Assembly (NCBI GenBank): GCA_028293825.1
Contig: JAQGNY010000026.1
Span: forward strand, 1 to 64,000
Source of the DNA: Verrucomicrobiaceae bacterium
Lineage (GTDB): Bacteria > Pseudomonadota > Gammaproteobacteria > Pseudomonadales > CAMLJR01
Length of the DNA: 64,000 bases
Direction of reading: 5' to 3'
Positions 1 through 64,000 of this stretch are shown here, one piece after another. Numbering within the stretch: position 1 is the stretch's first letter; every line of letters starts with the position of its first letter. The notes under the pieces were generated by a model. The model worked only from the letters and a program-made list of their open reading frames with translations, ran no database searches and was not told where the DNA came from. The position numbers were made by a program, and so were the translations under genes.

Positions 1-1667
<1,667 letters not shown>

Positions 1668-1678
1668 GCCAGCAATGT

Positions 1679-1711
1679 AACGGCACCGGTTTTCGGTGCC
1701 GTTATTCTTTT
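1679..1711 (+). terminator. Rho-independent terminator-like hairpin between infB and rbfA
   Basis: A 10-bp perfect stem (1679-1688 with 1694-1703), rich in G+C, has a 5-nt loop and is followed by a T-rich tail up to 1711. It lies 12 bases after the infB stop, inside what is usually one operon, so it may act as a partial terminator or attenuator before rbfA. Confidence 0.65.
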
Positions 1712-1728
1712 GTACCCAGGCGCGCCAT

Positions 1729-1749
1729 TGAACCGGCGCCGCCGGTTCA
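1729..1749 (+). other. Second hairpin in the infB-rbfA spacer
   Basis: Perfect 9-bp inverted repeat TGAACCGGC / GCCGGTTCA with a 3-nt loop. It has no T-run after it, so it is not itself a classical terminator. It sits between the first hairpin and the rbfA ribosome binding site and could be an mRNA processing or stability element. Confidence 0.5.
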
Positions 1750-1778
1750 TTCAACCCGCGCTTGCGGAGTCTGTCATC

Positions 1779-2168
1779 ATGGCTAAACACAGTAAAAACA
1801 TCCCGGCCCGCGGTCTGCGCGTGGCTGACCAGATTCAACGCGATCTGGCTGAAATCATTTCCTTCGAGCTGAAAGATCCGCGCGTCGGCATGATCACCAT
1901 TACCGAAGTGCAGATCACGCCCGATTATGCGCATGCGAAGGTATTCTTCACCATGCTCAGTGATAACAAGGATGATATCCGCAACACCATCGAGGGCCTG
2001 ACGAAGGCCTCCGGCTTCGTCCGCGGCCAGCTCGGGCGCCGGCTGACGATTCATACACTGCCTGAATTGCATTTCATTCATGACACGTCGACTGCGCGCG
2101 GCATGGAATTGTCGAAACTGATCGACGAAGCCAACGCGAGCCGCGCGAAGGATGCGGACGAGGGCTGA
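1779..2168 (+). CDS. rbfA: 30S ribosome-binding factor A
   Basis: Small KH-like protein that binds the 30S subunit during late 16S rRNA maturation and cold adaptation. The protein has 129 residues, normal for the family. It starts [20 protein letters not shown] and contains the family stretch [14 protein letters not shown]. An upstream in-frame ATG at 1710 would add 23 residues unlike any RbfA, while the ATG at 1779 has a GGAG 10 bases upstream, so 1779 is chosen. truB starts 14 bases after the stop. Confidence 0.95.
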
Positions 2169-2182
2169 GGAACAATTCAAAG

Positions 2183-3118
2183 ATGGCAAGTTTCCCATCC
2201 CGAAGAAAACGGGTGCCGGTGCATGGCGTCCTGTTGCTGGATAAACCGGTCGGTCTATCCAGCAACGATGCACTGATCAAGGCCAAGCGGCTGTTGAATG
2301 CGGAAAAGGCCGGCCATACCGGCACGCTCGATCCGTTTGCAACCGGGCTGCTGCCGCTGTGTTTTGGCGAAGCGACCAAATTTGCGCAAGACCTGCTCGA
2401 CGCGGACAAGACCTATGACACGGTAGTGCATCTGGGCGTCGCGACGACCACCGGCGATACCGAAGGCGAGATACTCGCTTCTTGCCAAGTCGATGTCGCG
2501 ATGGAACAGATTGCCGCGGTCCTTGAACGCTTCCGCGGTGAAATCGATCAGGTGCCGCCTATGTATTCTGCTCTGAAGCGCGACGGCAAGCCGCTGTATG
2601 AATATGCGCGCGCCGGCGTGACGCTCGAGCGGGAAGCCCGCCGCGTCACCATTCATGCACTTGAATTGCTCGATTACCAAGCCCCATTCCTGAGCCTGCG
2701 AGTCGCTTGCAGCAAGGGTACCTATATCCGTGTCCTGGGCGAGGATATCGGCAACGCGCTCGGCTGCGGCGCTCACCTGCGCGCATTGCGCCGTATCGCG
2801 GTCGGCGATCTCTCGCTGGCCGGGGCACTTACTATCGAAGCCTTGACCGACCTGCCGGAAACCGGGCGCGCCGCGCGGCTGGCGCCGGTAGATGCGTTGT
2901 TATCCACATTTCCCGCCATTTCGCTGGGAGCGGATCTGGCGCAGCGGTTTTTGCACGGCCAGCGCCTTGCGCTCGGCAAGGAAGGCATGTCAATCCCGCA
3001 CCAGGAGGGCAGGGTGCGCGTGTATCGCGCAGCCGATGGCCAACTGCTCGGAACCGGGCAGATCAAGGAATTCGGCGTGCTGGCTCCGGAGCGGCTGGTT
3101 CACCAGGCAATGCCATAG
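2183..3118 (+). CDS. truB: tRNA pseudouridine(55) synthase
   Basis: Makes pseudouridine 55 in the T-loop of tRNAs. It has 311 residues, usual for gammaproteobacterial TruB. The catalytic motif GHTGTLDPFATG is present with the nucleophile Asp at about residue 50. A C-terminal PUA-like part follows (RVYRAADGQLLGTGQI). It is 14 bases downstream of rbfA and has a GAGG sequence before its ATG, so the three genes probably share a transcript. The usual next genes, rpsO and pnp, are not here; typA follows instead. Confidence 0.96.
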   Translation: MASFPSRRKRVPVHGVLLLDKPVGLSSNDALIKAKRLLNAEKAGHTGTLDPFATGLLPLCFGEATKFAQDLLDADKTYDTVVHLGVATTTGDTEGEILASCQVDVAMEQIAAVLERFRGEIDQVPPMYSALKRDGKPLYEYARAGVTLEREARRVTIHALELLDYQAPFLSLRVACSKGTYIRVLGEDIGNALGCGAHLRALRRIAVGDLSLAGALTIEALTDLPETGRAARLAPVDALLSTFPAISLGADLAQRFLHGQRLALGKEGMSIPHQEGRVRVYRAADGQLLGTGQIKEFGVLAPERLVHQAMP

Positions 3119-3223
3119 GGCCAACGGTCAATATTCCATATGTCCGCGGCTTTCCCACTGTGGCGTAATTGCAAGCAACTCTTTGAAATACCACGCCTTT
3201 TCTAAAATTCGTGCGTCGCAGCA

Positions 3224-3232
3224 TGCTATAAT
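3224..3232 (+). promoter_or_regulatory. Extended -10 promoter of typA
   Basis: A perfect TATAAT at 3227-3232 is preceded by TGC, giving an extended -10 element 36 bases before the typA ATG. No good -35 hexamer is seen at 16-18 bp, which fits an extended -10 promoter. Confidence 0.6.
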
Positions 3233-3267
3233 GTGCGGTTTCCCGAGTCCTGCTTCTTACCAAGACC

Positions 3268-5094
3268 ATGTCAAATACTAAACGCGCCATCCGTAACATC
3301 GCCATCATCGCTCACGTCGATCATGGCAAGACGACCCTCGTCGACCAACTGCTTCGCCAGTCGGGTACATTTCGCGAGAATCAGCACGTCGATGCACGCG
3401 TAATGGATTCGAATGATCTTGAAAAAGAACGCGGCATCACGATTCTGGCGAAGAATTGTGCGGTTGAATACGAAGGTACCCATATCAATATCGTCGACAC
3501 CCCGGGCCACGCCGATTTCGGCGGTGAAGTCGAGCGCGTGCTGTCGATGGTTGACTCCGTATTGTTGCTGGTCGACGCGGTTGACGGTCCCATGCCGCAA
3601 ACCCGCTTCGTCACGCAAAAAGCGTTTGAAAATGGCTTGAATCCGATCGTTGTAATCAACAAGGTCGACCGCGACGGCTCGCGCCCAGACTGGGTTGTCG
3701 ACCAAGTGTTCGATCTGTTCGACCGTCTCGGCGCCACTGACGAGCAACTCGACTTCCCGATTATTTTCGCCTCAGCTCTGCTCGGCAAAGCTGGCGACGA
3801 CTACGCCGATCTGGCCGAAGATCTGACACCACTCTATCAAGCGATTGTCGACAAAGTGCCGGCACCGAAAGTCGACGTCGACGGCCCGTTCCAAATGCAG
3901 ATTTCCGCACTCGATTATTCGAGCTATGTCGGCGTTATCGGCGTCGGTCGCATTTCGCGCGGCAGCATCAAGCCCAACACGCCGGTAGTCATTGTCGGCG
4001 CCGATGGCAAAACCCGCACCGGCCGCCTGCTGCAGGTAATGGGCTATCTCGGCCTCGACCGTCAGGACGTGGACATGGCGGAAGCCGGCGACATCGTCTG
4101 CATCACCGGTATCGACGGTCTGAAAATTTCCGACACCATTTGCGATCCGCAAAAGCCCGAAGCATTGCCACCGTTGACCGTCGACGAACCGACCGTGAGC
4201 ATGACCTTCCAGGTCAACGACTCGCCGTTCGCCGGCAAAGAAGGCAAATACGTTACCTCGCGCAATATTAAAGAGCGTCTTGAGCGCGAATTGATCGCCA
4301 ACGTGGCACTGCGCGTTGAGCCGGGTGAAACGCCGGATAAATTCCGCGTGTTCGGTCGCGGCGAATTGCATCTGTCGGTACTGATCGAAAACATGCGTCG
4401 CGAAGGTTTTGAAATGGGCGTGTCGCGCGCAGAAGTCGTGCAGAAAGTTGTCGACGGCGAAATTCAAGAACCGTACGAGCAAGTGGTTATCGACTGCGAA
4501 GAGCAACACCAAGGTTCGGTCATGGAAGAACTCGGTCGTCGCAAAGCCGATCTGAAAAACATGATGCCGGATGGTAAAGGTCGCGTGCGCTTGGAATTCA
4601 TCGTGCCGTCGCGCGGCATCATCGGCTTCCGCTCGCAATTCCTGACCATGACCCAGGGCGGCGGCATCATGACATCCGTGTTCGATCACTACGGCCCGGT
4701 GAAAATCGGCGAAGTGGCGCAGCGTCAGAACGGTGTATTGGTTTCGATGGTCGCCGGTAAAACACTCGGCTTCTCGCTGTTCGCTTTGCAGGAGCGCGGC
4801 CGCATGTTTATCGAGCCGAATGCCGAAATCTACGAAGGCCAAATCATCGGTCTGCACTCGCGCGGCAATGACCTCGTCGTCAATCCGACCAAAGGTAAAA
4901 AGCTGACGAACATGCGCGCGTCCGGTACCGATGAAAACATCGTGCTGACACCGCCAATTCGCCACAGCTTGGAGCAAGCACTCGAATTTATCGAAGACGA
5001 TGAATTGGTGGAAGTCACCCCGCTGAGCGTGCGCCTGCGCAAAAAATTCCTGACGGAAATCGATCGCAAGCGTTCGGGCTCCAACAGAAACTAA
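3268..5094 (+). CDS. typA: Translational GTPase TypA/BipA
   Basis: Ribosome-binding GTPase of the EF-G group that helps 50S assembly and growth under stress. It has 608 residues, full length. It shows AHVDHGKT at residues 15-22, the switch I segment ending RGITI, DTPGH at 77-81 and NKVD at 131-134, followed by EF-G-like domains and the BipA C-terminal domain ([16 protein letters not shown] region). It has its own promoter and converges on aidB with 27 bases between the stops. Confidence 0.97.
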
Positions 5095-5114
5095 GTGTTA
5101 ACTGCACGCGCGCT

Positions 5115-5137
5115 GCCGTGACTAATTCAGTCGCGGC
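5115..5137. terminator. Stem-loop between convergent typA and aidB
   Basis: A 9-bp stem with one G-U-type pair (5115-5123 with 5129-5137) and a 5-nt loop spans the aidB stop codon. There is no T-run on either side, so its role as a shared terminator is only inferred from position. Confidence 0.35.
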
Positions 5138-6768
5138 CACGCGCGCTGCAGAATCTCTCGGCAAGCAGTTCCTGCCGGCAACACGCCATACGCAAAACCT
5201 CCCACACCGTTTAATCGCGATTCGATAAAGGCTTCGGCATTTATTGTCGGCGCATACCGCAGCATCAAACTCGACTGCAGCAATAAGGCTAACGTTTCGA
5301 CTAAGCGGCGCGCCTGGTTTTCCAGCGCAGCGGTTTTTGTCAGCAATTTTTTAACTGTGTCGACCGCGCGTGCGATACGTACGTCTTGCACCGCAACGCC
5401 AATTTCAGCGAGCAGCAGCGTCAAACTATTTGGCTCGCGCGCCAGCGCGCGCAGCACATCGAGACAAATCACATTGCCCGAGCCTTCCCAAATACTGTTG
5501 AGCGGCGCTTCGCGATATAAACGCGGCAATAGCGATTCCTCGACATAACCGTTACCACCCAAACACTCCATTGCCTCATAGACTAAATTTGGCGTGCGTT
5601 TATTCACCCAATATTTTCCGATGGCAACGGCGATACGCGCGAATTGCGCAGCGTCTGCATCGTGCGCCGCTTCGTCGTAAGCGCGCGCGATACGCAGCGT
5701 CAACAACAGCGCCGCTTCCGATTCCAACGCCATATCGGCAAGTACGTTTTGCATCAGCGGCTGCTCGATCAAACGCTTGCCGAATGCGCTGCGATAATTT
5801 GCATGATGCGCGGCCTGCACAAAAGCCTGGCGCATTAGCGCAGCAGCAGCGAGACAGGTATCGAGCCGCGTGTGATGCACCATTTCCAAAATTGTTTTAA
5901 CGCCGTGCCCTTCTTCGCCGAGCAATTGCGCAAATGTATTGCTGTATTCAATCTCTGCGGAAGCGTTCGCGCGATTGCTCAACTTATCTTTCAAGCGTTG
6001 AATAAAAAAATGATCGCGCGTGTTATCGGGCTGCCAGCGCGGCACGAAAAAACACGTTAAGCCGCGTTCGGTTTGCGCCAGCGTTAAAAATGCATCGCTC
6101 ATCGGTGCCGAGCAAAACCATTTGTGTCCTGTTAATCGATATTCGCTCGCGGAAATTTTTTGCGCGCGTGTGGTGTTTGCACGCACATCGGAACCGCCCT
6201 GCTTTTCCGTCATCGCCATGCCGATTGTCAGCGCGCTCTTCTCTGAAAACGGTAGTACGGCCGCGTCGTAATCATTGGCGAGAATTTTCGGCAGCCACGT
6301 ATTCGCAAGATCTGCGTGGCGACCCAAAACTGGAATTGCGGCATATGTCATCGTCATCGGGCAACACACGCCAGCCTCGCTCTGCACCAATAAATATTCG
6401 GACGCTGCGTGCGCGACATGACTGCCGCCGCTCCATGCCATCGAATGAATACCGGCACTTAACCCGAGCTGCATTAACCCGTGATAGGCGGGATGAAATT
6501 CGACTTCATCGATACGTTGGCCGAAGCGATTAAATGTTTTTAATTGCGGTGGGAAGCGGTTGGCCAATTCGCCGGCTTTGAGAATTTCTTCGGAACCAAC
6601 CTGCGCACCAAAAACAGCGAGGGTGTCGCGCGCCGCTGCGGCACCTTCGCGCTGCAGGCCTTCGATCAAGGCATTATCGAGTTCGAATAAATTGATATTT
6701 TCGAGCGGCGGCGGTTGATTGCTCACCGCGTGTGTCGGCAATTGCGTGATAGGAGAGTATGTGGCCAT
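5122..6768 (-). CDS. aidB: AidB-type acyl-CoA dehydrogenase of the adaptive response
   Basis: FAD flavoprotein related to isovaleryl-CoA dehydrogenases. In E. coli AidB is induced by Ada, binds DNA and protects against alkylation. The product has 548 residues, the normal length. Sequence marks include MTEKQGGSDVRAN (substrate/FAD region), ATG-side FNRFGQRIDEVEFHP, the AECLGGNGY-like stretch MECLGGNGYVEES and WEGSGNVICLDVLRAL, all typical of AidB rather than of catabolic dehydrogenases. An AGGAG lies before the ATG. The gene is 35 bases downstream of an unknown gene on the same strand and is probably co-transcribed with it. Confidence 0.9.
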   Translation of the reverse strand: MATYSPITQLPTHAVSNQPPPLENINLFELDNALIEGLQREGAAAARDTLAVFGAQVGSEEILKAGELANRFPPQLKTFNRFGQRIDEVEFHPAYHGLMQLGLSAGIHSMAWSGGSHVAHAASEYLLVQSEAGVCCPMTMTYAAIPVLGRHADLANTWLPKILANDYDAAVLPFSEKSALTIGMAMTEKQGGSDVRANTTRAQKISASEYRLTGHKWFCSAPMSDAFLTLAQTERGLTCFFVPRWQPDNTRDHFFIQRLKDKLSNRANASAEIEYSNTFAQLLGEEGHGVKTILEMVHHTRLDTCLAAAALMRQAFVQAAHHANYRSAFGKRLIEQPLMQNVLADMALESEAALLLTLRIARAYDEAAHDADAAQFARIAVAIGKYWVNKRTPNLVYEAMECLGGNGYVEESLLPRLYREAPLNSIWEGSGNVICLDVLRALAREPNSLTLLLAEIGVAVQDVRIARAVDTVKKLLTKTAALENQARRLVETLALLLQSSLMLRYAPTINAEAFIESRLNGVGGFAYGVLPAGTACREILQRAWPRLN

Positions 6769-6803
6769 GGCCCAACTCCTCGCGCCTTACGCGCACTGTT
6801 AGT

Positions 6804-7310
6804 TCACGGATTTAATAAATCTTCCCACCATTCCAGCGGCGCGCCGGTTTCCGGGTCGTACACATTGCCGTAGGACCAAGTGGCGTTTTCCAGGGTGCCG
6901 ACATGCGCGTCGAACACTTGCTCGATTTCGTGAAAGCCCACCGCGACGTGAATGCTATAAACGAGCGCGCGTTCACTTTGCACATCGAGCTGACCGTCGA
7001 GCATTTCCACCGCTGGCGTTAATTCATTTTCGAGCTGCGTCACGCCGTCGCGGCAAAATACGCGCACCGCGAGTTGCCCGCTGCGCTCGCGCACGCGAAA
7101 CCGGCCCGGATTATTTTGCAGCATGTCGATAATGTCGCCACACGCAGCACCGGTAACAAATAACGGCGACTGCAATAAACAATAAGCATCTTTCCCCGAT
7201 TCGGCGCCCGGCTCGGCCAACGCGCGCACTTTTTCTAGCACCGGCTTGCCATTGGGATGCTGGCCGGCCAGCAGATCGATTAACACGGTTTGCCGCTGAA
7301 TACTTTCCAT
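6804..7310 (-). CDS. Unknown protein upstream of aidB
   Basis: A protein of 168 residues that I do not recognise with certainty. The ATG at 7310 is chosen because AGAGG precedes it; a start at 7343 would add 11 residues without such a site. There is no signal peptide or membrane segment. It has acidic C-terminal aromatic motifs (ATWSYGNVYDPETG, PLEWWEDLL) that vaguely recall DUF4265-type proteins, which I cannot confirm. It is the first gene of a likely two-gene operon with aidB and diverges from yciA, so it might be alkylation-induced. Confidence 0.7.
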   Translation of the reverse strand: MESIQRQTVLIDLLAGQHPNGKPVLEKVRALAEPGAESGKDAYCLLQSPLFVTGAACGDIIDMLQNNPGRFRVRERSGQLAVRVFCRDGVTQLENELTPAVEMLDGQLDVQSERALVYSIHVAVGFHEIEQVFDAHVGTLENATWSYGNVYDPETGAPLEWWEDLLNP

Positions 7311-7364
7311 AACGCCTCTGTAATAACTCAGATGGACTAACACAAATGCAGGAACGCAAATAAA

Positions 7365-7377
7365 AATGCTTTAGCAA
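7365..7377 (+). promoter_or_regulatory. Candidate Ada box in the divergent region between the aidB operon and yciA
   Basis: AAT, six bases, GCAA: the pattern bound by methylated Ada. It is 55 bases upstream of the unknown-aidB operon but in the orientation that reads toward yciA, which weakens the call. Confidence 0.3.
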
Positions 7378-7483
7378 AACTGAAATCGATTTGTCTTTTT
7401 ATTATGCCTACAACACTTTAATTTCGAGAATTGTGCGACCCTGCTACACTTCGCGAGCATCCTATAACGATACAGGCAACGCC

Positions 7484-7882
7484 ATGAAAGAAGTAGATAT
7501 CGACGACACCCCAACCCCGCGCGGCGAGCTTTCGTTGCAAACGGTTGCCATGCCAAAAGAAAACAACGCGAAAGGCGATATCTTCGGCGGGTGGCTGGTA
7601 TCGAAAATGGACTTGGCGGCCATGATTTTAGCATCGCGTATCGCCAAAGGCCGCTGCGTCACCGTCGCCATTAACGGCATGGCGTTTTACACGCCGGTAC
7701 AGGTCGGTTCCGTGGTCAGCTGCTATACCGATGTGCTCGAAGTAGGTCGCAGCTCAATGCGCATCAATGTCGAAGTGTGGATCACACACGCCGATAATTT
7801 CGAACAAGTAAAAGTGACCGAAGGCGAATTCGTATTTGTCTCGCTCGACGAAAAAGGTCGCACGCGGCCCGTTAAAGCCTGA
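7484..7882 (+). CDS. yciA: Acyl-CoA thioesterase, YciA family
   Basis: Hotdog-fold enzyme hydrolysing acyl-CoAs. It has 132 residues. It carries the family stretch NAKGDIFGGWLVSKMDLAA near residues 24-42, then VTVAINGMAFYTPVQVG, as in YciA. The ORF could begin 93 bases earlier, but the ATG at 7484 gives the canonical length. It diverges from the aidB operon and converges on uvrD. Confidence 0.92.
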   Translation: MKEVDIDDTPTPRGELSLQTVAMPKENNAKGDIFGGWLVSKMDLAAMILASRIAKGRCVTVAINGMAFYTPVQVGSVVSCYTDVLEVGRSSMRINVEVWITHADNFEQVKVTEGEFVFVSLDEKGRTRPVKA

Positions 7883-7964
7883 TCGGTATTCCGACTGTTT
7901 TAACGCTTGTGCCGACACTTAAGAGCGACGTTTACAAAATCAGTATTTTAAAAAACAAAGACGC

Positions 7965-8004
7965 GCGCTAACGAACAGTTAATGTTAAAACGAAAAGTTA
8001 GCGC
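7965..8004 (-). terminator. Possible uvrD terminator
   Basis: Perfect 8-bp inverted repeat GCGCTAAC / GTTAGCGC with a 24-nt loop, in the 140-bp gap between the convergent yciA and uvrD. On the minus strand it is followed by a T-rich stretch. The long loop keeps confidence low. Nothing else is seen in this gap. Confidence 0.35.
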
Positions 8005-8022
8005 ACCAAAATAATAAAAAGC

Positions 8023-10212
8023 TCAAGCCAGCATTTGTAAGTTGGCGTACTGCAATACCAACCACTTACTGCCCTCGTCGGAAAAATTCACCTGCACACG
8101 CGCTGCAGCACCGCGTCCTTCGAAATTCAACACCACGCCTTCGCCAAATAATTCGTGATACACGCGTTGCCCTAAATTAATTCCGGTGTGATTTTCGTTG
8201 GGGTTGTTGCCGCTGTAATTATTGTGCGACGACGACACCGGCCGCGTGACGCTGGTTTGCAAGCGTACTTCCTGCAATAATTTTTTCGGAATCTCGCGCA
8301 GAAAGCGCGACGGCGAATGGTAATTATCCTCGCCGTACAAGCGCCGCGATTCGGCGTAAGTTAAAAACAACTTTTCTTTGGCGCGGGTGATGCCGACATA
8401 ACAAAGGCGGCGCTCTTCTTCGAGACGGGTCGGATCGTCCATCGACATTTTGTGCGGAAATAAATTTTCTTCGAGCCCGACGATAAACACGAGCGGAAAT
8501 TCCAAACCCTTCGCCGAGTGCAGCGTCATCAACTGTACGCTGTCTTCAAATTCCGCCGCTTCGTGATCGCCGGAATCGAGCGCAGCCTGATCGAGAAATG
8601 CATTGAGCAGCGGCAGCGTTTCGTCCTCGACCGTGAACGAAGCGGTGGCGATAACTAATTCCTGTAAGTTTTCGACGCGCGCCTGACCTTTCTCGCCTTT
8701 TTCCTGCTTATGAAAATCGATAAGGCCCGAGTGACGCAAGACGTGATCGGTCAATTCATCGAGCGTCATGTCTTTGGTTTCGACATCGAGACGATCGATC
8801 AACTGCAGAAATTGCGACAGTGCATTCGATGCCCGCGCCGGCAACAAATTGTGCGCAATCACTTCGTGCGCGGCGCGCCACATCGACACGCGTTGTTCGC
8901 GCGCAAAATCGCGCACGACTTGAACTGTTTTATCGCCGATGCCGCGCGTCGGTGTATTGATGGTGCGCTCCACGGCGGTGTCGTCGTGGCGATTAATTAA
9001 CAAACGCAAATATGCGACCGCATTTTTAATTTCGAGCCGATCGTAAAAACGCAGGCCGCCGTAAATACGATACGGCACGCCGCTGCGAATCAGCGCTTCT
9101 TCCATCACCCGCGATTGCGCGTTGGAGCGGTACAAAATCGCCGCGCTACTGCGCGCATTGCCGTGCGCAATCCAATCTTGCAAACGCTCGACGACGAAAC
9201 GCGCTTCGTCCATTTCATTGAACGCGGCGTACAGCGAAATCAATTCGCCCTCTTCGCCGCTGGTCCACAATTCTTTACCGAGACGGCCGTTGTTATTCGC
9301 TATCACCGCATTCGCCGCAGCCAGAATGGTCGCCGTCGAGCGGTAATTTTGTTCGAGCCGAACTAATTGCGTGCCGGAAAAATCTTTCGAGAATTGCTGA
9401 ATATTTTCGATGCGCGCACCGCGCCAACCGTAAATCGATTGATCGTCATCGCCGACGGCAGTAATCGGAATGCGATCGCCGGCGAGCACGCGCAGCCATG
9501 CATATTGCACAGCGTTGGTGTCTTGAAACTCATCGACCAACATGTAGCGAAAACGCTGTTGATAATGCTGCAGGATCGCTGGTTTTTTTAACCACAATTC
9601 GTGCGCGCGCAATAACAGCTCGGCGAAATCGACCACGCCCTGACGTTCGCACGCCTGCTCGTAAGCGTGATACACCTTCAACATCATCTGCTGAAAAATA
9701 TCTTTGCTCTGATGATCGAGATGCGCAGCGCGCAGCCCTTCATCTTTTTGCGCATTGATAAACCACTGCGATTGTTTCGGTGGCCAGCGCGCTTCGTCGA
9801 TTTCCAATTCGCGATGAATACGCTTGAGCATGCGCAACTGATCTTCGGAATCGATAATTTGAAAATTATCCGGTAGCCCGGCGTCGGGCGCGTGCGCTTT
9901 TAATAAACGGTGCGCGAGGCCGTGAAAGGTACCGACCCACATGCCGCGCGTACTGATGCCCGTCGCGGCATAGGGGCCGAGCAAATGATCGATACGCTCG
10001 CGCATTTCGCGCGCGGCTTTATTGGTGAACGTCACCGCCAATACGCTGTGCGGCGAAAAACCTTCAGCCTGAATCAGCCACGCGATGCGATGCACCAGCA
10101 CGCGTGTTTTGCCGGAACCGGCACCAGCGAGCACGAGCATGCTGCCGGGGTCGGCAGTGATCGCGGCGCGCTGTGCATCATTGAGATCGTTGAGAATATG
10201 AGAGACATCCAT
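8023..10212 (-). CDS. uvrD: DNA helicase II
   Basis: Superfamily 1 3'-5' helicase acting in nucleotide excision and mismatch repair. It has 729 residues, the UvrD length. Visible motifs are LAGAGSGKT (Walker A, about 28-36), FTNKAAREM, VDEFQDTN, GDDDQSIYGWRGA, QNYRS, LMTLHSAKGLEF and ITRAKEKL. The C-terminal tail GQRVYHELFGEGVVLNFEGRG is specific to UvrD rather than Rep. I found no clear LexA-type CTG-N10-CAG box in the short divergent region before it. Confidence 0.95.
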   Translation of the reverse strand: MDVSHILNDLNDAQRAAITADPGSMLVLAGAGSGKTRVLVHRIAWLIQAEGFSPHSVLAVTFTNKAAREMRERIDHLLGPYAATGISTRGMWVGTFHGLAHRLLKAHAPDAGLPDNFQIIDSEDQLRMLKRIHRELEIDEARWPPKQSQWFINAQKDEGLRAAHLDHQSKDIFQQMMLKVYHAYEQACERQGVVDFAELLLRAHELWLKKPAILQHYQQRFRYMLVDEFQDTNAVQYAWLRVLAGDRIPITAVGDDDQSIYGWRGARIENIQQFSKDFSGTQLVRLEQNYRSTATILAAANAVIANNNGRLGKELWTSGEEGELISLYAAFNEMDEARFVVERLQDWIAHGNARSSAAILYRSNAQSRVMEEALIRSGVPYRIYGGLRFYDRLEIKNAVAYLRLLINRHDDTAVERTINTPTRGIGDKTVQVVRDFAREQRVSMWRAAHEVIAHNLLPARASNALSQFLQLIDRLDVETKDMTLDELTDHVLRHSGLIDFHKQEKGEKGQARVENLQELVIATASFTVEDETLPLLNAFLDQAALDSGDHEAAEFEDSVQLMTLHSAKGLEFPLVFIVGLEENLFPHKMSMDDPTRLEEERRLCYVGITRAKEKLFLTYAESRRLYGEDNYHSPSRFLREIPKKLLQEVRLQTSVTRPVSSSHNNYSGNNPNENHTGINLGQRVYHELFGEGVVLNFEGRGAAARVQVNFSDEGSKWLVLQYANLQMLA

Positions 10213-10283
10213 CGCGCCAGTTTACCAGACGACACCGAGACTGAATGGACTACAATTCGCCGAAATTGGTTTGGGATTGCCGC

Positions 10284-11126
10284 GTGTCATCGAATATTTT
10301 TCTCAGCATCAACAACGCGCGTGCGCAGTTGCGTAAATCCGAGCGCAAGGTCGCCGACTTCGTGCTGGCACATCCCGACCAGGTTATTCATATGCGCATC
10401 GTCGATTTGGCGCAGGAAGCGCGTGTCAGCGAACCGACCGTGGTGCGCTTCTGTCGCGCCATCGATTGCAACGGCTTTCAGACCTTCAAACTCGAACTGG
10501 CGCAATACCTCGCCAACAATCCGCGCATCGAACAATTCAGTATTAGCGAAAAAGATTCGGCGCGCGATTACACCTTCAAAGTATTCGATGCGTTGCTCGA
10601 CACGTTGAAGCGCGTGCGCGAGAGCATCGACACCGCCGCGATTGAGCGCGCGGTATTCGAATTGGCGAAAGCGGGACGCGTGGAGTTTTACGGTTTCGGC
10701 GCATCAAGCGCCGTGGCCATCGATGCGCAGCACAAGTTTTTTCGATTACAGATTTCGAGCGCGGCGTATTCCGATCCGCATATTCAGGCGATGTCGGCGT
10801 TGTCGTTGAGCGCGAACGATGTGGTAGTGGCGATTTCACAGAGTGGGCGCACGCGCGCCTTGATCGACGCGATGGCGCTGGCGCAGCAGGCCGGCGCCTG
10901 TGTTATCGGGTTGGCGCCGAGCGGCACGCCAGTGGCTGAGCAAAGCGATATTCCGCTGCATGTCGATGTCGAGGAAGACAGCGAGCACTACCGGCCGCTG
11001 CCGTCGCGACTCGCGCATATGGCAGTGATCGATATTCTGGCGGTGGGCGTGGCGCGGACCAAGGGCGTCGCGATCGACGCGCATCTGCGCAAACTCAATC
11101 GCGAGCTGGAGCTACTGCGCTCCTGA
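10284..11126 (+). CDS. hexR: RpiR/HexR-type transcriptional regulator
   Basis: N-terminal helix-turn-helix of the RpiR family (RKSERKVADFVL, VSEPTVVRFCRAI) and C-terminal SIS sugar-phosphate domain (FYGFGASSAVAIDA, ISQSGRTRALIDA). HexR controls central sugar catabolism in response to KDPG in Pseudomonas and Shewanella. The GTG at 10284 gives 280 residues aligned with known HexR N-termini; an ATG at 10245 would add 13 residues (MDYNSPKLVWDCR). No sugar genes are adjacent, so the regulon is inferred from family only. It diverges from uvrD. Confidence 0.82.
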   Translation: MSSNIFLSINNARAQLRKSERKVADFVLAHPDQVIHMRIVDLAQEARVSEPTVVRFCRAIDCNGFQTFKLELAQYLANNPRIEQFSISEKDSARDYTFKVFDALLDTLKRVRESIDTAAIERAVFELAKAGRVEFYGFGASSAVAIDAQHKFFRLQISSAAYSDPHIQAMSALSLSANDVVVAISQSGRTRALIDAMALAQQAGACVIGLAPSGTPVAEQSDIPLHVDVEEDSEHYRPLPSRLAHMAVIDILAVGVARTKGVAIDAHLRKLNRELELLRS

Positions 11127-11144
11127 TCAAAAAACGGCTTTTTC

Positions 11145-12644
11145 TCAGCTGCTGACGCGGAACCGCGAGACCACCTGCTCCAAATGCTGAGACTGTTGGC
11201 GCAATGCGGTGCCGGCACCAGCGACCTGTGTTGCCTGCGCCGTAACCATTTCGCTCAAGCCGTGAATGCTGGCGACATTGCGCGCCACTTCGCTGCTGAC
11301 GCTGCTTTGCTCATGCGTGGCCGCCGCGATCATTTGATTCATGCGACTGATATCGTTTACCGCCGCGCTGACATCCTGCAGCAGCTCGCGGTTGCGATGG
11401 GTTTCGGCCACGCATACCTCGACGCTGCGCTGGCTCGAATCCATCGCGTCGACTGCCGCGCGGCTGCCGGCCTGCAAGCTTTGGATCATGCCCTGAATTT
11501 CCGCCGTCGATTGCTGTGTGCGCGATGCCAGCGTGCGCACTTCGTCCGCCACTACCGCGAAGCCGCGCCCCAGCTCGCCGGCCCGCGCCGCCTCGATCGC
11601 AGCGTTCAGCGCCAACAGATTGGTCTGTTCGGCGATGCCGCGAATCACGTCCAACACCGAGCCAATACGCGCGCTGTTGTCGTTGAGTTCGGCCACCGTG
11701 CCGGCCGCATTGCCGATCTGCGCGGCGAGATTGTCGATTTCCTGCGCCATGGTCGTGCTGGCAGCGTTGCCGGCGTGGGCGCTTTGGTCGGCGCGACCGG
11801 CCGACGATGAGGCTTCTTCGGCGTTGCTCGCCACTTCGCGGACCGCGACGGACATTTGCTCGATGGCCGCTGCGACCATTTCGGTTTCGCGCTTCTGCCG
11901 CGCGGCGACATCGTTCAAGCTCGCCATCAACCCTGCCAGTTCATCGCCGGAGCCATTGATGTTCTCGGCCGACACATGCGCCTGCCGCACCAACTGTTCG
12001 AGATCGCCGAGCACCGCATTAAAGCTGTTGCCGACGAGCGAGCCGCCCTGCACGCGATGGGTTAAATCGATGGTGTTGTCGCTGCTGATGGCGCGGGTCA
12101 CACGCATGATTTCCAGCGCTTCATTGGCTTCCGTGCGCGAGCGGTTTGCCATCAGGCACAACACCGCCGCCTCAACCACAACGTAGGCGGCATGCAGCCC
12201 GATCACCCACCAATGCTCGTGCGCATCGGCTAAAACACTGACGCCCATGCCCTGCGTCTGCCAGTAGAAAAACAACACGTGATGCACGGCGATGACAGCG
12301 GCGGCGACCACGATCGGCAGCCAATCGCGGTAATACAGCAGGATCGCGAGCAACACGAACACGCCGAAATGCATTTCGACCATGCCGTCCGACTGCTGCA
12401 CATGCAGTGCGGTAAACACCATGAATCCGGCCGCGAATGCGCAGCGGCTGAGCACGGTGCCCGGCGCCAATTGATAAACCAGCGCCAACATCGCCAGCGT
12501 GCCGCCGCCAATCAACAGCGATTGCAGCCAGGTCGAGTACCAGGCCGCCAGCGCCAGACTGAAAGCGAACAAACCGGCAGCAATCGCCAGCATAAAAAGA
12601 TCGACGTCGCGGTCGCGGTTTTCGAAATCTGCGCTGTTTTGCAT
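11145..12644 (-). CDS. Methyl-accepting chemotaxis protein with a six-helix membrane sensor region
   Basis: Chemoreceptor of 499 residues. The N-terminal 170 residues form about six hydrophobic helices with several histidines at their edges ([26 protein letters not shown]) and no periplasmic domain. The cytoplasmic signalling domain follows, with the conserved hairpin tip [20 protein letters not shown]. The ATG at 12644 has AAGGAG upstream; a start at 12704 would overlap the next gene. It sits 23 bases after a thioredoxin-like membrane protein gene, so the two are probably one operon. The stimulus is unknown; a membrane-bound cofactor on the histidines is possible. Confidence 0.88.
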
Positions 12645-12667
12645 AGCCGGTAACTCCTTTCTATTGA

Positions 12668-13303
12668 TCAATAAGTAGCGGGCGAGGAACCCGGCGTTGA
12701 ACAAAAACAGCCGACCGCATCGGCCGGCGCGGCGACTGGCGTCTGCCCGCGACTCAAGCGGCGCAACGTCGCACTGACAAAACTATCGCTGGCTGCGCCG
12801 CAATCGAGCCCGGCGGCGAGCGGACCGAAATAAGCGAGCTTGCCGCTCGCATCCCAAATCGCCACGGCAGGAAACGCCGGCACTGCGGCGCGAAGCCGTT
12901 TGGCTACGGCAATATCGAGCGGGATTGTGGACGCTACTGTCGGAGCAGCCCGGTCTGCGGCAGCCACGATGGATTGCTGCAGCGAAGCGCCATAACTGTG
13001 TTGAAAGGTTTCTATCTGCGCCCTGAGATTGCGGCTGCACGGGCATTCGCCATCGACAAAATAAACCGCGTTAATCGCGCCGACATGCGGAGTTGCGGGC
13101 AGCAAAGCCGCATCAAAATGTACAAGTTTGAGGTTATCCACGAGCGGATTAGCGCCGTAAAAATGAAAGAAAAAGCCCAGCATGGCTAATCCCCAGATCA
13201 GCAGCACCGCGACTGCCAACCGCCGCAAACGCGCAGTAGATTGCGAGCCGTTAGCGGCAAAGCGCGACGTTGCTGCATAAGGAGCGGCATCAATGCTGGA
13301 CAC
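12668..13303 (-). CDS. Membrane-anchored thioredoxin-fold-like protein (DUF6436-like)
   Basis: A protein of 211 residues starting at GTG. It has one membrane helix near residues 28-48 and an exported domain with the motif [11 protein letters not shown] at the place of a thioredoxin CXC/CXXC site, then [19 protein letters not shown], typical of thioredoxin-fold tails. Two further cysteines (GCFCS) lie near the C-terminus. I believe it matches DUF6436 but cannot check. It is the first gene of an operon with the chemoreceptor. Confidence 0.7.
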
Positions 13304-13403
13304 GAAGATTTTTCTCTAGACCTGAAACGCTGGCTGAGCACCAATTGAGTTCTGAGTATAGAAGGAGAATTCCGGACAGCCGGATTAGATGCGAAACAGC
13401 GGA

Positions 13404-13850
13404 TTAATTGGCGAGGGCGGTCAGCGCAATACGGCTGGCGCCGCGATGATTGAGGTCGCCCGCCATGTCGGCCAGCGTGATGGTCGCCAGCTGGCGGTTG
13501 ATCAGATCGGTGATGACATGCCAGTTGCCGCGCATGCCGCAGCCCGGCGACAACGTGCAGTGATCGTCATCGTGCGTGCACTCGGTGAGCCCGATCGGGC
13601 CTTCGATCGCCGCGATCAGCTCCGCGACGGAAATACGATCAGCGGTTCGACTCAGTCGATAGCCGCCCTTCAAACCACGGCGCGAGCTGACCAAACCGGC
13701 GTCGACCAGATGACGCAGCAGCTTGCGCACGGTCGCATCCGGCAAACCGGTCTGCTGCACGATGGCTTCAGTGGTGAGCTGATCCGGCGCGCCCGCCAAG
13801 CAATCGGCGATCAATAAACCGTAGTCAGCCAGTTTTCCGATACGTAACAT
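13404..13850 (-). CDS. Rrf2-family iron-sulfur regulator of the SUF operon
   Basis: DNA-binding regulator of 148 residues, starting MLRIGKLADYG as in the SUF regulators of Xanthomonas and Pseudomonas relatives. It has a winged helix (TTEAIVQQTGLPDATVRKLLRHL) and three cysteines at 91, 98 and 104, nearly the same spacing as the cluster ligands of IscR (92, 98, 104). The ATG at 13850 is chosen over 13886 by this homology. It diverges from sufB; the shared 140-bp region holds an IscR-type operator, so it probably represses sufB-T, and itself, when holding a cluster. Confidence 0.9.
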   Translation of the reverse strand: MLRIGKLADYGLLIADCLAGAPDQLTTEAIVQQTGLPDATVRKLLRHLVDAGLVSSRRGLKGGYRLSRTADRISVAELIAAIEGPIGLTECTHDDDHCTLSPGCGMRGNWHVITDLINRQLATITLADMAGDLNHRGASRIALTALAN

Positions 13851-13878
13851 GGTCAGGGCTCTCTGCAAGAGCACAGAG

Positions 13879-13927
13879 AATACCAATTTAGTATTGATTT
13901 TAATACCCTACTATTTTAGTATTCTAT
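13879..13927. promoter_or_regulatory. Rrf2/IscR-type operators in the regulator-sufB divergent region
   Basis: Two inverted repeats with the same arms, AATAC and GTATT: 13879-13895 (7-base centre) and 13902-13923 (12-base centre). The 25 bases at 13903-13927 match the E. coli IscR type 1 consensus, as I recall it, at 21 positions. They overlap the candidate -10 of sufB. Confidence 0.65.
13894..13922 (+). promoter_or_regulatory. Candidate promoter of the SUF operon
   Basis: TTGATT at 13894-13899, a 17-bp spacer and TAGTAT at 13917-13922, each 4 of 6 to consensus. The operator covers the spacer and the -10, which suits repression. Confidence 0.4.
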
Positions 13928-13990
13928 TCCCTAGCCACCTCCCAATTCACCGGCCTGTTACTTACCGTTACTTTGTCCGGGAGACAGCCA

Positions 13991-15448
13991 ATGAGCAACG
14001 CCGCCGACTCGACCTCCACTCTCGACGCCCTAGTACAAAGCGAGTACGAGCACGGGTTTTATACCGACATCGAAGAAGATCGCATTCCGCCCGGCCTCAG
14101 CGAGGATGTGGTGCGCGTTATTTCGGCCAAGAAAAACGAGCCGCAATTCGTGCTCGACTGGCGCCTGGAAGCGTTTCGCAAATGGCAGCAAATGACGCTG
14201 CCGGATTGGGCCAAACTCAACATTGCGCCGATCGATTTCGAAGAAATAACCTATTACTCCGCGCCGAAATCGATGGCCGATGGCCCCAAAAGCCTTGATG
14301 AAGTCGATCCGGAGCTGCTGCGCACCTACGAAAAACTCGGCATTCCATTGCATGAGCAATTGATGCTGGCGGGCGTCGCGGTCGACGCAGTGTTCGATTC
14401 GGTCTCGGTCGCCACCACCTTTAAAGACTCGCTGCACAAAGCCGGCGTGATTTTTTGCCCGATTTCCGAAGCGGTGCAATTGCATCCGGAGCTGGTGAAG
14501 AAATATCTTGGCTCGGTCGTGCCGCAGAGCGATAACTTTTACGCCGCGCTGAATTCGGCCGTGTTTTCCGATGGCTCGTTCGTTTACATCCCCGAAGGCG
14601 TGCGTTGCCCGCTCGAACTGTCGACGTATTTCCGCATCAACGCCGCCAATACCGGCCAATTCGAACGCACGCTGATCATTGCCGACAAAGGCAGTTACGT
14701 GTCGTACCTCGAAGGCTGTACCGCGCCGAAGCGCGATGAAAATCAGCTGCACGCGGCGGTGGTCGAATTGATCGCGCTGGAAGGCGCCGAAATCAAATAC
14801 TCGACCGTGCAGAACTGGTATCCCGGCGACGAAGAAGGTCGCGGCGGCATTTATAACTTCGTCACCAAGCGCGGCGTTTGTTTGGGCGCGCGCTCGAAAA
14901 TTTCGTGGACGCAAGTCGAAACCGGCTCGGCGATCACGTGGAAATACCCGAGCGTGATCCTGCGCGGCGACGACAGCGTCGGCGAATTTTATTCGGTGGC
15001 ATTGACCAAGCATATGCAGCAAGCCGACACCGGCACCAAGATGATTCACCTTGGCAAGAACACCAAAAGCTCGATTATTTCGAAAGGTATTTCCGCCGGC
15101 CGCAGTCAAAACGCATACCGTGGCTTGGTGCGCATGTCGCCGCGCGCCGAAAACGCCCGCAATTACACGCAGTGCGATTCGCTGCTGATCGGCAATCAAT
15201 GCGGCGCGCACACGTTCCCGTATATCGAATCGAAACAGCCGAGCGCGGTGATCGAACACGAAGCCAGCACCTCGCGCATCAACGAAGAACAATTGTTCTA
15301 TCTGCGCAGTCGCGGTATCGACGCCGAGCAAGCTGTGGCGATGATCGTCAACGGTTTCTGCAAAGAAGTGTTCGATCAGCTGCCGATGGAATTTGCGGTC
15401 GAAGCGCAGAAGCTGCTCGAAATCAGTCTCGAAGGCAGCGTCGGTTAA
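13991..15448 (+). CDS. sufB: Fe-S cluster scaffold subunit SufB
   Basis: Scaffold protein of the SufBC2D complex that assembles iron-sulfur clusters in the cytosol. It has 485 residues. It contains the SufB core ([26 protein letters not shown] region, [32 protein letters not shown]). The ATG at 13991 has GGGAGA upstream. It is the first gene of sufB-C-D-S-U-A-T, transcribed away from the Rrf2 regulator. Confidence 0.97.
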
Positions 15449-15531
15449 CGCTCAGCGCGCTCAATCAGCTCGCGGCACCAATTAAGTCAGGGCACATTAA
15501 GCGGCCCGTTTAAGTGATAGAGAGAATGGAT

Positions 15532-16272
15532 ATGCTGAAAATTTCCGATCTGCACGCCAGCATCGATGGCACCGAAATTCTGAAAGGCCTGAATCTCACC
15601 ATCGGCACCGGCGAAGTTCACGCCATCATGGGTCCGAACGGTTCCGGCAAAAGCACGCTAACACGTGTACTCAGCGGCGATCCGCGCTACGAAGTCACCA
15701 GCGGCAGCGTAGAATTAGACGGCGTCGATCTGCTCGAAAAAAGCGCCGAAGACCGCGCTCGCGCCGGCTTGTTTCTCAGCTATCAATATCCCGTGTCCGT
15801 ACCGGGCGTCAGTAATATTCAATTTTTGAAAGCCGCCGTGAATGCACGTCGCGCTGCACTCGGCGAAGGCCCGCTCGACGCGCTGCAATTGTTGGAGCGC
15901 GCGCGCGAAGGTTTGAAAACCGTCAACCTCGACGCGAGTTTTTTGCAACGCGGTGTCAACGAAGGCTTTTCCGGCGGCGAGAAAAAACGCAACGAATTGC
16001 TGCAAATGTTATTGCTGCAACCGCATTTGTGTTTGCTCGATGAAGCCGACTCGGGTCTCGATATCGACGCATTAAAAGTCGTCGGCGATGTCGTCAACAA
16101 TATGCGCGCGCCGGATCGCAGCTTTTTATTAATCACGCACTATCGCCGTCTGCTCGATCACATTCCGCCCGACCACGTGCATATTCTTTCCGCCGGCAAA
16201 ATTATTGCGAGCGGTGGCATCGAGTTGGCGGAAGAACTTGAACGCAATGGCTATCGCGGCATTGCGGCGTAA
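15532..16272 (+). CDS. sufC: Fe-S cluster assembly ATPase SufC
   Basis: ABC-type ATPase that drives the SufBCD scaffold. It has 246 residues. Walker A GPNGSGKST is at 34-42, the SufC-specific signature FSGGEKKR at 146-153 and Walker B LCLLDEADSG at 166-175. The ATG at 15532 gives the canonical MLKISDLHAS start; in-frame ATGs 6 and 18 bases upstream are less well placed from the AGAGAG site. It is followed 15 bases later by sufD. Confidence 0.97.
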   Translation: MLKISDLHASIDGTEILKGLNLTIGTGEVHAIMGPNGSGKSTLTRVLSGDPRYEVTSGSVELDGVDLLEKSAEDRARAGLFLSYQYPVSVPGVSNIQFLKAAVNARRAALGEGPLDALQLLERAREGLKTVNLDASFLQRGVNEGFSGGEKKRNELLQMLLLQPHLCLLDEADSGLDIDALKVVGDVVNNMRAPDRSFLLITHYRRLLDHIPPDHVHILSAGKIIASGGIELAEELERNGYRGIAA

Positions 16273-16287
16273 CGGTGGAATGAAGCG

Positions 16288-17607
16288 ATGAGCGCATCCG
16301 AAACCATACTCGATCAATACACCGCATTAATTGCTGCGCGGTTGCAGACCCAACGCGATCCGCTGTGGCTGCGGCAGTTGCGCGAAACCTCGCTGCAGCA
16401 GCTGCAATTAAACGGCTTGCCGAGCAAGCGTTGGGAAAGCTGGCATTACAGCCCCGCCGATTTCTGGCTGACCGAATTCGGCACGCAGCACGCGCTGGCA
16501 CCGATTACGCCGGACGAAAATGCGCCGCACGCGGATCTCGATGTGCCGAGCGGCCACGCGATTTATTTCAATCACGGCTATCTCGTCGATCAGCAATTGC
16601 AAAATGACGAGCGCGAAAAATTTTCGCTGCAACCGTTATCCGCTTTGAGCGAGCAACAACACAGCGCACTGATCGATTGGTTGCGCACAGTGCATCACGC
16701 CGATCCGCTCGCACATTTGGTTACCGCGCTGACGCCGGAAACTTGGGTATTAACGGTCGAGCCGCGCGCGCGCCTGAAACATCCAATCGTAATTTCGCAA
16801 CGCAGCAGCCAACCCGGCAATCAAATCAGCCAATTAATTGTGTGGGCCGGTGAAAATAGCGAAGCGACCATCGTCGAACATTTTTCCGCAGCACCAGCGA
16901 CCGCCGCGTATCTGCACTGCTCGCACACCGCGCTGAAACTTGAGCGCAACAGCAAATTAATTTATGCGCGCATCAATCGCGACGGCGCACAGGCGCAGCA
17001 TTTAGGTGTGGTCGAAAGCAGCGTCGGTCGCGATGCGCGCCTGCAACTGCAAGTATTGGAAAGTGCCAGCGAAGCGCAATTGAAAAATCGTATTCGCAAC
17101 GGTATTTACGTGCGTCTCGACGCGCCGAATGCGGAATTTATTGCGCGCGGTGCGTTTGCAGCGAGCGAGCAACAACACATCGATTATCACTTCACGGTCG
17201 ATCATCTCAGCGATCACGGCCGCTGCGATATTTTGATGCAGGGTCTTGCCGCCGATCAAAGCCGCGGCGTCGTTAACGGCCGTATTCATATCGCCGCGAA
17301 TACGCACCACAACGACGGCCATTTCACCACGCACAATTTATTGCTGTCCGATGAAGCGGAAATCGACGCGAAGCCTGAGCTGGAAATTTACGCCGACGAA
17401 GTCAGTTGCGCACACGGCGCCACCATCGGCCAGCTCGACGAAGAGCAATTATTGTATTTGCGCACGCGCGGCATCAATCGCGACGACGCCATTGCATTGC
17501 TGACCGAAGGATTTTTGAAAGCCGGCCTGCTCGACAGCGGCAATCCCGCGCTGAATGATTTCTTTGCGCAGCAATTGCTGGCGGCGCTGCCAAAGCCCGG
17601 AGTGTGA
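16288..17607 (+). CDS. sufD: Fe-S cluster assembly protein SufD
   Basis: Partner of SufB in the SufBC2D scaffold. It has 439 residues with a variable N-terminal half and the conserved SufB/D beta-helix core (HNDGHFTTHNLLLSDEAEID, KPELEIYADEVSCAHGATIG, LRTRGI). The stop codon lies two bases before the sufS ATG, indicating translational coupling. Confidence 0.95.
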   Translation: MSASETILDQYTALIAARLQTQRDPLWLRQLRETSLQQLQLNGLPSKRWESWHYSPADFWLTEFGTQHALAPITPDENAPHADLDVPSGHAIYFNHGYLVDQQLQNDEREKFSLQPLSALSEQQHSALIDWLRTVHHADPLAHLVTALTPETWVLTVEPRARLKHPIVISQRSSQPGNQISQLIVWAGENSEATIVEHFSAAPATAAYLHCSHTALKLERNSKLIYARINRDGAQAQHLGVVESSVGRDARLQLQVLESASEAQLKNRIRNGIYVRLDAPNAEFIARGAFAASEQQHIDYHFTVDHLSDHGRCDILMQGLAADQSRGVVNGRIHIAANTHHNDGHFTTHNLLLSDEAEIDAKPELEIYADEVSCAHGATIGQLDEEQLLYLRTRGINRDDAIALLTEGFLKAGLLDSGNPALNDFFAQQLLAALPKPGV

Positions 17608-17609
17608 CG

Positions 17610-18866
17610 ATGACCGCATCCGTTAGTGCACAAACAATTTCAACACCAACCGTCGATATCGATGCGTTGCGCGCGCAATTTCCAACGCTGCATCAGGAAG
17701 TGCACGGCCATCCGCTGGTGTATCTGGACAACGCGGCGACCACGCAAAAGCCGCGTGCGGTGATCGATGCAATCAGCCATTACTACGAACACGACAACGC
17801 CAACGTGCACCGCGGCGTGCATTCGCTCAGCGAGCGCGCCACGCAGCGCATGGAAAATGTGCGCAACACCGTGCAGCGTTTTATTAATGCGCCGGCGCCC
17901 GAGCAAATCATTTTTACGCGCGGCACCACCGACAGTATTAATTTAATTGCGCACGGTTTCGCGCGCGCATTTTTAAAGCCCGGCGATGAAGTGCTGATCA
18001 CAGGCATGGAACATCACGCCAATATCGTGCCGTGGCAGCAGGCCTGCGAACTTAGCGGCGCCACGTTACTGCACGCGGCGATTCTCGATAATGGCGAACT
18101 CGATCTCGACGATTTCCAGCGCAAGCTGTCGTCGCGCACGCGCATCGCCGCATTCACACATGTATCGAATGCGCTCGGCACCATTAATCCGATCGAAAAA
18201 TTAATCGGCTGGGCACGCGCTGTAGGCGCCGCGGTTTTAATCGATGGCGCACAGGCGATTGCGCACGCGCCCGTCGATGTGCAAAAACTTGATTGCGATT
18301 TTTACGTGTTCTCCGGCCACAAACTGTATGGCCCGACCGGTACCGGCGTTTTATACGGCAAACGCGAATGGCTCGATAAATTGCCGGTATACCAAACCGG
18401 TGGCGACATGATTCGCGAAGTGCGTCTCGAAGGCAGCACCTTCGCCGGCATTCCACATAAATTCGAAGCCGGCACGCCGCATATCGCCGGCATCATCGGC
18501 CTCGGCGCGGCGATTGATTTTCTGCACGCGCAACCGTGGGCCGCGTTGATCGAGCATGAACAACAACTGCTCGCTCACGCCACCAAGCTCGCGCGTAACA
18601 TTCCGGGCTTGCAAATCATCGGCGAGGCCGCACATAAGGCCTGTGTGTTGTCGTTTACGCTAGAGAATGTGCATCCGCACGACATCGGCACCTTCCTCGA
18701 TTTCGAAGGCGTCGCGGTACGTGCCGGTCATCACTGTGCAATGCCGGTGATGCACCGCTTCGACGTGCCCGCTACCGCGCGCGCATCGTTTGCGATTTAC
18801 AACACGTTCGATGAAGTCGAAAAATTTATTAACGCAGTGGAGTCGGTTCGAAAAACTTTTGCATGA
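17610..18866 (+). CDS. sufS: Cysteine desulfurase SufS
   Basis: PLP enzyme releasing sulfur from cysteine for cluster assembly. It has 418 residues. It contains the class II SufS motif RAGHHCAMP with the persulfide cysteine at about 376, and the PLP-lysine region FSGHKLYGPTG. CGGAG precedes the ATG at 17610; a GTG at 17604 overlapping the sufD stop is an alternative. Class II desulfurases need a sulfur acceptor, here the downstream SufU, as no sufE is present. Confidence 0.96.
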   Translation: MTASVSAQTISTPTVDIDALRAQFPTLHQEVHGHPLVYLDNAATTQKPRAVIDAISHYYEHDNANVHRGVHSLSERATQRMENVRNTVQRFINAPAPEQIIFTRGTTDSINLIAHGFARAFLKPGDEVLITGMEHHANIVPWQQACELSGATLLHAAILDNGELDLDDFQRKLSSRTRIAAFTHVSNALGTINPIEKLIGWARAVGAAVLIDGAQAIAHAPVDVQKLDCDFYVFSGHKLYGPTGTGVLYGKREWLDKLPVYQTGGDMIREVRLEGSTFAGIPHKFEAGTPHIAGIIGLGAAIDFLHAQPWAALIEHEQQLLAHATKLARNIPGLQIIGEAAHKACVLSFTLENVHPHDIGTFLDFEGVAVRAGHHCAMPVMHRFDVPATARASFAIYNTFDEVEKFINAVESVRKTFA

Positions 18867-18914
18867 TTTCTCATCCAAAACTTTTTTCGAAAACACACTG
18901 GCAACGAGTTATTT

Positions 18915-19358
18915 ATGAATCCTGATTTGCGCGGGCTTTATCAAGAGATGATTCTCGACCACGGCAGACGGCCGCGGCATTTCGGCGCACCAGCGCAGTT
19001 TACGCATAAGTTAGATGCGTTTAACCCGCTCTGCGGCGATCGCCTGACGCTGTATGCAACGATCGAAAATGGCGAAGTGAAAAACGCACAGTTCGATGGC
19101 AAAGGTTGTGCAATTTCGGTCGCCTCCGCATCGATGATGTGCGAAGAAGTCGAAGGCAAATCGTGCGACCACGCCGAGCAATTGTTTCATCGCTTTCATC
19201 AATTGGTCACCGGAAAACAGGAAGCTGGCGATATCGGCCGCCTCGAAGTGCTCGCTGGCGTGAAAGATTTTCCGGCGCGCGTGAAATGCGCAACGCTGGC
19301 ATGGCACACGCTCGAACATATGTTGAAAGGCGACAGAGAAGCGGTATCCACGGAGTGA
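18915..19358 (+). CDS. sufU: SufU-type sulfur acceptor/scaffold
   Basis: IscU-like protein of 147 residues. Three ligand cysteines are visible (NPLCGD, GKGCAIS, RVKCATLAW) and a SufU-type insertion lies between the second and third. It lacks the LPPVK segment recognised by HscA, so it is SufU and not IscU. In the family it accepts sulfur from SufS. It is 48 bases downstream of sufS. Confidence 0.92.
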   Translation: MNPDLRGLYQEMILDHGRRPRHFGAPAQFTHKLDAFNPLCGDRLTLYATIENGEVKNAQFDGKGCAISVASASMMCEEVEGKSCDHAEQLFHRFHQLVTGKQEAGDIGRLEVLAGVKDFPARVKCATLAWHTLEHMLKGDREAVSTE

Positions 19359-19365
19359 ATGTAGA

Positions 19366-19389
19366 GCGCAATAGCAACGTGTATTGCGC
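19366..19389. repeat. REP-like palindrome between sufU and sufA
   Basis: Perfect inverted repeat GCGCAATA / TATTGCGC (19366-19373 and 19382-19389) with an 8-nt loop and no T-run. The GCGCAA core recurs in the palindrome at 56196-56217, which suggests a dispersed intergenic repeat. Confidence 0.45.
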
Positions 19390-19430
19390 CGGTCGGACAA
19401 CGGCATAATACGCAGGTTTAGGGGTGTGAA

Positions 19431-19811
19431 ATGTCAGTAGCCACATTTGATCAATCGCAGATTCTGCAAATCGATCCGCAAGCTGGACAACATTTGCAGC
19501 GCTATTTGCGCAATTCGCCGAACGCGATCGGTGTGCGCATTGGCGTGAAGGACAGCGGCTGTTCCGGCTACGCGTACGTGCTCGAATTGACCGAGGCCGC
19601 ACCGGCCAATCATGTGCGCGTCGATGCGGAAAATGTCGCGCTGTTTATCGACGTAAAAAGTATTCCGGCATTATCCGGCAGCACATTGCGCCTGGTGAAA
19701 GAGGGCCTTAATGAAACCATCAAATTCGATAATCCCAATGCGGGATCTTACTGCGGATGCGGCGAAAGCTTCACCGTTAATCCCGACATCGAAACCCAGC
19801 TCAGCGCGTGA
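19431..19811 (+). CDS. sufA: A-type Fe-S carrier protein (SufA/IscA family)
   Basis: Carrier of 126 residues with the three family cysteines: GCSGYAY near residue 45 and the C-terminal CGCGESF near 105-110. It passes clusters from the scaffold to targets. It is in the SUF operon after a REP-like palindrome. Its last 101 bases overlap sufT in another frame. Confidence 0.92.
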   Translation: MSVATFDQSQILQIDPQAGQHLQRYLRNSPNAIGVRIGVKDSGCSGYAYVLELTEAAPANHVRVDAENVALFIDVKSIPALSGSTLRLVKEGLNETIKFDNPNAGSYCGCGESFTVNPDIETQLSA

Positions 19812-20325
19812 ACGCTCCGCGCTGCTGCGCGATGTAATTGCATTGCAGGTGCCGAGCGGCACCGTCACCACGCTGCCCGCAAACGCTGAAGTTATTATCA
19901 GCCAGGCGCTGGGCGGTAGCTTTTCCGTCGAATACGAAGGCCGTTTATATCGTATCGACGGTATCGATGCCGATGCGCTCGGCAAACCGCCGCTGCAATT
20001 AATTTTCGACGATGCCGAACCCGGCATTATCAAACTCGAACATGTCGATAAAGTTTTGCGCACTGTTTACGATCCGGAAATTCCGGTGAACCTGCTCGAC
20101 CTCGGCTTGATTTACGCACGCCGCGTCGAAAGCAAAACCATATCCATTGATATGACGTTGACCGCACCCGCGTGCGGCATGGGCGATGTGTTGCGCGCGG
20201 AAGTCGCGCGTCGCTTAAAACAGGTCCCCAATGTCGAAAATGTCGAAGTGAATCTGGTGTTCACGCCGCAGTGGAATCGCAGCATGTTGTCGGATGTGGC
20301 GAAGCTCGAACTCGGGATGTTTTGA
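19711..20325 (+). CDS. sufT: Fe-S assembly protein SufT with a long overlap on sufA
   Basis: SufT-type protein of 204 residues. The N-terminal part has the SufT signature (LPANAEVIISQALGGSFSVE, RIDGIDADALGK) and the C-terminal part is an MIP18/DUF59 domain (VYDPEIPVNLLDLGLIY, LTAPACGMGDVL). SufT aids cluster maturation when demand is high. The domain begins near residue 33. No ATG or GTG lies in frame near there, and the ATG at 19711 has GAGGG five bases upstream, so 19711 is taken. This creates about 30 extra N-terminal residues encoded inside sufA. Confidence 0.9.
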   Translation: MKPSNSIIPMRDLTADAAKASPLIPTSKPSSARERSALLRDVIALQVPSGTVTTLPANAEVIISQALGGSFSVEYEGRLYRIDGIDADALGKPPLQLIFDDAEPGIIKLEHVDKVLRTVYDPEIPVNLLDLGLIYARRVESKTISIDMTLTAPACGMGDVLRAEVARRLKQVPNVENVEVNLVFTPQWNRSMLSDVAKLELGMF

Positions 20326-20350
20326 TTCGCATCCCTCGATAAAAAACGCG

Positions 20351-20363
20351 AATTCAAAAGCAA
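20351..20363 (+). promoter_or_regulatory. Candidate Ada box upstream of ada
   Basis: AAT (20351-20353), six bases, GCAA (20360-20363), the known binding pattern of methylated Ada, 70 bases before the ada ATG and on the coding strand, as in E. coli ada. Confidence 0.6.
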
Positions 20364-20432
20364 GAAGCGGAGTGCAGGCGCGTTTGATCTCGGTTAATTT
20401 TCCATTCAATCCTTAATAGCAGGAGCGATCGA

Positions 20433-21572
20433 ATGGAAACGTTAATGGAACGTGCAATGGCAACGACAAGTAAAGACAAAACGACACTTACCGAAAAAAA
20501 ACAACGCGCTAGCGTTACGCAAAACGACCCGCGCTGGGCAGCGCTTGTTGCACGCGATAAAAATATCGACGGCACATTTTTCTACTCGGTAAAAACCACC
20601 GGCGTTTATTGTCGCCCCTCGTGCAGCGCACGTTTAGCCCGCCCTGAAAATATCTCGTTCCACAATTCATGTGCGGAAGCTGAGCGCGCCGGCTTTCGTC
20701 CGTGCAAGCGCTGCCAACCGAATACACAAGCGCTGCATGAAAAAAATGCGGCTTTGGTTGCGAACGCTTGTCGTTTTATTGAAACCTCGGAAGACAGTCC
20801 GAGTCTCGCCGACTTAGCCGAGCGCGCCAATCTCAGCACCTACCATTTTCATCGTATGTTCAAACAAGTTACCGGGCTGACACCCAAGCAATACACCAAT
20901 GCACATCGCAACAATCGCGTGCGTGCGCAATTAACCGAAGGCAGTTCGGTAACCGATGCAATTATCGGCGCTGGCTACAACTCGAATAGCCGCTTCTACG
21001 AAAAATCCAATGCGGTACTGGGCATGACGCCGACGCGATATCGCGAGGGCGGCCAAAAAATCGATATTCACTTTGCCGTCGGCGAATGTTCGCTCGGTGC
21101 AATTTTAGTGGCGCAAAGCGCACAAGGCATTTGTGCAATTCTGCTCGACGATGACCCGCAGGTATTAGTCCGCGATTTGCAGGATCGCTTTCCCCACGCC
21201 AGCTTAATTGGCGGCGATAAAAACTTCGAAAAATTAATTGCTACGGTAATTGGTTTTGTCGAAGCACCAGCGCTCGGCCTCGAATTGCCGCTCGATGTGC
21301 GCGGCACTGCATTTCAACAACGCGTCTGGCAGGCATTGCGAGAAATCCCCGCCGGGCAAACAGCGAGTTACACCGATATCGCCAATCGCATCGGCTCACC
21401 AAAGGCAGTGCGCGCCGTCGCGGGCGCCTGCGCTGCGAATGCAATCGCGGTGGCGATTCCATGTCATCGTGTGGTGCGCAACGATGGCGGTATATCGGGC
21501 TATCGCTGGGGCGTGGAACGCAAGCGCACGTTACTCGAAAAAGAAAGTCGCAATCGAGAAACTCCGCAATGA
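20433..21572 (+). CDS. ada: Ada: methyl-sensing activator and O6-methylguanine-DNA methyltransferase
   Basis: Protein of 379 residues with all Ada parts in order: zinc domain with cysteines 60, 64, 91 and 94, the same spacing as E. coli C38/C42/C69/C72; AraC-type HTH (LADLAERANLSTYHFHRMFKQVTG); and methyltransferase with active Cys at about 344 in PCHR. Methylation of the first cysteine turns it into an activator. The first ATG (20433) has AGGAG seven bases upstream, so it is preferred to later in-frame ATGs. Its TGA overlaps the next ATG by four bases. Confidence 0.97.
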   Translation: METLMERAMATTSKDKTTLTEKKQRASVTQNDPRWAALVARDKNIDGTFFYSVKTTGVYCRPSCSARLARPENISFHNSCAEAERAGFRPCKRCQPNTQALHEKNAALVANACRFIETSEDSPSLADLAERANLSTYHFHRMFKQVTGLTPKQYTNAHRNNRVRAQLTEGSSVTDAIIGAGYNSNSRFYEKSNAVLGMTPTRYREGGQKIDIHFAVGECSLGAILVAQSAQGICAILLDDDPQVLVRDLQDRFPHASLIGGDKNFEKLIATVIGFVEAPALGLELPLDVRGTAFQQRVWQALREIPAGQTASYTDIANRIGSPKAVRAVAGACAANAIAVAIPCHRVVRNDGGISGYRWGVERKRTLLEKESRNRETPQ

Positions 21573-22315
21573 GCGGCGCACCAAAAATTATTTCTGACAA
21601 CGCGCTCGATCAAGTTGAAAGGCGCATTAAATCTATCGATTGGCAAGCACTTACCGCCGAACTAAATGCTCGTGGCAATGTAGTTCTTGAAAATATTATT
21701 TCGCATGATCAGTGCGATTTTTTACGAAAACTTTTTGCTGAAGATGAAATATTTCGCAGTCGTGTAAATATGGCTCAGCACGGCTACGGACGCGGCGAGT
21801 ATAAATATTTTAATTATCCGCTACCTGATATTGTCGCAGCCTTGCGCACTGCAATTTATCCGCACTTGGTGCCGGTTGCTAATCGCTGGTATGAGGCGAT
21901 GAATATTGATGTTAATTTTCCGGCAGCACATGCCGAATTTATTGCGCGCTGTCATGCGGCCGGCCAGCTAAGACCGACACCATTGTTATTGCAATACGGC
22001 GTCGATGATTACAATTGCTTGCATCAAGATTTATATGGCGAGCATGTATTCCCGCTGCAACTCGCAATTTTATTGTCCGCCCCGGAGCGCGATTTCAGCG
22101 GCGGCGAATTCGTGCTGACCGAGCAACGCCCACGCATACAATCGCGCCCTGAAGTAGTGAGATTGGAACAAGGTGACGCCGTTTTATTTGCCGTCAATCA
22201 ACGGCCGGTACAAGGCACGCGTGGCATTTATCGTGTTGCTATGCGTCACGGTGTTAGCCGTTTGCACTCAGGCCAGCGCCACACGCTCGGAATTATTTTT
22301 CATGACGCGAAATAA
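21569..22315 (+). CDS. 2OG-Fe(II) oxygenase of the Ada-linked family (Oxygenase-NA, DUF2086)
   Basis: Protein of 248 residues. It has an HxD iron motif at H152/D154 (LHQDLYGEH), a probable distal ligand H227 in RHGVS and the 2-oxoglutarate arginine about ten residues later at R237. The flanking sequence (HGYGRGEYKYFNYPLPD, GGEFVLTEQRPR) is that of Pfam Oxygenase-NA, proposed from its context with Ada to oxidise damaged nucleic acid. The ATG overlaps the ada stop (ATGA) and alkB starts 8 bases after its stop, so it belongs to the adaptive response. The substrate is not established to my knowledge. Confidence 0.9.
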   Translation: MSGAPKIISDNALDQVERRIKSIDWQALTAELNARGNVVLENIISHDQCDFLRKLFAEDEIFRSRVNMAQHGYGRGEYKYFNYPLPDIVAALRTAIYPHLVPVANRWYEAMNIDVNFPAAHAEFIARCHAAGQLRPTPLLLQYGVDDYNCLHQDLYGEHVFPLQLAILLSAPERDFSGGEFVLTEQRPRIQSRPEVVRLEQGDAVLFAVNQRPVQGTRGIYRVAMRHGVSRLHSGQRHTLGIIFHDAK

Positions 22316-22323
22316 TTACGGTT

Positions 22324-22965
22324 ATGACGCCCGATTTATTCGATAGCGATTTAACTCGACAACCGATCTGCGACGGCGCGGTACTGTTGCGTGGGTTTGT
22401 CACGCCACACACGACAGAAATTTTTGATGCAATTGCTACTATCGAAAATGTCGCACCGTTTCGCCATATGATCACGCCCGGCGGCTTTCGAATGTCGGTG
22501 GCGATGACCAATTGCGGCACATATGGCTGGAGCAGCGATCGCCGCGGTTATCGCTATGCGAGCACCGATCCACTTAGCGAAAAAAATTGGCCAGCAATGC
22601 CGGCATTATTTTTGGAGTTGGCGCAATCGGCCGCCGAGCAAGCGGGCTTCGTTGATTTCAAACCGGATTCATGTTTGATCAATCGCTATGAAATCGGCTC
22701 GCGTTTATCTTTACATCAAGATAAAAACGAACGCGATTTTTCCGCTCCGATTGTTTCGGTTTCTCTGGGTATTTCAGCACTATTTTTATTTGGCAGAGAG
22801 CAACGCAATATCAGACCGCTGCGCCTGCCGCTATCGCATGGCGATGTCGTAGTGTGGGGCGGCCCTGCGCGTTTGTATTACCACGGCATCGCGCCGCTGA
22901 AAATTGACACACACCCATTGACCGGCACACATCGTATCAATCTAACTTTTCGAAAAGTTGATTAA
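22324..22965 (+). CDS. alkB: Alkylated DNA repair dioxygenase AlkB
   Basis: Fe(II)/2-oxoglutarate enzyme that oxidatively removes methyl groups from 1-methyladenine and 3-methylcytosine. It has 213 residues. Iron ligands are H131, D133 and H187; the RxNxTxR motif that binds 2-oxoglutarate is at R204-R210. The segment MSVAMTNCG...GW with WPAMP matches E. coli AlkB. It is the last gene of ada-oxygenase-alkB. Confidence 0.97.
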   Translation: MTPDLFDSDLTRQPICDGAVLLRGFVTPHTTEIFDAIATIENVAPFRHMITPGGFRMSVAMTNCGTYGWSSDRRGYRYASTDPLSEKNWPAMPALFLELAQSAAEQAGFVDFKPDSCLINRYEIGSRLSLHQDKNERDFSAPIVSVSLGISALFLFGREQRNIRPLRLPLSHGDVVVWGGPARLYYHGIAPLKIDTHPLTGTHRINLTFRKVD

Positions 22966-23037
22966 GCACAGTCAATTAATCGCGACTGCCACAACAAATG
23001 TGTTAGCTCTTTTAACAGAGCAATTCGATGGCCTGCG

Positions 23038-23067
23038 TTGACACGACGTAATATCTCCACCCAAAAT
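23038..23067 (+). promoter_or_regulatory. Candidate promoter before the acetyltransferase gene
   Basis: Perfect TTGACA at 23038-23043, 18-bp spacer, CAAAAT at 23062-23067 (4 of 6). It lies in the AT-rich 189-bp gap after alkB, which has no other gene. Confidence 0.35.
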
Positions 23068-23154
23068 ACTATGCATCATTATTTTTATTCGCCCCACTGT
23101 ATTAATTTCCACTTCATTCCTGATATAAAAACTGCCGTACAACTGGAAGTTTCG

Positions 23155-24357
23155 ATGCCAGAATTAAGCAGCAACACGCAAAACAGCCACTTGGTGGAAA
23201 TCGCTTCTACGGGTGATAACCAGCGTGTGCATGCATCCGATAATGATAAAAAAAATGTCGCCAGTCCTTCGCTCAACACTTTCGTCACAAATGACTTACA
23301 TGTTCTCCCCACACAGCATGACAGCTGGGTTTCACCTGCTGAGAAATATTTAATACCTGAGCAACGGATAGCAATATTTACAATTAATACACCCGAGGTC
23401 GGACAGTACGATATTAAATTGGCTCGCACAGGTCGATATATCAAAAGACTCGGTATTATCGGCGCAGCTGAAACTGGTGAGCCGGCGGATTTTAATTGTT
23501 TAACGCAAATTGAATTGGCACAACTCGCCAAACAATTAGCAGCGCAACCGTTAGCGACTCAGCTACCGCGAGTCCCCGTTGCATCAGCAACTATTGCCGC
23601 ATTAAAAAATGCATTTGCCAGACGCGGCATCGTTGTTGTTCGCGAGGCGCTGGGTACACCGTCGATTGCGCTTGATGCGAGCTGGCGAGAGCCGCTCCTT
23701 AAATTTAACGCTGGCCGACGATCCGATATTCGTAGAGCGCAACGTCATGCGCACAAGTTAGGTGGCATTCATTTTGAGGTATACGAAAAATTAGACCACA
23801 AGGAATTAGACCGCTTATTGAATGAGGCTTATTCGGTCGAAGCAAAGGGCTGGAAAGGCGAAGCTCGCTCCGCTTTAGCTACTAATCCAAAACTAGGAAC
23901 TTTTTTTCGAGCGTATGCGCATGCAGCGATGCGAGCAGGAATTTTTCGCCTTATTTTTATGCGTATCGATGGGCGCGCAGTGGGGATGCAAATTGCTATT
24001 GAATGGCAACACAGTCTTTGGCTCATGAAAATTGGCTACGATGCAAACTATTCGCGCTGTTCACCAGGAAATCTTTTATTGCTCTATTCCATTGGTTACG
24101 CCGCACAACGCGGTCTTCGCTCTTACGAATTTTTCGGCGATCCGGCGCCGTGGATTAATAAGTGGGCTGCCTCCCTTAAACCACATGTGATCGTTCGCGC
24201 TTATCCGATTTCAATTCAAAGTGGAATGGCCCTGCTGCAAGATATTTATATATTTTCAAAAATGCGCGTGCTGCGCTGGTGGCAAAAATCTGTCGCGTCG
24301 ATAATTGCTCTTAACCTGATCGATAATTTTTTTCAGGCTTCTTTAATCAGCTGCTGA
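23155..24357 (+). CDS. CelD/FemAB-like GNAT-fold acetyltransferase
   Basis: Protein of 400 residues. The C-terminal half has the acyltransferase features of the CelD/BcsL group: FRLIFMRIDGRAVGMQI, LWLMKIGYDANYSRCSPGNLLL and the end motif RSYEFFGDPAPWINKWA. The N-terminal 60 residues are polar and probably disordered. The ATG at 23155 is chosen for its GGAAG site; an ATG-like start at 23038 would coincide with the -35 element. Base composition is clearly more AT-rich than the SUF or infB genes, suggesting recent acquisition or relaxed selection. Relatives often act in polysaccharide or cell-surface synthesis, but no such genes are adjacent. It stands alone. Confidence 0.72.
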   Translation: MPELSSNTQNSHLVEIASTGDNQRVHASDNDKKNVASPSLNTFVTNDLHVLPTQHDSWVSPAEKYLIPEQRIAIFTINTPEVGQYDIKLARTGRYIKRLGIIGAAETGEPADFNCLTQIELAQLAKQLAAQPLATQLPRVPVASATIAALKNAFARRGIVVVREALGTPSIALDASWREPLLKFNAGRRSDIRRAQRHAHKLGGIHFEVYEKLDHKELDRLLNEAYSVEAKGWKGEARSALATNPKLGTFFRAYAHAAMRAGIFRLIFMRIDGRAVGMQIAIEWQHSLWLMKIGYDANYSRCSPGNLLLLYSIGYAAQRGLRSYEFFGDPAPWINKWAASLKPHVIVRAYPISIQSGMALLQDIYIFSKMRVLRWWQKSVASIIALNLIDNFFQASLISC

Positions 24358-24443
24358 AGTACTCATGTGAATTTATAAATATATTTATGACGCCGCGCTC
24401 GGCGCTACAGAGAGGCTATCTTTTAAGGCGCTGCCGAATATTT

Positions 24444-25397
24444 TTAAATCTTAAAAACAATTCGCGCGCCGGAATCGCGCGACCACATAGCTTCGACATG
24501 TTCAAGCGCAACGGATTCCGTGTTGATTCGCAGCTTTAACGAATTCACTACCTGCATAAGACTTCCAACCGAACGTACCAACGCCAGTGTCGATAAACTA
24601 CCGAGACCGCTACCGACAATCTCAATGCCGCTGCTGCGCAATGTCGACGCCGAAAATGCGATGGATGCACCGCCGAGCGAACCGATATTTACAAAACGAA
24701 TACGTCGCGCGGCGTCGCCGCTGCCGTAACCTGCTGCGGCAAGAAAGAAAGCCTCTGCTGCCGGACCCCATACATAGTCGAGCACCACATCGACACCGCG
24801 CGCAATTTCTTGGCGAAATTGATCGGCCAATAAGGCAGATGATTGACTCAGCGATATAAATACATCGGCGCCGAGCGCAATTAATTCCGCTTCGCTCGCG
24901 GAATTTCGCGCCGTAGCAATCACGCGTTTTGCGCCGAGATGTTTTGCAATTTGAATAGCAAGCCGACCGGATACACCGTTTGCTCCATTAATTAATATCG
25001 ATTCGCCGGACTTAAATAAAACGCGCTCACTCAACGCAGCCCACGACGACATCGCCGGATTTGCAATCGCGGCGGCAGTAATATCATCGACATCATCGGG
25101 CAACGCTACCGTGTGAGCCGATTTCACCGCGACGCGTTCCGCCATTGCGCCAACGGGACCACGCGGAAATGCAAAATACACGCGCTCGCCATTGGCAAGA
25201 CGTCCAACGCCATCGGCGCCGGGTACAAACGGCGGCTCGCCGCTGGTGTAATGTTTTCCTGCCGCTTGCGCTCGCACCAATTGGCTTAGCGCTGCTGCAT
25301 GCACATCGACGATAACTTCATCGCCGAGCGCATGTGGTTCATCAAAATCACGATAGCGCGGCGGCACATCAAATGCTTCGACAACTGCTGCTTTCAT
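24444..25397 (-). CDS. MDR-family NADPH:quinone reductase-like oxidoreductase
   Basis: Medium-chain dehydrogenase of 317 residues without catalytic zinc ligands. The nucleotide site is ILINGANGVSGRLAIQIAKHLGAKRVIATAR. The ATG at 25397 (MKAAVVEAF) is canonical; a start at 25415 would add MVRKFK. The closest named groups are quinone oxidoreductases and enoyl reductases, but the substrate cannot be told. It is the last of a run of minus-strand genes and has no obvious partner. Confidence 0.8.
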   Translation of the reverse strand: MKAAVVEAFDVPPRYRDFDEPHALGDEVIVDVHAAALSQLVRAQAAGKHYTSGEPPFVPGADGVGRLANGERVYFAFPRGPVGAMAERVAVKSAHTVALPDDVDDITAAAIANPAMSSWAALSERVLFKSGESILINGANGVSGRLAIQIAKHLGAKRVIATARNSASEAELIALGADVFISLSQSSALLADQFRQEIARGVDVVLDYVWGPAAEAFFLAAAGYGSGDAARRIRFVNIGSLGGASIAFSASTLRSSGIEIVGSGLGSLSTLALVRSVGSLMQVVNSLKLRINTESVALEHVEAMWSRDSGARIVFKI

Positions 25398-25454
25398 TTT
25401 AAATTTCCGCACCAATTAATAAGATTAAAAAATTTTATTGTTTGGATCGACAGC

Positions 25455-26324
25455 TTAAAGCGCGGTGGCTTTCGAAAAAGTGTCGCAGGATTTTATCGAG
25501 CCTGTTTCCAAGCCACGTCGAAACCAACGCACGCGCTGCTCCGCCGTGCCATGGGTAAACGATTCGGGCACCGCGTAACCGCGCGCTTGTTTTTGCAAGG
25601 TATCGTCGCCGATTGCGGTCGCCGCTTTCAGTGCTTCTTCAACATCGCCTTGCTCCAACACGTGACGCGCACGATCGGCGTGATTTGCCCACAGCCCTGC
25701 AAAACAATCCGCCTGCAACTCTAAACGTACCGACAGCGCATTCGATTTCGCCGCTGTCGCACGCTCACGCGCATGCTGCACTTTGGTGGATATGCCCAGC
25801 AAATTTTGCACGTGATGGCCGACCTCGTGCGCAATAACATAGGCCTGTGCAAAATCGCCGGGCGCATGAAAACGATTTTGCAATTCATCGTAAAAAGCCA
25901 GATCGATGTAAACCTTTTCATCACCAGGACAATAAAACGGTCCCATCGCCGCCGCGCCCATGCCGCAGGCTGTGGGATAACTGCCGGAAAATAAAACGAG
26001 TTTAGGATCGCGATATTGTTTGCCCTGCGCGGCGAAAATCGCCTGCCATGTATCTTCCGTGTCCGCCAATACCATCGATACAAAATGCGCTTGTGCATCG
26101 CTTGCAGGCGGTGCCGCAGCCGGCTCGTTGTCGACCGCTTGTTGTTGCGCTTGACTGGCGCCTTGCAACACCACATTGGGATCGATGCCGAAATACCACG
26201 CCGCCAAGGCCAGCACGATAGTGCCAATGCCAATACCGCCGCGCCCGCCTAAACCTAAACGACGCCCGGATTGACCGCGCCGATCTTCAACGTTTTCACT
26301 TTCACGACCATCTTCGAAGCGCAT
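25455..26324 (-). CDS. ypfJ: Putative neutral zinc metallopeptidase, YpfJ type
   Basis: Protein of 289 residues with a charged N-terminus (MRFEDGRESENVEDRRG, typical of YpfJ), one membrane helix near 29-46, and an exported domain with HEVGHH at 166-171 and a likely third zinc ligand E202 in LELQADCFAG. Substrates are unknown in this family. Confidence 0.92.
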   Translation of the reverse strand: MRFEDGRESENVEDRRGQSGRRLGLGGRGGIGIGTIVLALAAWYFGIDPNVVLQGASQAQQQAVDNEPAAAPPASDAQAHFVSMVLADTEDTWQAIFAAQGKQYRDPKLVLFSGSYPTACGMGAAAMGPFYCPGDEKVYIDLAFYDELQNRFHAPGDFAQAYVIAHEVGHHVQNLLGISTKVQHARERATAAKSNALSVRLELQADCFAGLWANHADRARHVLEQGDVEEALKAATAIGDDTLQKQARGYAVPESFTHGTAEQRVRWFRRGLETGSIKSCDTFSKATAL

Positions 26325-26416
26325 AAGATTTCTCCTTAATGATTGCGAAATTTTTTAATTCTTTAAATGCACGCACTTGTGGAAATTTTATCGAAGCTTT
26401 TTCTGAAGAATTTAAA

Positions 26417-27622
26417 TTAAATAATTCCGTCCGCACGTAACACGTCTTGCTCCGTTGCACTCAGTTGCAACAGCGTCGAAAAAATTTCTGCGTTGTGGCT
26501 ACCGATCGCCGGCCCGGTCCAGTCCGTGCGTCCCGGAGTTTCACTCAAGCGCGGTGCAATCGCAGGAATCGTTAACGGCTTGCCGTTGACAACAAACTCT
26601 TCAAACAACTCGCGCGCACGAAAATGCGGATCTTGGAGCATATCGGCGACGTTATAAATCGGACCGACTGGCACTTGCGCCGCATCGAGCAGCGCAATGA
26701 CCTGCGGTGCCGTTAAACCTGCACACCAATGTGCAATGGCGGCATCAATTGCAGTTTCATTTTTTACGCGACCGGGATTGTGCTCGAGCTCGACATCGTC
26801 TGCCATATCGGCACGACCGATAGTACGCATCAGGCGTTTAAAAATTGAATCGCCGTTGCCGCCGATTACCACATATTTTTCGTCGTTGCAGCGATAGGTA
26901 TTGGTTGGAACGATGCCGGTCACCGTGGTGCCGGAGGGTTCGCGAATAATACCGGCGCCGGAATATTCGGGCACGACTGCTTCTAACAAATTAAACATCG
27001 ATTCGACAATCGCGACATCGACCACCTGCCCCGCCTGTCCCGGTTGTTTACGCGCCAACAACGCGAAGGCGATACCGAGCACGGCGTGCAATGCGGCGAT
27101 GGTATCGCCAATACTCAAATTAGGACGCACCGGCGCCTCACCGGGATAACCGTTCACGTAGCGAAAGCCACTCATGCCTTCGCACACCGAAGCAAAACCC
27201 GGCTTCTGCGCATACGGTCCGGTTTGGCCATAGCCGCTGATGCGCGCATAAATTAATTCGGGGTTAATTATTTTTATATCTTCTGGGCCCAGCTGCCATT
27301 CTTCCATTACACCGGGCCGAAAATTTTCAACAATGACATCGCATTGTTTAGCGAGATCGCGCACTAGCTCGCGCCCGCGCGCCTGCTTTAAATCGATAGT
27401 GATACATTTTTTATTGCGACCGACACTATGCCACCACAGCGATGAACCATCGCGCACCACGCGCCATTGTCGAATTGGATCGCCTTTCAACGGCGGCTCT
27501 ACTTTAATCACTTCCGCACCGAAATAGGCGAGCACCGAGCCGGTGAACGGTCCAGCAATTAATTGTCCGAGCTCGAGCACACGGATGCCATCGAGCGGTC
27601 TTGCAGAATTTTTAGCGGCCAT
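26417..27622 (-). CDS. CaiB/BaiF family CoA transferase
   Basis: Type III CoA transferase of 401 residues. Family marks are RVLELGQLIAGPFTGSVLAYFGAEVIKVEPP at the N-terminus and the conserved Asp region ENFRPGVMEEW downstream. The acyl substrate cannot be deduced, as no other acyl-CoA pathway gene is adjacent. It starts 19 bases after the TPR gene's stop, so they may be one transcript. Confidence 0.87.
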   Translation of the reverse strand: MAAKNSARPLDGIRVLELGQLIAGPFTGSVLAYFGAEVIKVEPPLKGDPIRQWRVVRDGSSLWWHSVGRNKKCITIDLKQARGRELVRDLAKQCDVIVENFRPGVMEEWQLGPEDIKIINPELIYARISGYGQTGPYAQKPGFASVCEGMSGFRYVNGYPGEAPVRPNLSIGDTIAALHAVLGIAFALLARKQPGQAGQVVDVAIVESMFNLLEAVVPEYSGAGIIREPSGTTVTGIVPTNTYRCNDEKYVVIGGNGDSIFKRLMRTIGRADMADDVELEHNPGRVKNETAIDAAIAHWCAGLTAPQVIALLDAAQVPVGPIYNVADMLQDPHFRARELFEEFVVNGKPLTIPAIAPRLSETPGRTDWTGPAIGSHNAEIFSTLLQLSATEQDVLRADGII

Positions 27623-27641
27623 ACGTTTTCAATTTAATAAT

Positions 27642-28295
27642 TTAGTGAGTTTCAGTTTTTAATTTTTCATTGAGCTCGCGAATTTCGCGTTGACGAATGG
27701 CGACAGGCAGCGATTGTTCGGGTGGATATGGCGGTACTGCATTGAGCGCGCGCTCGATGTAAACCCGCGAGCGTGCAAAGTCACCTTGGTCATACAGAAA
27801 TTTTGCGTAAAAATAATTTGTGTTCATTCCATCCGGCGCGACCGTCACGCCTTTTTGCAATAATTCGTCCGCTTTCTTTTTATCGCCGAACGCCAACGGC
27901 CAACCCGGTACGCGCGCATAAAGCGTTCCCAACACGCCATAGGCATAGCCGTCCTCCGCGTTGGGATTAAGCGCCAGTGCTTTTTCAACATGCGCGCGAC
28001 ATTCTTTAACAAGACCGAGCGCCGTTAATTTACTCTCGACTTCCGCCAGCGAGCAGCGCACCACGCCCGCCCATAAATAACTGTCCGCCTGCTCCGGATA
28101 TTTTTGCGTTAATTCATCGGCTGTTTTTAACAGTGCGGTCAATTGCGTTTTACGTTCATCGCCGCTGGCTTCATAACGTGCGCCCGCCCAACTTTGTGCA
28201 AAGTCGCGTAAATCTTCTTCAAAGTCCGCGCGGGCTGGGCCGGTAAGCATTTGGATAGCGATGCCGATGAGTAATAGCGTCGATTTACGCAACAT
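27642..28295 (-). CDS. Exported TPR-like protein
   Basis: Protein of 217 residues with a signal peptide of about 24 residues (ending PARA) and degenerate tetratricopeptide repeats (AHVEKALALNPNAEDGYAYG, ADELLQKGVTVAPDGMNTNY, SRVYIERALNAVPP). It is probably periplasmic. The ATG at 28295 has GAGGAA upstream, preferred over 28319. Partner and function are unknown. It diverges from pldA. Confidence 0.75.
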   Translation of the reverse strand: MLRKSTLLLIGIAIQMLTGPARADFEEDLRDFAQSWAGARYEASGDERKTQLTALLKTADELTQKYPEQADSYLWAGVVRCSLAEVESKLTALGLVKECRAHVEKALALNPNAEDGYAYGVLGTLYARVPGWPLAFGDKKKADELLQKGVTVAPDGMNTNYFYAKFLYDQGDFARSRVYIERALNAVPPYPPEQSLPVAIRQREIRELNEKLKTETH

Positions 28296-28430
28296 GGAGA
28301 TTTCCTCGCGGCATTGCATTTTTTTACATTATGCCCGCATTGTTGATCATCGCTTCACCGTTGCCAAGCGCAATTGGCCGCAGTGAAAAAAGTCCGTACA
28401 CTCGCAGGCTGCGATCGGGAGAATATGTGA

Positions 28431-29486
28431 ATGAGCAAACAGTACGGGCTCATAGGTAATGCACTAGCGGGACTCGTCGCAAGCGCTGTCACAAGCAATG
28501 TGGCGCTGGCGGACAGCATGGACGAGTGCTTATTGCACGCCGTGCAATCGGCCACTGTTGCAACCACAGTTGGTGAGCTGCGCACCTTGTGCGAACAGCG
28601 GCCTGCGCAAACACCGAACGAGTCGCCGGTAGTGGCGACCGAAAATGCAGCGGCGGATGCCGCGCAGGCAAAAGGCGTGGTTGAAAAACGCCTCGCGCTG
28701 GAACGTTACAGTCACGACAATCCGTTCGTACTGACGCCGCACCGCCCTAATTATTTGTTACCGATTAGTTACAGCACGAGCCCAAATCAAGCGCTGTTTA
28801 AACAGTTCGACGACGGTCAATTGCAACACACCGAAGTTGAGTTTCAGTTGAGTTTGAAAGTTTTGGTGGCGGAAAACTTGCTCGGCGATAACGGTCATTT
28901 ATCTTTCGCGTATACCAATCATTCGTTCTGGCAGGCGTATAACCGCGAGATATCCGCTGCGTTTCGCGAGACCGATCACGAACCGGAATTGATTTTCACG
29001 CTGGAAAACGACACCAATTTATTCGGCATGCGCAATTCGGCGAATCAATTTATTTTTAATCATCAATCGAACGGCCGCGGCAACGAGCTTTCACGCAGCT
29101 GGAATCGGGTGATGCTGAACAGCGTGTGGGAAAAAGATAATTTCGTCCTGTCGGCAATGCCGTGGTACCGCATTCCCGAAGATAAAAAGAAAGATCCCAA
29201 CGATGCCAGCGGCGACGACAATCCCGACATTGAAAAATATCTCGGTAATTTCGAGTTGCGCGGTATTTATCAAGTCGAGCACGGACAGACTATCAGCTTG
29301 ATGGTGCGCAACAATCTGCGCAGCGATAATTACGGTGCGTTCGAGGCGGCTTATAGTTTTCCGATTGGCGGCACCAAGTTAAAAGGTTATGTGAAATATT
29401 TTAATGGCTACGGCGAGAGCCTGATCGATTACAACCATCGCACGCAAAGTTTTGGTCTCGGTTTTTTAATCAGCGATTGGCTGTAA
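28431..29486 (+). CDS. pldA: Outer membrane phospholipase A1
   Basis: Beta-barrel enzyme hydrolysing phospholipids in the outer leaflet of the outer membrane. It has 351 residues with a signal peptide ending near ALA-27. An extra region of about 70 residues (28-97) lies before the barrel. The catalytic site is intact: H211 and S213 in FNHQSNGRG and N225, with the 12-residue Ser-Asn spacing of E. coli OMPLA. Even short strands and a final aromatic-rich strand fit a barrel. Confidence 0.93.
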   Translation: MSKQYGLIGNALAGLVASAVTSNVALADSMDECLLHAVQSATVATTVGELRTLCEQRPAQTPNESPVVATENAAADAAQAKGVVEKRLALERYSHDNPFVLTPHRPNYLLPISYSTSPNQALFKQFDDGQLQHTEVEFQLSLKVLVAENLLGDNGHLSFAYTNHSFWQAYNREISAAFRETDHEPELIFTLENDTNLFGMRNSANQFIFNHQSNGRGNELSRSWNRVMLNSVWEKDNFVLSAMPWYRIPEDKKKDPNDASGDDNPDIEKYLGNFELRGIYQVEHGQTISLMVRNNLRSDNYGAFEAAYSFPIGGTKLKGYVKYFNGYGESLIDYNHRTQSFGLGFLISDWL

Positions 29487-29514
29487 AAATAATTTATCCG
29501 CAGCGGAAATTTTT

Positions 29515-30219
29515 ATGAGCAAGGTACTTGTCATTACCGGCGCCAGCCGCGGCATTGGTTTCGCGACGGCGCAGCTGTTTGCGGAAAAAGATTTTACGAT
29601 TTTTAATTTATCGCGCTCGCCTTCGTCAGCTGCCAACATTCATAACGTCGAAGTTGATTTTGGCGGCAACGATTGGCAGAGCACCGTCACATCGACGCTG
29701 CTACCAGCCATTGCGAAGGCCGAACAAGTAGTGCTGGTGCACAACGCTGCGGCGAATATTCGCGACTCGCTGCTGGAATTTTCCGTTGACGATTTTCGGC
29801 GCGTGCTGGAAATAAATTTGGTAGCGCCCGCGCAGTTAAGTCATCTCTTGTTGCCGCAGATGCGCGCCGGCTCATCGATTATTTACGTGGGTTCGACGCT
29901 CGGCGAAATCGCAGTGCCGAACAGCTGCGCGTATGTCACGTCGAAACATGCATTAATCGGGTTGATGCGTTCGACCTGCCAGGATCTTGCCGGCACCGGC
30001 GTTCACACCGCCTGCGTCTGCCCCGGTTTTACCGATACTGAAATGCTGCGCCAGCATGTCGGCAACAGTGAAGAAGTTTTGCAATCGCTCGCTGCTGGCG
30101 TAACGCAAAAACGGTTGATTCAACCAAGCGAAATCGCGCGCACTGTTTATTTTTGTGCGGATAACGCCGTTATCAGTGGCGCAGTTATTCACGCCAATCT
30201 CGGCCAAATCCAATCGTAA
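29515..30219 (+). CDS. Short-chain dehydrogenase/reductase
   Basis: Classical SDR of 234 residues: TGASRGIG at 8-15, NAA motif (VLVHNAAANIRD) and the catalytic Ser/Tyr/Lys (IIYVGS, YVTSK). The substrate is unknown. It lies 28 bases after pldA on the same strand and ends in a terminator. Confidence 0.85.
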   Translation: MSKVLVITGASRGIGFATAQLFAEKDFTIFNLSRSPSSAANIHNVEVDFGGNDWQSTVTSTLLPAIAKAEQVVLVHNAAANIRDSLLEFSVDDFRRVLEINLVAPAQLSHLLLPQMRAGSSIIYVGSTLGEIAVPNSCAYVTSKHALIGLMRSTCQDLAGTGVHTACVCPGFTDTEMLRQHVGNSEEVLQSLAAGVTQKRLIQPSEIARTVYFCADNAVISGAVIHANLGQIQS

Positions 30220-30229
30220 TTGGATTTTT
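30206..30229 (+). terminator. Terminator of the pldA-SDR unit
   Basis: Perfect 9-bp stem (30206-30214 with 30219-30227), loop CGTA, continuing into T residues to 30229. It overlaps the SDR stop codon and separates it from the convergent diguanylate cyclase gene. Confidence 0.6.
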
Positions 30230-30244
30230 CGCCCATCCTAGAAA

Positions 30245-32005
30245 TTAATTAACAGCGACTGATTCGGCAACGACACAGCGATTGCGACCGCCCTCTTTAG
30301 CTTGGTACAGCGCCGTGTCGGCGCGCTCGAATATTTTTTCCGGTGTCGCATTTTCATAGAACGTGGCGATACCGGCCGACATCGTTATCGATAATGGTTT
30401 TTCACGGAAATGGAACGGGCAATTGGCAACCGCTTCGCGAATTGTTTCGATCGTTTGCAATGCAGCTTGCTGATCGGTCTCCGGCATCAGCACCACAAAT
30501 TCCTCGCCGCCGAAACGCGCGATAAAATCGGTTTTGCGCAAACGCTTCGCCAATGTTTTCGCAATGATGCGCAGCACTTTGTCGCCAGCGAGATGGCCGA
30601 AATTATCGTTGATCGATTTGAAGTGATCGATATCGCAGACCGCCAATGCCAACGGACGACCGTAACGCTGCCAGCGCTCGAATTCATCGCGTAAGCGCTG
30701 CTCGTACGCATTGCGATTGGGTAATTGCGTCAACGTGTCCAGCAGTGCCAGGCGCTGTTGCTCAAGCAGGCGTTGTTCGATATTGGCGGATTGCGATTCC
30801 ATTTCGCGCAGACGCGCGGTCAATGTCGCGAGCTGCCCTTCCAATTCCTGCTGGCGGACTTTTTCGGAAACGCGATGGTGATCGAGCGCACCAACGACGC
30901 TATCGAGACGCGAGCCGATGCTGAATTTTAAATCGTCCAGCTCGGTGGCCTGCGCCACACTGACCTGCATTTCGGCGACTTCAGAGCGCACCGTATCATT
31001 GAGTTCGGCATCGGCTTGCTGGCGTTGCGTTTGATTGGCGCGCGATGACTCCAACACGCTGTGCGCATCTTCAAGACGCTGATTAATGCCCTGCAGAAAT
31101 TGTTGAAACTCGCCCTGATCGCGCTCCAGCGCGGCGAGTACCACCAAGCTGATATGTTCGAGCGTGGAAACCAACTCGTACCAGTTCAAGCCTTTGGCGA
31201 TTTGCTCGCGAGCGTGACGGTAGTCGTCGCTCGCATTCGGCGGCGGATCGATTTGCGTCAACAGATGCTCGAGCACCTCGCACACGGCCGTACTGATACG
31301 TGCAAACGGCGGCTCGCTATCCGCCGTCGGTGTGGCCTGTTCGACGCGAGTATCAGTTTCGATAGGCGAGCTGACTGCTGCGGCAGGTTGCTCGGCTATC
31401 GGCGCAGCATGTTGCTGCGCGAGCGGTTCGTCGCTTTCGTCAATGTTCTGCGCCACATCAGTGTCGGCAGCGGGCGCGAGGTTATGCGCGCTGCGCTCAT
31501 CGGCCACCGGCTCTTCCGCGCGCGCGAACCAGCGCGAAAATAAGCCGCCGCTGCGCGCCGGTGCGCCGGTTACACCTTCAAGCACGCGCGCTTGCAGAAT
31601 CGGCAAGCGCGCAATCAGACGCAGTTGCTCGCCATCGACCAGCGGCTGCTTAAGTTGTTTGAGTTGGCCTTTGAGTTCGCTGGCGATATCGGCGTCGGGC
31701 TTCACCGCGAGCAGCTGACCGATCACCTTTTGCAGCGCTTGCTGCAGTGCCTCGGCATGGCGATCGCGTGCATCGTCGACGTGCTTGATACGCGCATCGA
31801 TGGCATCAACAAGATTGGCAAGTTGGACAGGGTCCTCGATGTCGCGACGCAACAGCTGACGCAATTCCGCCAATTGCTCGTCGAGGCGCTTATCGAGACC
31901 GTGCGCCGCCACCGCCAGGCGAGATAGCGCGCGGCATAGCAGTCGTACTAGTTGGTCATCCGGCTCATCATTACGCTTGTCGCTGTCGCGCGAAACCGTC
32001 GCCAT
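30245..32005 (-). CDS. GGDEF-domain diguanylate cyclase
   Basis: Makes the second messenger c-di-GMP. It has 586 residues with no membrane segment: a long helical, Gln/Glu-rich N-terminal region with coiled-coil character (about 330-430) and a C-terminal catalytic domain with GGEEF at about 499-503. The product-inhibition site RKTD lies exactly five residues before it, so feedback control is probably intact. It is 24 bases downstream of dsbA, an arrangement also found in Pseudomonas, and probably shares its transcript. Confidence 0.92.
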   Translation of the reverse strand: MATVSRDSDKRNDEPDDQLVRLLCRALSRLAVAAHGLDKRLDEQLAELRQLLRRDIEDPVQLANLVDAIDARIKHVDDARDRHAEALQQALQKVIGQLLAVKPDADIASELKGQLKQLKQPLVDGEQLRLIARLPILQARVLEGVTGAPARSGGLFSRWFARAEEPVADERSAHNLAPAADTDVAQNIDESDEPLAQQHAAPIAEQPAAAVSSPIETDTRVEQATPTADSEPPFARISTAVCEVLEHLLTQIDPPPNASDDYRHAREQIAKGLNWYELVSTLEHISLVVLAALERDQGEFQQFLQGINQRLEDAHSVLESSRANQTQRQQADAELNDTVRSEVAEMQVSVAQATELDDLKFSIGSRLDSVVGALDHHRVSEKVRQQELEGQLATLTARLREMESQSANIEQRLLEQQRLALLDTLTQLPNRNAYEQRLRDEFERWQRYGRPLALAVCDIDHFKSINDNFGHLAGDKVLRIIAKTLAKRLRKTDFIARFGGEEFVVLMPETDQQAALQTIETIREAVANCPFHFREKPLSITMSAGIATFYENATPEKIFERADTALYQAKEGGRNRCVVAESVAVN

Positions 32006-32029
32006 AGTTGGACTGCCTGCCTACTCATA

Positions 32030-32704
32030 TTATTTTTTAACGGGATTCTGCTGCGCTTTACGCTCTTGCTGAATCAGAAAATCCGCTGCCTGCAACATCT
32101 TTTCGTGCGATGCCTGCTCGGTTCCGTTGGGGCTGCTGAGAGCCTTGCCGTTAACGCGAAACTTGCCCGCCACGATCAATTCCGGTGTGCCCTCAATACG
32201 GTAGCTCAAGGTCCGCGCTTTCGCCTGATTGACTTGGCTGGTAACGCCAAAAGAATTGAACGCTTTGTCGAATTGTTCCGCCGTGACGCCATAATTGGCG
32301 AACAACTGCGCCACCCGCTCCTGCGAATTGAGCGGATTACCCTGCTCGTTCAACGCAGCGAACAATGGATCGTGCAGTTGATCGAGCTTACCCAGCGCCT
32401 GCGCGGTGTAAAAAGCGCGCGCATGCAGCTCGGTCACGCTGTTCCAGATCACCGGCAAACGATAGAAATCGACATCGGCCGGCAATTTTTTCTGCCACGC
32501 CTTAACCATTGGATCGAAGCGGAAGCAGTGGGGGCAGCCGTACCAAAACACTTCGACGACTTCGATTTTTTTAGGATCGCGCGGGCGCACCGGCTCGTCG
32601 ATACGAAAGTAGTTAGTGCCTTCCTTGAAAGGCTCGACGGGTGCCTGAGCGTGTGCCATTGGTACCAGCAGCAAGGCCGCAAGGGCGAGGACGGATCGAA
32701 TCAT
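32030..32704 (-). CDS. dsbA: Periplasmic thiol:disulfide oxidoreductase DsbA
   Basis: Introduces disulfides into exported proteins. It has 224 residues, a signal peptide of about 19 residues, the active site CPHC at 57-60 and a cis-proline region EGTPELIV. It belongs to the conserved run cytochrome c5/c4-dsbA-GGDEF beside polA/engB. Confidence 0.95.
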   Translation of the reverse strand: MIRSVLALAALLLVPMAHAQAPVEPFKEGTNYFRIDEPVRPRDPKKIEVVEVFWYGCPHCFRFDPMVKAWQKKLPADVDFYRLPVIWNSVTELHARAFYTAQALGKLDQLHDPLFAALNEQGNPLNSQERVAQLFANYGVTAEQFDKAFNSFGVTSQVNQAKARTLSYRIEGTPELIVAGKFRVNGKALSSPNGTEQASHEKMLQAADFLIQQERKAQQNPVKK

Positions 32705-32846
32705 TCTGGTTAACTCCTAGTTATTGGACATATCTTTTTAACGCACCGGTGTGCGTGACCGCAGATTTAAGCAAAACGCGAATTGGACCGGGATTTGCGC
32801 GCGACGTTCGCACTAGCGGCATCTGCCGTCAAATGAATCTGCCAAC

Positions 32847-32875
32847 AAAAAAGGCGGCTCATGGCCACCCTTTTT
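32847..32875 (-). terminator. Terminator after the cytochrome c4 gene
   Basis: A G+C stem of six pairs with one wobble (GGTGGC / GCCGCC on the minus strand) is flanked by A-run and T-run, so it can work in both directions. It follows the cytochrome c4 stop and isolates dsbA from it. The rest of the 196-bp gap to dsbA shows nothing clear. Confidence 0.6.
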
Positions 32876-32900
32876 GTGTTCTGAATACGCGCTAGATAGC

Positions 32901-33527
32901 TTAGTGCAACCCGGAAATATAGTTGGCCAATGCCGCAATTTCGCTGTCGCTCAGACGCGACGCGATGGTGCGCATCGGCTTGGTATCGCCATCGTTAGCC
33001 CGTCCGGTCGCATCGCCATCGGCTGCGGCGCGATAGGCCTTCAACTGGGTCGATACGTAGTCGGAGTGCTGACCGCCAAGGTGCGGAAAGCCGGCGAGCG
33101 CATTGCCGCTGCCATCCGGGGAGTGGCAGGCGGTGCAGGCCGGTACGCTTTTATCGCGAATGCCGCCGCGAAAAATTTGCTCGCCTTTGACGATCGTATC
33201 TTTCTTAGCTTGATTGACGGTCGCTTTTTGCGATGAAAAATAAGCGCCGAGATCGGCAATATCCTGATCGCTGAGGTTGTCGGCAATGCCCGCCATCGCC
33301 GGCACTACACGCACCTTGCCTTTAATGTCGTGCAATTGCTTGTTCAGATAGCGCTCGCTTTGGCCGGCCAACTTCGGAAAGGTTGGTGCCGCACTGTTGC
33401 CATCGGAACCATGGCAGGCCGCGCACACGGCGGATTTCGATCTGCCGGCAGCGGCATCGCCTGCGGCCATCGCCAAGTGGCTGGACGTACCCAACAAAAT
33501 CGCACCGATCAATACAATCTTTTTCAT
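32901..33527 (-). CDS. Diheme cytochrome c4
   Basis: Periplasmic electron carrier of 208 residues with a signal peptide ending AMA and two heme motifs, CAACH and CTACH, one in each of two homologous halves. The methionine ligands are in MAGIADNLSDQDI and KPMRTIASRLSDSEI. The ATG at 33527 is chosen as it begins the signal peptide MKKIVLIG. Known to feed electrons to terminal oxidases. It lies downstream of the cytochrome c5 gene. Confidence 0.94.
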   Translation of the reverse strand: MKKIVLIGAILLGTSSHLAMAAGDAAAGRSKSAVCAACHGSDGNSAAPTFPKLAGQSERYLNKQLHDIKGKVRVVPAMAGIADNLSDQDIADLGAYFSSQKATVNQAKKDTIVKGEQIFRGGIRDKSVPACTACHSPDGSGNALAGFPHLGGQHSDYVSTQLKAYRAAADGDATGRANDGDTKPMRTIASRLSDSEIAALANYISGLH

Positions 33528-33583
33528 CTTGAATTCACACTCGAACACAGTTGACGTGGCGCAGCGGCGCAGGCTTGGGGTGT

Positions 33584-33883
33584 TTACTTCTTTGGCGTCG
33601 ACATAAATTGAATCAACGCTTGGTAATCCGTATCGGAACAATCATTACACATCCCGCGCGGCGGCATGGCGTTGAAACCGTTCTTAACACTCAGCACCAG
33701 TTTATCGATACCTTTGGCGAGGCGCGGCTTCCAGTCCTCCGCCGAACCAAACCGTGGCGCATTGGCAACGCCGGACGCATGGCACACCACACACGCTTTA
33801 TTGTAACGGTCGGTGACCGGATCAGCGGCGCTGGCGATCACCGAAATTGCCGCCAGCAGCAGGCCAACCACTACCCTTTTCAT
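33584..33883 (-). CDS. Monoheme cytochrome c5
   Basis: Small periplasmic cytochrome of 99 residues: signal peptide to ASA, one CVVCH heme motif, axial Met in AMPPRGM and the C-terminal cysteine pair (CNDC) that forms a disulfide in the c5 group. The ATG at 33883 has AGAGG upstream. It is followed 56 bases later by cytochrome c4 and diverges from engB. Confidence 0.92.
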   Translation of the reverse strand: MKRVVVGLLLAAISVIASAADPVTDRYNKACVVCHASGVANAPRFGSAEDWKPRLAKGIDKLVLSVKNGFNAMPPRGMCNDCSDTDYQALIQFMSTPKK

Positions 33884-34031
33884 GACTGCGCCTCTTACTA
33901 ACAACTCGGGGCGGCAGGTATGATGGCGCCTGCACAGCAGCAAACCACCGAAACAAGTACCCTCACAAAAAACCGCGGCATTATAACTGGCGCCGCAGCG
34001 AATCACTATCCCTGCCGTTGGTATCCAAGTT

Positions 34032-34676
34032 ATGGAAGAGTCCGAAAGCCTTACGATCGATTATCGCCGCGCGCGCTTTTTAAAAAGCGCCCCGACGCTG
34101 CGCGAGTGCCCGCCAGACAGCGGCGCCGAAGTGGCTTTTGCCGGCCGCTCCAATGCGGGCAAGTCCAGCGCGATCAATGCGCTCACCGATAACCACAAAC
34201 TGGCGCGCACCAGTAAAACGCCCGGACGCACGCAGCTGCTGAATTTTTTCGAACTGGACGACTTGCATCGCCTGGTGGATTTGCCCGGTTACGGCTTCGC
34301 CAAAGTGCCGCTTGCGGTCAAACAGGAGTGGCAGCGCCATCTGGAGAAATATCTGAGCGATCGCGCCAGCTTGCGCGGCTTGATTCTGCTGATGGACGTG
34401 CGCCACCCGCTGCAGCCGTTCGACACGCTGCTGCTGGATTGGGCAGCTCAATGCAAAATGCCGACGCATATTCTTTTGACGAAAGCCGATAAGCTGAACT
34501 TCGGCACCGCAAAAACCGCTTTGCTCGGCATTGAAAAAGCACTGAAGGGACGACGCGGCCTGACCGCGACTGCGCAATTATTTTCGTCGCTGAACAAAAT
34601 GGGCTTGGAAGAGCTACAACAGCGATTGAATAGCTGGCTGCTGCAGGAAGTGGAAATCGAAGTAGCACCAGAATAG
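34032..34676 (+). CDS. engB: Ribosome biogenesis GTPase EngB (YsxC/YihA)
   Basis: Small essential GTPase for 50S assembly. It has 214 residues with GRSNAGKSS (G1), the G2 [17 protein letters not shown] (G3) and TKADKL (G4). It converges on polA across a 171-bp gap that probably holds a small RNA, the same arrangement as polA-spf-yihA in E. coli. Confidence 0.95.
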
Positions 34677-34691
34677 AAAGCGGCGACGGAA

Positions 34692-34734
34692 TAAAAAAAG
34701 CCCAGTGCGCTTTTGGGGAATTACGCACCGGGCT
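34692..34734 (-). terminator. Strong terminator of polA or of the candidate small RNA
   Basis: An 11-bp stem with one G-U pair (34724-34734 with 34699-34709), a 14-nt loop and a run of seven T on the minus strand. Confidence 0.8.
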
Positions 34735-34811
34735 ACCAGCTCTTCTGGGAAAACACTGGGGAATACTGTCTGAGCCCTTGGATTACTCAGCCAGCAATGG
34801 CAAACGCCACG
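34692..34811 (-). ncRNA. Candidate small RNA after polA (Spot 42/ErsA position)
   Basis: The gap between polA and convergent engB contains, on the polA strand, a sigma-E/AlgU-like promoter and a strong terminator about 120 bases apart, with no ORF. Position and strand match spf in E. coli and ersA in Pseudomonas. The predicted RNA has C-rich single-strand candidates (UUCCCC near 34761, UUUUCCC near 34750 and UUCCCC in the terminator loop near 34716) that could pair with ribosome binding sites. No homology was checked, and it could instead be the polA 3' untranslated region. Confidence 0.55.
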
Positions 34812-34816
34812 TAAGC

Positions 34817-34843
34817 TGTGACTCGCCCAGTTTTTAAAAGTTT
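34817..34843 (-). promoter_or_regulatory. Candidate sigma-E/AlgU-type promoter
   Basis: On the minus strand AAACTT (34843-34838), 15 bases, GTCACA (34822-34817), close to the extracytoplasmic sigma-E pattern GAACTT-N15/16-GTCtaA. It starts five bases after the polA stop and would initiate near 34811. Confidence 0.4.
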
Positions 34844-34847
34844 CAAC

Positions 34848-37592
34848 TCAATGCGCTTCATCCCAGTTGTTGCCGGAGCGCGCCTCCACCAATAAGGGCA
34901 CCGCCAGCGCAACCGCATTGCTCATGCGTTGCTTAACCTGCGGCAAGAACCATTCGACCTGATCGGCGGCAACCTCAAACACCAGCTCATCGTGCACCTG
35001 CATAATCATGCGCGCATCCAACTGCTCGGCACTAAGCCATGCATCAACCCCAATCATCGCTTTCTTGATAATGTCCGCCGCCGTCCCCTGCATCGGCGCA
35101 TTGATGGCAGCGCGCTCCGCACCCTGCCGGCGCTGTGCATTGCTCGCGTTGATCTCAGGCAAATAGAGGCGGCGCCCGAACAGGGTTTCGACATAACCCA
35201 GCCGTGCAGCTTCCGTTCGCGTGCGATCCATAAAATCTTTAACGCCCGGGTAGCGCGCGAAATACAGCTCGATGTAGGTCTGCGCCTCGCCGCGCGCGAT
35301 ATCGAGCTGACGCGCCAATCCAAACGCTGACATGCCGTAAATCAAACCGAAGTTGATGGCTTTAGCGCGCCGGCGCTGCTCGCCGGAAACGGTGTCGAGA
35401 CTCGCGCCGAACACTTCAGCGGCCGTGGCGCGGTGGATGTCCTCCCCCAGCGCGAATGCTTTCAACAAGCCAGCGTCCGCCGACAGGTGCGCCATGATCC
35501 GCAGCTCAATTTGCGAATAGTCCGCCGCCACGATGCGATAGCCGGGCGCTGCGATAAATGCTTGCCGAATCCGGCGACCCTCGGCGTTGCGCACTGGGAT
35601 ATTTTGCAGATTCGGGTCCGACGACGACAGCCGCCCAGTCGCCGCCACCGCTTGGTGATAGGACGTATGGATGCGGCCGGTGCGCGGACTGATCATTTCC
35701 GGTAGCTTATCGGTATAGGTCGATTTTAATTTCGACAGGCCGCGGTACTCCATCAACAGACGCGGCAGCGGGTATTCGTCCGCCAGCTCCGCCAACACAT
35801 CTTCGGCAGTCGATGGCACGCCGGTTGGCGTCTTGCGAATTACCGGGATGCCCAGCTTGACGTAGAGAATCTCGCCCAGTTGTTTCGGAGAGCCCAAATT
35901 GAATTTCTGCCCGGCCAAATCGTAGGCCTGCTGTTCGAGTTCCAGCAGCCGCAATCCCAGTTCGTGGCTTTGCTGGGAAAGCAATTCACGACTGACCAGC
36001 GCGCCGTTGCGCTCTATCCGCGACAGCACCGGCACCAACGGCATGTCGATATCTTCGAACACCGACAACAGCGAAGGCTCGGCCTGCAATTTCGGCCATA
36101 GCGCTTGATGCAGTTGCAGCGTGATATCCGCATCTTCAGCCGCGTATTCACCAGCCAACTCGATCGCCACCTGACTAAATCCGATCTGCTTGGCGCCCTT
36201 CCCGGCCACGGCTTCATAAGGAATGGTGGTGATGCCGAGATATTTCAGCGCGAGGCTATCCATATCGTGGCGCGTCGCCACCGCGTCCAACACATACGAT
36301 TCCAACATGGTGTCGCAAGCAATTCCGCGCAGTTCGATACCGTGATTGGCCAGCACGCTTTGATCGTATTTGAGGTTTTGGCCAACCTTGAGGCGCAACG
36401 GATCCTCCAGCAGCGGCTTCATCAAGGCGAGCACTTGTTCGCGATTAAGCTGCCCCGGAGCGCCGGGATAGTCGTGCGTTAACGGGATGTAGGCGGCCTC
36501 GCCAGCATTTATAGCGAAGGAAACGCCCACGATTTCCGCCCGCATGTAATCGAGGCTGGTGGTTTCGGTATCAAAGGCAAACAGCTCGGCTTGCTGCAAC
36601 CGCCGCAACCAGGAATCCAACTGCTCGAGTGTGAATATGGTTTCGTAATTACGTAGCGGCTTGGCGGCGGAGGTAATGTCTTCAGCGGCATGCTCAGAAT
36701 CCACCTTCAGTTCTGTTTCGACCAGCTCGGCCACCCAGGTTTTAAACTCGAGCTGCTGATACACGTCCATCAATTCGGCGCGATCCATCGGCCCGAGCGC
36801 CAGATCCGCAATAGTGAAAGGCAACTCGACATCGCACTTAATCGTCGCCAATTGCTGCGACAGATAGGCATTTTCGCGCTCGGCCTCAAGCTTGGCAGCC
36901 AGGCTTTTCGCGCCGCGAACGCTCAGAGCCGCAATTTTGTCGAGATTGCGATAGAGCTCATCGAGACCGCCGATCTCGGTAAGAAGCGGTACTGCTGTTT
37001 TCTCGCCGACGCCGCTGACGCCGGGAATGTTGTCGGAGGTATCGCCTACCAACGCCAAGTAGTCAACGATTTGGGAGGGGGGCACGCCGAACTTGGTGAC
37101 TACGCCAGCCTCATCCAAGGTCGTGTTGGTCATGGTATTTATCAGACTGATGTAAGTGCTCACTAACTGCGCCATGTCCTTATCACCAGTGGAGATCACC
37201 ACCGGGAGCGCATTTTTAGCCGCGGAACACGCCAGGGTGCCAATAACGTCATCGGCCTCCACGCCATCAATAACGATTAGCGGCAAGCCCAGCGCGCGAA
37301 CAATGCGGTGGATCGGCTCTATTTGCAGACGCAAATCGTCGGGCATAGGCGGGCGATGTGCTTTGTACTGCGCGAATAGCTCATCGCGAAAAGTTTTGCC
37401 TTTGGCATCGAATACCACGGCCAGCGGACTGCCGGGAAAATCTTTTTGCAGTCGCCTCAACATGTTAATCACGCCTTTCACGGCGCCGGTTGGCTGGCCT
37501 TTTGAGTTATTCAGCGGCGGCAGTGCATGAAATGCGCGGTAAAGGTAGGACGAGCCGTCAACAAGGACGAGCGGAAGAGGCTGATCAGTCAT
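34848..37592 (-). CDS. polA: DNA polymerase I
   Basis: Three-domain polymerase of 914 residues, full length. It has the 5'-nuclease ([37 protein letters not shown]), an intact proofreading exonuclease ([24 protein letters not shown]) and the polymerase domain ([38 protein letters not shown]). It acts in Okazaki fragment processing and repair. Confidence 0.97.
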
Positions 37593-38005
37593 TTTTAGAG
37601 GCTGGCAATTTTAAATAGGGAAGCCGCGGAGTGTATCACGCAGGAATTCGTGCGCCGTGCTAACAACTTTCTCCTAGACCCAAGCCAAAACACTGGCACA
37701 GGAGCCACAAAATTTTCAAAGCAAAGTGTTACCGTCAAAATTTAATTACCCAAGACAAAATCAGCTTAATATTTTAAAGAAAGCTATTTTGAAGAAATTA
37801 AAATTAACATATGTAAATCAAGTAATTAAATTATACGCCGACTTCCAATATTCCGTTATTGCCAATTTCGTCACGTCCATAACAAAAAATTAATAGTATT
37901 CGCCTTGCCCATTTTGTTACCTATTGTTACCATTTGTATCAAGTTGAGTAACAAACCCGATCGACCTGAGCCACAAGCCAGTCAGATCATCAAAGGAGAA
38001 GGTCC
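37593..38005. promoter_or_regulatory. AT-rich 413-bp intergenic region with phased GTTAC repeats
   Basis: No gene is seen here. The centre (about 37740-37900) is strikingly AT-rich. At 37914-37953 four 10-base units each begin with TTG: TTGTTAC twice, TTGTATC, then TTGAGTAACA. The outer TTTGTTAC (37913-37920) and GTAACAAA (37948-37955) also form a perfect 8-bp inverted repeat. The 10-bp spacing of GTTAC resembles direct-repeat sites of OmpR/CpxR-family regulators. The region should hold the promoter of the small secreted protein gene and, on the other strand, that of polA. Confidence 0.45.
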
Positions 38006-38224
38006 ATGAGACGAGTAGCAGTTGTAGCAGTTCTGGTTAGCGCGCTGGTTGGTGTTGTTGGCGCGGAAAGCGTTATCAAAGCAAAAAATTCCTCACTGCC
38101 AAAAGGCAGCGTGGTTGTCGAAGAAGTTGAAACCGTAATGGTAGAAGCGACAGCACTGAAAGCTGTTGACTCGATAGCTAATGCTAGCCAGACCGTCCGA
38201 GGAACTAGCTATGCCATGTACTAA
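38006..38224 (+). CDS. Small secreted protein of unknown function
   Basis: Protein of 72 residues with a clear signal peptide (RR start, hydrophobic core VAVVAVLVSALVGVV, cleavage likely after VGA) and a mature part of about 52 residues rich in Val, Ala, Ser and Glu, no cysteines. AAGGAG stands eight bases before the ATG and a good terminator follows, so it is a real one-gene unit. I do not recognise the family. It lies between polA and znuA. Confidence 0.75.
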   Translation: MRRVAVVAVLVSALVGVVGAESVIKAKNSSLPKGSVVVEEVETVMVEATALKAVDSIANASQTVRGTSYAMY

Positions 38225-38233
38225 TCGCTAATG

Positions 38234-38264
38234 CGGGATCTCAACTGAGATCCCGTTCTTTTTT
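38234..38264 (+). terminator. Terminator of the small secreted protein gene
   Basis: Perfect 10-bp stem (38234-38243 with 38246-38255), 2-base loop, then a T-rich run to about 38265. It ends just before the convergent znuA stop. Confidence 0.85.
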
Positions 38265-38271
38265 TCCTCGA

Positions 38272-39111
38272 TTAAATCTTCAAACATCCCGCTATAGATT
38301 CACCCAGCTGACGATAAAAATCAGGCAAGGCCTGATCGCTTATCGGCACATTTGCCGCCAATGAATCCAATTTAATTAGCCGAATCGAACGATCCTCTGT
38401 CAACGCACGCAGCTGTGACGACTCCTGAATCTCGGCTAACGCGCATGCGATTTCGCCGCTATCGAGCAACCTCTTAACTTTTAATACCGTTGACACACTG
38501 GGCGGCAAATCGGAGTTATCCGTCAACGCCGCAAGATGCTTTAAGCCGTAGCGACCCTCAAACCGACTATACGCATCGTGCTCGACGATATAACCGCGGC
38601 GCGGCGCATCCACCGGAAATAAATGCTGTAAAAAACGATCTGATTGCTGTAATTCGGCCTGGACGCGCAAGGCATTGGCGCGGAAATATTCGGCTCGTGC
38701 TGGCCGCAGAGCGCTATAAACCGTTGCCATTTGCTGCGCCACCGTTTGCATCGCCACAGGGTCAATCCAAATATGCGGATCGGCCATATGGTCCTGCAAT
38801 GCAACGACCGTGACTCGAGCCGATAACACTTTTAACGCTGGCTGCAGAAAATGTTCAAGCTGCGGGCCGACCCAAAAAACCGCATCCGCCGCATCGAGCT
38901 TAGCCCGATCGGATGGCCGCAACTGGTAGTCGTGCGGCGAGCCGCGGGGATCCAGCAGCGCATCGACTTTGACCTCGTTACCACCGACCGCCAGCGCAAT
39001 TAATTGCAGCGGTTTGATTGACGTCAGCACTTGCAGCGGCGCGTCTGCCCGACTGAAACCGCTGACAACCGCAATTAATATCAGCGCACTCATGCGCAGT
39101 AGGGCCCACAT
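38272..39111 (-). CDS. znuA: Periplasmic zinc-binding protein ZnuA
   Basis: Solute-binding subunit of the ZnuABC zinc importer. It has 279 residues with a signal peptide (to RADA). Zinc-ligand histidines are in GSPHDYQLRPSD, DPHIWIDP and IVEHDAYSRF. The histidine-rich loop seen in many ZnuA proteins is very short here (LQDHMADPHIW). It diverges from zur-znuC-znuB across a 63-bp region with a Zur-box-like site. Confidence 0.93.
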   Translation of the reverse strand: MWALLRMSALILIAVVSGFSRADAPLQVLTSIKPLQLIALAVGGNEVKVDALLDPRGSPHDYQLRPSDRAKLDAADAVFWVGPQLEHFLQPALKVLSARVTVVALQDHMADPHIWIDPVAMQTVAQQMATVYSALRPARAEYFRANALRVQAELQQSDRFLQHLFPVDAPRRGYIVEHDAYSRFEGRYGLKHLAALTDNSDLPPSVSTVLKVKRLLDSGEIACALAEIQESSQLRALTEDRSIRLIKLDSLAANVPISDQALPDFYRQLGESIAGCLKI

Positions 39112-39137
39112 GAAGATATTGGCTCCGCTTTAAAATA

Positions 39138-39154
39138 ATGTAATAGTGTAACAC
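39138..39154. promoter_or_regulatory. Candidate Zur box between znuA and zur
   Basis: The 17 bases ATGTAATAGTGTAACAC match the enterobacterial Zur palindrome ATGTTATAnTATAACAT at 13 of 16 defined positions. It lies in the centre of the divergent region and could serve both transcripts. Confidence 0.55.
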
Positions 39155-39174
39155 CTGCACTTTAGATCCCCATC

Positions 39175-39678
39175 ATGCCAACCACCTCTCGCAATCTGGC
39201 CTATCGCAAACACGACCATGCGCGCTGCATCGACGATGCGCTAAGTGCTGCTAGGAAATTGTGTACCGAGCGCGCGCTGCGATTAACCCCGTTGCGCGAG
39301 CAAGTTTTGCAGTTGGTATGGCAAAGCCATAAACCGTTAGGCGCGTATGCCATTCTCGATTTATTGAGCGCTGCGAATGGTGCGCAGAAATTGCGTTTGG
39401 CACCGCCGACGGTTTATCGCGCCTTGGAGTTTCTGTTAGAGCACGGCCTGATTCACCGCGTTAATTCGCTCAATGCATTTATTGGCTGCAGCCAACCGCA
39501 TGCGCATCACAGCAGTTTGTTTTTGATTTGCAGAAATTGTGAAACGGCGGTGGAAATAAACGATTCGGCAATCGCGACAGCTATTCACACGGCAGCGCAG
39601 CAGGCGCGCTTTACCGAACAAAGCGCCTGCGTGGAAATCGCAGGTCTGTGTCCGAATTGTCGGCGCGACGCCGCATGA
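39175..39678 (+). CDS. zur: Fur-family zinc uptake regulator Zur
   Basis: Repressor of 167 residues with a Fur-type winged helix (APPTVYRALEFLLEHGLIHRV), the regulatory metal site region (QPHAHHSSLFLICRNC) and the two structural CXXC pairs (CRNC and CPNC). Its stop overlaps the znuC ATG. Zinc-bound Zur probably represses this operon and znuA. Confidence 0.93.
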   Translation: MPTTSRNLAYRKHDHARCIDDALSAARKLCTERALRLTPLREQVLQLVWQSHKPLGAYAILDLLSAANGAQKLRLAPPTVYRALEFLLEHGLIHRVNSLNAFIGCSQPHAHHSSLFLICRNCETAVEINDSAIATAIHTAAQQARFTEQSACVEIAGLCPNCRRDAA

Positions 39679-40424
39679 GCGAATCGCTTCTGCAATTGGA
39701 TCGTGTGTCGGTGAAAATCGAGCAGCGCACCATTATCGAAAATGTTTCGCTGCAATTGCGTCATGGCGAAATCATCACCGTCATCGGCCCCAACGGCGCA
39801 GGCAAATCGACTTTATTGCGCGTCGCGCTGGGATTGCTGATACCAACCTCCGGCGCGGTTATTAAATCCGACAACACGCGCATCGGCTACATGCCGCAAC
39901 GCTTGAATCTCGACGCAAGTCTGCCGCTTTCAACCGAACGCTTTTTGCGATTGGGCGGCAGCAATAAAATTAAAATTAGCGCGGCGTTGGCTGAAGTGGA
40001 TATGCAGGGCAGCGAACAGCGGCCGCTGCAAATGTTATCGGGCGGTGAGTTGCAACGTGTCTTACTGGCGCGCGCATTATTACGCGATCCCGATTTATTG
40101 GTGCTCGACGAGCCTGTGCAAGGTGTCGACCTCGGCGGGCAAACCGCGATGTACGAATTAATCGGCGCAGTGCGGCAACGTCATCACTGCGGCGTGTTAA
40201 TGGTGTCGCACGATTTGCAATGGGTGATGGCGCAGACCGATCACGTGCTTTGCCTGAATCAACATATCTGCTGCGAGGGGCATCCGCAGCACGTCGGCAA
40301 CGACCCGGCGTATCGCGAATTATTCGGTGCCAACGTCAGCCATATTGCGCCGTATCAACATCATCACAATCATCAACACGGGCTGCATGGCGAAGTCTGT
40401 TCCGAGCACACGCACGATGCCTGA
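39675..40424 (+). CDS. znuC: Zinc ABC transporter ATPase ZnuC
   Basis: ATP-binding subunit of 249 residues. Walker A GPNGAGKST, signature LSGGELQRVLLARALL, Walker B LLVLDEPVQGVD. The C-terminus is rich in histidine (HHHNHQHGLHGEVCSEHTHD), as usual for ZnuC. Start at 39675 (ATGA overlap with zur); the znuB ATG lies inside its end. Confidence 0.95.
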   Translation: MSESLLQLDRVSVKIEQRTIIENVSLQLRHGEIITVIGPNGAGKSTLLRVALGLLIPTSGAVIKSDNTRIGYMPQRLNLDASLPLSTERFLRLGGSNKIKISAALAEVDMQGSEQRPLQMLSGGELQRVLLARALLRDPDLLVLDEPVQGVDLGGQTAMYELIGAVRQRHHCGVLMVSHDLQWVMAQTDHVLCLNQHICCEGHPQHVGNDPAYRELFGANVSHIAPYQHHHNHQHGLHGEVCSEHTHDA

Positions 40425-41202
40425 GTTTTTATTTTATTCGATGGCTGCCGGATTAATCGCAGCTGTGGTGGCGGCGCCGCTCGGTACATTAGTGGTGTGG
40501 CAGCGGCTGGCTTATTTCGGCGACACGCTCGCGCATTCCGCTTTACTCGGCACCGCACTGGGTTTGTTGTTGTCGATCAATCCGTGGTGGATGGTTTTCG
40601 CCACCGCGTTAACCGTCGGCGCACTTCTCGCGCTGCTGCAAAATCGCCCGCAACTAAGCGCGGACAGTTTGCTCGGCATTATTTCTCACGGCAGCCTCGC
40701 GCTCGGCCTTATCGCAATTAGCCTCACGCATTTGCGTGTCGATTTGAACAGTTATTTATTCGGCGATCTTTTAGCGGTAACTCGCAGCGATTTAATGTTA
40801 ATGGCGGGGCTCGGCGCATTAATTATCGCGTTGCTAATTCGCTATTGGGATCCTTTGCTTGCGCTTACCGTGCATGCGGAACTTGCCGCCGTTGAAGGCT
40901 TGCCGGTGCGGCGGCTGCGCCTGCTGCAATTAATTTTGTTGGCGTTATTAGTTGCAGTGGCGATGAAAGTTGTCGGCGTTTTATTAATTACCGCGCTGTT
41001 AATTATTCCTGCGAATATCGCTCGCCCGTGGGCGCGCACGCCTGAACAAATGGCTGTGCTGGCCGCGGTTGCGGGCGCCGTTGCAGTTATCGCCGGTCTC
41101 GCTCTGTCGCTGTGGCTCGATACGCCGAGCGGCGCCTCCGTGGTGTTATGCGCGGCACTGACTTTTGCAATTTCACTTACTGTGCGCAAACTCACCGCAT
41201 GA
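40417..41202 (+). CDS. znuB: Zinc ABC transporter permease ZnuB
   Basis: Inner-membrane permease of 261 residues with seven to eight hydrophobic segments and the family stretches VVWQRLAYFGDTLAHSALLG and LLITALLIIPANIAR. The ATG at 40417 (MPEFLFYSMAAG) overlaps znuC by eight bases and is the canonical start. The stop overlaps the next gene by four bases. Confidence 0.95.
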   Translation: MPEFLFYSMAAGLIAAVVAAPLGTLVVWQRLAYFGDTLAHSALLGTALGLLLSINPWWMVFATALTVGALLALLQNRPQLSADSLLGIISHGSLALGLIAISLTHLRVDLNSYLFGDLLAVTRSDLMLMAGLGALIIALLIRYWDPLLALTVHAELAAVEGLPVRRLRLLQLILLALLVAVAMKVVGVLLITALLIIPANIARPWARTPEQMAVLAAVAGAVAVIAGLALSLWLDTPSGASVVLCAALTFAISLTVRKLTA

Positions 41203-42020
41203 GTGTCCAGGATTTTCACCTCACCATCGACACCGATAATATTCGCGTTATCGATGCGCTTGCCGACTCATCCGAGCTGCCGAAAGTACGCATTAAAGAT
41301 GCGCTGAATAAAGGCGCGGTGTGGCTGCATACGCGCGGTCGCGAGCAGCGCTTGCGCCGCGCCACCAAAACATTGAAACGCGGCGATCGCGTATCGCTGT
41401 ACTACGATGCCGATGTGTTGCAACGCGAACCGCCTGCAGCGCAATTAATTGCCGACGAACGCGATTACAGTATTTGGCATAAACCGGCGGGAATGTTGGC
41501 GCAGGGCACGCGCTATGGCGACCATTGCTCGCTACTGCGCTGGAGTGAAAAATACTTTCAACCGCCGCGCGAAAATTTCTTAGTGCACCGACTCGACCGC
41601 GAAGCGGAAGGATTGATACTGATCGCACATACAAAAAAAGCAGCCGATGCTTTTTCGAAATTGTGGCAACAGCACCGCATCAAAAAACAATATTCTGTCA
41701 TTGTTGAGGGTGCGATTGGCGCTGTTGGCAGTGCGCATCGAATCGACACCACCCTTGACGGCAAAGAATGCGCGACTGAATTTACCGTGGTGGATTTCGA
41801 TGCGACGCTAGCGCGCAGCAAACTCGCCGTCACATTAATTACCGGACGCAAGCATCAAATCCGACGCCACTTAGCCGGCATCGGGTTTGCCTTGGTCGGT
41901 GATCCTCGCTATGGAAGCAGACGCTCCGATAGAGGCGGCGAAAATTTAGCGTTGCGCGCCGTTGCGCTGGAATTTATTTGCCCGTTGCGCGGTGACGCAA
42001 AAAAATACGCGCTCGAATAA
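41199..42020 (+). CDS. RluA-family pseudouridine synthase
   Basis: Protein of 273 residues with an N-terminal S4-like part (VRIKDALNKGAVWLH), the catalytic motif HRLDREAEGL and the RluA end motifs ITGRKHQIRRHLAGIG and LVGDPRYG. The motif has AEG where RluA/C/D have TSG or TTG, placing it in a side group of unknown RNA target. The ATG overlaps the znuB stop (ATGA), so it is the fourth gene of a zur-led operon. It abuts the convergent SCO gene with no spacer. Confidence 0.87.
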   Translation: MSVQDFHLTIDTDNIRVIDALADSSELPKVRIKDALNKGAVWLHTRGREQRLRRATKTLKRGDRVSLYYDADVLQREPPAAQLIADERDYSIWHKPAGMLAQGTRYGDHCSLLRWSEKYFQPPRENFLVHRLDREAEGLILIAHTKKAADAFSKLWQQHRIKKQYSVIVEGAIGAVGSAHRIDTTLDGKECATEFTVVDFDATLARSKLAVTLITGRKHQIRRHLAGIGFALVGDPRYGSRRSDRGGENLALRAVALEFICPLRGDAKKYALE

Positions 42021-42692
42021 TTAATTAAATTGCGCGTGGATTGACTGGTAATTTTGCAATAGCTTATCCACTTCATGCGGCGTCTTGAAAAACCCCACGT
42101 AATGACCTTGCGGATTCACGATGGCGATACTGCCGCTGTGCTCGATTTGATAATTGTCACCGCCGCCTGGAATTTTCGCGAACGGAATATTTAACGATGT
42201 CGCGAATTGCTGTAGCGCCATAAATTCGCCGGTAACGCCGCGAAATTGCGGATTAAAGTACCGCACGTAATCGTGCAGCTTCGTCACATCGTCACGCGCG
42301 GGATCGATACTCACCATAATGATTTGCGTGTCTGCTGCCAGCTCGGGTTTTAATTTCGCGTAAAACTGATTGAGTAAAACCATTGTCGTCGGACAAATAT
42401 CCGGGCAATAGGTGTAACCGAAAAACAATAGCGACCATTTTCCCTGCAACTGCGCCGCAGTAAAAGGTTGCTGATTATCGTCGATCAAAGTGAATTGGCC
42501 GATATCGCGGGCGCGATCGAAAACGAATGCATTATTGGCGCGCATCGCAGCGGGCGACAAAATGCGCGGCTTCATCATCGTATAAACAAAACCGCCGACA
42601 ATGACGATCACAAACACCAACAACAAGCTAACCGTTAGACGAATGCGGCGCTTATGCTGCGGACCGATTTGCGTACGCTCGGGAGCATCCAT
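42021..42692 (-). CDS. SCO1/SenC-type copper chaperone
   Basis: Membrane-anchored thioredoxin-fold protein of 223 residues that delivers copper to the CuA site of cytochrome oxidase. One membrane helix is at about 18-38. The copper site is CPDICP with a distal His in the region QIEHSGSIAIV. It is last in the oxidase-assembly run and overlaps cyoE by one base. Confidence 0.93.
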   Translation of the reverse strand: MDAPERTQIGPQHKRRIRLTVSLLLVFVIVIVGGFVYTMMKPRILSPAAMRANNAFVFDRARDIGQFTLIDDNQQPFTAAQLQGKWSLLFFGYTYCPDICPTTMVLLNQFYAKLKPELAADTQIIMVSIDPARDDVTKLHDYVRYFNPQFRGVTGEFMALQQFATSLNIPFAKIPGGGDNYQIEHSGSIAIVNPQGHYVGFFKTPHEVDKLLQNYQSIHAQFN

Positions 42693-43615
42693 TAGCGGGC
42701 GGCCTCGACAATGTTATGCATCGGATAAATGTAGTGATCGAGCAGCATGATGACGAATAACGCCATCAAATAAATAATCGAATAACGAAATGTTTGCATG
42801 GCGGAATCGGCGCGCTTGCCGATCATCATAACAATGGCCCAATACAAAAATCCCAAACCCAATACGACCGCGCCCAACAAATACAACGGGCCGCTCATGT
42901 GAGTGGCAAATGGCATTAATGTCACTGCGAATAAAATCAGCGTGTACAACAGCGTGTGTAATTTTGTGTACGGAATACCGTGCGTCACCGGCAGCATGGG
43001 AATATCAGCTTTTGCATATTCGTCGCGACGATGCACCGCCAACGCCCAGAAGTGCGGAGGCGTCCATGCAAAAATAATCAACACCAATAACAAACCGTGA
43101 CCGTCGACTGAATTGGTTACCGCAGTCCATCCAAGCAATGGCGGCGCGGCACCCGCCAGGCCACCGATAACAATATTCTGTGGCGTCGCACGCTTCAGCC
43201 ACAGCGTATAAATAACCGCGTAGCCGAGCAGCGATGCCAGCGTTAACCACGCGGTCAATTGATTAATTTGCGAAATCAAAATAAACATACCGAACACACC
43301 GAGCACCAACGCAAATACAATCGCGTGCATGGTGTCGATACGCCCCTGTGCCAACGGCCGATTGTGCGTGCGCGACATCACCAGATCGATGCGACGATCG
43401 ACCAGATGATTAACCGCAGCAGCGGAACCCGCGCACAGCGCGATACCGAGATTTCCAAACAATAAAACCTGCCACGGCACCATCCCCGGCGTGGCCATAA
43501 ACATGCCGATCACCGATGTCAGCAACATCAGTAAAACCACGCGCGGTTTACACAGCTCGTAATAGTCGCGCCAACCGGCGTGCGTGCCCGTTAATGAAGC
43601 GGATGTCGATTTCAC
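42692..43615 (-). CDS. cyoE: Heme O synthase (protoheme IX farnesyltransferase)
   Basis: UbiA-family membrane enzyme of 307 residues adding a farnesyl tail to heme B. It has about nine hydrophobic segments, the prenyl-diphosphate motif [23 protein letters not shown] and [20 protein letters not shown]. It works with the adjacent CtaA to make heme A. Also called ctaB in aa3 clusters. Confidence 0.96.
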
Positions 43616-43626
43616 AATGGCAATCT

Positions 43627-44664
43627 CTAACGCGGTTGCGCAGTAAACACGCGATGATTAAGGGTAACGAGGGCGAGCAATAATAACGCACCGGTCAAGT
43701 TATGCGCGACCGCCACGCTCAACGGAAAATTGAACACAATATTGGAAACACCGAGACACAGCTGTGTAAGCAGTAACGCGACTAACACTACCGCTATGCG
43801 TTTGGTTTCAGTCAGTGCGACTTGCGCAATTAATTTCCAGGCGAGAAAACCAATATACAGTGCCGTTACCATCGCGCCGATGCGGTGACTGAAATGAATT
43901 GCAACGCGCGCAAAATTGTCCATGGTGCCGCCGAGATAATTCGGCCCGATGTGTTGGAATATATTAAAGCCTTGGGCGAAATCCATCTCCGGCAACCACT
44001 GCATACGGCAGGTTGGAAAATCAGGGCAGGCGAGCGCTGCATAATTCGATGTCGTCCAACCGCCCAGCGCAATTTGTGCAATGACGATAAACAAACCAAG
44101 TAATGCCCACGACCGCAATGCAACCACCCGGCCGAGTTCCCGATCGCCAAAACGCCAGCGCTGATTATCCAAGCGCAACGTCAGCAGCCACAATGTACTC
44201 AGCATGGTAAAGCCGCCGAGCAAATGCGTCGTGACTACTTGGGGCCACAACTTCAGCGTGACAGTCCACATGCCGAACAGCGCTTGCAGAATAATGAATG
44301 CAAAAATGAAAACAGGAAGCTTGATTGGCTGATTCGGTTTGTTGCGATTTTTAACGGCGAGAACTAACAACGCCAACGTCAGTATCACCAGCGAGCCGGC
44401 AAAATAACGATGCACCATTTCCGGCCAGGTTTTATCGAGTTGCACCGGCATATCGGGATGCGCGGCATTGGCATTCGCGATTTCATGCTCCGCTTGCGGC
44501 GCCCACACATGGCCGTAACAGCCCGGCCAATCCGGACAACCTAAACCTGCGTGTTTCAGCCGAGTGAACGCGCCTAAACCAACAACAATAACTGCAAGCA
44601 ATGTCGCGATAAGTGCCAAATAAAATCCGGGCTTGCGATTTTCGGCCGCATTAAAAAAACGCAT
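43627..44664 (-). CDS. ctaA: Heme A synthase CtaA
   Basis: Membrane monooxygenase of 345 residues, eight hydrophobic segments, converting heme O to heme A. Marks include [21 protein letters not shown] at the N-terminus, [19 protein letters not shown] and HFSHRIGAM carrying heme-ligand histidines. It starts in a one-base overlap with the preceding gene. Confidence 0.95.
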
Positions 44665-45299
44665 TAATTAACATCCTCATGCTCATGCGAATTCGTCAGC
44701 AGGAATTTCAGATCTTTTATTACCACTTTGCCGTCGTGATGCGGGCCGTAATACATCATGAACCAACCGGCCGGATCGATTATCAAATATTGCTGATCGC
44801 GCACCGGCTGTAATTGACTCTGCGCAAAATATTGATCGAACACGCCGGCGTCCGCTTTTAATATTTGCAGCTTCGGATGCGCTTCCAATACTTTTTCAAA
44901 CTCGGCATCCAACGGCCATTGCGTTGCAATCAAATAACGGCGCACGCGATCGCTGTCTTTTCCCAGTGCAGTGTGAATTTGCCGTGTCAGATATAAATTT
45001 TGCTGGCACTGAGCGTCGCAGTGCGCAGTAACCGGAATCGCGATACTCCACTGCTTTTGCTGTTTTGAGAAATCGAAGACGCTGCCATTTTCTTCCTGCA
45101 GCGGCAGCTCGGAAATCGGACGCGGCGGCTTGATCAACTCACCGTTATTTTTGGTACCGAGCAATGCCGGCAAATCGATTTGGCCATTTACCGACACGCG
45201 AAATAACAGTGTCGATAACAAAATAACAGCGACCAACGAGCCGAGAATGATTGCAGGAATACGGCGACTGTTATGCGGCGTTTCGGAATTAACTGCCAT
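44664..45299 (-). CDS. Oxidase-cluster membrane protein with a thioredoxin-like exported domain
   Basis: Protein of 211 residues with one N-terminal membrane helix (about 15-35) and an exported domain. The segment AHCDAQCQQNLYLTRQIHTALGKD has a CxxxC pair placed like the copper site of SCO, followed by a thioredoxin-like end (LIIDPAGWFMMYYG). A homologue sits in the same place in Pseudomonas oxidase clusters. It probably helps copper insertion, but no function is established. It overlaps surf1 by 11 bases and ctaA by one. Confidence 0.8.
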   Translation of the reverse strand: MAVNSETPHNSRRIPAIILGSLVAVILLSTLLFRVSVNGQIDLPALLGTKNNGELIKPPRPISELPLQEENGSVFDFSKQQKQWSIAIPVTAHCDAQCQQNLYLTRQIHTALGKDSDRVRRYLIATQWPLDAEFEKVLEAHPKLQILKADAGVFDQYFAQSQLQPVRDQQYLIIDPAGWFMMYYGPHHDGKVVIKDLKFLLTNSHEHEDVN

Positions 45300-46032
45300 C
45301 TTTTTTACCCTGAATAATTTGCCAAAGATTGCTGCTTATTAATATCCATGTAACTAACAATGTTGCGGCCATCGCAAACCAGGTGACCGCATAAGCGATA
45401 TGTCGCTCGGGGCCGAAACCGCTGGTAAAAATTTGCCAATCCGTTTGATAGGCGCCCGGCATATTGGCGTCGAGACGCAGTACGAAGGGATAGGCGGGCG
45501 CACCTAATTGTTCCTGCAAATCCTCGATCCGCAAATTCTGAATTAATTTCGGCCAGCGGGTTTCATGGATCGTTTTGAAAAAATTAAATTTCGTGGTGTC
45601 GCGATAAATCGAACCAACAATCGCCACCTCGCCGCCGACACTATCGATAGCGGGACGCAACGCACGCGACGGATCACCAGCAATCCAACCGCGGTCGACA
45701 AGCATCTGTTGCGTTGATTGCGCCGACACGAAGGGTGTAATCACCTCGTAACCGAAGCGCCCATTGTGCACGCGATTATCCAATAAAAAACTATGCTCGT
45801 TATCGAAGTGGCCGCGAGCTTGGACGCGCGCGTAGGTGTCCGGCTGTGCCGGTAATTTTTCCAGTGCAGTCGGGGATTCTGCGCCGAGCTGTTCTAACGC
45901 GGCCTGCGCAATGCGCTTTTCTTCGGCGCGATGCAATTGCCAATTTCCGAGCAAAAGCAACAGCGGCAACAACACCAACGCCAACAACGTAGTGGGCCAA
46001 TGAACACGCCATTGCAATCCAGCAGTTTTCAT
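45289..46032 (-). CDS. SURF1-family cytochrome oxidase assembly protein
   Basis: Protein of 247 residues with the SURF1 plan: one helix near each end (PTTLLALVLLPLLLLLGNWQ and VTWFAMAATLLVTWILI) and a periplasmic domain between with GWIAGDPSR and VDRGW. SURF1 assists heme a insertion in subunit I. Confidence 0.93.
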   Translation of the reverse strand: MKTAGLQWRVHWPTTLLALVLLPLLLLLGNWQLHRAEEKRIAQAALEQLGAESPTALEKLPAQPDTYARVQARGHFDNEHSFLLDNRVHNGRFGYEVITPFVSAQSTQQMLVDRGWIAGDPSRALRPAIDSVGGEVAIVGSIYRDTTKFNFFKTIHETRWPKLIQNLRIEDLQEQLGAPAYPFVLRLDANMPGAYQTDWQIFTSGFGPERHIAYAVTWFAMAATLLVTWILISSNLWQIIQGKKDGS

Positions 46033-46122
46033 CGTGCGCGCTTTAAGTCTCGGTTTTGGGTTTGTGTATACTTCGCCCCCGCAACAACATGACTGAATTC
46101 ACGCGCTCGGGAGGGCTTTTTG

Positions 46123-46368
46123 ATGTGGCTCAAAGTAATCATAGTGCTGCTGTTTATCGCTCTGGTAGTGAGCTTGTTCAGCGGTTATGTATTTTTAATC
46201 AAAGATAAGGGCACAACATCTCGCACGTGGAATTCATTGAGTGTGCGCCTGGTACTTGCGGCATTAATGATGGGCTTTTTAGTATTCGGTATCTATACGG
46301 GTCGGCTGGGTTCGAGAGCACCATGGGATGCAGAACTCGCACCCCCGGCTAACTCATCGCAACAATAA
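46123..46368 (+). CDS. Twin-transmembrane protein (DUF2909 type)
   Basis: Protein of 81 residues with two membrane helices (about 2-22 and 41-60), GGGAGGG upstream of the ATG at 46123. It is the only plus-strand gene in the oxidase cluster, diverging from surf1 and meeting ctaE with no spacer. A small protein of this type is usual in Pseudomonas-like oxidase clusters; its role is unknown. Confidence 0.82.
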   Translation: MWLKVIIVLLFIALVVSLFSGYVFLIKDKGTTSRTWNSLSVRLVLAALMMGFLVFGIYTGRLGSRAPWDAELAPPANSSQQ

Positions 46369-47334
46369 TTACAGAATGTAAACGAAGAGAAATAAACCAA
46401 CCCACACCACATCGACAAAGTGCCAGTACCACGATGCGGCTTCAAAACCGAACTGATCCGCATCGCTGAAGTGCCCGGCAACTGTCGCCCGCAGAAATTG
46501 TACCAGCAGAATCGTTGCGCCCATGATCACGTGAAAACCATGGAAGCCGGTCAGCATGAAGAACGTGCTGCCATAAATACCGGAGTGCAGCGTCAAGCCG
46601 AGCTCGGTGAAGGCTTCATGGTATTCGCGGTATTGTAAAAATACGAACGACAAACCTAACGCTACAGTCACACCCAACCAGAACTTCAACTGACCGCGAT
46701 TGTTGGCTTTGATACCGGAATGCGCGAGGTGCACGGTAAAGCTGGAAGAGAGCAGGATTATCGTGTTCCACAGCGGCAGCCAGTGAAACATTTTGCTGAA
46801 GCCGGGGAATGACAGGTTTTCATGCGGGCCGCTGAAGGTGCCGTTGTTCGCCATGTATTGCTTGGCGAGACCGACCGCTTGTTGCGGTGTCTGCATCAAC
46901 GGCCATTGGAATTTAAAGCCTTCCCAAATCAAATGGTTCATCGATTTGTCGCCCATGCTGGCGAGCCATGGACCGGCCAACACACGCACATAAAACAACG
47001 CACCAAAGAACGCGAGGAAGAACATGACTTCCGAGAAAATAAACCACTGCATGCCGAGCACGTAAGAATGCTTGAGCTGCGCGCTGTTCATGCCGGCGCG
47101 GTTTTCATTGATCGTGGTGCGGAACCACGCGAACAACGTACCTATAAATACTGCTAAGCCTGCCAGCAGTAAAAAGCCAGCGCTGCTTGGCTCGTCCGCA
47201 TGGTAGTGCGCGTGATTGATAACTCGCGCGGCGCCATATACCGAGAGGAACAAACCGAACGCTGCGAAAATCGCCAACTTGCTTTGCTCGGGAACGTAGT
47301 AATGCTCATGCCCCGATGTGCTCTGACCTGCCAT
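46369..47334 (-). CDS. ctaE: Cytochrome c oxidase subunit III
   Basis: Seven-helix core subunit of the aa3 oxidase, 321 residues. Typical stretches are FFLAFFGALFYVR, HSGIYGSTFFMLTGFHGFHVIMG and SWYWHFVDVVWVGLF. It lies downstream of ctaG with a 52-bp spacer. Confidence 0.95.
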   Translation of the reverse strand: MAGQSTSGHEHYYVPEQSKLAIFAAFGLFLSVYGAARVINHAHYHADEPSSAGFLLLAGLAVFIGTLFAWFRTTINENRAGMNSAQLKHSYVLGMQWFIFSEVMFFLAFFGALFYVRVLAGPWLASMGDKSMNHLIWEGFKFQWPLMQTPQQAVGLAKQYMANNGTFSGPHENLSFPGFSKMFHWLPLWNTIILLSSSFTVHLAHSGIKANNRGQLKFWLGVTVALGLSFVFLQYREYHEAFTELGLTLHSGIYGSTFFMLTGFHGFHVIMGATILLVQFLRATVAGHFSDADQFGFEAASWYWHFVDVVWVGLFLFVYIL

Positions 47335-47386
47335 TTTTTTTCTCCGCTTACTAACGCTGACTGGTGTTTGTGCAATTCGTTAAAAC

Positions 47387-47944
47387 TTAGCGATTCGCCA
47401 CGCCTTTGCTGGCTTTGTCCATTGCCGTTACATCGAAGAGCGTATACGACAACGTTATGTTCGTTACCTCTGCCGGCAAATCCTGATCGACAATAAACTG
47501 TACTGGCAATGTCGCTTCTTCACCCGCCTTTAACGGTTGGCGGCGAAAACAAAAGCATTCTGTTTTGTGAAAATACTGCGCAGATCGCGAGGGCACAAAA
47601 CTCGGCACCGCCTGCGCAACCATATCGCTGCCAGTGATATTTTTGGCGTAAAACTCAATCGTATTTACAGCGCCCGGATGGATCACAATCGACGCTTCGA
47701 CCGGTCGAAACTGCCAGGGCATTCCCTCTGCATTCGCGGCGACAAATTGCACCGTGACTGATCGCCCCTTATCGACATTGGCTTGCACAACTTCGTACTG
47801 CTTGCCGCTGTACTTGCCGTTTAGGCCAAGTACATCACATAACGTGTTGTACAGCGGCACCATCACCACAAATACAAACGCGAACATACCGACTGCCACT
47901 ATCGCCAGCTTGCCTACCGTTTTGGCGATATTATTAGCTGCCAT
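47387..47944 (-). CDS. ctaG: Cytochrome c oxidase assembly protein CtaG/Cox11
   Basis: Copper chaperone for the CuB centre of subunit I. It has 185 residues: one membrane helix near the N-terminus (LAIVAVGMFAFVFVVMVPLYN) and the copper-binding motif ECFCF in HKTECFCFRRQPL. It lies between ctaD and ctaE, as in other proteobacteria. Confidence 0.95.
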   Translation of the reverse strand: MAANNIAKTVGKLAIVAVGMFAFVFVVMVPLYNTLCDVLGLNGKYSGKQYEVVQANVDKGRSVTVQFVAANAEGMPWQFRPVEASIVIHPGAVNTIEFYAKNITGSDMVAQAVPSFVPSRSAQYFHKTECFCFRRQPLKAGEEATLPVQFIVDQDLPAEVTNITLSYTLFDVTAMDKASKGVANR

Positions 47945-48004
47945 TGGCGAACCTCGTCGATTGTTTCGTGAAAGACGTCCGTGTCCTTCGGTAAAGCAAA
48001 GATG

Positions 48005-49567
48005 TTACTTAACTTCTGGCGGTGTAGTGAACGTGTGATAAGGCGCGGGCGTAGCAACCGTCCATTCCAAACCTTGCGCACCTTCCCACACTTTCGGATC
48101 AGTGATCGGCCGGCCTGATCTGATGGTCCGGATCACATTGAACAGGAACAGAATCTGGCTGGACCCATAGAAGAATGCACCAATCGACGACACCATATTG
48201 AAATCGGCGAATTGCAACGCGTAATCCGGAATCCGACGCGGCATACCGGCCAAACCCACAAAGTGCTGCGGGAAGAACGTTAAGTTAAACGCGAAGAACG
48301 AAAGCCAGAAATGGGTTTTGCCCATGGTCTCGCTGTACATTCTGCCGGTCCATTTTGGCAGCCAGTAATACGTCGCAGCCGTCAGCGAGAAAATCGCACC
48401 CGCTACCATTGTGTAGTGGAAGTGCGCGACGACAAAGTACGTATCCTGATATTGGAAATCGACTGGTGCCATCGCCAGCATTACGCCGGACAAACCGCCA
48501 ACCGTAAACAGGAACACGAACGCAATCGAAAACAACATCGGCGTTTCAAAGGTCATCGAGCCTTTGAACATCGTGGTGATCCAGTTAAACACTTTCACAC
48601 CGGTCGGCACTGCAATCAGCAGCGTGGCGTACATGAAGAACAGTTCGCCCGCTACCGGCAGACCCACTGTGTACATGTGGTGAGCCCAGACAATGAATGA
48701 CAGGAATGCGATCGATGCCGTCGCGTATACCATCGACGCGTAACCGAACAAAGGCTTGCGTGCGAAGGTGGGGATGATTTGCGACACCACGCCGAAACCC
48801 GGCAGAATCAGGATGTACACCTCGGGGTGACCGAAGAACCAGAACACGTGCTGGAACAGGACCGGGTCACCGCCACCGGCGGCTGAGAAGAACGACGTGC
48901 CGAAGTGAATATCCATCAGCATCATCGTCACGGCGCCAGCCAGAACCGGCATGACCGCAACCAACAGGAACGCGGTGATGAACCAGGTCCAGACGAACAA
49001 CGGCATTTTCATGTAGGTCATGCCGGGTGCGCGCAGGTTAACGACGGTCGCGATAATGTTGATCGAACCCATGATCGACGATGCACCCATGATGTGGATC
49101 GCGAAGATGAAGAACGTCACGCTCGGCGGGGCATAGGTTGTTGACAACGGTGCGTAGAAAGTCCAACCGAAGTTGGGTGCACCGCCCTGCATGAACAGCG
49201 TGGACGCTAGCATTGCGAATGCGAATGGCAGGATCCAGAAGCTGAGGTTGTTCATGCGCGGCAACGCCATATCTGGCGCGCCGATCATCATCGGAATCAT
49301 CCAGTTAGCCAAACCGACGAAGGCCGGCATGATCGCGCCGAACACCATCACCAGACCGTGCATCGTAGTCATCTGGTTAAAGAACTCGGGATGCACAAGC
49401 TGCAGTCCGGGCTGGAACAGCTCGGCGCGAATAATCATCGCGAACGAACCGCCGAGAATAAACATGGCGAAGCTGAACCACAGATACAGCGTGCCGATGT
49501 CTTTATGGTTGGTGGTATACAACCACCGGGTCAGGCCTTTAGCGGGCCCATGATGATGTTCACCCAT
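48005..49567 (-). CDS. ctaD: Cytochrome c oxidase subunit I
   Basis: Catalytic heme a/a3-CuB subunit, 520 residues, twelve membrane helices. Conserved items are WLYTTNHKDIGTLYL, MTMHGLVMVFG (heme a His), FGHPEVYILILPGFG with the cross-linked His-Tyr of CuB, and AHFHYTMVAG. The glutamate of the D channel is kept (HPEVYI region with E), and LSFIVWAHHMYTVG carries the CuB histidine pair. The ATG at 49567 follows AGGAG; an upstream extension to 49657 would run into ctaC. Confidence 0.96.
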   Translation of the reverse strand: MGEHHHGPAKGLTRWLYTTNHKDIGTLYLWFSFAMFILGGSFAMIIRAELFQPGLQLVHPEFFNQMTTMHGLVMVFGAIMPAFVGLANWMIPMMIGAPDMALPRMNNLSFWILPFAFAMLASTLFMQGGAPNFGWTFYAPLSTTYAPPSVTFFIFAIHIMGASSIMGSINIIATVVNLRAPGMTYMKMPLFVWTWFITAFLLVAVMPVLAGAVTMMLMDIHFGTSFFSAAGGGDPVLFQHVFWFFGHPEVYILILPGFGVVSQIIPTFARKPLFGYASMVYATASIAFLSFIVWAHHMYTVGLPVAGELFFMYATLLIAVPTGVKVFNWITTMFKGSMTFETPMLFSIAFVFLFTVGGLSGVMLAMAPVDFQYQDTYFVVAHFHYTMVAGAIFSLTAATYYWLPKWTGRMYSETMGKTHFWLSFFAFNLTFFPQHFVGLAGMPRRIPDYALQFADFNMVSSIGAFFYGSSQILFLFNVIRTIRSGRPITDPKVWEGAQGLEWTVATPAPYHTFTTPPEVK

Positions 49568-49577
49568 GGCGATGCTC

Positions 49578-50747
49578 CTACTGACCTTTCTTGAGTTTAT
49601 AGACGTCGACTGGCTGCGCCGAGTCGCCCATGTTGTTGCCAAACGCATTGCGTTCATAAGTAACTACGGCGGCGAGATCAACTTCGTTCAGCTGACCACC
49701 AAATGCCTGCATCGCTGTGCCGGCTTTACCGTGAATAACAATGCCGAGGTGCGTTTTGATGTCGCCGGTAGCAATAGCGCTTTTCGCAAGCGGTTTACCG
49801 ATGCCGCCTTCACCATTAACACCGTGACAGGCCACGCAGGTCCGTTCGTAAACGCCTTTGCCGCGCTCAACCAACTCCGGCAGCGTGAACTCTTTTTCCA
49901 TCAACGCTTTCAACTCGGTGGCTTCGGCTTTCTTCTTGCCAAGCCACGCGTCGTATTCGTCTTGCGAGACGACGTTGACCACGATCGGCATAAAGCCGTG
50001 ATCGCGGCCACACAACTCCGCGCACTGCCCGCGGAAGATGCCGGTTTTGATCGCCTTGGTATGCGCTTCGTTAACAAAGCCAGGGATCGCATCGCGCTTG
50101 ACCGCCAGCTCCGGTACCCACCACGAGTGGATCACGTCGTTGCCGGTAACCAGGAAGCGCACTTTTTTGTTAACAGGAAGGTAGAGCGGTTCGTCTACTT
50201 CGAGCAGATAGTCCTGCCCCTTGGCTTCCTCGTTGTAAATCTCCGATTGCGGGGTGCGCAACGAGCTGAAGAAACTGACGTTATTGCCTTGCGGATCAAT
50301 GTACTCGTATTTCCACTTCCACTGATAACCGGTGATCATGACATCGAGATCGGCGCTTTTATTGTCATATATTTCTAACAGGGTTTTAGTCGCGGGGAAC
50401 GCGAGCCCAATCAGAATGACGAAAGGCACGATGGTCCACGCGATTTCAAGCGTGGTGCTTTCATGGAACTGCGACGCTACTGCACCGCGCGATTTACGGA
50501 AGGCAAATACCGTATAAAACATCGCGCCGAATACAACAACTGAAACCCCCACGCAAATCCAGAAGACAAGCATGTGCAAGCCGTAGATTTGTGCGCCGAC
50601 ATCGGTTGCGCCGATAGGCAGATTGAACTGGAACCGATGACGCCAAGATTCAGCTTCAGCAGCCCATGCCCCGTTACTGATCAGGCTGAGAAACAACAGC
50701 ACAGGACCAAGCGTCAGCTTAGACAGCCGTTTCGCTTTCAAGAACAT
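49578..50747 (-). CDS. ctaC: Cytochrome c oxidase subunit II fused to a cytochrome c domain
   Basis: CuA-bearing subunit of 389 residues: signal peptide, two membrane helices, periplasmic CuA domain with CAELCGRDHGFM, then a C-terminal cytochrome c domain with CVACH and a Met ligand. This caa3-like fusion is usual in Pseudomonas-type aa3 oxidases. The ATG at 50747 is preferred to a TTG at 50762 because GGAG stands nine bases before it. First gene of ctaC-ctaD-ctaG-ctaE. Confidence 0.95.
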   Translation of the reverse strand: MFLKAKRLSKLTLGPVLLFLSLISNGAWAAEAESWRHRFQFNLPIGATDVGAQIYGLHMLVFWICVGVSVVVFGAMFYTVFAFRKSRGAVASQFHESTTLEIAWTIVPFVILIGLAFPATKTLLEIYDNKSADLDVMITGYQWKWKYEYIDPQGNNVSFFSSLRTPQSEIYNEEAKGQDYLLEVDEPLYLPVNKKVRFLVTGNDVIHSWWVPELAVKRDAIPGFVNEAHTKAIKTGIFRGQCAELCGRDHGFMPIVVNVVSQDEYDAWLGKKKAEATELKALMEKEFTLPELVERGKGVYERTCVACHGVNGEGGIGKPLAKSAIATGDIKTHLGIVIHGKAGTAMQAFGGQLNEVDLAAVVTYERNAFGNNMGDSAQPVDVYKLKKGQ

Positions 50748-51191
50748 CTCCCGTGTCTCCAAGGTTGAGTGTTAATTGTGCCCGCGCCAGCAATGCGCAA
50801 TTACAACGTGGCTGAAACAGAAATCGTACCGACTTCTATCGCCTTGCTGCGGATGCATATTGTGATGCGATTATTTTACGGCGCGAACCGCCGCAGACGT
50901 CTGAATTTTTCGCCGCACGCGACATTAGGGTGCGACAAAACGCCGCAATTATAACCTCGGCGCAAATGCTTATGCCACAAAATTGCCACACAAATAGGCG
51001 GGAATCAGGATATAGAAATCAAGCACAACATATTAGTGGTTATTTGTTCGCGCAGCACAAAATGTGGTGCGCGCAACACATGGTCACGCCAACATAAAGC
51101 GTGAAAATCGTTTTTGGATTCTGATTATTTTCGCAATTCATCGAGCGCGCGCTGCCTTTCTTCCGACACGAGCAAATTTGATGGCTTCAAA
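50748..51191. promoter_or_regulatory. 444-bp gap upstream of the oxidase genes
   Basis: No confident gene. On the minus strand a perfect TATAAT lies at 50953-50948, about 200 bases before ctaC, without a convincing -35 at 16-18 bp; it is the best promoter candidate. Bases 51125-51191 hold an open minus-strand frame that reads like a protein end and may belong to the neighbouring gene through a frameshift (see findings). Confidence 0.35.
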
Positions 51192-51470
51192 TCAGCGCAG
51201 CGAGCCCACGTATTTTTTGAATACCGGGGTGCCTTGCTCGACTGCAACGGGTATCGGCTCCTTCACGCTACCCTCGCCAAACATCAATGCCTCGAAACGA
51301 TCGGCCAGCCGCGACAGATCCGCATCCGCCTGCTCGCGCGTGACGCGCAGTACCTCAAGCGCGTAATCAGTGTTTTGCGCCATCCATACCGTGTCGATCA
51401 CACGACCGCACTTTCGCCGCAGTAACACGTACAGATGTGCCGCTGTTGCAAACTTGTCATCGCTGGTCAT
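51192..51470 (-). CDS. Small unknown protein downstream of amtB
   Basis: Protein of 92 residues, helical and charged (AAHLYVLLRRKCGRVIDTVWM, ALEVLRVTREQADADLSRLADRFEAL), no signal or membrane helix. GGAG is eight bases before the ATG. It is 34 bases downstream of amtB on the same strand, so it may be co-transcribed from the sigma-54 promoter. An A6 run near its end could mark a frameshift. Family not recognised. Confidence 0.72.
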   Translation of the reverse strand: MTSDDKFATAAHLYVLLRRKCGRVIDTVWMAQNTDYALEVLRVTREQADADLSRLADRFEALMFGEGSVKEPIPVAVEQGTPVFKKYVGSLR

Positions 51471-51504
51471 TACCGCAACTCCAAACTACGCACCGGTTTC
51501 GCAC

Positions 51505-52860
51505 TCAGGCGATTTGTTCCCCGTGCTGGGTGACATCGAGTCCGGCATGCTCCTGCGCCGGCGTGACGCGTAGACCAAAAATCCACGCGACTATTTTTAG
51601 AATGATAAAAGTCATTGCTGCGCTGTAACAAAAAGTGGCGATGACACCGAGCGCCTGTACCGCCAGATTGCCAGTGACACCGCCAACGCTGGGCCGCGCG
51701 AAGACGCCGGTAAGCAGCGCGCCAATAATGCCGCCGACACCGTGGATACCGAATACATCGAGTGAATCATCGGCGCCGAGCAAGCGCTTCAATGCCGTCG
51801 CGCCCCAATAACATCCCGCGCCAGCTGCCAAGCCAATGCATAAAGCGCCGCCGACATCGACAAACCCTGCGGCCGGTGTAATCGCCACCAAACCGGCAAC
51901 CGCACCCGAACAGGCGCCGAGCAACGTGGCGCGCGAGCGCACCAACGATTCCACTAACATCCACGTCAGTGAGGCCGTGGCCGTCGCTATTTGTGTGACC
52001 AACATAGCCATGCCGGCACGACCATCCGCCGCGCCCGCCGAGCCCGCATTGAAGCCGAACCAGCCGACCCACAACAACGAAGCGCCGACCAATGTGAAGC
52101 CCAAGTTGTACGGAATAAATGCCTCGCGCCCATAACCTTCGCGCCGTCCCAACACGTAAGCGCAAACCAATCCGGCGGCACCAGCGTTGATATGCACCAC
52201 GGTACCGCCGGCGAAATCGAGCGCGCCCATGGCCGCGAGCCAGCCGGTCGGCTCCCATACCCAATGCGCGATCGGCGCGTAAACGAACAGCGACCACAAT
52301 GTGATAAACGCGGCGAGCGGGGGAAACCGAATGCGTTCGGCGAACGCGCCAGTAATCAATGCCGGCGTAATGATCGCGAACGTCATTTGGAACATGATGA
52401 AAACAGATTCGGGAATGGTCGGCGCGATATGACTGACGCTCAAAGTCGCCTCGCTTTTTACGAAACTAAGTCCATTCAAAAAAACGCGATCGAAACCGCC
52501 GATAAAGCCGCCGCCCGGCGTGAACGCCAAGCTGTATCCAATCACAACCCAAAGCACCGTCACGATCGAACAGGTAAAGAAACTTTGCAGCGCCGTCGAC
52601 AGCACATTTTTTTTGCGCACCATGCCGCCATAAAAGAGCGCTAAGCCGGGAATCGTCATCAACAAAACCAGCGCGGTGGACGCAAGCATCCACGCGGTAT
52701 CGCCTGAATTAATTTTGTCGAAACCGGTAACAAACGGATGCGTTGGCGCCGCCTCTTCAGCAGCGGCTAATTGAATTGAAAATAAATAAATACTTAAGCA
52801 GGAGAAAAAATTTAAAAACTTTTTTTTCAATATCGCACGCGCCACAGCTTCAAACGACAT
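51505..52860 (-). CDS. amtB: Ammonium transporter AmtB
   Basis: Membrane ammonium channel of 451 residues: N-terminal signal sequence (to about LAAA-34), eleven hydrophobic segments, the twin pore histidines in VVHINAGAAG and FGIHGVGG, and the Phe-gate region. The usual partner glnK, a PII protein gene, is not adjacent. A sigma-54 promoter lies 66-80 bases upstream, so nitrogen control through NtrC is likely. Confidence 0.95.
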   Translation of the reverse strand: MSFEAVARAILKKKFLNFFSCLSIYLFSIQLAAAEEAAPTHPFVTGFDKINSGDTAWMLASTALVLLMTIPGLALFYGGMVRKKNVLSTALQSFFTCSIVTVLWVVIGYSLAFTPGGGFIGGFDRVFLNGLSFVKSEATLSVSHIAPTIPESVFIMFQMTFAIITPALITGAFAERIRFPPLAAFITLWSLFVYAPIAHWVWEPTGWLAAMGALDFAGGTVVHINAGAAGLVCAYVLGRREGYGREAFIPYNLGFTLVGASLLWVGWFGFNAGSAGAADGRAGMAMLVTQIATATASLTWMLVESLVRSRATLLGACSGAVAGLVAITPAAGFVDVGGALCIGLAAGAGCYWGATALKRLLGADDSLDVFGIHGVGGIIGALLTGVFARPSVGGVTGNLAVQALGVIATFCYSAAMTFIILKIVAWIFGLRVTPAQEHAGLDVTQHGEQIA

Positions 52861-52925
52861 TCCGGCAATCTCTCAATGAGTTTACTCAGACCCTTTTCGG
52901 TCGCGAGTATCGGAAGTTATTTAAC

Positions 52926-52940
52926 GCAGAATGAGTGCCA
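52926..52940 (-). promoter_or_regulatory. Sigma-54 promoter of amtB
   Basis: On the minus strand TGGCAC, five bases, CTGC: 9 of 10 to the RpoN consensus TGGCAC-N5-TTGC, with the essential GG and GC ten bases apart. Start would fall near 52914, giving a leader of about 54 bases. The rest of the 265-bp gap up to yheV shows no clear NtrC palindrome. Confidence 0.75.
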
Positions 52941-53125
52941 ACTTTTTCCGAGAATTACGCGCACAGAAAAAATGCGGCACTTGCGAACAGTTGCGCGGTT
53001 TTTTTTGCGGGCTATTGATTTTCGTCAATTTTTTGTAGCGGATACAGCGCTCACTCGGTGGGCACTGCGTTTCAATATGCTCTATTACGGCACATCGGCA
53101 CTGTTTTAAATTCCATTTAAGCGAG

Positions 53126-53398
53126 TTAATGATCGCGTCGTTTCGCGCCGGGATTTGATTCCAATACGCGGACGTAGGTAATTTCATCTTCATGCTCTAA
53201 TGGCTTTTCGCCCACGCGAGGCTGATTGACCCGCGTCGTTAATTCGATCGGCTTGCCGTTTTCATCGAGCGCATCACGATAGCCGCAATTAACGCATTCG
53301 CGCACACGCTGATTTTCTTCGCTGTCATACATCACGATTTTGTCCATCTGCGCACAGCGCGGACATACGGCCCCGGCAATAAAACGTCGCGGCATCAT
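53126..53398 (-). CDS. yheV: YheV-family zinc-ribbon protein
   Basis: Protein of 90 residues beginning RRFIAGAVCPRC, with cysteines at 12, 15, 35 and 38 forming a zinc ribbon as in E. coli YheV, plus a longer acidic tail. Function unknown. It overlaps the prlC stop by four bases, the same pairing with prlC as in other gammaproteobacteria. Confidence 0.88.
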   Translation of the reverse strand: MMPRRFIAGAVCPRCAQMDKIVMYDSEENQRVRECVNCGYRDALDENGKPIELTTRVNQPRVGEKPLEHEDEITYVRVLESNPGAKRRDH

Positions 53399-55461
53399 GC
53401 TGCTTGCGCTCCAATACCGCAGTGACGAAGCAATGCGTCCACGGACGGTTTGCGGCCGCGAAATGCGACGAACATCGCCATCGGCTCGCGCGAGCCGCCG
53501 CGCTCAAGCAATTCGTGCAAAAAGCGCGCGCCGGTGTCGCGATTAAAAATGCCTTCTTCCTCGAATGCGAAAAACGCATCGGCCGATAACACTTCGGCCC
53601 ATTTATAACTGTAATAACCGGCCGCGTAACCGCCGGCAAAAATATGTGAAAAGCTGTGCTGAAAACGATTGAATGCCGGCGGCGCATAAATAGCGATTTG
53701 ATTGCGTACTGCTTCAATTATTTCTTGCACCGGCCGCGGCTGCGCGGCGTTGTAGTCGCGATGCAATTTGAAATCGAATAATGAAAATTCGATTTGCCGC
53801 ATCATAAATAATCCCGCTTGGAAATTTTTCGCCGCCAGCATTTTATCCAGCAACTCCTGCGGAAGCGGCGCGCCGGTTTGATAATGCGATGATATCAGCG
53901 GAATTGCGCTCGGCTCCCAGCACCAATTTTCAAGAAACTGACTCGGCAGTTCGACCGCGTCCCACGCCACCGCATTAATGCCTGCCACCGACATCGCGTT
54001 AATTGTGGTCAGCATGTGATGCAGGCCGTGACCGAATTCGTGAAACAGTGTGGTGACGTCGCTGTGTGTTAACAGCGACGGCGTCGACGCGGTAGGCGCG
54101 CTGAAATTGCAGATAAGAAACGCCACCGGCAATTGCACGGCGCCATCAGTGTCGATACGGCGCGAGCGACAATTGTCCATCCACGCACCACCGCGTTTGC
54201 CGCTACGCGCGTACAAATCCAAATAACAGCGTGCGATGACGTCGGCGCCACGATGCAAATTAAACACCTGAACATCGGGATGCCAGGTCGCAATGCTGGT
54301 ATCGGCGATAAATTTCACCGCGAATAATTTTTCGACGACAGCGAATAAACCGCTCAGCACTTTATGCGCGGGAAAATAAACACGCAGCTCTTCCTGCGAC
54401 AGCGCGTAGCGGGCGACGCGTAATTTTTCGCTCGCGAACGGCACGTCCCACGCCTGCAAATCGGGCAGATTTAATTCGCGGGCGGCGAAATCCTGCAACT
54501 CGCGGTATTCGGTTTGCGCCAGTGGACGCGTGCGCACGGCGAGGTCTTCAAGAAACTCCACCACCGCGTCAGTGCTTTCCGCCATTTTTGTCGCGAGCGA
54601 ATATTCCGCGTAATTGGCAAAACCGAGCAGCTGCGCCAGCTCGTAACGCAACGCTAAAATTTCATCGATCAGCGCGGAGTTATCCCACTGACCGGCCTGC
54701 GGGCCCTGCTCGGAAGCGCGCGTGGCATAGGCCGTATACAACTCGCGACGCAACTCGCGGTTCTCGCCGTATTGCATCAACGGCAGATAGGCGGGCGCGT
54801 CAAGCGTCAGCACATAACCATCCAGCTCGCGGGTTTTTGCCGACTGTTGATACATTTGCAAGGCGGTGTCTGGAATGCCGACCAACTCGGATTTATTCGT
54901 AATATGTTTGAACCAACCCTGCGTCGCATCGAGCACATTGTTCGAAAACCGCGTGCTCAGCTCCGCTAATTTTTGCCGCAACTCGCCGTAGCGAACTTTG
55001 GCAGCGCCTTCGAGCGCCACACCGGACAGGCGAAAATCGCGCACCGCGTTGTCGATCACTTTGCGCCGGGCTTCATCGAGCTCGGCAAACGTGGCACTTT
55101 GTTTGAGCTTTAAATAGGCGTCGTAAAGGCGGCGGTTTTGCCCGAGCTGCGTGCCGTACTCGGTCAACAGCGGCAACACGGTTTCATAGGCGCTGCGCCA
55201 CTCCGGCGTGTTGGTCACACCGTTCAAATGACCGACCGGCGCCCAAGTTTTTTCCAGGCGATTTTCGAGCGCTTCCAGCGGTTCGACAAAGTTTTGCCAG
55301 GTCGGCGCGGTTACCGTATCTAACAGCTCCTCTATAGCGCGTCGATTATTTGCCAGCAATTCGGTAAACGCCGCTTCGACGGCCTGCGGCTGCAGCGCGG
55401 GGAAATCCGGTAATTCGGTATCGCGCAAAAAAGGATTGATCGCCACGTCGCTCGCCGCCAT
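53395..55461 (-). CDS. prlC: Oligopeptidase A
   Basis: Cytosolic M3 zinc peptidase of 688 residues that degrades oligopeptides and signal peptides. The zinc site HEFGHGLHH starts at 474, close to its position in E. coli. The ATG at 55461 gives the family length and has GGTGA upstream; ATG or other starts at 55482 and 55575 would add basic residues unlike the family. Confidence 0.95.
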   Translation of the reverse strand: MAASDVAINPFLRDTELPDFPALQPQAVEAAFTELLANNRRAIEELLDTVTAPTWQNFVEPLEALENRLEKTWAPVGHLNGVTNTPEWRSAYETVLPLLTEYGTQLGQNRRLYDAYLKLKQSATFAELDEARRKVIDNAVRDFRLSGVALEGAAKVRYGELRQKLAELSTRFSNNVLDATQGWFKHITNKSELVGIPDTALQMYQQSAKTRELDGYVLTLDAPAYLPLMQYGENRELRRELYTAYATRASEQGPQAGQWDNSALIDEILALRYELAQLLGFANYAEYSLATKMAESTDAVVEFLEDLAVRTRPLAQTEYRELQDFAARELNLPDLQAWDVPFASEKLRVARYALSQEELRVYFPAHKVLSGLFAVVEKLFAVKFIADTSIATWHPDVQVFNLHRGADVIARCYLDLYARSGKRGGAWMDNCRSRRIDTDGAVQLPVAFLICNFSAPTASTPSLLTHSDVTTLFHEFGHGLHHMLTTINAMSVAGINAVAWDAVELPSQFLENWCWEPSAIPLISSHYQTGAPLPQELLDKMLAAKNFQAGLFMMRQIEFSLFDFKLHRDYNAAQPRPVQEIIEAVRNQIAIYAPPAFNRFQHSFSHIFAGGYAAGYYSYKWAEVLSADAFFAFEEEGIFNRDTGARFLHELLERGGSREPMAMFVAFRGRKPSVDALLRHCGIGAQAA

Positions 55462-55625
55462 GATTTTACTTTCACCCGCCATTGATAATTTAATCGGACG
55501 CTGGCGGCATCTCGTTGTAGCGCCGCGCCGCTGTTTTTTTACATTGAGCTTTCTATATTGAGTGCGCGCGACCATTAATCAATGTCGCGCGTCGCAACGC
55601 ATTGTATCAGCGCCTCGGAGCCGTC

Positions 55626-56171
55626 ATGCACAACGATTCAATCCGCCGTTTTGGCGACAAATTTCCACAACTGGGCGCCGCCGTTTTGATCGACCCCAGC
55701 GCGGTCGTCATCGGCGATGTGGTGTTTGGCGACGACTGTTCGGTGTGGCCGCTGGCGGCCATTCGCGCTGACGTCAACGCCATCCGCATTGGCGCGCGCA
55801 GCAACGTGCAGGATGGCTCGGTGCTGCATGTCACGCACGCCAGCGCATCTCAACCGCAGGGTTTCGCGCTGATTATTGGCGATGAAGTGACGGTCGGGCA
55901 CAAAGCGATTTTGCACGGTTGTCGTATCGGCAATCGCGTCTTGATCGGCATGGGCGCGACGGTAATGGACGGCGCGATTGTTGAGGATAACGTCATCGTC
56001 GGCGCCGGCAGTTTGGTGGCTCCGGGCAAAACTCTGGCGGCGGGTTTTCTCTACAAGGGCAGTCCGGCGCAAGCGGCGCGCCCGTTAAGCGCCAGGGAAA
56101 TCGAATCAATTGCCTACAATGCCAATCACTACGTCAAGCTGAAGGATAAATATCTGGCGATGAATTCTTGA
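55626..56171 (+). CDS. Gamma-class carbonic anhydrase-like protein
   Basis: Left-handed beta-helix protein of 181 residues (YrdA/CaiE/PaaY group). Hexapeptide repeats run from about 25 to 145, with metal-ligand histidines in VLHVTH and VGHKAILHGC. Whether it is an active carbonic anhydrase cannot be told. CGGAG stands before the ATG at 55626. It diverges from prlC, its usual neighbour in Pseudomonas. Confidence 0.9.
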   Translation: MHNDSIRRFGDKFPQLGAAVLIDPSAVVIGDVVFGDDCSVWPLAAIRADVNAIRIGARSNVQDGSVLHVTHASASQPQGFALIIGDEVTVGHKAILHGCRIGNRVLIGMGATVMDGAIVEDNVIVGAGSLVAPGKTLAAGFLYKGSPAQAARPLSAREIESIAYNANHYVKLKDKYLAMNS

Positions 56172-56195
56172 TCGGCTGGATTCTTGATTGAAAGA

Positions 56196-56217
56196 GGGCG
56201 CAATAAATTGCGCCCTA
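56196..56217. repeat. REP-like palindrome between the carbonic anhydrase gene and aroE
   Basis: Perfect inverted repeat AGGGCGCAA / TTGCGCCCT with a TAAA loop and no T-run, in a convergent gap. It shares the GCGCAA core with the element at 19366-19389. It may serve as a shared terminator. Confidence 0.5.
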
Positions 56218-56285
56218 CGAAATCATGAATTGAATACACTGTGCGCCCGGCAGGGGCGTGATTTATAAGGCCCAAATTGCCGGGA

Positions 56286-57136
56286 TTAATGACCGCTCAA
56301 ACTGGCGCGCAACATATCGATCACCGGCCGCGTTGCCGGCCGCACACCGCGCCAGATGCAAAACGATTCGGCGGCTTGTTCGACCAACATGCCGAGTCCA
56401 TCTGCCACCGCCCATGCGGCTTCGCTAGCGGCCCAGCGCATGAATGGCGTCGGCGCGGAGCCATAAGTCATGTCGTAGCAGCTGCAACCGTCGCTCAAAA
56501 TATCGCCCGGCAGCGGCGGCAATTCGCCCTGCAAACCGGCGCTGGTGCCGTTGATCAGAAGGTCGTAACGATTGCCGACCAGCGCATCGTAGCTGCAGGC
56601 GCGCACTTCACCGAGGTCGGCGAATTCGCGCGCCAGCTGCTGCGCCTTATCAACACTGCGATTCACAATCACTACTAGCGCCGGATGGCGTTTCAGCAGC
56701 GGTTCGAGAATGCCGCGCACCGCACCGCCGGCGCCGAGCAGCAGCACGCGTTTACCGGTAATTTCCCACGCCAGATTCTGCTCGATGTCGCGCACCAGGC
56801 CGACGCCATCAGTGTTATCGCCATAAATACTGCCGTCGCCCTGCGCGGCCAGCGTATTGGCAGCGCCGGCCCGCCGCGCGCGCCCGCTCAACTCATGCGC
56901 GAACGCGCAGGCATCGAGCTTGAACGGCACGGTGATATTGAGGCCGTTGCCGCCGCCGGCAAAAAAGGCCTGCGCCGCCGCGACGAAACCGCCAAGCTCG
57001 ACCAACTGGGTGCGATAACTGAGTTGCTGGCCGGTTTGTTCGGCAAAGGCGGTGTGAATTTGCGGCGAGCGGCTGTGCTTGATCGGGTTACCGAATACGG
57101 CATAGCGACCGGCGTTTTGCGTAGCGAGTTGTTCCA

Positions 57137-57137
<1 letters not shown>
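56286..57137 (-). CDS. aroE: Shikimate dehydrogenase
   Basis: NADPH-dependent step of aromatic amino acid synthesis. It has 283 residues with YAVFGNPIKHSRSPQIHTAF (shikimate site), the catalytic Lys in NITVPFKLDAC and VLLLGAGGAVRGILEPL (NADP site). The ATG at 57137 forms a TGATG overlap with the hemF stop, preferred to one four codons upstream. Confidence 0.95.
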
Positions 57138-58144
<1,007 letters not shown>

Positions 58145-58151
58145 TTAGCAC

Positions 58152-58712
58152 TTATCCTTGGCGCAACAGCCGATCGCTGCGCAAATCCTTGATCGCGGTC
58201 GGACCGCGCTGATCGCCGCGCTGTCCGGGCAGCACGTAGTCGAGTCGCTCGCAAAAATAATGCCTCACCTGCAATGCATTAATCGCAGCCGGCCGCCCGC
58301 TCGGATTGGCCGATGTCGACACTATCGGACCACCGAAGGCGGCGCACAGTGCAATGATTGTTGGGTGAGCGCTCACTCGCAGTGCGACGCTCGAGTTTCC
58401 GCCGGAAATCCAAGCGGGGATCAACCCGCTATGTGGCACCAGCCAAGTCAGCGGGCCGGGCCAGCCAGCCTCAAGCTTTTCTCTTTCTTGGGCAGATAAA
58501 CCATCCAGCAGCGGCTCGAATTGGCCGATCGACGCGGCCACCAGGATCAGACCTTTTTTGGGATCGCGCTGTTTTAGCGCAAGCACGCGGTCGACGGCGA
58601 GCGGGTCTAATGGGTCGCAGCCCAAACCCCAAACGCCTTCGGTCGGGTAGGCGATGACACCGCCGGATTGAAGCGCCAGCGCAGCGCGGCGAATATGAAA
58701 GCGATTGATCAT
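58152..58712 (-). CDS. tsaC: L-threonylcarbamoyladenylate synthase TsaC
   Basis: YrdC-domain enzyme of 186 residues making the intermediate for the t6A modification of tRNA. The motif GGVIAYPTEGVWGLGCDP and the KxR-type nucleotide site (LALKQRDPKKGLILVA) are present, with STSANPSG near the C-terminus. It lies between dprA and hemF as in Pseudomonas and E. coli relatives. Confidence 0.95.
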   Translation of the reverse strand: MINRFHIRRAALALQSGGVIAYPTEGVWGLGCDPLDPLAVDRVLALKQRDPKKGLILVAASIGQFEPLLDGLSAQEREKLEAGWPGPLTWLVPHSGLIPAWISGGNSSVALRVSAHPTIIALCAAFGGPIVSTSANPSGRPAAINALQVRHYFCERLDYVLPGQRGDQRGPTAIKDLRSDRLLRQG

Positions 58713-58749
58713 GACGGCACGGCTAATGAAACGCGGGCTGCGAACTTAC

Positions 58750-59928
58750 TCAACCCGCCGAGACTGCGCAAGCTTCGGCACGCAAATAGCCACCGCCGCG
58801 ATTCTCCAGCAAGCCCAATAACTCAAGCTCAGCCAACGCCGCCAGCACAGCGGGAACAGCCAGAGTGACGCTTTCCAAAATCGTGTCGAGGGACGCCGGC
58901 TGAAAGCCGATAGCGGCGAACACCGCAGCTTCATCGGCGGGAAGTTCGATAGGAAGTGGCGCGGGGCGTGTTGAAGTCTGACTCAAAGTTGCGCTGATAT
59001 TTTCGCCGAGCGTTGCGCCCGACCATCCCATCAACTGGTCCAATATGTCGCGCACGTCCTGCACCAGCGTCGCGCCGTTGCGAATCAGGCTATTGCAACC
59101 GCGACTGACCGGATTGTGGATGGAGCCGGGGATCGCAAAGACCTCGCGATTTTGTTCGAGCGCCAACCGCGCCGTCACCAACGAGCCGCTTTTGACGGCG
59201 GCCTCAACCACCAATGCACCCAAGCTGAGCCCGCTGATTATGCGGTTGCGGCTGGGGAAATGCGCCGCGCGCGGCGGCGTACCGAGTGGAAACTCCGTAA
59301 TTAATGCACCACTGCGACGAATCATATCGGCCAGATCGCGATTAGCCGCTGGATAAATCCGATCCAAGCCGGTGCCCATGACCGCCACAGTTTTGCCGCC
59401 GGCATCGAGCGCCGCGCGATGCGATGCGGCGTCGATTCCCTGTGCTAATCCACTCGTTACGACGAAGCCGGCCTGAGCCAGCGCGCCGGCAAAGGTTGCC
59501 GCATCCGCCACACCTTGCCGCGTCGGCCGACGGCTGCCGACCACCGCCAACTGCGGCGCAGACAGACACGTCGAATCTCCCAACGCGTACAGCAGCGGTG
59601 GCGGATCGGTGATTTCCAACAACAACGGCGGGTAATCGGGATGCGTGACCGGCAACAGCACGGCGCCGCTTTCTTCAAGCCAGCGTTGATCGCGAAGCGC
59701 TGCTTCGCCGGCGGGAGAGTGCGATCCGCCGCGCTGCCAATCGGCGATGGACTGAATACCGAGCTCGCTGACGCCAGCTGCTTTTAGTCGCGTCGAAGAC
59801 CACTGCAACCAAAGCTCTGGATTATTGCCGTCTCGCTCAAAGCGCGCGAGACGACGCAATGCCGATGCGGTAACACCGGCTAAACGCTGCGTCAGTAACC
59901 AATGAAAAGAAGAGAAGTGTTGCGTCAT
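58750..59928 (-). CDS. dprA: DNA-processing protein DprA
   Basis: RecA loader for incoming single-stranded DNA in natural transformation, also present in many bacteria not known to be competent. It has 392 residues: Rossmann-like core with VVGSRRPTRQGVADA, SGLAQGIDAASHRAAL and SRNRIISGLSLGALVVEA, and a C-terminal winged helix (LELLGLLENRGGGYLR). The ATG at 59928 has GGAG six bases upstream; a TTG at 59940 is the alternative. Confidence 0.95.
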   Translation of the reverse strand: MTQHFSSFHWLLTQRLAGVTASALRRLARFERDGNNPELWLQWSSTRLKAAGVSELGIQSIADWQRGGSHSPAGEAALRDQRWLEESGAVLLPVTHPDYPPLLLEITDPPPLLYALGDSTCLSAPQLAVVGSRRPTRQGVADAATFAGALAQAGFVVTSGLAQGIDAASHRAALDAGGKTVAVMGTGLDRIYPAANRDLADMIRRSGALITEFPLGTPPRAAHFPSRNRIISGLSLGALVVEAAVKSGSLVTARLALEQNREVFAIPGSIHNPVSRGCNSLIRNGATLVQDVRDILDQLMGWSGATLGENISATLSQTSTRPAPLPIELPADEAAVFAAIGFQPASLDTILESVTLAVPAVLAALAELELLGLLENRGGGYLRAEACAVSAG

Positions 59929-59995
59929 CCGTGACTCCAAAGCCGCTATCCGTGCGGCATGATTTGATGGCTAGCTATTTTTGATAGGTATTCTG

Positions 59996-61021
59996 TTAAG
60001 GATTGCGGACCGAATCGCCGACCCGGAGCGGGCGCTCGGCGCGCAGCACTAAGCCGTAGCTGACTTTATCGAATACGCGAAACACCATTAACAAGCCGGC
60101 GCGGAAATCCGGGGTTTTGACGGCGTCATTGGTAACCGGATCGTTGATCGTTTCGCCGGTTTTGTAAATCGCCAGCAAATCGCCTTCTTTAATACCCTCG
60201 CGCGCGCCTTTGCTGAGCACGACCACATTCATGTTGCCGATCTGCGATACGCCGCCTTCGACCGCGAGCAATTTGCCTTTGATGTCCTGCTCGGGTGCAC
60301 TCGGGAAAAAGTTAGCGGTGATGCGACGCTCTTCCTCAGGCAGCAAGCGATCGCCGCGACGGACTTCTTGCGTCGAGCGATTCAGGGCCAATGTGCCGAC
60401 GTCTTTTTCGCTGCCAAGCAGTTTCGCCAAACCGATATCGACGGCATCGATACCCAACACTTCTTTCGTATCCGGATCGATGAATGCATCGCCCTTGCGG
60501 AAAATGCCGTAACTGGTCGAGTTCGGATCGAAGCTGCCGCGCGCATAAATTTCATCGCCAGCTCCACCGATAATGTGGCCTTCCTTGCCCGATAACACAT
60601 ACGCGGCGCTATCAAGGACGCCGGGCTGCACGATACGACCACGGGTCAGGAACGAATTAATTGCCTCTAGCGGAATGGCCGGGATGGCGCGCTCAATCGC
60701 GGTGGCGCGAATCTCGGGCGAAAGTTTTACATCGCCACTGCGGCCACGATTCAACACCAGCTGCGGCTGGCCGTTGATATAAACGAGGTTCAGCGTGTCG
60801 CCGGGGTAAATAAGGTTGGGGTCTTTAACTTGCGGATTGACATGCCACAGCTGCGGCCAGCGCCACGGATCTTTCAGGAACACGTTGGAAATATCCCACA
60901 GCGTGTCGCCTTTTTTCACGACATAGGTATCGGGATGATCACCCTTCAGCGCGAGCACATCGGCATGCGCGGCGAAAACCATAGCCAGCGCCAGTAAGCC
61001 GCCGAGTAACAATTTTTTCAT
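59996..61021 (-). CDS. Exported LysM-domain protein
   Basis: Protein of 341 residues with a signal peptide (to AHA-20) and one LysM peptidoglycan-binding domain at about 31-80 (YVVKKGDTLWDISNVFLKDPWRWPQLWHVN). The rest, about 260 residues, is a conserved domain of unknown function found in proteins beside dprA and def in Pseudomonas. Its 5' region (61079-61101) has a GC-rich hairpin, and a minus-strand TGC-TATAGT at 61120-61112 is a possible extended -10. Confidence 0.9.
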   Translation of the reverse strand: MKKLLLGGLLALAMVFAAHADVLALKGDHPDTYVVKKGDTLWDISNVFLKDPWRWPQLWHVNPQVKDPNLIYPGDTLNLVYINGQPQLVLNRGRSGDVKLSPEIRATAIERAIPAIPLEAINSFLTRGRIVQPGVLDSAAYVLSGKEGHIIGGAGDEIYARGSFDPNSTSYGIFRKGDAFIDPDTKEVLGIDAVDIGLAKLLGSEKDVGTLALNRSTQEVRRGDRLLPEEERRITANFFPSAPEQDIKGKLLAVEGGVSQIGNMNVVVLSKGAREGIKEGDLLAIYKTGETINDPVTNDAVKTPDFRAGLLMVFRVFDKVSYGLVLRAERPLRVGDSVRNP

Positions 61022-61225
61022 AGCTTTTCATTCCTTTCCGGGGTCAAAGCCTCTTTATCGGGGCAGCCACGAGGCTATCCGCCGGGTTTTCCCCCGGTCG
61101 GCAACCTGTATACTATAGCAGGCGAAACGCGCTGAACCCGGGATTCAAAAGGCAAGGTAATTGCTGTTTGATCATAACTTTAGCAGCCGTTTTTAGAATT
61201 ACACTGGAACCGCTTCACAAACACG

Positions 61226-61732
61226 ATGGCCAAGCTGACTATCCTCGAATTCCCTGATCCGCGCCTGCGCACCGTCGCCGCGCCAATCAAAGCAGTCGAC
61301 GACAATGTGCGCCGGCTGATCGATGACATGTTTGAAACAATGTACGAGGCGCCGGGCGTCGGTCTCGCCGCGACGCAAGTCGACGTGCACAAGCAATTGA
61401 TCGTCATTGACGTCAGCGACGAAAAAAATGAACCGCTGGTGTTTATCAACCCGGTGATCGAAGTGTTGGACGAAGAGCTGGCCGAATACGACGAAGGCTG
61501 TCTATCCGTGCCGGGTTTTTACGAAACCGTGCTGCGGCCCAAGCGCGTGCGCGTCAAAGCACTCGATCGCGACGGCAATCCGTTCGAGCTTGAACCCGAA
61601 GGCCTGCTGACCATCTGCATCCAGCACGAAGCCGATCATTTGCGCGGCAAACTCTACGTCGATTACCTGTCATCGCTAAAACGCACCCGCATTCGCAAGA
61701 AGCTGGAAAAACAACAGCACCACGACGCCTGA
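61226..61732 (+). CDS. def: Peptide deformylase
   Basis: Removes the formyl group from nascent proteins. It has 168 residues. All three motifs are present: GVGLAATQ (45-52), EGCLSVPG with metal ligand C92, and HEADH at 134-138. First gene of def-fmt-rsmB, diverging from the LysM gene across 204 bp. Confidence 0.97.
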
Positions 61733-61742
61733 TAGCGACTCC

Positions 61743-62708
61743 ATGACGAACTCTTCACCGCTGCGTATTATTTTCGCCGGCACGCCCGCCTTTGCGGCGG
61801 CGCATTTGCAGGCGCTGTTGGACTGGAACGGCGGGCAGGTTATTGCCGTTTATACCCAGCCTGACCGCCCGGCCGGACGCGGCAAGCAACTGGCGGCCAG
61901 CCCGGTCAAACAGCTGGCGCTAGCTAACGCGTTGCCGGTGTTGCAGCCGGTATCGTTACGCAACGCCGACGCGCAAGCGCAGCTTAAAGCGCTCGGCGCC
62001 GACATCATGGTCGTGGTTGCCTACGGTTTGATTCTGCCGACACCAGTGCTCGAAACACCGCGCCTTGGCTGCGTCAACGTGCATGCATCGATACTGCCGC
62101 GTTGGCGCGGCGCCGCGCCGATCCAACGCGCGATCGAAGCCGGCGATGCCGAAACCGGCGTCACCATCATGCAGATGGACGCGGGCCTCGACACCGGCGC
62201 GATGCTGTCTATCGTGCGTTGCGCCATCGATGCGGATGAAACTGCGGCGACGCTGCACGACAAGCTTGCAGCGATAGGCACCCCGGCACTGCTGGCGACA
62301 TTACAGGCATTGAATGAGCAGCGCGCCAATCCGCAACAGCAAGACGATGCGCTGAACTGCTACGCGGCCAAAATCAGCAAAGACGAAGCGATCATCGACT
62401 GGCAGCAACCGGCCGGCGTGCTCGACCGCCGCGTGCGCGCGTTCAATCCATTTCCGATTGCGTACGGCGTATTGAGCGGCGAGCGCGTGAAATTCCATCG
62501 CGCTGCACCCGGACCAATGATTAGCGATGCCAACCCCGGCAGCATCGTCAGCGCCGAGCGCGACGGTATCGTCGTTGCCTGCGGCGACAACACCAGCCTG
62601 CGCATCCTTGAGCTGCAATGGCCCGGTGGAAAAATCCTCAGCAGCGCCGAAGCATTGAATGGGCGTGGCGATTTACTCAAACCGGGTGCGCGTTTCGATG
62701 CTGCTTGA
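61743..62708 (+). CDS. fmt: Methionyl-tRNA formyltransferase
   Basis: Formylates initiator Met-tRNA using 10-formyltetrahydrofolate. It has 321 residues with the catalytic stretch NVHASILPRWRGAAPIQRAI and the C-terminal OB-fold. It follows def by 10 bases and overlaps rsmB by 11. Confidence 0.97.
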   Translation: MTNSSPLRIIFAGTPAFAAAHLQALLDWNGGQVIAVYTQPDRPAGRGKQLAASPVKQLALANALPVLQPVSLRNADAQAQLKALGADIMVVVAYGLILPTPVLETPRLGCVNVHASILPRWRGAAPIQRAIEAGDAETGVTIMQMDAGLDTGAMLSIVRCAIDADETAATLHDKLAAIGTPALLATLQALNEQRANPQQQDDALNCYAAKISKDEAIIDWQQPAGVLDRRVRAFNPFPIAYGVLSGERVKFHRAAPGPMISDANPGSIVSAERDGIVVACGDNTSLRILELQWPGGKILSSAEALNGRGDLLKPGARFDAA

Positions 62709-63993
62709 TTGCCGCGCAGCGGCAGCGCAGGTTATCGCCGCGGTTTGCGCCGAAGGCCAATCACTCGAACGACAACTGTCGCGCCTGGAACCTTCCGTTA
62801 GAGAACGCGATCGCGCGCTGTTGCGCGAGCTGTGTTACGGCAGCTTGCGCTGGCACCCACAGCTGTCGGCGCTGATTAAACCGCTGCTGCAAAAGCCGCT
62901 GAAAAAAAACGACGGCGATGTCGAACAGCTGCTGATCGTCGGCGCCTATCAATTAATGCACACGCGTATCCCGGCGCATGCGGCGATCAATACTGCGGTC
63001 GAAGCCTGTCGCGCACTGAACAAAACCTGGGCCGCCGGCCTGATCAACGCCGTGTTGCGCAAATTGCAGCGCGAGCAACAAACCTTGTTAGAGCATTTGT
63101 CCGACGACGCGCGACGCGCGCATCCGCAATGGCTGTGGCAGCGTTTGCGCAGCGAATGGCCGCAGCATATCGAGACCATCGCCGCCGCCAACAACCATTA
63201 CCCGCCGATGTGTTTGCGCGTTAATAAACTGCACACCGCGCGCGCGGATTATTTGACCGCGCTCGCCGCAGCCGATATTACCGCCGCCGCGTGCGAACTC
63301 AGCGCGGACGGCATTCGCCTGCACGAACCGATCGACGTGGCATCACTGCCGGAATTTTTCGAAGGGGCGGTGAGCGTGCAGGATGAGGCCGCGCAATTGG
63401 CGGCGCAGCTGCTCGACGTGCAGCCGCAACAACGGGTACTCGATGCCTGCTGCGCGCCGGGCGGCAAAACCTGTCACGTGCTGGAGCTGCAACCGCAGTT
63501 GCGCGAAATGGTCGCCCTGGATGTCGACGCCGCGCGCCTGCACCGGGTCGAATCGAATTTACAGCGCTTGAATTTAGCCGCGACGGTGGTGGTCGGCGAT
63601 GCGCTGACGCCGTCGACGTGGTGGGACAATGTGCCGTTCGAGCGCATTCTGCTCGACGCGCCGTGCTCCGGCACCGGCGTTATCCGCCGTCATCCCGATA
63701 TCAAAATTCTGCGCAGCGAGAGCGATGTCGCGCAGCTCGCTGTCCTGCAATTGCAATTGCTGACCGCGCTGTGGCCGACACTGGCGGCCGGCGGCATTCT
63801 GCTTTATGCGACCTGTTCAATTTTGCCGGATGAAAATACCCGCGTGCTCGAGCAGTTTCTGGCCCTGACCAGCGATGCGCGCGAACTGCCGATTGCAGCG
63901 GAGTGGGGCATTGCGCAACCGATCGGGCGGCAATTGCTGCCGAGTATCGATGGCTGCGATGGCTTTTATTACGCGCGCCTGCAAAAAATCTAA
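62698..63993 (+). CDS. rsmB: 16S rRNA (cytosine-967-C5) methyltransferase RsmB
   Basis: Protein of 431 residues: N-terminal NusB-like domain (about 1-135), then a SAM-dependent methyltransferase (VLDACCAPGGKTCHVLEL) with the two catalytic-region cysteines in LDAPCSGTGVIRRHPD and YATCSILPDEN. The ATG at 62698 overlaps the fmt end by 11 bases. Complete, ending seven bases before the window edge. Confidence 0.96.
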   Translation: MLLDCRAAAAQVIAAVCAEGQSLERQLSRLEPSVRERDRALLRELCYGSLRWHPQLSALIKPLLQKPLKKNDGDVEQLLIVGAYQLMHTRIPAHAAINTAVEACRALNKTWAAGLINAVLRKLQREQQTLLEHLSDDARRAHPQWLWQRLRSEWPQHIETIAAANNHYPPMCLRVNKLHTARADYLTALAAADITAAACELSADGIRLHEPIDVASLPEFFEGAVSVQDEAAQLAAQLLDVQPQQRVLDACCAPGGKTCHVLELQPQLREMVALDVDAARLHRVESNLQRLNLAATVVVGDALTPSTWWDNVPFERILLDAPCSGTGVIRRHPDIKILRSESDVAQLAVLQLQLLTALWPTLAAGGILLYATCSILPDENTRVLEQFLALTSDARELPIAAEWGIAQPIGRQLLPSIDGCDGFYYARLQKI

Positions 63994-64000
63994 CGGCTTT

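Follow-up and report, generated by a model that had tools for sequence, protein, structure and literature searches.

The stretch of DNA analysed here (the window, 64,000 nucleotides) lies on contig 34 of a genome of 4.34 Mb, and in it polA and engB converge on a 171-base gap. The polA stop codon TGA (34850-34848, minus strand) is followed by GTTG, and the minus strand as a whole reads TGA-GTTGAAACTT-N15-GTCACA, about 120 nt, AGCCCGGUGCG-UAAUUCCCCAAAAG-CGCACUGGGCU and seven T. The features of the locus, in the order in which the minus strand is read, are as follows:

34848-37592, minus strand: polA, assigned by sequence homology to polA of other genomes; the same-strand neighbour upstream of the RNA
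34838-34844, minus strand: -35-like element GAAACTT of the sigma-E/AlgU type; mostly GAACTT in relatives
34817-34822, minus strand: -10-like element GTCACA, 15 nt after AAACTT
34693-34811, minus strand: predicted small RNA of about 119 nt, its 5' end placed by reference to the -10 element and to SL1, whose position is fixed
34797-34810, minus strand: SL1, GUGGC-GUUU-GCCAU, starting exactly 9 nt after GTC
34764-34796, minus strand: SL2, a predicted hairpin; Halieaceae-like relatives have one of different sequence
34763-34758, minus strand: C-rich site 1, UUCCCC, between SL2 and SL3
34736-34759, minus strand: SL3, CCAGUGUUUUCCCAGAAGAGCUGG, a predicted fold that holds C-rich site 2
34753-34747, minus strand: C-rich site 2, UUUUCCC, in SL3
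34699-34734, minus strand: SL4, intrinsic terminator hairpin, AGCCCGGUGCG...CGCACUGGGCU, 11-12 bp
34720-34715, minus strand: C-rich site 3, UUCCCC, in the apical loop of SL4
34693-34699, minus strand: run of seven U (seven T in the DNA), directly after SL4
34032-34676, plus strand: engB (yihA/ysxC GTPase), the convergent neighbour, which adjoins polA in relatives (tblastn)

An earlier note on this DNA had pointed to AAACTT-N15-GTCACA five bases past the polA stop, and this is present, AAACTT being part of GAAACTT (34844-34838) and GTCACA lying at 34822-34817. The note had also described about 120 nt without an ORF, followed by an 11-bp stem and seven T; all of these are there, with the correction that a spurious-looking frame starts in the terminator region. 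This 136-aa GTG frame (34318-34728, minus strand) is antisense to engB and is probably spurious. The three C-rich stretches that the earlier note named were likewise found, with unpaired probabilities of 0.80 for the TTCCC of site 1, 0.47 for site 2, which is only partly unpaired, and 0.89 for site 3. For the predicted RNA, the folding energy is -48.7 kcal/mol, compared with -33.9 in shuffles.

The -35 box in the window is one base away from GGAACTT, and the identical variant occurs in another lineage (L219, GAAACTT-N15-GTCATA). The pattern GAAACTT-N15-GTCANA has a single occurrence in the window and 0 matches in 100 shuffles. The looser [GA]AACTT-N14-16-GTC has five sites on both strands of 464 kb of the host genome, only one of which, that in the polA-engB gap, has a hairpin and U-run within the next 190 nt. 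Across the host genome, GAAACTT-N15/16-GTC was not enriched: it matched 9 times and its reversed control 20 times, and the promoter box alone therefore proves nothing. The gap site was not reported by a generic promoter and terminator scan, because that scanner covers sigma-70 promoters and loops of up to 8 nt, and the gap terminator loop is 12-14 nt. The host rpoE gene is itself preceded, upstream of its likely start codon, by GAACTT-N15-GTCTA, with the same N15 spacing as in the window.

To place the gap in a wider context, polA-downstream sequence was gathered from about 200 genomes, and motifs were counted in 84 convergent polA/engB gaps that were 120 nt or longer. GAAC[TC]-N16-18-TC[ACT] was present in 62 of the 84 (dinucleotide shuffles: mean 5.8, maximum 13), with a sharp peak of GAAC-to-TC spacing at 17-18, although these counts are not independent events because the sample holds many Pseudomonas species. 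When other families were represented by one genome each, 12 of 16 convergent gaps carried the motif, in the same layout as elsewhere: downstream of it come roughly 100-150 nt with hairpins, and then a terminator. GTRG, the start of SL1, was found exactly 9 nt past GTC at 13 of 63 promoter-like sites, the window being one of the 13, and at any other offset no more than twice. SL1 of relatives at the equal position reads GUAGC...GCUAC or GUGGC...GCCAC, and its pairs vary on both sides among relatives. Because SL1 sits at a fixed 9 nt from GTC, transcription would be expected to start a few bases ahead of SL1, in line with a start near 34811. The 75 RNAs examined contained 110 motifs of the T[TC]CCC type, where shuffles gave 68 (maximum 81), and these motifs were mostly unpaired, with a probability of 0.78 compared with 0.45 for all C. 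The Pseudomonas loci that Rfam calls ErsA are among the gaps that have the box, the spacing, the 9-nt distance to the first hairpin, the C-rich loops and the terminator in common with the window.

Covariation, a check proposed in the earlier note, is seen in the gaps of relatives. L022 is the single same-genus relative compared, the host family being represented, apart from the host, by one genome (G001), which is of the same genus. Against it, ten of ten compared SL4 pairs are kept, with four compensatory and two one-sided changes, while the terminator loop UAAUUCCCC is identical in the two; SL3 shows one compensatory change. A covariance model made from five Halieaceae-like RNAs, none of the window's genus (R1; SL2 is absent from it), gave one match only in the window, 34816-34693 (minus strand; 35.7 bits, E 1.5e-7), driven mainly by the terminator, and none in a further 400 kb of the host genome. 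In an R1 alignment of 41 relatives, pairing is kept in 94.7% of cells, and changes on both sides are seen at 20 of 21 pairs; the covariation score was 0.72, against 0.18 when shuffled and at most 0.12 when slid, the alignment being fitted to the R1 model, which favours this score.

How far the R1 match extends was judged from two further searches. On Pseudomonas ErsA loci R1 made local matches via the terminator only, and a second model, of SL1-SL3 without the terminator (R2), had no match in the window and none in other families. We therefore rejected the reading of the R1 match as full-length homology. Because R2 misses the window, the covariance models do not establish that the window RNA is homologous to the Halieaceae-like RNAs over its full length; the case for homology is built on position, promoter, the fixed distance to SL1 and the C-rich loops. 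Apart from short chance matches, a direct nucleotide search in relatives returned only the coding sequence of polA, and MAFFT with RNAalifold on mixed relatives recovered the terminator only, because SL2 and SL3 vary in length.

These results bear on whether the hairpin might be just the terminator of polA (and engB), with the rest of the gap an unconstrained spacer. In favour of this, the flanking genes converge, SL4 makes a good intrinsic terminator, and it dominates the R1 match; but a spacer would hardly keep the promoter spacing and the distance to SL1 fixed in many lineages, or keep a C-rich loop that is identical in L022 while the stem arms around it change. The fold (z -4.29) also argues against it, as does the lack of any R1 match in 400 kb of a host genome with many genes and terminators, and we regard this explanation as unlikely. 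A further argument against it comes from L028, in which the RNA unit is split from polA by another gene: a 289-aa opposite-strand ORF (2097-2966, minus strand) has polA on one side and the RNA (3021-3146) on the other, and the promoter of the RNA (GAACTC-N15-GTC) is intact, as are its hairpins. The ORF reads like MtfA.

Since an opposite-strand gene sits between the two, the L028 RNA is not simply the 3' end of polA. Read-through from polA as the only source of RNA, which the earlier note had raised as an objection, is thus opposed by the arrangement in L028; for the window RNA itself, we infer independence from read-through. An RNA derived from the polA 3'UTR through read-through and RNase processing, without a promoter of its own, would fit the short distance of 37 nt from the end of polA to the predicted start, and a -35 box one base from consensus, and 3'UTR-derived sRNAs are common. 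It is less probable again, given that the sigma-E-type promoter is conserved in 62 of 84 gaps and that in L028 polA read-through would have to cross the opposite-strand gene.

When the window was compared with known RNA families, the Rfam search gave no match, and at E≤10 across the gap it gave chance matches only. Neither family that the earlier note had singled out for this check was found, as both ErsA (RF01719, Pseudomon-1) and Spot 42 (RF00021) had no window match at gathering or at E≤10. This negative is informative because both families are recovered elsewhere by the identical search, ErsA from Pseudomonas gaps and Spot 42 from the Klebsiella polA-engB gap. Pseudomonas-type gaps that served as positive controls for RF01719 (L109, L062, L025, L060, L069, L076, L095 and L111) scored 58-135 bits, and L128 matched Spot 42 at 125 bits. 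The GTDB order of the host includes genomes with Pseudomonas-type ErsA (L025, from G021, is one that matches RF01719), and is for this reason very likely Pseudomonadales. Spot 42, which is repressed by cAMP-CRP, has the same locus and strand as the window RNA but differs in that its gaps are without the sigma-E-type motif in this sample.

On these searches the window RNA does not fall within RF01719. The suggestion that it is an ErsA relative holds for location, strand and promoter sequence, and fails on the lack of an RF01719 match at E≤10 and of domain II. Both RNAs lie in the polA-engB gap on the polA strand; both have a sigma-E/AlgU-type promoter sequence of equal spacing class, the window sequence being one base off GGAACTT; and both are about 120-130 nt long and end in a terminator hairpin whose loop is C-rich. 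Between its SL1 and SL2, ErsA has an unstructured, U-rich stretch of about 34 nt, domain II (PMC8575079); this stretch is not seen in the window, where a predicted extra hairpin (SL2) and a C-rich linker take its place. ErsA is 132 nt and strictly sigma-22 dependent (PMC7565897); its gene is in the region of polA and engB, and it has several mRNA targets, anr being a case in which it acts with Hfq (PMC8575079). In Xanthomonas the polA-adjacent sX13, with homologues mainly in Xanthomonadaceae, uses C-rich loops to repress mRNAs that have G-rich motifs near their start sites, and this repression does not need Hfq (PMC3771888). Compared by description, the window RNA is like sX13 in being polA-adjacent and in having several stem-loops that expose C-rich motifs, but sX13 has three stem-loops, whereas the window has four hairpins, with two clear C-rich loops and a linker. 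Anti-hemB, or Burkholderia RNA 7 (RF02837), matched the L231 RNA (1221-1322, minus strand, in a polA-engB gap) and the L236 RNA (1292-1381, minus strand, polA-downstream) but not the window; these anti-hemB RNAs have a sigma-E-type box and C-rich loops, as in the window. The two matches tie RF02837 to the polA locus.

The layout common to the gaps of many relatives supports the view of the earlier note that an sRNA gene with an envelope-stress-type promoter lies at the ErsA/Spot 42 locus and on the same strand. From the sequence evidence, we consider it probable that the polA-engB gap holds a real, conserved sRNA gene, and that its product is a sigma-E-dependent base-pairing RNA like ErsA and sX13. 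The host genome encodes RpoE (317.6 bits, above the cut-off), an RseA_N protein (RseA-like anti-sigma factor) that follows rpoE, and Hfq; the parts for a sigma-E-controlled, Hfq-assisted sRNA therefore exist. In the mechanism that we propose, polymerase carrying RpoE (sigma-E/AlgU) would start near 34811 once envelope stress relieves RseA-type inhibition, and would stop at SL4 and the U-run near 34693. The product would be an independently transcribed, trans-acting sRNA of about 119 nt, with C-rich sequence exposed in the linker, the SL3 loop and the terminator loop. By analogy with the studied RNAs, its UUCCCC and UUUUCCC segments would probably pair, in a limited number of mRNAs, with G-rich sequence close to the start codon; translation of these targets would most likely be lowered, and Hfq might act as a partner by way of the U-rich 3' end. 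Other modes of action or a differing need for Hfq have been reported for ErsA and sX13, and the transfer of mechanism is therefore uncertain.

The C-rich stretches had been thought suited to pairing with Shine-Dalgarno sequences, and for this we obtained no statistical support. In a scan of 343 host start regions (464 kb, about 10% of the genome), the duplex energies of the C-rich segments were no better than those of shuffled segments, and GGGGAA occurred in 3 of the 343. A general anti-Shine-Dalgarno role is unsupported because there is no pairing excess in these regions; a small, selective target set is possible. Single candidates with pairing at the ribosome site, which are guesses only, include the triosephosphate isomerase gene (L246:1607-2353), L246:10910-11551, which has no Pfam match, and L254:13802-14695, whose product is uncharacterised and has a signal-like N-terminus. 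It is very improbable that the RNA acts on a protein, by sponging or titration, and not by mRNA pairing: it is highly structured with repeated loop motifs, and complementarity to host start regions is unenriched, but the motif is C-rich, unlike the GGA of CsrA/RsmA-binding RNAs. The closest studied RNAs of the locus, ErsA and sX13, moreover act on mRNAs (PMC3771888; PMC8575079).

A base-pairing sRNA in the window would be one case of a wider pattern, in which a sigma-E-type promoter and a C-rich RNA with many hairpins recur at the polA-engB locus, the majority of these RNAs lying outside Rfam. The window RNA most likely belongs to a group of C-rich-loop RNAs at the polA locus in many gammaproteobacteria, few of which are known to databases. 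The pattern links RNAs that were named separately in Pseudomonas, Burkholderia and Xanthomonas, and gives a defined set of loci for asking whether a shared RNA mechanism couples envelope stress to translation outside the enteric model. A literature search found no paper naming both sX13 and ErsA; most subscription journals were outside its scope, and we therefore describe the cross-family pattern of sigma-E-type promoters and C-rich RNAs at polA-engB as new only provisionally. More tentatively, a sigma-E-driven C-rich-loop sRNA gene might be ancient at polA-engB, dating from early in the history of Gammaproteobacteria (as GTDB defines the class, Burkholderiales included), with ErsA, anti-hemB RNA, sX13 and the window RNA as its descendants and Spot 42 as a rewired descendant or a replacement; we think this possible, but rather doubtful.

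Several polA-downstream regions depart from the simple layout. The polA-engB gaps of L046, L053, L179 and L181 have a conserved structured segment (GGAGACTTGTCTCCCCCTG...CTCC) and a terminator; because the GAAC box is missing there, these RNAs may be transcribed via another sigma factor. L113 (Microbulbifer-type) has several weak R1 matches downstream of polA (5867-5988, 8316-8425 and 8020-8114), with no clear sigma-E-type box. Tandem units of promoter and C-rich RNA occur downstream of polA in L045, with three GGAACTT-type boxes and RNAs at 1262-1396, 1050-1187 and 766-883 (minus strand), and in L048 and L036, with two boxes each, the L048 RNAs lying at 2256-2333, 2407-2544 and 2574-2697; these tandem units resemble multi-copy sRNA arrays.
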